34,462 nucleotides of DNA, taken from assembly GCA_947592005.1 (NCBI GenBank), contig CANQDJ010000011.1, positions 1 to 34,462 on the forward strand. The letters run 5' to 3'. The notes under the pieces were generated by a model. That model did not search any database, had not been told where the DNA came from, and was given only the letters and a program-made list of their open reading frames with translations. Shown here piece by piece: positions 1 to 34,462 of this stretch. This stretch comes from an uncultured Anaeroplasma sp. GTDB lineage: Bacteria > Bacillota_I > Bacilli_A > Acholeplasmatales > Anaeroplasmataceae. A program made the translations under genes and the position numbers. Position 1 is the first letter of the stretch. Every line of letters begins with the position of its first letter.

Positions 1-1
1 A

Positions 2-79
2 TGTTGTACTCATAACTATAAATACTCTTTAAGAAGGAGAAAGTATAATCTTAAGTACAATTTGATTATACTAGGTGAT
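2..79 (+). repeat. Left copy of inverted leader repeat with internal palindrome
   Basis: TGTTGTACTCATAACTATAAAT...GTATAATCTTAAGTACAATTTGATTATACTAGGT; palindrome AGTATAATC (42-50)/GATTATACT (64-72). Confidence 0.9.
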
Positions 80-82
80 ATT

Positions 83-2554
83 ATGTTTATTGATTCTATT
101 TCAAAAAAATATAAAAAAAATGCTCCGAAAGCATTGGATTCCGTTTCTCTAAAAATAGAAAACAAAGGCTTTATCTTACTTACCGGTAAATCCGGCAGTG
201 GTAAATCCACTTTAATCAATATAATATCCGGATTAGATACCGACTATCAAGGAAATGTGTTCTATAAAGATGTCAACTTAAAAGACTTATCTCGGAAAGA
301 ACTAACCGCTTATCGAAACACCGAAATCGGTTTTGTCTTTCAAGATTATTGTTTGATTGAAAATAAAACCGTCTTAGAAAACCTTTCTCTTCCTTTGAAT
401 ATGCAAAATATCGACCAACAAGATCGTATTGATTCTATTCTTCAACAATTTGGATTGTCTGAACATAAACATAAATATCCCAACGAATTATCCGGTGGAG
501 AACAACAAAGAGTCAGTATCGCCAGAGCGTTACTAAAAAATCCGAATATTGTCATTGCCGATGAACCAACAAGTTCTTTAGATAACACAAACGCTACAAT
601 GATTTTAGAATTATTAAAAGAAATTTCTAAAACCAAATTGGTTATTGTCGTTTCTCATGATACCACATTGGTAGGATCGTTTGCCGATCGAGTTATCACA
701 TTGAATGAAGGTTCTGTCTTATCGGATTCTAATCCTATAGATACTATTGTCGAAGAAACTTCTCATGAATTTCAAACTTTTCATACCACATTTAAACAAA
801 ATTTTTCTATATGTTTAAAACTACGATTGCCTGGTTTTAAAATTATTTTCACATTACTGATATTCATTATTTGTTTCGGATTATTTACCACAGGTATATC
901 TTTCGCTACACAAAATAAAACCAAACTTGTTTTACAAAATATGTATAAAGATAAAGAATATACGGCATCTATTTCATTATTAGATACTATGTATCGAACA
1001 AAAAAACCTAAATATGAAATATGTCGATACTCTAAACAATTCATTCCAACCAAATTGGTAGATCAACTTTTGCAGGAAAAAGATTTGGAGTTATTAAAAA
1101 CAGATTCTTTTTATTCTTCTAACCTACCTCTGAGAGATTGGCAATCCACCTGTGATATAAAAATCACTTTTGACGAAGAAGCCATAAAAAATGGATATAA
1201 AATAAATTTTATCAACGATGGATTTTATGGTTGTTTAGACGAAGATACCACATTATATGATTCTTTTAATTTCCATCTTATTGCTGGAGCGTATCCTACC
1301 AAAGATACAGAAATTGCCCTTTCTAATTTATCTTATTATACATTGAAAAATGAATCCCAAATATTTAAAAAGAACAAAATAAATACTCCTCAGGATTTAA
1401 TCGGACAAATGGTAGAGATAAATTCTAAGTCATTTACCATAACTGGAATTTTTTCTGTTGGAAATATAAATCTTACTCGCTATGAAAATTTGGAAAGTAC
1501 CGCTTTAACTTCGAAACAACAACTTTCCTTATTAAGCGAGATAGAACGACTTAAACTTTCGGCTTATTCTCCTATAATTTTAAACAAAGGATATTTGGAT
1601 AAAAATCCTTTCAACAAACAAAAAATTATGGGATTACCAATTTTGGCTTCTTCCTCAAAACAAAAAATATACTATGATGATAATTATACCATAGATACTT
1701 GTTATACAGATAAAGAAATAAATTTAAAAGAAGATAAAATTCTTTGGTTTGGCGACCCGAAAAATCACTTAGAAAACAATGAAATTCTTCTTCCTTCCTC
1801 CTTTGAATCTCAAAAGGACATTATTCTCGAAGATAATTACGATTATTTATGCTTGTCTAGTAGCAGTTTGAGTAATTACGAAAGTGCAATGTATTATAAT
1901 CATACACCAATTACTCCTGTTGGAATTTATATAGGAGATGGTAAAGAAATGAGTCTTATAATGAGCGAAGCCAAAAGAGATGAATTTTATGATTCTTTTG
2001 GTTTATTCGGATATACTTCTTTATGGATTAAACTTACGGGGAATATCCAAAAAGATATGAAATTGGTAAAATTATTGAATCAATATAACTTAGGTTTAAA
2101 CAATCCTTATCAACTTATGGTCTATGAAATAAGTGAATTTTTATCACTATTCACTTCTATTATGATGGGAATATCTTGTTTTTTACTTTTAATCTTAATT
2201 TTTATGTTGTTGACGTATTATAAGACACTTCTTCACAAAAACAAACGAGAAATCGGACTTTATTTCTCTTTAGGTTATTCCGGATTTGATGTGTCAAAAC
2301 CATATATACTTCATTCGATTTTTATTACTTTTATAACATTATTGCCTTCGGTTGGAATTAGTTTTGCGGTATATAACATCATAAACAATATAATAAACAA
2401 CCATTTTAATACCGCTTTAACTTCCTTTAGTACTCTATGGTCTTCTTTAGGCATATCTATCGTATTCTATTCTGCATTATCTTTATTTATTATGTTCCTT
2501 TGTTTCAAAAAATACTTTAAAGGAAATACTCCTTTACTCGCATTGAAGAGGTAA
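83..2554 (+). CDS. ABC transporter, N-terminal ATPase fused to C-terminal FtsX/MacB-like permease
   Basis: Walker A GKSGSGKS, signature LSGGEQQRVSIARAL, Walker B NIVIADEPTSSLD; about 4 TM segments in a MacB-like layout. ATG at 83 with AGGTG upstream is preferred over the TTG-type start at 62. Confidence 0.9.
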   Translation: MFIDSISKKYKKNAPKALDSVSLKIENKGFILLTGKSGSGKSTLINIISGLDTDYQGNVFYKDVNLKDLSRKELTAYRNTEIGFVFQDYCLIENKTVLENLSLPLNMQNIDQQDRIDSILQQFGLSEHKHKYPNELSGGEQQRVSIARALLKNPNIVIADEPTSSLDNTNATMILELLKEISKTKLVIVVSHDTTLVGSFADRVITLNEGSVLSDSNPIDTIVEETSHEFQTFHTTFKQNFSICLKLRLPGFKIIFTLLIFIICFGLFTTGISFATQNKTKLVLQNMYKDKEYTASISLLDTMYRTKKPKYEICRYSKQFIPTKLVDQLLQEKDLELLKTDSFYSSNLPLRDWQSTCDIKITFDEEAIKNGYKINFINDGFYGCLDEDTTLYDSFNFHLIAGAYPTKDTEIALSNLSYYTLKNESQIFKKNKINTPQDLIGQMVEINSKSFTITGIFSVGNINLTRYENLESTALTSKQQLSLLSEIERLKLSAYSPIILNKGYLDKNPFNKQKIMGLPILASSSKQKIYYDDNYTIDTCYTDKEINLKEDKILWFGDPKNHLENNEILLPSSFESQKDIILEDNYDYLCLSSSSLSNYESAMYYNHTPITPVGIYIGDGKEMSLIMSEAKRDEFYDSFGLFGYTSLWIKLTGNIQKDMKLVKLLNQYNLGLNNPYQLMVYEISEFLSLFTSIMMGISCFLLLILIFMLLTYYKTLLHKNKREIGLYFSLGYSGFDVSKPYILHSIFITFITLLPSVGISFAVYNIINNIINNHFNTALTSFSTLWSSLGISIVFYSALSLFIMFLCFKKYFKGNTPLLALKR
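138..747 (+). repeat. ATPase-module duplicate, copy 1
   Basis: Matches 2644-3253 without indels and with 2 mismatches spotted (TCG/TTG codon; TTG/TTA codon). Confidence 0.95.
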
Positions 2555-2581
2555 ATATTATATTGAAGAGGTAAATATTAT
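2542..2581 (+). repeat. Perfect 20-bp tandem duplication ATTGAAGAGGTAAATATTAT x2
   Basis: Copies 2542-2561 and 2562-2581, spanning stop of gene 1 and RBS/start of gene 2. Confidence 0.95.
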
Positions 2582-4802
2582 GCGGTTAGAACAAATTTAC
2601 AAAACATATATAACAAAAAAAGGACAACATTTTCCGGCATTACATTCCGTTTCTCTAAAAATAGAAAACAAAGGCTTTATCTTACTTACCGGTAAATCCG
2701 GCAGTGGTAAATCCACTTTAATCAATATAATATCCGGATTAGATACCGACTATCAAGGAAATGTGTTCTATAAAGATGTCAACTTAAAAGACTTATCTCG
2801 GAAAGAACTAACCGCTTATCGAAACACCGAAATCGGTTTTGTCTTTCAAGATTATTGTTTGATTGAAAATAAAACCGTCTTAGAAAACCTTTCTCTTCCT
2901 TTGAATATGCAAAATATCGACCAACAAGATCGTATTGATTCTATTCTTCAACAATTTGGATTGTCTGAACATAAACATAAATATCCCAACGAATTATCCG
3001 GTGGAGAACAACAAAGAGTCAGTATCGCCAGAGCGTTACTAAAAAATCCGAATATTGTCATTGCCGATGAACCAACAAGTTCTTTAGATAACACAAACGC
3101 TACAATGATTTTAGAATTATTAAAAGAAATTTCTAAAACCAAATTGGTTATTGTCGTTTCTCATGATACCACATTGGTAGGATTGTTTGCCGATCGAGTT
3201 ATCACATTAAATGAAGGTTCTGTCTTATCGGATTCTAATCCTATAGATACTATACAAGAAACAGAAAAATTAAATATAAAAAAATATGCGATTTCGTTTA
3301 AATTTTTATTGACCGATGTTTTCCATAATTTAAGTCAAAACATCAAATTTTATATATTCCTTTTATTCGCTACTATATTTTCTCTTTCTTTGGTAGGAAG
3401 CACCATCACAATGAATCAATTCAATGAAGATCATATCTTATACAATTCCGTTAAAAACTTTGATGAACAATTTATAACATTTTCTTCTCCTGATTCTACC
3501 ATTACCGACACAGACTACAAACCCACACTTCAAAAACAAATCATTCCAATCGAAACCTGTAAAGCATTGGAAAACTCATTATATACCGAATTTGATTCTC
3601 TGTTTTCTATCGATACTTCCTATTTGGCCGATGGCTGGTTTTCCGGAATCATTGTTTTAAATCAAAAAAACTTAAATACCCTACCTTATACCTTATCGGA
3701 AGGACGATTTCCAAATAAAGAAAATGAAATTGTTTTAACGGATTATATATTTCAAACCTATAAAACTTTGGGATATTCAATAGAAGATACTTCTTATTCC
3801 ATTCAAACTTTTTCCGATTTGGAATCTGTTCCTTTTTATATAAACCAAAAACAATATAAAATTGTAGGAATCATAGATACAAAATTCAATTATTCCTATT
3901 ATAAAAACCAAATCAAACAAGAAGTTTCCAAGCATTTATTCGATGAAATTGACGCTTTAAATCAGGGAATACATACCGCTGTTTTCGTTAATGAAACATT
4001 TTTTGATTCTATACCTGTCATAATGGATTTGGAAATAAAACAAAACGATAAAACACTTTATTTTACCGACTCAATCCAAATAAACAAAAATCTAAACGAT
4101 TACGAAATCCAATGTTCTCTCGATACAGGAGAAGGCTTGTTGGAATTTTCAAACATAACTATTCCAATCCATATTACTTCCAATGAAGAAGATATATTAT
4201 ATGTATCGGAAAAACTATATTCCGAAATCTTAGAACAATATACCGCAAGACAAACCAATCATATTCTTTTAAAACTATCTAATAAAACTTCCACTGATTT
4301 AAAAAATATACAGTTTTTGAAAACAAAAAATCTACAAATAGAAAGTCCGCATAAAGTAATGATAAATTATATAAAAGAAAACTACAACTTATTAAAAACC
4401 ATTATTTTATGCCTAAGTGTCTTTCTATTATTACTCGGCTTACTTTTAGGTTTTAAATTTTCTTCAGAATCCATTAGTTCGAATAAAAAACAAATTGCCA
4501 TTTATAAAGCATTGGGAATGACACAAACAGATATATCTAAAATATATATTCTTCAATCTATCATTTCCGCTTGTTTTACCTTTATCCCTTCTACCCTTCT
4601 TTCCTTTTTATCTAATTGGATAATAAACGGAATAATCAATAAAACAATGACTACCTCTCTTGCCCTTCCAAGTTTTTCTATTTTCACTTTCTTATTCTTA
4701 TTCTTCGTTCCTATATTTTTATTTACTGTTTCTATAATCTATCCACTCTATAAATACAATAAAAAATTAAATCCATTCCAACTACTTCATTCTGTGGAAT
4801 AG
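2580..4802 (+). CDS. ABC transporter, N-terminal ATPase fused to C-terminal FtsX-like permease (paralog of preceding gene)
   Basis: Nearly identical ATPase region to 83..2554; different permease region with TM segments; RBS GAAGAGG upstream of ATG. Confidence 0.9.
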   Translation: MRLEQIYKTYITKKGQHFPALHSVSLKIENKGFILLTGKSGSGKSTLINIISGLDTDYQGNVFYKDVNLKDLSRKELTAYRNTEIGFVFQDYCLIENKTVLENLSLPLNMQNIDQQDRIDSILQQFGLSEHKHKYPNELSGGEQQRVSIARALLKNPNIVIADEPTSSLDNTNATMILELLKEISKTKLVIVVSHDTTLVGLFADRVITLNEGSVLSDSNPIDTIQETEKLNIKKYAISFKFLLTDVFHNLSQNIKFYIFLLFATIFSLSLVGSTITMNQFNEDHILYNSVKNFDEQFITFSSPDSTITDTDYKPTLQKQIIPIETCKALENSLYTEFDSLFSIDTSYLADGWFSGIIVLNQKNLNTLPYTLSEGRFPNKENEIVLTDYIFQTYKTLGYSIEDTSYSIQTFSDLESVPFYINQKQYKIVGIIDTKFNYSYYKNQIKQEVSKHLFDEIDALNQGIHTAVFVNETFFDSIPVIMDLEIKQNDKTLYFTDSIQINKNLNDYEIQCSLDTGEGLLEFSNITIPIHITSNEEDILYVSEKLYSEILEQYTARQTNHILLKLSNKTSTDLKNIQFLKTKNLQIESPHKVMINYIKENYNLLKTIILCLSVFLLLLGLLLGFKFSSESISSNKKQIAIYKALGMTQTDISKIYILQSIISACFTFIPSTLLSFLSNWIINGIINKTMTTSLALPSFSIFTFLFLFFVPIFLFTVSIIYPLYKYNKKLNPFQLLHSVE
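2644..3253 (+). repeat. ATPase-module duplicate, copy 2
   Basis: Constant offset of 2506 bp from copy 1 across 610 bp. Confidence 0.95.
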
Positions 4803-4805
4803 TAA

Positions 4806-4867
4806 AAAAAGAGGCTGTGAAACCTTTCTTTTCAAAAGTTAGGTTTTTCACAGCCCCTTTTTTAAAG
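4806..4867. terminator. Bidirectional intrinsic terminator between convergent ABC gene and glnA
   Basis: GGCTGTGAAACCT (4813-4825) pairs with AGGTTTTTCACAGCC (4841-4855), A-tract on left and T-tract on right. Confidence 0.85.
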
Positions 4868-4955
4868 TAGGGAGAGTATATATAAATTATGAAAAATTAA
4901 CTTTGTCTTTCTCAGACATTTATACTATTCCCCAATTTTCTTTATTTATACATAT

Positions 4956-6311
4956 TTAATATCTTTTAATATATCTTTCGATTTCCCATTTTGTTACATG
5001 GCGTCTGTATTCATTCCACTCCAACATCTTCGCTTCGATCATTTTATTGACTGTATGTTCTCCCATCGCTTCTTGCATCAAAGAATCCTGTTTAAAACAC
5101 AACACCGCATTATACAAATCGGAAGGCAAAGAATCCACTCCCAATGCCTTTCTTTCCTCGTCATTCAACGCATATAAATTTTCATAAATTGGGGCAACTT
5201 TTTCACAATTTCCCTCAATACCATCTAATCCTGCCCGAAGGATAGCCGCCAAGGCCAAATATGGATTTGCCGCAACATCTACACTTCGTATCTCCGTTCT
5301 GGTTTTCATTCCTCTGGCCGCAGGAATACGAATCATAGTTGAACGATTGGAATCACTCCAAGAAATATAACATGGGGCTTCAAAACCGGGAACGATTCTT
5401 TTATATGAATTAACGATTGGGTTTGTAATCAAACAAAACCCTTTGGCGTGAGCCAAAATACCCGAAATCCAACGATTCGCCACATCACTTAATTGATTGG
5501 GTGTCGTTTCATCAAAAAACGCATTCTGTCCATCTACCGTCATCAAAGAACAATTTACATGCATACCGCTACCATTGATTCCTTCTACCGGTTTCGGCAT
5601 AAATGTCGCATGAAGCCCATGCCTTCTCGCTATATTTTTAACAACCAATTTAAATGTTTGAACATTATCACAAGCCTCTAAAGCGGAATCAAACTTAAAA
5701 TTAATCTCATGTTGACCAGTAGAAACCTCATGATGTGCCGCTTCAATCGTAAACCCTATTTTCTGTAATTCCAACACAATATCTCTTCGACAATCTTCTG
5801 CACAATCTACCGGAGCCAAATCAAAATAGCCTCCATGATCGTTAAACTCCAACGTAGGATTGCCTTTATCATCTAATTTAAACAAGAAAAATTCCGGCTC
5901 TACTCCACAATTAAATGCCTTAAATCCCATTTTTCGCATAACTGCCAAATTCCGTTTCAACACACCTCTCGGATCTCCTTCAAACGGAATATGTTCGCCA
6001 TTATGACCAGGACGATACACATCACAAATAAATCTAGCAACTTTACCATATAATGTATTTTCCCAATTCAACACCAAAAACGTATCCAAATCCGGATGTA
6101 AAAACATATCCGCTTCATATATTCTTACAAACCCTTCAATCGAAGATCCATCAAACATTACCGCATTATCCAATGCGTCTTCTAATCTGGTTACGGGAAT
6201 TTCCACATTTTTTAACATGCCCATCATATCCGTAAACATCATTCGAATATAACGAATATTCTCTTCTTTACATATTCTTCGAATATCTTCTTTCGTATAT
6301 CCTTTTATCAT
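4956..6311 (-). CDS. glnA: Glutamine synthetase type I
   Basis: Full-length 451 aa; [51 protein letters not shown] motifs. Confidence 0.97.
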
Positions 6312-6344
6312 ACATTTCCTCCTCTATAGTATACTCTTCAACAA

Positions 6345-6384
6345 AAGAAAAAAGTCGCTGAAAAACAATCGTTTTGCGACTTTG
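6345..6384 (-). terminator. Terminator-like hairpin in the glnA 5' leader (candidate attenuator)
   Basis: AAAGTCGC (6351-6358) pairs with GCGACTTT (6376-6383), followed on the minus strand by a T-rich tract. Confidence 0.7.
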
Positions 6385-6420
6385 CATCTAAGTATTGTTG
6401 TAAGCACCATTGCTATTACC

Positions 6421-6449
6421 ATAATACAAAACATTCTTTGAATTGTCAA
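6421..6449 (-). promoter_or_regulatory. Candidate sigma-A promoter for glnA
   Basis: Minus strand TTGACA (6444-6449) - 17 bp - TATTAT (6421-6426). Confidence 0.7.
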
Positions 6450-6471
6450 TTCATTCCTTTGTGTAAACGCT

Positions 6472-6978
6472 TTATTCTTCCCGTATAAATTGAGAGGTTA
6501 TGCTTCTTTTCAAATACAACCGAACAATCGCTCCACAAAAAATCCCCGTTCCGATAGACAATATCCCGATAAATGGTAAATAATACACCACTGCCTTCGT
6601 CGATAATAACACAATAGCGATTAGAATCTGTCCGATACAATGGGACACACTTCCCAACACAGAAACCCCAATCACACCGAAAATCTTCATTCTTGAAAAA
6701 CAAGCCATCACGATAAAAGACAATATTCCTCCGGATAAAGACATCAAAAACGTAGGAGATAATATCGTCGATCTCAACAACCCAACCAAAACAATTCTCA
6801 AAATATCGACCAAAGCCGCTTCTCTAACCTTAAATTCATACAATAAAATCAAAATAATCCCATTTGCCAAACCCAACTTAACTCCCGGAACAAAAACAGG
6901 AATAAAAGATTCCAAAATACTAAAAACAATAGCCAAAGCGGTCATCATAGCCAATATAGCCATTCGTTTTACACTCAT
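6472..6978 (-). CDS. Gx transporter family / heptaprenyl diphosphate synthase component I-like membrane protein (EetB-like)
   Basis: MAILAMMTALAIVFSILESFIPVFVPGVKLGLANGIILILLYEFKVREA pattern; ATG at 6978 overlaps the upstream stop (ATGA). Confidence 0.8.
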   Translation of the reverse strand: MSVKRMAILAMMTALAIVFSILESFIPVFVPGVKLGLANGIILILLYEFKVREAALVDILRIVLVGLLRSTILSPTFLMSLSGGILSFIVMACFSRMKIFGVIGVSVLGSVSHCIGQILIAIVLLSTKAVVYYLPFIGILSIGTGIFCGAIVRLYLKRSITSQFIREE

Positions 6979-7349
6979 ACGACAATATCCACTCCCTCTT
7001 CCGCCTGTTCGATACAAATATAAATTTTATTCGGCAAACAAGTAATCGTTTGATTCTTTTTGGAAATCTTTCCTTGATGCACACATATTCTATCCGGACA
7101 AGTACTATGACTTACCCAAAGGGCTTTATCCTTCACTTTGATTTCCAATTCCCCAACTTCTCCGATAACCGTATATGTATCTTCCTTATCCAAATCAATT
7201 TTTAAAACCAACGTATCATCATAATAAACATACGCCATTATATCTTTTTTAGAAGAAAATAAAAAAGTACATAAAATTCCAATACCCATTATAACCAATA
7301 AACCAACAATCAATAAAACATCATTTCTTACTTTGTGCATACATTCCAC
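6975..7349 (-). CDS. NusG domain II-containing membrane-anchored protein (EetA-like)
   Basis: N-terminal TM then VWVSHSTCPDRICVHQGKISKKNQTITCLPNKIYI-type NusG-II core (ORF shows ALWVSHSTCPDRICVHQG). Confidence 0.8.
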   Translation of the reverse strand: MECMHKVRNDVLLIVGLLVIMGIGILCTFLFSSKKDIMAYVYYDDTLVLKIDLDKEDTYTVIGEVGELEIKVKDKALWVSHSTCPDRICVHQGKISKKNQTITCLPNKIYICIEQAEEGVDIVV

Positions 7350-8299
7350 CCGCCTGTTTGATAAAGAATATCATTCTCTTTCCACACAAGAACATCAATT
7401 CCCTTAGCCATACAAAATTCCTTTATTTGTTCCAAAGGCATAGAAAATAAAGCAGTCGCATACACATCGCATTCTATACTATTCTTTGTCATAACATTGA
7501 TATTATCATACAACAATGATGGTTTTCCCGTAAACGCATTTAACAAATGATGGTATCGTATTCCGTTTACTATAGTATTTTGATATTTTCCGGAAGATGT
7601 TCCGATGGCTTGATTCTCTTGTTCTACTATACAAATATTTTCATTTTGATACGGCTTTTGTAACGCTATTCGAAACGAATCTTTGCCTTTCTTCCCGAAA
7701 ACAACATTCGAATTTCCGGCATTAATCAAAAAATTATTCACACCTTCTTCTTCCAAATACAACTTCGCCTTTTCTGTGGCATATCCTTTGGCAATTCCTC
7801 CCAAATCAACATTTCCTTCGCCATTTAAAGTGATCTTATCTTCCCGAATATCCAAAGTCGTATGTTCTATAATCTCCAATTCCTCTACGATAACCGAATC
7901 TTCTAAAATCATTCCATCTTTTAATGCGTCCTTCCATAAATGCGTAAGCCTACCCATAAATACATTAAAATATCCATCGGTTTTCTCCATATATTCCAAA
8001 GAAACTTCCAAAAGTTCTTTTAATTCCGGATTCGCTTCTATCTGCCTTTTTTCATTCAAATCATATAGACTATTCTTCTCTTCATTCGAAACAAAATCCG
8101 AAGATATTTTATCATATCTTTGATATATCTTCTTAACCTCATTATAGTGCTTATCCGCATCTTTATCATTATATAACGTTACCTCAATCGTCGTATCCAT
8201 CGCATAAATCGGCAAACAAGAATGAACTTCCAACGTTTTACAAGAAAAAAGAGGTAATATGAAACCTATTATCAAAACAAATAAAAATATCTTCTTCAT
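7328..8299 (-). CDS. apbE: FAD:protein FMN transferase, ApbE family lipoprotein
   Basis: Lipobox-like LPLFSC; AMDTTIEVTLY, DLGGIAKGYATEKAKLYLEEEGVNNFLINAGNSNVVFGKK. Confidence 0.92.
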   Translation of the reverse strand: MKKIFLFVLIIGFILPLFSCKTLEVHSCLPIYAMDTTIEVTLYNDKDADKHYNEVKKIYQRYDKISSDFVSNEEKNSLYDLNEKRQIEANPELKELLEVSLEYMEKTDGYFNVFMGRLTHLWKDALKDGMILEDSVIVEELEIIEHTTLDIREDKITLNGEGNVDLGGIAKGYATEKAKLYLEEEGVNNFLINAGNSNVVFGKKGKDSFRIALQKPYQNENICIVEQENQAIGTSSGKYQNTIVNGIRYHHLLNAFTGKPSLLYDNINVMTKNSIECDVYATALFSMPLEQIKEFCMAKGIDVLVWKENDILYQTGGWNVCTK

Positions 8300-8316
8300 A
8301 TTACCACTCCACTCTT

Positions 8317-8997
8317 CTATTCTTTCTTTTTTCTTTTTAACAATCCCGTAGTCAAAATATGATTATTCGCACAATATCTATATAACACCATACAGAAACA
8401 AGAAACCATAATTCCCGTTGCCAATCCGGCAATCACATCGGTCAAATAATGAACTCCCAATATCGTTCTCGAAAACATAACCAAAATAATCAACAAACCG
8501 AAAACCGTATATAACACTCTTTTTAACCACTTTTTATAATCCGTATGATAAACCAAATAAATCAAAAACGTATATAAAAATCCCGCAGCCGTTGAATGTC
8601 CGGAAGGAAAACTCGTCGTAAACTCATTCGCCCAACGTAATTCTTCATATGGTCGTTCTCTCGAATATAAATCTTTCAATCCAACATTGATAATTACCGA
8701 CAACATCAATCCGAAAACCAATAAAAAGAAACGAAAATCCAATTTGGTTACAATAGCGATTCCCAACAATAAAATCAAAATAAACGTAAAATTACCAAAC
8801 TCCGTAAAAAACTTAAAAAACCAATACAAAAATCCATATTTCTTTCCCCGAATTTGATAACAAAAATCCCGAAATCCCCGATCAATTCCAATCGGTTCTT
8901 CTCGATAAAAATAAATAATTATCGTCAACGCAATAAAAATAACAGCACATAACGCAACACCGGCAACCTTAAATCCCAAAATCCATTTACTATTCAT
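8317..8997 (-). CDS. PAP2 family phosphatase
   Basis: KDLYSRERP, PSGHSTAAGF, SRTILGVHYLTDVIAG motifs; internal ATG at 8997 preferred. Confidence 0.9.
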   Translation of the reverse strand: MNSKWILGFKVAGVALCAVIFIALTIIIYFYREEPIGIDRGFRDFCYQIRGKKYGFLYWFFKFFTEFGNFTFILILLLGIAIVTKLDFRFFLLVFGLMLSVIINVGLKDLYSRERPYEELRWANEFTTSFPSGHSTAAGFLYTFLIYLVYHTDYKKWLKRVLYTVFGLLIILVMFSRTILGVHYLTDVIAGLATGIMVSCFCMVLYRYCANNHILTTGLLKRKKKE

Positions 8998-9322
8998 TTC
9001 GCACCAACCGTACAATCGTATTATTTTCTGTTTCCTCATAATGAACTTCATCGATTAAGGCATTAATAATCCCAAAATCATCATCAGAAGAACCTTCTCC
9101 CATCAACTGCCAACCATACTCTTCAATTTCCACATTTCTGCCGTTTTTAATATTGTCGGTGATAAACTTCTTTATTTTCTTATCCCACTTATTCATAGTA
9201 AACGTTAAAACACTCTTCTGTTCCGTTTGATTTACTTCCAACGTAAAATCCGAATCACAATTCTCTAAAATAAACAAGGAAAACTCTTGAATGATTTTAC
9301 ATATCTTTTCGTTTCTTTGCAT
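8990..9322 (-). CDS. Small acidic protein, possibly a degenerate RsbW/HATPase_c_2-like protein
   Basis: ORF of about 110 aa (MQRNEKICKII...) overlapping neighbours on both sides; C-terminal FGIINALIDEVHYEETENNTIVRLVRNE resembles the RsbW-type ending. Family assignment is tentative. Confidence 0.5.
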   Translation of the reverse strand: MQRNEKICKIIQEFSLFILENCDSDFTLEVNQTEQKSVLTFTMNKWDKKIKKFITDNIKNGRNVEIEEYGWQLMGEGSSDDDFGIINALIDEVHYEETENNTIVRLVRNE

Positions 9323-10619
9323 ACCTGTTTCTCTCCTTATGAAATATTCTTTCTCCACACACAACCAAAATAGACGCCTCAAATCCACAAGCCAATCCAT
9401 TATTATACAAATCAAATCCACCCTGTAAAGATATAACCAACGGGGTAAACACAATATGAATAAATCCACCTAATATACCATATATAAAACCATATTTCCC
9501 ACCAATCGGTGCCAATCCGGTTGCGAAAACAAAAGCGACCAACATATTGATATCCCGATATACCGATATTTCAAAATCCTGCCGAATAGCCATCTTTACA
9601 ACAATCGCCAACGCTCCACCTATCCAAACATACAGCGCATTTTTCAAATGTAATCCAAATGCCGTACACCCCAATATCGCAATAATACTTCCAAATAAAA
9701 TACCATTTAACGGGATAGACAAAATCATAAACAACAACAATAAAATCAATCCCAAAATTCCGAAATTCAACATTACCGGTTCTACTCCGTAATCTCGGAT
9801 ATAATCACTAACCAATCTTCCCGAACTCTTCATCATCGACCAATATTTAGGGAAAACATGAAAATCTCCCAAAATAGCCATTACAATAAATCCTCCCGAC
9901 ACGACACCCAACAAGATATAAAATATCATAGAATTATCTCCATTATAAAGATACACCGTATCGACCTTTAATCCACACAACTGAAATATCGCATAAAACA
10001 TAGCCGATAAAATACCTAAGGCAAATCCTGTATTATATAAATTATATCCCTCATGAAAAGAAATCGTATGTGATGTATAGGCGGGAATCAAAAATCCAAC
10101 CAACAATCCGCACCCGATTCCCAATGGAATCGAAATATAATACGGCAGTCCGAATCCAAAAATAGAATAACTGATCAACGGCGATATTCCGGTTGAAAAC
10201 AAAAGAGAAATAATCAAACTCTTTAAAGGAACTTTCTTAAACTTGGAAAAAAGCCAAATTCCAAAATAAATCGGCAAAGTATTTAATATATTCTTTCCAA
10301 AAAAAGAAAACCCACAAATCATAATCAAACCACTATATACCGGTCCCGATATCGAAACCTTTAAAACTTTAATCAAAATCAAATTAAATAACAACGTAGT
10401 TGCCACATTAAATAACGTCGCTCCGACTCCACCGATAAACACATAATCGGTCAAAAGAATCGATGAACTCATCAAAATCCGCTTATACCCTAAAAACATC
10501 TTCGGAAGCGGTTCAAAACAAAAACTCAAAACAAATAAAATGAAACAAAAGGGCTCTAAATACAAATCTCTATGAATATAACTTAACACATATCTCATCT
10601 TTTGTTTCATTTTATTCAC
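9297..10619 (-). CDS. DUF1576-like polytopic membrane protein
   Basis: 440 aa with many TM helices; internally repeated motifs (GYNLYNTGFALG and GGFDLYNNGLACG) consistent with DUF1576. Confidence 0.75.
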   Translation of the reverse strand: MNKMKQKMRYVLSYIHRDLYLEPFCFILFVLSFCFEPLPKMFLGYKRILMSSSILLTDYVFIGGVGATLFNVATTLLFNLILIKVLKVSISGPVYSGLIMICGFSFFGKNILNTLPIYFGIWLFSKFKKVPLKSLIISLLFSTGISPLISYSIFGFGLPYYISIPLGIGCGLLVGFLIPAYTSHTISFHEGYNLYNTGFALGILSAMFYAIFQLCGLKVDTVYLYNGDNSMIFYILLGVVSGGFIVMAILGDFHVFPKYWSMMKSSGRLVSDYIRDYGVEPVMLNFGILGLILLLLFMILSIPLNGILFGSIIAILGCTAFGLHLKNALYVWIGGALAIVVKMAIRQDFEISVYRDINMLVAFVFATGLAPIGGKYGFIYGILGGFIHIVFTPLVISLQGGFDLYNNGLACGFEASILVVCGERIFHKERNRYAKKRKDM

Positions 10620-10621
10620 CT

Positions 10622-11491
10622 CTAAACACGAATAACATTACAAATAAACAAAATCAGTAACAAAATACCCAATACAATCCGGTATATACCAAACGGTTTA
10701 AAATCATGCTTCTTAATAAACGCCATTAAAAACCGAATAACCAACAAAGAAACACCAAAAGCCACAACACACCCAATTCCCAAAAACAAAATCTGAGAAC
10801 CGTCTAACATATTCCCATCTATAAAATACTTAACGCCCTTCAATAAAGACGCACCCAACATAACCGGTATAGACAAGAAAAAAGAAAACTCAGAAGCCAC
10901 TTCTCGATTACACAACAACAACATAGCCCCTAATATCGTAACTCCGCTTCTCGATGTTCCCGGAATCAATGCCAATAATTGAAAACACCCAATAAAAACA
11001 GCGGTTTTCCAAGATAACTGTCCCGTTTCATTGATTACAAAAGTCCTTTTTTTATTCCAAATCTCCAATCCAATAAACGCTATACCATATACAATTAACG
11101 TTATAGAAACCGTAATGCAATTATACAAATATTTATCCAAAATATCATCTAAAACCAACCCTACAATCGCCGCAGGCAAACAAGCAACAATAACTTTAGC
11201 CCACAACAACCAAACCGCATTTCTTTCTTCTTTCGTTTTCGTTCTGGTAGAATCTAGCAAAGATTTACCAAACGGATTTAATTTTCGGAAAAAACATACC
11301 ACTACCGCAAGAATTGCCCCTAATTGTATCACAACCAAAAACAAACTCCAAAACGCATGACCATACGCTTCCTCCACATTCAACAATTCCTCAAGAATAA
11401 TCAAATGTCCCGTACTACTTATCGGTAACCACTCGGTAATCCCTTCGACAATACCGAACAAAATCGCCTTTAAGACTTCTATAAATCCCAT
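10622..11491 (-). CDS. uppP: Undecaprenyl-diphosphatase
   Basis: GIVEGITEWLPISSTGHLI and PGTSRSGVTILGAMLL motifs of UppP/BacA. Confidence 0.96.
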   Translation of the reverse strand: MGFIEVLKAILFGIVEGITEWLPISSTGHLIILEELLNVEEAYGHAFWSLFLVVIQLGAILAVVVCFFRKLNPFGKSLLDSTRTKTKEERNAVWLLWAKVIVACLPAAIVGLVLDDILDKYLYNCITVSITLIVYGIAFIGLEIWNKKRTFVINETGQLSWKTAVFIGCFQLLALIPGTSRSGVTILGAMLLLCNREVASEFSFFLSIPVMLGASLLKGVKYFIDGNMLDGSQILFLGIGCVVAFGVSLLVIRFLMAFIKKHDFKPFGIYRIVLGILLLILFICNVIRV

Positions 11492-11502
11492 TTTCTCTCT
11501 CC

Positions 11503-11952
11503 TTAATATTTCTTACAATAATACAACTTCACAGCCAAATAAATCACAATATAACTCAATAAAACAATCAATAACGTATAAAACAACAACCTATGAATAA
11601 ATGCCGTAACAATCATCGCAATCCCAATCCCGTATATCGCAATCTTAATCGTCATAGAATCCGTCTTAAGTTTAATAAACCGAATCCGTTCATCATTTTT
11701 CTTCGTTAATTCTATGGTTGCGAAATCCACATTCATTAAAATACGGATATACGTATATATTTTTATTCCAATATACCCTTCCAACAACACCAATATTCCA
11801 TAACGGAATATAACCAAATCCGGAACGGCAGAATCCTTTGTTTGCGGAGCGAGTTCCAAAGCGACTAAAATAATAATCGGCAATATCGTCGATAAACTCA
11901 TAATAATCAATTTTATTTTTGATATCTTTCTTAAATGTTCTAACGTTTCCAT
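11503..11952 (-). CDS. Membrane protein of unknown function (4 predicted TM segments)
   Basis: 149 aa hydrophobic ORF 1 nt downstream of the XRE regulator gene. Confidence 0.7.
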   Translation of the reverse strand: METLEHLRKISKIKLIIMSLSTILPIIILVALELAPQTKDSAVPDLVIFRYGILVLLEGYIGIKIYTYIRILMNVDFATIELTKKNDERIRFIKLKTDSMTIKIAIYGIGIAMIVTAFIHRLLFYTLLIVLLSYIVIYLAVKLYYCKKY

Positions 11953-11953
11953 A

Positions 11954-12160
11954 TTACTCTTTCTCCTCTAACATAAAAATACTTTCTACAGGAACTTGAA
12001 AAACTTTCGCAATTTTCAAGGCTAGCGGTAATGACGCAATATATTTCCCTTGTTCAATCGAAATGATTGTCTGGCGGGTTACTCCTACTTTCTTTGCCAA
12101 ATCCTCTTGCGTCAATTTCATTCCTTTTCTAAATTTATACACTTCATTTTTCATAGGCAC
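11954..12160 (-). CDS. XRE/Cro-family HTH transcriptional regulator
   Basis: 68 aa; RKGMKLTQEDLAKKVGVTRQTIISIEQGKYIASLPLALKIAKVF. Confidence 0.93.
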   Translation of the reverse strand: MPMKNEVYKFRKGMKLTQEDLAKKVGVTRQTIISIEQGKYIASLPLALKIAKVFQVPVESIFMLEEKE

Positions 12161-12165
12161 TCCTC

Positions 12166-13863
12166 CTACAATTTAATCTTTTGAATCACAGGTAAAAGTC
12201 TATTCACTATATTTTGAATACTTCCTTCTTTAAAAGGATTATGTAATCCGGCTTCTTTCAACAATTCCAAAAAAGACATACTGCCACCCAATTTACATAA
12301 ATGAACATACCGACTCCAAGCCTCTTCTCGATTATCCAAACTATCCAAATAAAACTCCAATGCACAAACTTGGGCAAGCGTATAATCTATATAATAAAAC
12401 GGAGAAGAGAAAATATGTCCTTGATTGAACCAAAAGGCCCCTTTTTCATACATTTCCATTCCTTCCATATCTCTCCAAGGCGTGTACATCTTCTCGCATT
12501 TCTTCCACATTTTCTTTCTCTGTTCTGCACAAGCATCGGGATTTTCATACACCATATGTTGAAAATGATCAACACAAACCCCATACGGTATAAATATCAA
12601 CGCATTATTCATATGAGATATTTTATATTTCTTTTCCTCTCCCTCAAAAAACAACTCTATCCAAGGATACGCAAAAAATTCCATAGACATCGAATGAATT
12701 TCACACGCCTCACTGGTAGGCCAACCCAAATCCGGATTTTCAATCGTATTTCGACAACAATACGCCATAAAAGCGTGTCCTGCCTCATGCGTTAAAACAT
12801 CGACATCTCCCTTTGTCCCATTAAAATTAGAAAAGATAAACGGGGCCTTATGATTTGGAATATATGTACAATATCCACCATTTGCCTTTTTTGGTTTCGT
12901 TTCCAAATCCAAAAGATTTTCCTCTACCATAAATTCAAAAAATTCTTTGGTTTCCTTTGACATTTCACAATACATTTTCAACGCCTTTTGAACCAACTCA
13001 TCTTTATTTCCTTTAGGAACGGGATTCCCATCTAAAAATTCCAACCCCAAATCATAAAACTTTCCTTCCGGACAATGAATTCTTTCCAAATTCTCTTTTA
13101 TAATATTCTCTACAACCGGAACCAACGTTTTTAAAACCTGTTTCCTATATTTATCAACATCGACCTTATCATAATCCGTTCTACCCATCAACGCATATCC
13201 CAAATCGATAAAATTCTCATAGCCTAATTTCTTTGCCATATCCGTCCTTATATGAACCAATTTATCATATATCGTATCGATTTTCTCTTCATTTTCCTTC
13301 AAAAATTCATTGATTTTCATCATAGCATTTTTTCGCATTTCTCTATCAGTAGAAGATAAATACTTACGGATTTGATTCAAATTATTTACTTTCCCGTCAA
13401 ACTCAATCTGGGCGGAAGCCATTATTTTATCATATTCTAAAGACAATTTACTTTCTTCCGTCAATAAACCCATAATCGATTCATCAAACGTTTTTAAAGA
13501 TAAATCCATTCTTTTAAACCAATAAGAACCATATATCTTTTCCAATTCTTTTCGTAAAGAATGTTGAGTTAAAACTGTAGATAGCGTATGATTACAAGCA
13601 TTTAAAATAACGCCTTCTTCTTGAATAAATTCCACTTCTTTTTCATAAAACGCATCTTGCGTATCAATACTATTTCGAATAAACGCAATCGTTTCCATAG
13701 ACATTTCTTCCGCTTTTATCGCAAAAATCTCTTTTAACGCTTCTTGAATTTCTTCTATTTTATTACTATCTTTAATTCGTTGTGTCCATACTTCCAACTG
13801 CCTCGCAATACCGGAAAAATCCGGTCTTTGATACACATATTCTTCAAATTTCATTGCCATTCT
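12166..13863 (-). CDS. M3 family oligoendopeptidase (PepF-like)
   Basis: HEAGHAFMAY zinc site with downstream EACEIHSMSMEFF; about 565-570 aa. An internal Met start (MKFEEY or MAMKFEEY) is likely. Confidence 0.92.
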   Translation of the reverse strand, partial: RMAMKFEEYVYQRPDFSGIARQLEVWTQRIKDSNKIEEIQEALKEIFAIKAEEMSMETIAFIRNSIDTQDAFYEKEVEFIQEEGVILNACNHTLSTVLTQHSLRKELEKIYGSYWFKRMDLSLKTFDESIMGLLTEESKLSLEYDKIMASAQIEFDGKVNNLNQIRKYLSSTDREMRKNAMMKINEFLKENEEKIDTIYDKLVHIRTDMAKKLGYENFIDLGYALMGRTDYDKVDVDKYRKQVLKTLVPVVENIIKENLERIHCPEGKFYDLGLEFLDGNPVPKGNKDELVQKALKMYCEMSKETKEFFEFMVEENLLDLETKPKKANGGYCTYIPNHKAPFIFSNFNGTKGDVDVLTHEAGHAFMAYCCRNTIENPDLGWPTSEACEIHSMSMEFFAYPWIELFFEGEEKKYKISHMNNALIFIPYGVCVDHFQHMVYENPDACAEQRKKMWKKCEKMYTPWRDMEGMEMYEKGAFWFNQGHIFSSPFYYIDYTLAQVCALEFYLDSLDNREEAWSRYVHLCKLGGSMSFLELLKEAGLHNPFKEGSIQNIVNRLLPVIQKIKL

Positions 13864-14016
13864 CCTTATATTAGACAATTATAATATTCTTAATCCTTTT
13901 TCTTATTATACACGAATTCGAAAAGGATTTCATTAAAAACAAACATTTCCTCCAAAAAACGAGAAAGATACCTTATTCCTCTTTCCAACATAAAATAAAA
14001 TAGAGAAAGGAATACT

Positions 14017-14586
14017 ATGATGCCCTATTATGATTTAGAATACCACAAACAAAATAACCGAAGCCATATCTTACCGAACATTTTAAACGGAGCCAAACAA
14101 GGCGTATTAAGCCAATTTATAGCGGATATCGTTTTATCGATTCTTCTCTATAACGAAACCATCGTCATTGAAGATATCGAAATCAGCGAAATTCCTGCCT
14201 ATTATGCCGCCGTAATCAGCGGAATGACCGTAGCGTTTTTAATGATCTATATGGATTCATTCGCCGTAGCCTTATTTTCCACATTAACTTACGCCTTTAT
14301 TTTCGAACTATTGGATTCCCAAATCCATCAAACAGAATTCTACCTTCGTCCTGCCGAAATTATATTTGATACCGGTGTTTCCCTTATTTTAATCTATTGT
14401 TTCGATCCGGTTGCCCATAATCAATATCAAAGATATCGAGAAAAAAGACACTTCATCGAACCAATCCATCAAAGAATGGATCGAAATATGGCTCAAAATA
14501 TCTTTATTATCGTATTAGTCAATACCTATGGTTTCTTAAAACTTCAAGAAGAAAAACAAAAAGGGGAAACTTCCCCTACAACTTAA
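14017..14586 (+). CDS. Predicted membrane protein of unknown function
   Basis: 189 aa with several TM segments, GAAAGGAATACT RBS region upstream; 3' end overlaps convergent prfA by 11 nt. Confidence 0.75.
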   Translation: MMPYYDLEYHKQNNRSHILPNILNGAKQGVLSQFIADIVLSILLYNETIVIEDIEISEIPAYYAAVISGMTVAFLMIYMDSFAVALFSTLTYAFIFELLDSQIHQTEFYLRPAEIIFDTGVSLILIYCFDPVAHNQYQRYREKRHFIEPIHQRMDRNMAQNIFIIVLVNTYGFLKLQEEKQKGETSPTT

Positions 14587-15652
14587 CGGCTTCCTGAGCG
14601 GAAAGTTTTCTTTTTTGATCTTCCGCTATCAATTCCTGAATAACCAAATCCAACTTACCCTCAATTACAGCATCTAACCGATTAATTGTAAATCCGATTC
14701 GATGATCCGTTACTCTATTTTGCGGATAATTATACGTCCTTATTTTCTCACTTCTATCGCCCTTTCCAATCAAAGACTGCCGAGTAGCCCCTTCCGCTTC
14801 TTCTTTTTCCCGAACCAACTGATCATATAATCTTGTCGTCAAAAGTTGTAAAGCTGCAGCCTTATTTTCATGTTGAGAACGATTGGTTTGACACGCTACC
14901 GATAACCCTGTCGGAATATGGGTAACCCGAACGGCAGAATACGTCGTATTAACTCCTTGTCCGCCCGGACCGGAAGAACAAAACGTATCGACACGAATAT
15001 CATTCATATCTAATTGAAAATCAATTTCACTTGCCTCCGGCATTACCAAAACCGTCGCTACAGACGTATGAATTCGTCCCTGAGATTCCGTTGCGGGAAC
15101 CCGTTGAACCCGATGAGCACCGGATTCATATTTTAAAAACGAATAAACCATATCTCCACTAACCATAAACTGAATTTGAGAATAACCTCCCATTTCAGAT
15201 GGCATAGCATCTACCACTTGAATTTTCCAACCTTTTGTTTCGGCATATTTAGAATACATTCTAAACAAATCTCCCGCAAAAATATTCGCTTCATCTCCGC
15301 CGACCGCACCACGAATCTCCACAACAACATTCTTTTCATCATTGGGATCTTTCGGCAACAACAAAACCTTGATTTCTTCGGTAATCTCACTCAATCTCGC
15401 TTCGGTTTCTTCCAACTCCGCTTGTGCCATTTCTGCCATTTCCAAATCATTGGACTTCTTCATTTCTTTTAAATCCGGAATAGCGGATTCCAACTTCTTT
15501 TGTTCCCGATATAAAACAACCACTTTTTCCAAAGAACGTTGTTCCTTCGAAAGTTCCGTCAACTTCTTTACATCACTGACAATCTCCGGTTGCATCAACA
15601 AAGAATTAATCTCTTCATACCGCTCTTCCATAATTTTTAAACGATCTGTCAT
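14576..15652 (-). CDS. prfA: Peptide chain release factor 1
   Basis: GGQ motif (SSGPGGQGVNTTYSAVRVTHIPTG), PAT tripeptide (RVPATESQGRIHTS). Confidence 0.95.
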   Translation of the reverse strand: MTDRLKIMEERYEEINSLLMQPEIVSDVKKLTELSKEQRSLEKVVVLYREQKKLESAIPDLKEMKKSNDLEMAEMAQAELEETEARLSEITEEIKVLLLPKDPNDEKNVVVEIRGAVGGDEANIFAGDLFRMYSKYAETKGWKIQVVDAMPSEMGGYSQIQFMVSGDMVYSFLKYESGAHRVQRVPATESQGRIHTSVATVLVMPEASEIDFQLDMNDIRVDTFCSSGPGGQGVNTTYSAVRVTHIPTGLSVACQTNRSQHENKAAALQLLTTRLYDQLVREKEEAEGATRQSLIGKGDRSEKIRTYNYPQNRVTDHRIGFTINRLDAVIEGKLDLVIQELIAEDQKRKLSAQEAVKL

Positions 15653-17004
15653 ACTGTTCCCTCACCATTATATTCCATGAATTTTTGAAGTGCACCGGTG
15701 AAAGAAAACTTTAATCCTTCTTCCGTAGAAGTTGAACCCGAACGATTCTTCGCAATAATCACATTCACCAATCCCTTTATAGCCGTAGGATCATTATAAT
15801 ATTCTCCACGATACAAAAATAAAATAATATCCGCATCTTGTTCAATAGAACCTGACTCTCTCAAATCCGACATAATCGGTCTTTTATTCTCTCTTTTATC
15901 TACTTCACGAGATAACTGTGATAATGCCAAAACCGGCACTTCCAATTCTCTTGCCATCAATTTTAAATTTCTCGAAATCCTAGAAATCTTCTCTTGTTGA
16001 GAAGCCTTTTGACTACTTAAATCACTTTCAATCAACTGAAGATAATCTACCACAACAAAATCCAATCCGCTATCCGCTTTCAATTTTCGGCACTTTGCCC
16101 GTATGGAAGCAATCGAAGAATCGGAAGAATCATCAAAAAACAAATTTAATTCCCCCAACTTCGAACAACTTGTCGTAAACCTTACCCATGCAGATTGATC
16201 CATCTTTCCTGTTTTGATTTTTCCCAGTTCGACAGATCCGTCTGCCGCAATCAATCGCTCGGCCAGTTGTTCCGCCGACATTTCCAAAGAAAATATAGCC
16301 ACAGAAGCCTTTCCACCCTTATTCTTTTCAGCGATATTCAATGCCAAATTCAACGCCATTGCCGATTTACCGACACTGGTTCTTGCGGCAAGAATAATAA
16401 GTTGACCACTTTGAAAACCTTGTGTATATCGATTCAAAGAAGGAAATCCCGTATCCAAACCGATAATTTCGCTTTTCATTGTAGCGTTCTTTTCCGTATT
16501 TTTTAAAACCTCTTTGGAAACCTGTTTAATCGTACGGAAAGAATCCACTCTTCTTCTACTAGAAAGTTCGAAAATGCTCTTTTCCACATTTTCCAAATAA
16601 TCAAAAACCCCCGTTTTATTATCATAACCCTTTTGAGCCAAATTATTTAACGTATAAATCGTATTTCTTCTCAACGAAGCATTCTGAATCAAATCAATAT
16701 ATGTATCTACATTGGCAGTAGAATAACTGAAATCGGCAATCTTGGAAATATAATCCGTTCCTCCGCATTGTTCCAAAATATGAGCGGAAGAAAGAGAAGT
16801 CAAAACCGTTGCCGGATCAATATGTTTCCCTTCCTTATATAACGATACCATCGTCTTATATATTAACCGATTCTTCACATCATAAAAATCATCAGGCACC
16901 AAAATATCCGCCGATTGAATGATGACACTTTCATCTAAAAAAATACTTCCAATTAACGCAATCTCGGCTTCCATTTCATATGGAATCGTAGGAGCATTCA
17001 TCAT
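15649..17004 (-). CDS. dnaB: Replicative DNA helicase
   Basis: EAEIALIGSIFLDE N-terminus; Walker A ARTSVGKSA; VVVDYLQLI; SDLRESGSIEQDADIILFLYR. Confidence 0.96.
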   Translation of the reverse strand: MMNAPTIPYEMEAEIALIGSIFLDESVIIQSADILVPDDFYDVKNRLIYKTMVSLYKEGKHIDPATVLTSLSSAHILEQCGGTDYISKIADFSYSTANVDTYIDLIQNASLRRNTIYTLNNLAQKGYDNKTGVFDYLENVEKSIFELSSRRRVDSFRTIKQVSKEVLKNTEKNATMKSEIIGLDTGFPSLNRYTQGFQSGQLIILAARTSVGKSAMALNLALNIAEKNKGGKASVAIFSLEMSAEQLAERLIAADGSVELGKIKTGKMDQSAWVRFTTSCSKLGELNLFFDDSSDSSIASIRAKCRKLKADSGLDFVVVDYLQLIESDLSSQKASQQEKISRISRNLKLMARELEVPVLALSQLSREVDKRENKRPIMSDLRESGSIEQDADIILFLYRGEYYNDPTAIKGLVNVIIAKNRSGSTSTEEGLKFSFTGALQKFMEYNGEGTV

Positions 17005-17013
17005 ATCCCTCCA

Positions 17014-17457
17014 TTACTTTTCAATAACATTAATTTCAAACGTAGCGACAATATCCTTATCCAATCGAACACTTGCGGTAAAAATACCAACAGAATTAAT
17101 TTCGGCAGGAAGTTCTACCTTCCTCTTATCCAAATGAATTCCCGTTTGAGCCTCAAATTCATCACAAACCAATTTCGTGGTAATATGTCCGAAATTCTTT
17201 CCGTCCGCACCTACTTTAATATAAATAGAGATAAATTTACCTTGAATCTCACTCTTTAATTTATTCAAAACATCTCTCTTATGCTCTTCCGCAATCCGTT
17301 CTTCTTCTTTCTGTTTTTCCAATTCCTGTAAATTCTCCATCGTCGCCATAACCGCTAATTTATTGGTAATCAAATAATTCCCATACCCGTTGGCAACATC
17401 AATAATTTCGTCCTTTTTCCCTTTTCCTTTTACATCACTCAACAAAATTACTTTCAT
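17014..17457 (-). CDS. rplI: Ribosomal protein bL9, possibly also translated independently from an internal start
   Basis: ATG at 17457 preceded on the minus strand by GAAGGAGAGGAAAAA (strong SD); 147-aa L9-length product ending at the shared stop. Confidence 0.75.
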
Positions 17458-19461
17458 TTTTTCCTCTCCTTCGTCCATATAATCTCTCTTGATAATATCC
17501 AAAATCATTTCACGAACTTCGGAAATCGTCGTATTGGCTATTTGCGTAGCAGCACTATTATAATGTCCGCCTCCACCTAACTCTTCCATAATGATTTGAA
17601 CATTGACATTATCCAAACTTCTCGCCGATACTCCGACACTTCCATTAGATAAAATACCTATCGTAAAAGACGTATCTACTCCATCTATACCCAATAACTT
17701 ATCACTGATTTTCGCCAAAGTCGTCCGATCTTCCACTACCGTAGTATCTTCCAAACATACAATGGCAAAATGACGATCAAAGATTTCGGCACGCATAAGA
17801 GCACTCGCCAATTTTTGTTCGACAGACATCGGTTCCCGCAATAACTTACGAACATATACCATATCCGCACCCATAGATTTCAATGTAGAAGCCGCTTCAA
17901 ACGTTCTCGTTCCGGAACGGAAAGTAAAGTTATTCGTATCAACAATAATACCAGCCAACATCACAGACGCTTCCAACGGCGGTATTTCAATATTATCATT
18001 ATAGAACATAAACATCTCACTAACCAATTCCACACTGGAAGAGGCAGATGATTCTACATAATAGGACAACAAATCCTTATATCCGTCATCTCCCGCTCTA
18101 TGATGATCAATAACCGATACTCTTTGAATTTTTTGAATCAAATTCGGAAACATCGCCAACTTCGGAGATTGTGTATCCGTAATAATCAATAACGTAGTCG
18201 GTTTAATCAATTCCAACGCCTCATTATAACTAATAAAATAATTACTCAACGAAGTTTGAATCAATTCATCAAAAATCTTTTTAACCGTCAAATCCGCATA
18301 TTTGGCTTCAAACACCATTTTGGCATCTACATTGGAACTTAACACCAAATGTAACACTCCCAACATAGATCCAATGGCATCGCAATCCGCCAAATTATGG
18401 CACATAATCAAAACATTGCTACTGCCTTCCACCGCTTCTTTAATAGCCATAGTTTGCATACGGGCTTCCACAAGCGTATTCTTTTCCAACGTATTGGTAT
18501 TCCCACCGAAATATTGAATCTTTTCTCCCTGAATATTTACAACGACTTGGTCGCCACCTCTTTTTTCCGCCAACTCTATCGCATTTTGAGCCAAAGAACC
18601 CAATTCATCGGAATCCACATCATAACAAGCAATACCCATTGAAATACTGGCCTTTAATCGATTCTTCGAAGAAATTTCTCTAACTTTCGATAAAATCGAA
18701 AACTTATCTTCTACCATTTTCCCCAAAGACTCTCGATCCATAATCATAAACATTCTATCATTCGATAACGTTTGTAAATAACAATTATAACTTCCAACCC
18801 AATCGGAAATCTCACCAAGAATTTGACCTCTCAAATTCGCTTTTTCCTGCATATCGAATCTCTTTAAAGACTCTTCCAAATTATCCAATCCAATGATACC
18901 TATACCTGCGATTCTCGCATTATATCGACGAATCGTTTCTTCCCGTTTCGTTACATCGAAAAAATATAAAATATCATTTTGAGAATTATGTATAACGTCA
19001 TAAGAAGACGCATTAAAACTTAAAATCATTGTATTTTTATTTGCGATAACATCATTCACCAATTCTTTGGAAATAACATCTAAAGGAGAATCCACCAAAG
19101 AATGATTAAAAATCTTTTTTACATAATCATTTGCCCACTTCACTTCATAAGAATCATCATAAACCAAAATACCTACAGGCAAATTATTAAAAACTTCATC
19201 ACCGGCTTGATTGACATGATAAGATATATTCGTCCATAATTTTAATCTCGTTCGCATTGCGTCCATTTTTTCTTCCGTATTTCTATTAAAAAATAGAAAC
19301 AAAAATATCATAGCGATAATAATAGAAAGAATAGAAGAAACCAAAAATAATATAGTAAAAACATATTGTTTTTGATCCAAATAAAAATATGTTAAATATC
19401 CAAAACCCGCAAAACATACCCAAAAAAATATACTAAATAAAATTTTACGCACAAGGATCAC
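17014..19461 (-). CDS. gdpP: GdpP-type cyclic-di-AMP phosphodiesterase fused in frame to ribosomal protein bL9
   Basis: 2 TM + degenerate PAS/GGDEF + DHH/DHHA1 ([36 protein letters not shown]), then continuous L9 sequence [36 protein letters not shown] with no intervening stop. Confidence 0.9.
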
Positions 19462-19552
19462 CCCATTTATTGTATTATACCAAATACGAACCCAATAATC
19501 AATAAATGAAAGCCGTTAAGTACAATCTTAACTATTCTTTTATTCTTGGATC

Positions 19553-19590
19553 TTTTCAAAAAAAAATCCTATTGATTTCTCAATAAGATT
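19553..19590 (-). terminator. Intrinsic terminator after rpsR
   Basis: Minus strand ATCTTATTGA-GAAA-TCAATAGGAT followed by a T-tract. Confidence 0.85.
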
Positions 19591-19600
19591 CCCATTCCAC

Positions 19601-19861
19601 CTATTCCTTAACGAAAGGCAACAAAGCCATATGACGAGCACGTTTAATCGCAATAGCCAATTTTCTTTGATATTTTGCAGATGTACCTGTTGCACGACGA
19701 GGTAAAATTTTACCTCTGTCGGTAATAAATTTCTTTAATAAATCCACATCTTTAAAATCAATATGCTCGATATGATTTTGAGTAAAATAACATACCTTTT
19801 TACGACCACGACGTTGTTGAACATCACGATCCATATTTTTATTATTCCGATTTTGTTGCAT
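19601..19861 (-). CDS. rpsR: Ribosomal protein bS18
   Basis: [79 protein letters not shown] before ATG 19861. Confidence 0.97.
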
Positions 19862-19881
19862 AAAATATTCCTCCTTCAAAT

Positions 19882-20361
19882 TTAGAATGGCAAATCATCA
19901 TCCGCCACATCAACTTCAAAAGTTTTTGGGGCTTCGGCAGGATTTTGTCCTGTCGGATTTGCGTTATACGTCGGATTATTATATCCGGCATACATGTTTT
20001 GTTGATACTGAGGCTGAGCATTCGGCTGTGGTTGAGCATTCGGATCTCTCGGTTGTAAATTCTCCACATTCTCCACCAAAACTTCCGTAACATATCTCGT
20101 TTGGCCATCTTGTGCTTGATATTGACGAGTTTGAATTCTACCTTCTACCGATAACAAATATCCCTTTTTAATATATCTAGAGATAAAATCCGCTTGATTA
20201 CGCCAAGCAACACAAGAAATAAAATCTGCTTGCCGATTACCGTTCGCATCTCTTGTATTTCTATCAACCGCCAAATTAAACAAAACATTCGGCAACCCGT
20301 TTTGCGTATATCTCAGCTCAGGATCCTTTGTGATTCTTCCAATTAATAATACCTTATTCAT
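19882..20361 (-). CDS. ssb: Single-stranded DNA-binding protein
   Basis: [24 protein letters not shown]-fold, Q/P-rich linker, acidic tail DVADDDLPF. Confidence 0.97.
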
Positions 20362-20377
20362 TTTGGTTCACCTCAAA

Positions 20378-20665
20378 TTATTCCCCGTCAACTACAACAA
20401 TATGACGTATTATTTTTTCGCTATATCCCGCAATACGATTAAATTCGGAAATCGCTTTTGGAGTTGCTTCTACCATTAACCAAACATAATATCCCTTACG
20501 AAGATGTTGAATTTCGTAAGCCAACTCTCTTAAACCCCATTCCTTAGTTTCTAAAACTTTAGAATCATTAGAAGTAAAAATCGCTTCAACAGAAGCAATT
20601 TCTGCCTTAATTGCCTCTTGATCTAAATCAGAACGAAGAATGTACATCACTTCATACTTTTTCAT
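20378..20665 (-). CDS. rpsF: Ribosomal protein bS6
   Basis: MKKYEVMYILRSDLDQEA..., WGLRELAYEIQHLRKGYYVW. Confidence 0.96.
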   Translation of the reverse strand: MKKYEVMYILRSDLDQEAIKAEIASVEAIFTSNDSKVLETKEWGLRELAYEIQHLRKGYYVWLMVEATPKAISEFNRIAGYSEKIIRHIVVVDGE

Positions 20666-20699
20666 ATAATAACCTCCTTTTGGACTTTTGGCCTAGTAT

Positions 20700-20742
20700 A
20701 GTTAAACTAAGCAAGGACATTTTCTCAAATGCTTAGTTATTA
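20700..20742 (-). ncRNA. Candidate rpsF leader RNA hairpin (possible S6:S18 autoregulatory leader)
   Basis: Minus strand AACTAAGCA ... TGCTTAGTT, 9-bp stem between a sigma-A-like promoter and the rpsF RBS. Confidence 0.5.
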
Positions 20743-20768
20743 TAGCACATCTAAAAATAGAAATCAAT
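20739..20768 (-). promoter_or_regulatory. Candidate sigma-A promoter for rpsF-ssb-rpsR
   Basis: Minus strand TTGATT (20763-20768) - 18 bp - TATAAT (20739-20744) with TG extension (TGCTATAAT). Confidence 0.7.
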
Positions 20769-20833
20769 AAACAAAATAAATTGAATTTCCTATTCTATAC
20801 TTCATTTCCCTTTATTTTTAAACTCAAAAAATA

Positions 20834-20861
20834 AAAAGCGGCATTTTTAAGCCACTTTTTA
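20834..20861. terminator. Terminator-like hairpin
   Basis: AAAAAGCGGC-ATTTTTAA-GCCACTTTTT; symmetric A/T tracts. Confidence 0.6.
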
Positions 20862-20862
20862 C

Positions 20863-20963
20863 GGTATTCCACCAAAGACACATCATTTTGAGACCAATTG
20901 AACGATTTTTTTACCATAATAAAAATTTAATGGACAAATAGAAGGGGAATTCGGTGGAATACC
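20863..20963. repeat. Inverted repeat pair GGTATTCCACC / GGTGGAATACC bounding about 101 bp of noncoding DNA
   Basis: Perfect 11-bp inverted repeat at 20863-20873 and 20953-20963. Confidence 0.8.
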
Positions 20964-21056
20964 TAATTATCCCGTTATTCATTCCCCTACGCTCATATTA
21001 TAAAATACTTGATTCCATATATCAATACTTATATCCTCAAAAACATATAAATTCCT

Positions 21057-21093
21057 TTATAAAAAAAAGGAATTACCCATTTGGATAATTCCC
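21057..21093 (-). terminator. Intrinsic terminator of the surface-protein operon
   Basis: Minus strand GGAATTATCC-AAAT-GGGTAATTCC followed by T8. Confidence 0.85.
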
Positions 21094-21099
21094 TTGTTT

Positions 21100-23142
21100 C
21101 TAACTTTCACAATTCTTATTTCTTGCCTCACCACTAGCACCACTACCACTTGGAGTTAAAGTAATAGTCGTGCTGGAAGAATCAACAAAATATAAAACAC
21201 CATCAGTTGCATTTCTACGGAAATATAAGATAACCGGTGACCCTGTTTCTCCACTTACTACAAATATCACATCACTCTTATCCGTAAAATCTGAATATCC
21301 ACTACCTGTTCGATAAACAAAATCTACACCTTCTATTTGTCCTGTATATTCAGGAGTCGGACCAACACCTTCTTGATTTCCATTGATACCGATATCCATA
21401 TACAAGAAATATGCTCCTTTTTTATCACCTTTATATAAACAAAATTCCGCATTATTTTCAAGATCTTCTTCCGTTACCTCATATTCAAAATACATTAATA
21501 GATATTCGGGAAGATTATTAGAATAATTATTAATTTCGCTTATTTCTTCTGCGGATAAGTCCTGCCCGGCAAAAGGATTTTCTTTCGTTCCGCTATTGCG
21601 ATAAATTTTAATCAACTTAAAACTTTCACCATCTGAACCGGAATACATTACAAAACGAAGTTTTCCTTTATTTTTCGGTTTAAACCAAATGGCGTTATTT
21701 GGCAAACAAATTCCTCTAGTGTCGTATAAAGGAACATCTTCTCCATACAATTCACCAAAATAATTGATTTGTCCTTGATAAGACCAAGCGTCATTTTGAT
21801 CACTTGATGTTACATTTGTTCCAGCATACCTTTGACTTAACCGAATGGTAAAATAATCAACTTTTATATTACTATCGGGAATCAATTCTTTAATATTTTG
21901 TGGTAAACTTTCAAAAGTTTCCGAATCCATAGCGGTAATATTTGTTTTGGCATAATCTCCATTCCCACCATGAACTATAAAAAATTGGCGTGGCGTCTCC
22001 TTCGCTTCGGATGGCGTTTTACCCTCCACATTTACATAAGGGGCATTCATATCCGATGGTTCAATCAGCGGATCACTAAATATAATATCACTTTTGTTAA
22101 TCTTATTTTGATTTCCTATATAATATCCGATATTTTGGGAAGATACAACTTCCTTAGCCGTCGGACCAGTGTAATTTTCTTCGGTAATTGTCGAAGGAAC
22201 GACGGTAAGAGGCATTTTATTTTGTGTATCTAGTGCCGGATAAGTATTATTTGTAGTAATAGTCGGTAAATAAGGAGATTCTCCCTTATTCGCCAATATC
22301 AAATTTAACCGATCCAATAATAAATCAACATCAAAGTTACCACCATAGGCCAAATCCTGTCCCGGTCCTCCGGATCCCGGTTTATCCGCCCATTCAATAC
22401 TATTTCCATCATAATCTCCTACCAATGCATAATTACTTATATTATCAAAGGCACTTAATTTAGAAATAGATGTTGTTGGATTCATATTAAACCAAGAATA
22501 ATGAATACCTATATTCCTTATCGTTCCATTACTAGCGATATATCCGGCTGCCATTCCTATCAATGTATTTTCGGTTATAGTTTCCACTTCGAAATTATCC
22601 AAATAGAAATTACTTGCTGACATTACAGTAGAACTTGCTATACCGCTAAACGCTTCATTGTAATTCCCTATTATTCCGAAAAATCCAATAATAGAGGCAT
22701 TCTCTATCTGTGTGATTCCGGAAGGGTGGGCTTTTAAATTCGTCATATTATTGGTGGTTACCAAATTGGTTATCGTTTTGGAATTTCCGTCTAATGTTCC
22801 TACAAACGGATTTTCTTCCGTCCCTATTGGTGGAAGGGCCAATCCGTCCATATCAATATCTTGAACAATTTCAAAATGATATTGTTTTTCTAATTCTCCG
22901 TCTACCTTTTTATTAAATTGCCCCAAATACTGTAACCAAGCCAAATTATATAAATGTCTTGGAGTAGCAATTTGATAAGGATCTTCTTCCGATCCATCAC
23001 CGGCAGCAAAATAAGCGGCGGCAGAATACCCAGAAACCGTCGGTCTGTTAAATTCCGTATTGACAAACCAAGCATAAGATACAACAATGACCGTGCTTAA
23101 AACAAAGAAAACACTGACAAATAAAAATATCAATCGTTTCAT
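21100..23142 (-). CDS. Large secreted/surface protein with N-terminal hydrophobic segment and YAWFVNTE motif
   Basis: MKRLIFLFVSVFFVLSTVIVVSYAWFVN signal/anchor; 680 aa; GTLDGNSKTITNLV GLUG-like region. Confidence 0.75.
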   Translation of the reverse strand: MKRLIFLFVSVFFVLSTVIVVSYAWFVNTEFNRPTVSGYSAAAYFAAGDGSEEDPYQIATPRHLYNLAWLQYLGQFNKKVDGELEKQYHFEIVQDIDMDGLALPPIGTEENPFVGTLDGNSKTITNLVTTNNMTNLKAHPSGITQIENASIIGFFGIIGNYNEAFSGIASSTVMSASNFYLDNFEVETITENTLIGMAAGYIASNGTIRNIGIHYSWFNMNPTTSISKLSAFDNISNYALVGDYDGNSIEWADKPGSGGPGQDLAYGGNFDVDLLLDRLNLILANKGESPYLPTITTNNTYPALDTQNKMPLTVVPSTITEENYTGPTAKEVVSSQNIGYYIGNQNKINKSDIIFSDPLIEPSDMNAPYVNVEGKTPSEAKETPRQFFIVHGGNGDYAKTNITAMDSETFESLPQNIKELIPDSNIKVDYFTIRLSQRYAGTNVTSSDQNDAWSYQGQINYFGELYGEDVPLYDTRGICLPNNAIWFKPKNKGKLRFVMYSGSDGESFKLIKIYRNSGTKENPFAGQDLSAEEISEINNYSNNLPEYLLMYFEYEVTEEDLENNAEFCLYKGDKKGAYFLYMDIGINGNQEGVGPTPEYTGQIEGVDFVYRTGSGYSDFTDKSDVIFVVSGETGSPVILYFRRNATDGVLYFVDSSSTTITLTPSGSGASGEARNKNCES

Positions 23143-23897
23143 TATGCACTTGCCCCCTTAATAGAAAAATAGAAATCGCAAACATCATAACTAACGTCTT
23201 CTGCATGCGGATTCGTCGGATCCGTATCCGGATTTAAAGCCGCATCATTACCCAAGTTAATAGAATAAATATACTCAATAGATTCCGGAAAATAATCCAT
23301 TACTATATAAACCGTATCTACCATAGTAGCCTCAGATAACGTTATATTTTTTTGCAATTCTCTCGTATCTAAATCAACAAAAGACTTTCTGTCTTCTTCT
23401 GAAAAAGTCGTAGTAATAGTATCTCCATCTACAGAAACGCTCGGAATATAAAAACTAATGACACTACTTAAAGAATTCCCTTCTTTTTTTAAAATCCATT
23501 CGTCGCCATCTTTCGCTTCCGCACCCAAATATCTTGTGGCAGATGTCGTCGCCTCAACCTTTACTCTCGCTTCTTTCTTCAAATGAATTGCGATTAACCG
23601 TTGCGGATAAAATCCTTCACTGTCCAATTCATTGACTATATTATAAGAACCCATCTCTATTTCAGAAGTAATCTTTGTATTAAAAACCAAATTCCCACTT
23701 TCATCTTTTTGATTGGATTTAAAATACTCCACTGAATCAATCAATTCCTCGTTTTTTACAATATGCCCAACTATTCCGTTCGCTTCGGCTTCTTTATTCG
23801 TAACATACCAAGCAAGGCATACAAAAACCAACAAAACCGCTGTCAGCATCATAGAAAGGATAGAAGAATAAAAATAATACTTTTGCTTCATAAACAC
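23142..23897 (-). CDS. Secreted/surface protein with LAWYVTNKE motif (TasA/SipW-substrate-like N-terminus)
   Basis: N-terminal hydrophobic segment SSILSMMLTAVLLVFVCLAWYVTNKEAEANG; start of next gene overlaps its stop (TAATG). Confidence 0.7.
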   Translation of the reverse strand: MFMKQKYYFYSSILSMMLTAVLLVFVCLAWYVTNKEAEANGIVGHIVKNEELIDSVEYFKSNQKDESGNLVFNTKITSEIEMGSYNIVNELDSEGFYPQRLIAIHLKKEARVKVEATTSATRYLGAEAKDGDEWILKKEGNSLSSVISFYIPSVSVDGDTITTTFSEEDRKSFVDLDTRELQKNITLSEATMVDTVYIVMDYFPESIEYIYSINLGNDAALNPDTDPTNPHAEDVSYDVCDFYFSIKGASA

Positions 23898-23949
23898 CTA
23901 TGGCAAAAAAAGTCCAACTTTTTAATGCCTTGCCCTCCTTTCAAAAAAC

Positions 23950-24030
23950 TTCAGCAACTGGCTATCCAAGTAGGACCCTATAGTTTTGCGTCACTAGATT
24001 ACTCTAGTTTTGCCTTTGTAATCGCTTTTT
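23950..24030 (-). ncRNA. Cyclic-di-GMP-I (GEMM-I) riboswitch aptamer
   Basis: Minus strand AGCGATTACAAAGGCAAAACTAGAGTAATCTAGTGACGCAAAACTATAGGGTCCTACTTGGATAGCCAGTTGCT: conserved GGCAAA, GNRA-capped P2 (ACTAGA-GTAA-TCTAGT), GACGCAAA, CCTA and TAGCC blocks; 5'/3' P1 pairing AGCGATT/AGTTGCT. Confidence 0.85.
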
Positions 24031-24043
24031 ATATCTATTTATA

Positions 24044-24073
24044 TATATACCACAAAATAAAATATTTTTCAAG
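24044..24073 (-). promoter_or_regulatory. Candidate sigma-A promoter for riboswitch and surface-protein genes
   Basis: Minus strand TTGAAA (24068-24073) - 18 bp - TATATA (24044-24049). Confidence 0.55.
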
Positions 24074-24098
24074 AACTATATTTTTTCCAATTTACTAT

Positions 24099-25358
24099 TC
24101 AAATAAAAAACTGTTTTAACTGTTCAGATTCACAAAGTGTTTCATATTCTTCCTTCATTTGTTGATAACTTTGTAATACCATTCTTTCCTTTTCTTTGGC
24201 TAAAGCCATAATCTCTTCAATATGATCCACAAAATGATTTACAATTCTTGAATCCAATTTATTATCTCTGGCATCTTTACATAAAATATCGATAATCTGA
24301 TCTTCCGAAAACGAATCCTTATAACTTCTCTTACAATACAACGCACTTGCCACATCTGCTACAGCGATAATCTTATCTCCGATAGAAAGATCGATCGCTT
24401 TCAATCCTCTCGGATATCCGCTTCCGTCCAATCTCTCATGATGATTTGACGCAATATCGACAATCTTATAAGAAAAACTACCTTCCAATATCTCTTTGGT
24501 ATATACCACATGATTCTTCATTTCTTTTAAATCCGCTCCCTCTAATTTTCCCGGATAACATAAAATAGAAACAGGAACTCGAATCTTTCCTATATCATGA
24601 ACCAAAGCCGCCAAATAAATACATTGAATTTGACTCTCACTCAACCGAGAAAGTTTCGCCAATTCTTTGGCAATAACCGCCGTAGTTATCGTATGAGCCA
24701 ACGTTTCATGATTATGAAATTCAAAAGCGAAATTGGTCATATCGATATAACTCAATAACTCTTCATCACTATATTCTCCGCTTTGTACAAACGCACTCGT
24801 TTCATGAACAAATAAAGAATTCTTCTGATTTAACTTCTCTATAATATCTTCTTCATCTTTCAACAACCGTATCACTTTTTTAATTTGATCCGGGTGAAAT
24901 CTTCCCGAATTATCGTTTTTTAATAATTCTTCTATCTCTTCTAAAGTATATTCCTGATAAATATATAATACCACCTGATTAATCAAAGTAATCAACAATC
25001 CGCAATAATATTCTTCATTTTCAATATCCGGCATATATTTCGCATTATAAAACAATAACGGCTTTGCCGAATCTTTCAATGGTGAACAATATTTTAAAAA
25101 AGTATATCCCGAAGCGGCAACGGAAGCATAATCATCTTTAGCGATAATCCCATCTTGATAAAAACACCCAATATCTTTTAAAACACACAACAAAACCAAT
25201 TTAACCGCTACTTGTTGATTCAAATTATACTTTTGGGCAAATCGTTTCATAATAAACCCTGCCCGTAATCCATTATCTATATATTCTCTATTGATTTCAT
25301 TCAATACTTTTCTCAAATATTTTAAAATCGTACTTCCGTTATAATAATATGATTCCAT
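24099..25358 (-). CDS. HD-GYP domain phosphodiesterase-like protein
   Basis: HETLAHTITTAVIAKELAKLS, AALVHDIGKIRVP, SNHHERLDGSGYPRGL, KIIAVADVASAL. Confidence 0.93.
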   Translation of the reverse strand: MESYYYNGSTILKYLRKVLNEINREYIDNGLRAGFIMKRFAQKYNLNQQVAVKLVLLCVLKDIGCFYQDGIIAKDDYASVAASGYTFLKYCSPLKDSAKPLLFYNAKYMPDIENEEYYCGLLITLINQVVLYIYQEYTLEEIEELLKNDNSGRFHPDQIKKVIRLLKDEEDIIEKLNQKNSLFVHETSAFVQSGEYSDEELLSYIDMTNFAFEFHNHETLAHTITTAVIAKELAKLSRLSESQIQCIYLAALVHDIGKIRVPVSILCYPGKLEGADLKEMKNHVVYTKEILEGSFSYKIVDIASNHHERLDGSGYPRGLKAIDLSIGDKIIAVADVASALYCKRSYKDSFSEDQIIDILCKDARDNKLDSRIVNHFVDHIEEIMALAKEKERMVLQSYQQMKEEYETLCESEQLKQFFI

Positions 25359-25384
25359 TAACTCTCTCCCCTATTCTTCCATAA

Positions 25385-26929
25385 TTAAAACATCGGTGCC
25401 AACAAATTCAATATAAACGCCAAAAGTTTCTGATACCAAGGTCGATGACTCCATTTCTCGAAATCAATTTCTTCCGATTGATGAATGGCATTTTCAAAAT
25501 CTTCCTTCATAGATTGAATTTGATCACTATGTAGAATCAACGCTCCACATTCATAATGTAAAAACAAACTCCGATAATCCATATTAATCGTTCCTATAAA
25601 CGCATATTCTTCATCTATAATTATATTTTTAGCATGATTAAACCCAGGAGTAAACTCATAAATTTTTCCACCCGCTTTTAATATCTCCCGATAATTTGCC
25701 CTGCCCATATAAAACACAGAACGCTTATCCGGTATCTTCGGCATCAATATCTTCACATCTACTCCGCTTTTCGCCTTTAACGCAATGATTTGTATCATTG
25801 CATCATCGATAACAAAATACGGAGTGGAAATATAAATCGATCTCTTCGCCTGTGAAAGCAATCCTTGAAATAAATCGTATGCCGGATTATCAATATTCGA
25901 AGGCCCATCGCCAAATGCCATAACGTATCCGTTTTTCTCAAAATGAAATTCCGGTAATTTCTCAACCGCAATCTTTTCTTTTGTCGAAACATACCACATT
26001 TCGGCAAACATAATTAAGAAAGTAGAAACGACTTCCCCTTCGTATTTCGCACAATTATCTCTCCAATACCCAAATCTTACTTTTTGATGAATATATTCGT
26101 CTGCCAAATTATCGCCTCCACAATATGCGATAATTCCGTCGATAATTAAAATTTTTCTATGATCTCTATAATTTACCAAAAAATTTAAATTCAATCCCAA
26201 TGGTTGATAATTATTGATTTTACAATTGGGAATCCGTGAAATTCGTTTTAATAATTTTCTAGTCATTACCCCTTTACTTCCAATATCATCGTAAAGAATC
26301 TTAATTTCAATTCCTTCTTTTCCTTTGGCTTCCAAAATCGGAAATAATTTATCCATTAAATATCCTTTGGCAATGATAAAAAACTCTATATAAATATATT
26401 TTTCCGCCTTCTCCAATTCATGCAAAACATCTTCAAACTTCAATTCACAATCCTTAAAAAAAGTATATTTCACATTGGAATATACCGGAGCCAAAGTAGA
26501 ATGTTGTACAATCTTAACCAAATTCGCTCCCGAAGGGTCTTCTTCTTGAAGACGGGCTAAATCGTCATTTATCTTGTATTGACCAATCGCTTCGTTTATC
26601 TTTCTTTTCTTTCTTTTAGAAAGTCTTCTTGAAGACCCATTTAACGTATATAACGCACAAAACGGCAATGGAAAAATCAAAATCAAAATAGACCAAGTCA
26701 ATTTATAATGAACCGAAATCGGTTTATGTAAAATATAAAGAACATAACAAAACCCAATTCCCAAAGTAATAAAATAAATCCAACGAAATTTGGAAATTGC
26801 GGTAAAATTAATCGAAATATCGAATACCAAAAATAAGGCAAATAATTGAATGATAAAAAAGATAAGAGAAAACAAAAATAAAATAATCTTTTTCCAAATC
26901 GGAATAGACATTCGCTCATTCTGTGTCAT
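25385..26929 (-). CDS. cls: Cardiolipin synthase (two PLD motifs)
   Basis: N-terminal TMs; YRDHRKILIIDGIIAYCGGDNLADEY and FNHAKNIIIDEEYAFIGTINMDYRSLFLHYE. Confidence 0.94.
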   Translation of the reverse strand: MTQNERMSIPIWKKIILFLFSLIFFIIQLFALFLVFDISINFTAISKFRWIYFITLGIGFCYVLYILHKPISVHYKLTWSILILIFPLPFCALYTLNGSSRRLSKRKKRKINEAIGQYKINDDLARLQEEDPSGANLVKIVQHSTLAPVYSNVKYTFFKDCELKFEDVLHELEKAEKYIYIEFFIIAKGYLMDKLFPILEAKGKEGIEIKILYDDIGSKGVMTRKLLKRISRIPNCKINNYQPLGLNLNFLVNYRDHRKILIIDGIIAYCGGDNLADEYIHQKVRFGYWRDNCAKYEGEVVSTFLIMFAEMWYVSTKEKIAVEKLPEFHFEKNGYVMAFGDGPSNIDNPAYDLFQGLLSQAKRSIYISTPYFVIDDAMIQIIALKAKSGVDVKILMPKIPDKRSVFYMGRANYREILKAGGKIYEFTPGFNHAKNIIIDEEYAFIGTINMDYRSLFLHYECGALILHSDQIQSMKEDFENAIHQSEEIDFEKWSHRPWYQKLLAFILNLLAPMF

Positions 26930-27036
26930 TAAATCACCACCTCAATTATTATATAGTATAACACAAGAATGTGTATAAATTATGTTATTTTTTATGTTAT
27001 TTTTTTAAATTTCAACAAAATATTTTAAAACGCACA

Positions 27037-27067
27037 AAAAGTTCGAAAAATTTTCACTTTCCGAACT
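27037..27067 (-). terminator. Intrinsic terminator at end of opp operon
   Basis: Minus strand AGTTCGGAAA...TTTTTCGAACT then T-tract. Confidence 0.75.
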
Positions 27068-27073
27068 CCTTCT

Positions 27074-27316
27074 CTAATGTAACCATAGATATAATAGAAA
27101 TCCCGCTAAGGCAAAGCCGATAAGACAAACCAACAATATCGGTAAATAGACGATCAAAGCTGCTTTAATCACTGCAAGTTTTTCTTTTTTCTCTAAAGGA
27201 ACAGAATCTTTTCCTTTCTTTTTATCATGCCATTTAAAGCCTTCTACGTCCATATTATAGATAGTATGTCCATCATCAATGTACTTCGTCTTCTTCTTTT
27301 TCTTCTTTGTTTTCAT
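27074..27316 (-). CDS. Small Lys-rich single-TM membrane protein, unknown function
   Basis: 80 aa ORF, charged N-terminus and C-terminal TM; start overlaps the oppF 3' end by about 41 nt. Confidence 0.6.
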   Translation of the reverse strand: MKTKKKKKKTKYIDDGHTIYNMDVEGFKWHDKKKGKDSVPLEKKEKLAVIKAALIVYLPILLVCLIGFALAGFLLYLWLH

Positions 27317-28457
27317 TCTTCTTAAAGATATTCTTTAATTTCTCTTTCCATGTAGGCTTTTTTTGTGCCTCTGCCTCTAAACGGGCTAACTCTTCTTCTT
27401 TTTCCATTTTATCATAGTCTTCTATATGATTCATAATTTCTTCGTCATATAAATGACACGCCACAAAATGATTCGGTTCTTTTTCGATAAACTTCGGTTC
27501 TACCAATTTACAAGCCGAAATACATTTTGAACAGCGGGTATGAAACTTACACCCTTTCGGAGGATTAGCCGGAGATGGAATATCTCCTTCCAAAACAATC
27601 CGATTCTTTTTAATATCCGGATTCGGAATCGGCACTGCCGAAAACAAGGCTTCCGTATATGGGTGAAGTGGATTTTTAAAGATTTGATCGGTATCCGCCA
27701 TTTCCATCATATTTCCCAAGTACATTACGATAATGCGATCGGTAATATACTTAACAACAGACAAGTCGTGAGAGATAAATATGTAGGTTAAACCTAAATC
27801 AACTTGAAGTTGTTTCAGCAAATTAATGATCTGTGCTTGAATGGAAACGTCCAACGCACTTACCGGCTCATCACAAACAACCAATCTGGGATTTACAGCA
27901 AGTGCTCTGGCAATACAAATTCTTTGTCGTTGTCCTCCGGAAAATTCATGAGGATACCGATCATAATATTGTGGTTGTAAACCACATTTCTCCATAATAG
28001 AATGAACATGATTCTTAATCTCACCTTTTGGTACAATGCGGTGTACCTTTACGGCTTCTTCGATTATAGCACCAACCGTCATTCTAGGTGGAAGACTGGA
28101 ATAAGGGTCTTGGAAAATCAACTGCATATCCGTCCTCAAAGCACGCATTTGCTTTTTCGAATAATTCGTAATCTCTTTTCCGTCAAAAAATACTTGACCA
28201 TCGGTAATATCATACAATTTTAATATCGTTCGTCCAAGCGTGGTTTTTCCACAACCGGATTCTCCTACCACACCGATGGTTTTTCCTTTTTCAATTCCAA
28301 AAGTTATATCATCTACGGCTCTTAAATAAGCCCGTGGTTTCCCAAATATATTCGTATTTAGAGGGAAATATTTTTTTAAATGCCGAACCTCCAATAAATA
28401 ACGGGGATCCGCACTGTCATTTGGATTTTCTTCTTTGGTTAAATCCAACTGTTCCAT
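27276..28457 (-). CDS. oppF: Oligopeptide ABC transporter ATP-binding protein OppF
   Basis: GVVGESGCGKTTLGRTIL, EFSGGQRQRICIARAL, LVVCDEPVSALDVSIQ, C-terminal Cys-rich oligopeptide-transporter motif. Confidence 0.94.
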   Translation of the reverse strand: MEQLDLTKEENPNDSADPRYLLEVRHLKKYFPLNTNIFGKPRAYLRAVDDITFGIEKGKTIGVVGESGCGKTTLGRTILKLYDITDGQVFFDGKEITNYSKKQMRALRTDMQLIFQDPYSSLPPRMTVGAIIEEAVKVHRIVPKGEIKNHVHSIMEKCGLQPQYYDRYPHEFSGGQRQRICIARALAVNPRLVVCDEPVSALDVSIQAQIINLLKQLQVDLGLTYIFISHDLSVVKYITDRIIVMYLGNMMEMADTDQIFKNPLHPYTEALFSAVPIPNPDIKKNRIVLEGDIPSPANPPKGCKFHTRCSKCISACKLVEPKFIEKEPNHFVACHLYDEEIMNHIEDYDKMEKEEELARLEAEAQKKPTWKEKLKNIFKKNENKEEKEEDEVH

Positions 28458-29623
28458 TATTCTCCCTCCTTTTCGTCATAAAGATAACAAGAAACGAAAT
28501 GGGTATCCGATACTTGAACTTCTTTCGGATATTCTCCATTGCATTTATTTATACAACGAGAACATCTATCTTTAAAGAAACAAGTATTCGGCATATTGAT
28601 TGGATTCGGTACCTGTCCCGGAATAGAATACAATGGTTCTTTGGTATCCGTATTGATTAAAGGCTTACTCTTTTGAAGCCCAATCGTATATGGGTGAAGC
28701 GGATTATGGAATATTTCTCTTACCGTTCCTTTTTCAATTACCCTCCCGGCATACATAACAACAACTTCATCTGCCGTTTCAGCAATAACACCCAAATCAT
28801 GCGTAATCAACATAATCGCACAGCCCGTCTTTTTCTGAATGGATTTCAACAATTCCAAAATCTGAGCCTGAATCGTTACGTCCAAAGCCGTTGTCGGCTC
28901 ATCGGCTATAATCAATTTCGGATTACCGGCAAGTGCCATCGCAATCATAACTCTTTGACGCATACCACCGGACAATTCATGCGGATAAGAAGAATATACC
29001 CGCTCCGGCATAGAAATACCAACCTGATTCAACATTTCCAAACTATGTTTTTTTGCTTCTTCTTTTGTCGTTTGAGGATAATGAATAAACATTACCTCAT
29101 CTAATTGATACCCAATCGTAAAAACCGGATTCAAAGAGGTCATCGGTTCTTGGAAAATCATAGTAATATCCTTTCCCCGAACGTTATACATATCCTTCAT
29201 CGGCATTTTCGCAATATCATACGCCAACTTCTCCCCATTTTCATTCATTCCCAAATCATCGGTATTAAAGCGGATTGTCCCTCCGACAATCTGTCCTTGT
29301 GGGGCTTGAACCAACTGCATAATCGATAAAGAAGTTACACTCTTTCCGCAACCGGATTCTCCTACCACACCGACAACCTTTCCCTTAGGAATGGAAAAAG
29401 AAACACCATTTACTGATTTTACTGTTCCATTATCTGTAAAGAAATTGGTATCTAAATTTTCTATTTCCAAAATATTATTCGGATCTTTCATAACAGTCGT
29501 ATAAAAGGAAGGATTCACCTTTCTTTTCTTTAACCGTTCATAATACTTCATTTGTTTTATATTATAATGAATGATTTTTCGGCTTTCTCTCAAAGATAGG
29601 TAATTCTGTTTTTTCTTTTCCAT
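28457..29623 (-). CDS. oppD: Oligopeptide ABC transporter ATP-binding protein OppD
   Basis: GVVGESGCGKSVTSLSIM, ELSGGMRQRVMIAMAL, IIADEPTTALDVTIQAQ; TAATG coupling to oppF. Confidence 0.94.
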   Translation of the reverse strand: MEKKKQNYLSLRESRKIIHYNIKQMKYYERLKKRKVNPSFYTTVMKDPNNILEIENLDTNFFTDNGTVKSVNGVSFSIPKGKVVGVVGESGCGKSVTSLSIMQLVQAPQGQIVGGTIRFNTDDLGMNENGEKLAYDIAKMPMKDMYNVRGKDITMIFQEPMTSLNPVFTIGYQLDEVMFIHYPQTTKEEAKKHSLEMLNQVGISMPERVYSSYPHELSGGMRQRVMIAMALAGNPKLIIADEPTTALDVTIQAQILELLKSIQKKTGCAIMLITHDLGVIAETADEVVVMYAGRVIEKGTVREIFHNPLHPYTIGLQKSKPLINTDTKEPLYSIPGQVPNPINMPNTCFFKDRCSRCINKCNGEYPKEVQVSDTHFVSCYLYDEKEGE

Positions 29624-29631
29624 ACTTTCAC

Positions 29632-30714
29632 CTACTTCTTCGCCTTAGGATCCATGGCATCTCGTAAGCCATCACCCACAAAATTAAATCCCAATACCGC
29701 TAAGACGATTAAGAATCCTGCCGGCAACCACATATTCATATAATAACTTAATATTACAGGGTCATTCGATGCCGCAATCATCGTTCCCCATGCGGCATAA
29801 GGAATTTGAACACCCAACCCCAAATAACTCAATGTAGATTCATATAAGATAACACTACCTAATCCCAACGTCATAGAAACAATCAACTGTGGCATAACGT
29901 TCGGAATCAAATGCTTAAATATTTTTCGCCATGTCGGAAGCCCCATTACTTCGGTTGCCGTAATATATTCCTGTTCCCGAAGACTTAAAATCTGACCTCT
30001 TACCATTCTTGCACAACCGCTCCAGCCGAATACCGTTATAATAACCATCAAATAGTAAATACGGGCACTAGCGGGAATTCCCTTAATAGAATCCAAAACC
30101 GCAGAGGCAATCAATAAAATAGGAAGTGTCGGAATACAGTTAAAAATATCGACAATACGCATAATAACATTATCTACCCAACCACCGAAATATCCGGAAA
30201 TACCTCCTAAAATAATACCAATCACCGTTTCCAAAATAACGACGATAAATCCGATAATCAAAGAGATTCTCCCACCATACATCAATCGAGCAAAAACGTC
30301 CATTCCTCTTGTATCCGTTCCTAAAAGATGATCTTTACTCGGAGCGGCTTTGGAATTGATCGTCCTTGTTACTTCGACTTGTTGAAGAATTCGAATTTCC
30401 TCCCCGTCCGGATCAGTAAACGTATAATGAGATTCCACAATTTCCGTTACCTCACTACGATCTACTTCCACTTCTCCCCATTTTTGATAAATCAATGGTC
30501 CGATAAAGGAAAACAAAAACAACAAAACAATTAATACAAGTCCGACAATAGAAAGTTTGGATCGAAAAAATCTTCTCAAAATCAATCGAAGCGGACTCAT
30601 TTCTTTATATGTTTCCTCTTCTTCGGTAGATTCTTCATTTAATACTTCTTTTTCTTCTGTATTTTCTTGTGTAGGTTCTTCTTTTAATACTTCTTTTTCT
30701 TCCATAGATTTCAC
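29632..30714 (-). CDS. oppC: Oligopeptide ABC transporter permease OppC
   Basis: HLLGTDTRGMDVFARLMYGGRISL, EYITATEVMGLPTWRKIFKHLIPNV; acidic N-terminal extension. Confidence 0.93.
   Translation of the reverse strand: MKSMEEKEVLKEEPTQENTEEKEVLNEESTEEEETYKEMSPLRLILRRFFRSKLSIVGLVLIVLLFLFSFIGPLIYQKWGEVEVDRSEVTEIVESHYTFTDPDGEEIRILQQVEVTRTINSKAAPSKDHLLGTDTRGMDVFARLMYGGRISLIIGFIVVILETVIGIILGGISGYFGGWVDNVIMRIVDIFNCIPTLPILLIASAVLDSIKGIPASARIYYLMVIITVFGWSGCARMVRGQILSLREQEYITATEVMGLPTWRKIFKHLIPNVMPQLIVSMTLGLGSVILYESTLSYLGLGVQIPYAAWGTMIAASNDPVILSYYMNMWLPAGFLIVLAVLGFNFVGDGLRDAMDPKAKK
30631..30705 (-). repeat. Imperfect 45-bp-period repeat in oppC 5' end encoding acidic EEKEVLxEExT units
   Basis: 30631-30660 and 30676-30705 match at about 27/30 positions. 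Confidence 0.8.
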
Positions 30715-31722
30715 CTACTTTCCAAGTTTAACTCTCGGGTCGACAACCGAATACATAATATCCGAAAATAACGTACCTATAACCGTTAAAATCGCCAAAA
30801 ACATATTATATCCCATAACAAACGGAACATCGCCGTCCCTTAAAGCATTATACGCCAATCGACCAATTCCGTCAATACCGAACACTTGTTCGGTAATCAT
30901 CATACCACCGAACAAAGACGGTAAAATACCGGCAAGAAGCGTTACAAGCGGAATCATTGTATTTCGAAACGCATGAACATAAATAACCTTTCGTTCAGAC
31001 AATCCTTTCGCTCTAGCAGTACGAATATAATCCGCATTCAAAACCTCTAGCGTATTGGTTCTGGTATATCTCATTAAACCACCAATAGACAATAATACAG
31101 AAACACCGATAGGTAATATCAAATGATGTCCCATATCTATCATCTTTTTCCACCAACCCGCAAATGTTTCGGGATAGGTTGCGGAAGCATCAACTAATCC
31201 ATTAGAAGGGAACCAACCTAAATCAACAGAAAAGATTTTGATGACGATTGCCGCAAAGAAATATGTCGGCAAAGAAATACCAATCATCGTCAAAACGGTA
31301 ACCGTATAATCTCGTATAGAATATTGATGTGTCGCACTGGAAATACCCAAAGGAATAGCGATAAGGAATTGTAAAATGGTTGCGATAAAAGCAATAGCAA
31401 ACGATACACCCATATTCTCGGTAATAACTTGGGCAACCGGTTTTTCATACTTAAATGAATTTCCCAATTCCCCTCTACATAAATTACCCAACCATTTAAA
31501 ATATCCTTGAATAATTCCGACAAACGTCTTATCTCCAATACCATACAAATCCTTAAATCTTTGAATATCTTCCAAATGAATCGCTCCGGATTGTAACTGA
31601 CTGGAGAATTTGGTATCTACATAATCATTCGGCATCATTCTAACTAACGTATAAATAATGATGGATACACCAAATAACACCAACAAAGAGATTAAAATTC
31701 TTTTAATAATATACTTCAACAT
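30715..31722 (-). CDS. oppB: Oligopeptide ABC transporter permease OppB
   Basis: MLKYIIKRILISLLVLFGVSIIIYTLVRMMPND; DYIRTARAKGLSERKVIYVHAFRNTMIPLVT. Confidence 0.94.
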   Translation of the reverse strand: MLKYIIKRILISLLVLFGVSIIIYTLVRMMPNDYVDTKFSSQLQSGAIHLEDIQRFKDLYGIGDKTFVGIIQGYFKWLGNLCRGELGNSFKYEKPVAQVITENMGVSFAIAFIATILQFLIAIPLGISSATHQYSIRDYTVTVLTMIGISLPTYFFAAIVIKIFSVDLGWFPSNGLVDASATYPETFAGWWKKMIDMGHHLILPIGVSVLLSIGGLMRYTRTNTLEVLNADYIRTARAKGLSERKVIYVHAFRNTMIPLVTLLAGILPSLFGGMMITEQVFGIDGIGRLAYNALRDGDVPFVMGYNMFLAILTVIGTLFSDIMYSVVDPRVKLGK

Positions 31723-31734
31723 CGTAAAACACCC

Positions 31735-31760
31735 AAGAAGGCTATCAAAATAGCCTTCTT
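31735..31760 (-). promoter_or_regulatory. Intercistronic hairpin between oppA and oppB
   Basis: Perfect 10-bp stem AAGAAGGCTA / TAGCCTTCTT with 6-nt loop and no T-tract on the minus strand. Confidence 0.75.
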
Positions 31761-31771
31761 CTTTTCCCTTT

Positions 31772-34378
31772 CTAACTTACTTTTAAAGTAACTTTATGAA
31801 TATCAGACATTAATCCTTTATATGGTGAAAGATCACTATCCGGTGTTAAACTTGTTTCATCAATCTTATTCGCATTATAGGCAAACAAATCATTTCTTTG
31901 ATAAGTAGGTAATTCGACTGCCATTTGCATAACTATATCTAAAGCCTGACTATAAATTGCCGCACGTTCAGTTTGATCCAACGTACTACGTCCCAAATCG
32001 ATCAATTCGGATAAATCTCCCAAAAGCCTCAATTCCGTATCATACTTACCGCTTGTATTCTTTTTAATCTGTGGATATCCCCAGTTATTAACGGAAGTAG
32101 CATTAGAATCGATATGGTATACTTGATACATATCCGGATCGATTGTAGAACCCCATGCGGCAGCCCAAACCGTCAAATCTCCCGTCGTTAACTTCGTCAA
32201 CGCATTTCTATCGGTTGTTACATTGATGCTGAATCCGGCACTATTTAAGATTTCACTTGCGTGATACATAGCGTCCCATGCAGGGTGATCTTGATCTTCA
32301 CCCGCAATAGTAAAGGTATATTTCAACGTAGATGATCCCTTTGCATAAATACCATTTCCATTCTTCTTATACAAGCCGACATCTTCGATTTCTTCCTTAA
32401 TAAACTCCATTTGTTCGGATTCCGTCAAAGAATCACCGGCATGTTTACCCAAACCATTTACATAATTCTTATAGTCCGGATTAACAACACTTAAATCCTC
32501 AGGAATCTTTCCGCCAATATATGGATAATAAGCCGTAGCCCCTTCCGGATATGCCCAACTTGCCAAAGACATAGAACGATAAATCGCCTTCGCATCGCCA
32601 CCATAATAGCCTACGATTTCATTGACATCAATACAATGCATAATCACTTGACGAACGACTAAATCAGGAACTTTACCAGCATTAATACCGATATATCCGT
32701 AACCAGAAGTCGTTATACTCTTATTTCGAATACCTTCATCATGCTTACCTTCTAATTCCGCAATCGTTTCTGGTTTCGCATTCGGTTCGATAAAATCAAT
32801 TTCCTTATTATATAACGCATCTAACATTCTGTTTTGGGCAACAACTTGATACCGAAGTTTCTTAACTTTCGGTTCACCCAATAAATAATTTGGATTACTT
32901 TCAAAATAAATAACTCCCTTATCATAGAAATCACCACCACCGACATTATCCGTTCCTCCGGCAGCCTTACTTGCTTGATAAGCCCCCGCTCCAACCGGAA
33001 CACCGATCTTGCTTGGATTTTTTACAACATTATTCATGAAAGTTTCAGAAGAATATTCTACACCGAAATTACTTACATAATCAAATTTATCAATATATTC
33101 TTGACTAGAATAATAATACATCGGAGCAACCGTAAAGGCAAAGTTCCAAATTGCCTTCGGATCGACATCATTGATAACAATCTTTAAAACTTCATTTGAA
33201 CCATTAGCGACAGCCCCATTTTCATCATACGTCGGAGCAGGATATGTTTTCCCATTTACCGTTATCGGTGCCGTTCTATTCGCAAAAGTGATTCCAGAAA
33301 TATTCGGGAATTCTCTTGTCGCTCCCGCAAAATGTTCTTCCATCGCTTTATTAATCAAATATTCATTCAATGCCGAAGCCGCATTATAATACGTTAAAAT
33401 TTCTTCAATACCATTCGGAATCTTATCTTGAAAAACCGTTTGAATCGCTTGTTCTTTTGTCCAAGTCTTTAACTGCGTATAATCATTGGTTAAGGCAGAT
33501 TCTATTCTATCGTCATTTCGATTATATGTAATATATCCTTCATTATATAAGAAGGCTTCTACATCTGTCGTAAATGGCTTTCTCGTAAGTTTATCTTTAT
33601 TTGTTATAACAATACTATCGGCAGAATCAATAGAATTCGTAAAATCCGTATTCAATTCTTCTTCAAATAATTCCAACAACTTATCATAATCTGTAACAAG
33701 GTTTTCATCACCGAATTCCGCTAATTTCTCACGAAATTCTTCAGAAGATAATGTAGGCCCATTCTTATTTTCCTCGAAAATATCATTAGAACTTTCCATC
33801 AAATTGGTAATTCTAGTAGACGCTGCTGTTTCGAATTGTTCTTTAAATCTCTTTTGTTCTTCTTCATTCGCTTCTTGGGTTCTATATTCTTGTAATCCTA
33901 CAATATCTGTTGAATAAATTGTGGAAGAACCAGAATAAACCGGATCCAAATAAACATAAAGATTAAACAAAACATCTTTCATTGTAAGTGGAGAACCATT
34001 AGAAAACTTAATATTATTCTTTAAAACAAAATAATACTCTGTCGTTTGATCCACATCTTTTATTCCTTTGGTTTCTGTTTCATAATCCAACACAACCGTC
34101 GCTTCATTTTCTCCGTATGTCGGATTCCCTTCTTTATCATTTCCCAACATACCTATCTGTGTCATACCTACGACGCTGCTATCCGCACCGGTAGTGGAAA
34201 AGAATGGATTGAATACCTTATCCACTTCTTGAGAAGAAAGAATCAAAGGTGTATCCGTATTTGGTCCACTTGGATTATTCGGATTGTTCGGATCCGTCTT
34301 CTCTTTGTCCTTTTTACAACTTGTTACGCCTAAAATCAATAGCATAAGTAAGCCTAATAAAGAAAATTTCTTTTTCAT
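31772..34378 (-). CDS. oppA: Oligopeptide ABC transporter substrate-binding lipoprotein OppA
   Basis: Lipobox LGVTSC; SBP_bac_5-like features (YYFVLKNNIKFSNGSPLTMKDVLFN, VRQVIMHCIDVNEIV); first gene of opp operon. Confidence 0.92.
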   Translation of the reverse strand: MKKKFSLLGLLMLLILGVTSCKKDKEKTDPNNPNNPSGPNTDTPLILSSQEVDKVFNPFFSTTGADSSVVGMTQIGMLGNDKEGNPTYGENEATVVLDYETETKGIKDVDQTTEYYFVLKNNIKFSNGSPLTMKDVLFNLYVYLDPVYSGSSTIYSTDIVGLQEYRTQEANEEEQKRFKEQFETAASTRITNLMESSNDIFEENKNGPTLSSEEFREKLAEFGDENLVTDYDKLLELFEEELNTDFTNSIDSADSIVITNKDKLTRKPFTTDVEAFLYNEGYITYNRNDDRIESALTNDYTQLKTWTKEQAIQTVFQDKIPNGIEEILTYYNAASALNEYLINKAMEEHFAGATREFPNISGITFANRTAPITVNGKTYPAPTYDENGAVANGSNEVLKIVINDVDPKAIWNFAFTVAPMYYYSSQEYIDKFDYVSNFGVEYSSETFMNNVVKNPSKIGVPVGAGAYQASKAAGGTDNVGGGDFYDKGVIYFESNPNYLLGEPKVKKLRYQVVAQNRMLDALYNKEIDFIEPNAKPETIAELEGKHDEGIRNKSITTSGYGYIGINAGKVPDLVVRQVIMHCIDVNEIVGYYGGDAKAIYRSMSLASWAYPEGATAYYPYIGGKIPEDLSVVNPDYKNYVNGLGKHAGDSLTESEQMEFIKEEIEDVGLYKKNGNGIYAKGSSTLKYTFTIAGEDQDHPAWDAMYHASEILNSAGFSINVTTDRNALTKLTTGDLTVWAAAWGSTIDPDMYQVYHIDSNATSVNNWGYPQIKKNTSGKYDTELRLLGDLSELIDLGRSTLDQTERAAIYSQALDIVMQMAVELPTYQRNDLFAYNANKIDETSLTPDSDLSPYKGLMSDIHKVTLKVS

Positions 34379-34384
34379 TTTTAT

Positions 34385-34462
34385 TACCTAGTATAATCAA
34401 ATTGTACTTAAGATTATACAATCTCCTTCTTTAAGGTTTAATTTATAGTTATGAGTACAACA
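34385..34462 (-). repeat. Right copy of inverted leader repeat, immediately upstream of oppA
   Basis: Reverse complement gives TGTTGTACTCATAACTATAAAT...GTATAATCTTAAGTACAATTTGATTATACTAGGT. Confidence 0.9.

Follow-up and report, generated by a model that had tools for sequence, protein, structure and literature searches.

The window analysed here, a stretch of 34,462 nucleotides from an uncultured Anaeroplasma sp., contains a ribosomal protein gene in frame inside the gene of a signalling enzyme, an arrangement that recurs across a whole order and beyond, and it raises the question of how such a locus supplies the ribosome with protein bL9. The answer that we favour, and consider very probable, is that an ancient clade-wide gdpP-rplI fusion works as a nested gene, which yields free L9 by internal initiation alongside full-length GdpP-L9.

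The fused reading frame and its surroundings

Positions 17014-19461 of the minus strand form a single open frame of 815 codons, counted from the first GTG. The original prediction described a continuous GdpP-L9 frame here, which is confirmed in that no stop codon interrupts it, and its reading of the domains, as the transmembrane, PAS, GGDEF and DHH/DHHA1 regions of GdpP followed by a complete bL9, is also correct. The GTG at 19452 is the likelier start of GdpP, since the pairing of the upstream GGGGTGAT with the anti-Shine-Dalgarno (anti-SD) sequence reaches -6.0 kcal/mol, whereas the GTG at 19461, from which the ORF list counts 815 aa, has -2.8; the fused coding sequence would then occupy 17014-19452 (812 aa). 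A sigma-70-like promoter match (TTGATT-17-TATAAT, with TG before the second hexamer) lies upstream on the same strand at 19502-19474 and is only suggestive, such matches occurring at chance number in this region.

The GdpP part (17458-19452, minus strand) comprises two N-terminal hydrophobic stretches, PAS, degenerate GGDEF, DHH and DHHA1 domains, and a GGGGH motif, whilst the nested in-frame rplI (17014-17457, minus strand) begins with the ATG at 17457-17455 and encodes a bL9 of 147 aa. The Pfam models PAS_GdpP, GGDEF_GdpP, DHH, DHHA1, Ribosomal_L9_N and Ribosomal_L9_C all score over cut-off, and the L9 equivalog TIGR00158 is matched with 106.9 bits against 58.6. Residues 90-663 align with a solved GdpP phosphodiesterase (PDB 9n0l, E 1.2e-77) over the PAS, degenerate GGDEF and DHH/DHHA1 regions, and the DHH motifs are present (H352, D356, D358, D426, D449-H450-H451 and D505 in the 812-aa numbering, together with GGGGH). 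Neither these motif residues nor GGGGH vary between the window protein and the two named relatives closest to it, from Candidatus Avacholeplasma faecigallinarum (77% identity) and an Acholeplasmatales bacterium (69%). Residues 669-814 align with positions 1-147 of solved bL9 (PDB 1div, 7qgu), the N and C domains being complete, and the sequence GYGNYL corresponds to the conserved GYxNxL segment of the N domain. The window genome encodes a diadenylate cyclase (PF02457), so c-di-AMP is a plausible substrate of the enzyme. No second rplI or L9 was found elsewhere in this genome, and the fused copy is its only L9.

The neighbours that run in the same direction are putative genes for S6 and S18 (recognised by sequence), ssb and the gene of the replicative helicase, dnaB (15649-17004, minus strand; NCBIfam DnaB), which follows the fused gene after 9 nt. 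A 189-aa membrane-like ORF (14017-14586, plus strand), which is read against the direction of the prfA-dnaB run, has no Pfam or NCBIfam match. Elsewhere in the window, a c-di-GMP-I riboswitch (Rfam RF01051, 60.8 bits; 23950-24024, minus strand) is located just 5' of a two-gene unit (23142-23897 and 21100-23142) without a Pfam match, whose 680-aa product gives the impression of a SipW/TasA-type surface protein at its N-terminus. This unit is adjoined by an HD-domain protein (HD_5, 24099-25358) that is possibly a cyclic-dinucleotide phosphodiesterase.

The probable internal start of rplI

Directly 5' of the L9 start, within the GdpP coding sequence, lies the Shine-Dalgarno (SD) site AAGGAGAGG (17463-17471, minus strand), which forms an anti-SD duplex of -9.3 kcal/mol. 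The junction was aligned in 119 genomes with a single fused copy, representing 10 families, the genomes within a family not being independent. A start codon occupies L9 residue 1 in every one of them (ATG in 109, GTG in 9 and TTG in 1). Valine at this residue is written GTG in all nine cases, whereas GTG accounts for 12% of the valine codons in these ORFs (P 4e-9 unadjusted, or about 2e-4 if there were only four independent changes). An SD-like hexamer is found 4-13 nt 5' of the start codon. Mean anti-SD duplex energy at the L9 start is -9.3 kcal/mol, compared with -1.4 at 3715 other in-frame ATG, GTG or TTG codons of the same genes, and an energy of -7 or below is reached by 84% of L9 starts against 1.3% of the other codons.

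This SD occurs in two codon phases (69 and 49 genomes) and is encoded by residues that differ among families (QEEKP, YGGD, EGG and KEE), and it is therefore not the by-product of one conserved peptide. When the seven upstream codons were recoded synonymously with the protein held fixed, the mean was -6.2 against the observed -9.3; 87% of genomes have an observed SD that exceeds the recoded mean in strength, with P<=0.05 in only 24% individually. Recoding leaves part of the SD, and hence part of the signal lies in the choice of residues. Structure in the mRNA is weak near the internal start (-3.1 versus -5.8 elsewhere), the low region being broad and base composition uncontrolled, and it is given no weight here.

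We suggest that ribosomes starting at the upstream GTG would make a c-di-AMP phosphodiesterase of the membrane that carries an L9-derived tail and is presumably active as an enzyme, and that those starting at the internal AAGGAG...ATG (17471-17455) would make an ordinary free bL9 of 147 aa, which would be incorporated into ribosomes and so supply them. Judged by site strength only, GdpP-L9 would be a low-copy product of the GTG start and free L9 an abundant product of the stronger internal SD and ATG.

Genomes with a second, free rplI

In five genomes a free rplI follows the fused gene at a distance of 15-70 nt. Two of them (G002 and G093) belong to the window's own genus and three (G398, G404 and G410) to family f9, groups that are widely separated on the tree; these lineages with a second rplI provide a clean evolutionary test that separates signals kept for L9 from signals kept for the enzyme. 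The free copies have an ATG and an SD in all five cases, with SD energies of -5.7 to -10.3. The fused copies beside them have lost the SD in all five (+1.0 to -2.4), and the start codon in three, all from f9 (ACT, AAG and AAG); G002 and G093 retain the internal ATG despite loss of the SD. All five tandem fused copies have lost Gly24 of L9, which does not vary in the 119 single fused, 52 unfused and five tandem free copies, and with it the neighbouring aromatic or His residue (position 25). The internal start and these L9 residues thus decay once another gene supplies L9. Release of free L9 by a second start is thus strongly supported by comparison of the sequences. Among the functional options offered by the original prediction, the second start gains from the conserved start codon and SD, whereas tethering of L9 or of ribosomes at the membrane found no positive evidence; nor is a membrane tether needed to supply L9.

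The tails of the tandem fused copies are nevertheless open at full length and under purifying selection. In G002 and G093 the dN/dS of the tail is 0.12 (Fisher P 2e-16), with nonsynonymous change like that of the rest of GdpP; in G404 and G410 it is 0.32 (Fisher P 4e-6) and the tail is relaxed against GdpP. Three fused tails released from the L9 role (L095, L096 and L097) are without the glycine and aromatic residue at L9 positions 24-25 and keep the rest of the domain. Retention of the tail is independent of Gly24 and residue 25, because both are lost in the tandem lineages while the tail stays under selection, and the L9-like tail seems to be retained for a role within GdpP that does not need those L9 residues. 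Why GdpP keeps an L9-shaped tail is a question posed by these data, and the tandem fused tails are a test case for the repurposing of a ribosomal domain.

One reading of the tail, which would be an addition to internal initiation and not an alternative to it, is that full-length L9 docks GdpP on ribosomes or rRNA in the single-copy lineages. The tail is kept everywhere, and a regained stop was seen in none of the single-copy fused genomes sampled in the order; against this, the tandem tails lose Gly24 and residue 25 yet remain under selection. We consider it doubtful that docking takes place, and it is similarly doubtful that the tail would be a docking module through which the membrane phosphodiesterase senses or tethers ribosomes, and which has become a dedicated GdpP domain in the tandem lineages.

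Two further readings dispense with the internal start. If only the full-length fusion were made, ribosomes would carry L9 bound to the membrane phosphodiesterase and c-di-AMP turnover would be coupled to them, as the open frame and the L9 domain, complete in all single-copy cases, would allow. This leaves unexplained the conserved start codon (GTG and TTG included), the SD kept in varying codon phases and the loss of start codon and SD beside a free rplI, and it implies one membrane enzyme per ribosome, a stoichiometry that we count against it; such an arrangement is highly improbable. Alternatively, the fusion might be translated and a protease near the junction might then cut L9 free, which would also yield free L9 and would suit a linker that is short and variable. 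No conserved cleavage peptide is seen, however, the residues preceding L9 varying by family while the SD is kept, and a protease has no need of a start codon (ATG, GTG or TTG) at residue 1, so that we give this route very little credence. A nested gene with its own internal start remains the preferred explanation.

Distribution, origin and relation to known systems

The order was sampled with 150 genomes, 145 of which contain an L9 match, and all 145 possess a copy in the fused frame. The frame is at least 758 aa long in 141 of these, and three of the remaining four are cut by contig ends; in G148 it is open over 511 aa and has its stop about 100 nt from the contig start. The fusion is also present in five further families of the class (f9, f16, f19, f23 and f24). 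Separate L9 is encoded in f7, f8, f10-f15, f17, f18, f20-f22 and f25-f27, among members whose frames were listed. Relatives with two ORFs and an intact stop, to which the original prediction had looked for its refutation, occur only outside the fused group, for example in f7, f12, f17 and f22, where the two genes are either directly adjacent or overlapping (overlapping in f12). The window comes from a draft genome of 76 contigs, yet the probability that the fusion reflects misassembly, or a stop codon lost recently in one lineage, is negligible, because an open junction is shared by all the relatives sampled from the order and by the five further families, complete single-contig genomes among them; since no relative examined interrupts the junction, a frameshift at 17440-17490 can for practical purposes be dismissed.

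In the unfused genomes G151, G443 and G612, gdpP and rplI share a frame and are separated by one TAA, and loss of a single stop codon would be enough to create the fusion. In a GdpP tree with 77 rows, every fused family falls in one supported group (99/93), which also contains the unfused f7 on a weak branch. Two state changes are required on this tree, yet the AU test does not reject a single origin (p 0.39), and several independent fusions are not called for. The position of f7 could equally reflect one reversal or a misplaced branch. Family f23 was first suspected of an independent fusion because of its low model scores; it groups with f16 and f24 (99/99), and this candidate was rejected. 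The GdpP-L9 fusion appears to be ancient and clade-wide, and it suggests that a lineage can stably tolerate losing a single stop codon provided that internal initiation preserves the second product.

Some genomes depart from the usual gene complement. G209 (f23, 97% complete) has the fused GdpP-L9, and the diadenylate cyclase domain (PF02457) was not found in it. Neither L9_N nor L9_C was found in G228 (f9, genus g89; 97% complete) or G434 (65% complete), both of which have a diadenylate cyclase, and the GdpP-L9 match in G228 is only weak (E 8.8e-7). Within the genus with duplicated rplI, some species may have lost both gdpP and rplI.

The guess in the original prediction that such fusions may already exist in databases was right. 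The architecture is catalogued and is ordinary in the order: the window protein shares it in full with the NCBIfam equivalog NF011110/PRK14538 (PRK14538.1, putative bifunctional signaling protein/50S ribosomal protein L9), matching positions 52-835 of the 838 in the model with 777.4 bits against a cut-off of 707. This cut-off is not reached by the tandem copy of G002, nor by fused members of f9, f16, f19, f23 and f24. The family name describes a bifunctional protein and does not include the nested start; a single bifunctional annotation can conceal a distinct core gene, with the risk that free rplI is mistakenly counted as absent. A literature search found no description of the mechanism of the GdpP-L9 fusion, and as far as we could find the nested start and the tandem-copy test are undescribed in the searchable literature, outside which lie most subscription papers.

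Comparison with the individual components shows where the locus differs. The alignment with GdpP (YybT), as solved in PDB 9n0l, stops after DHHA1, whereas the window frame runs on into L9; and the L9 coding sequence, which corresponds to the bL9 of PDB 1div and 7qgu, lies inside the gdpP frame with no stop between. Bacillus has both genes in one operon, but there they are separate, with a stop codon between them (PMC4568413). In the available portion of a phytoplasma genome paper, rplI adjoins dnaB and a fusion is not mentioned (PMC3750655). The closest parallels to the proposed free L9 are archaeal Cas11b (PMC11899642) and Salmonella SpaO-short (PMC13059759), which, according to the accessible parts of these reports, are likewise shorter C-terminal proteins made from inside the frame of a longer one. 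In contrast to both, as far as those parts describe them, the short product here would be a ribosomal protein, and the layout would have arisen from an ancient loss of the stop codon between two genes of an operon.
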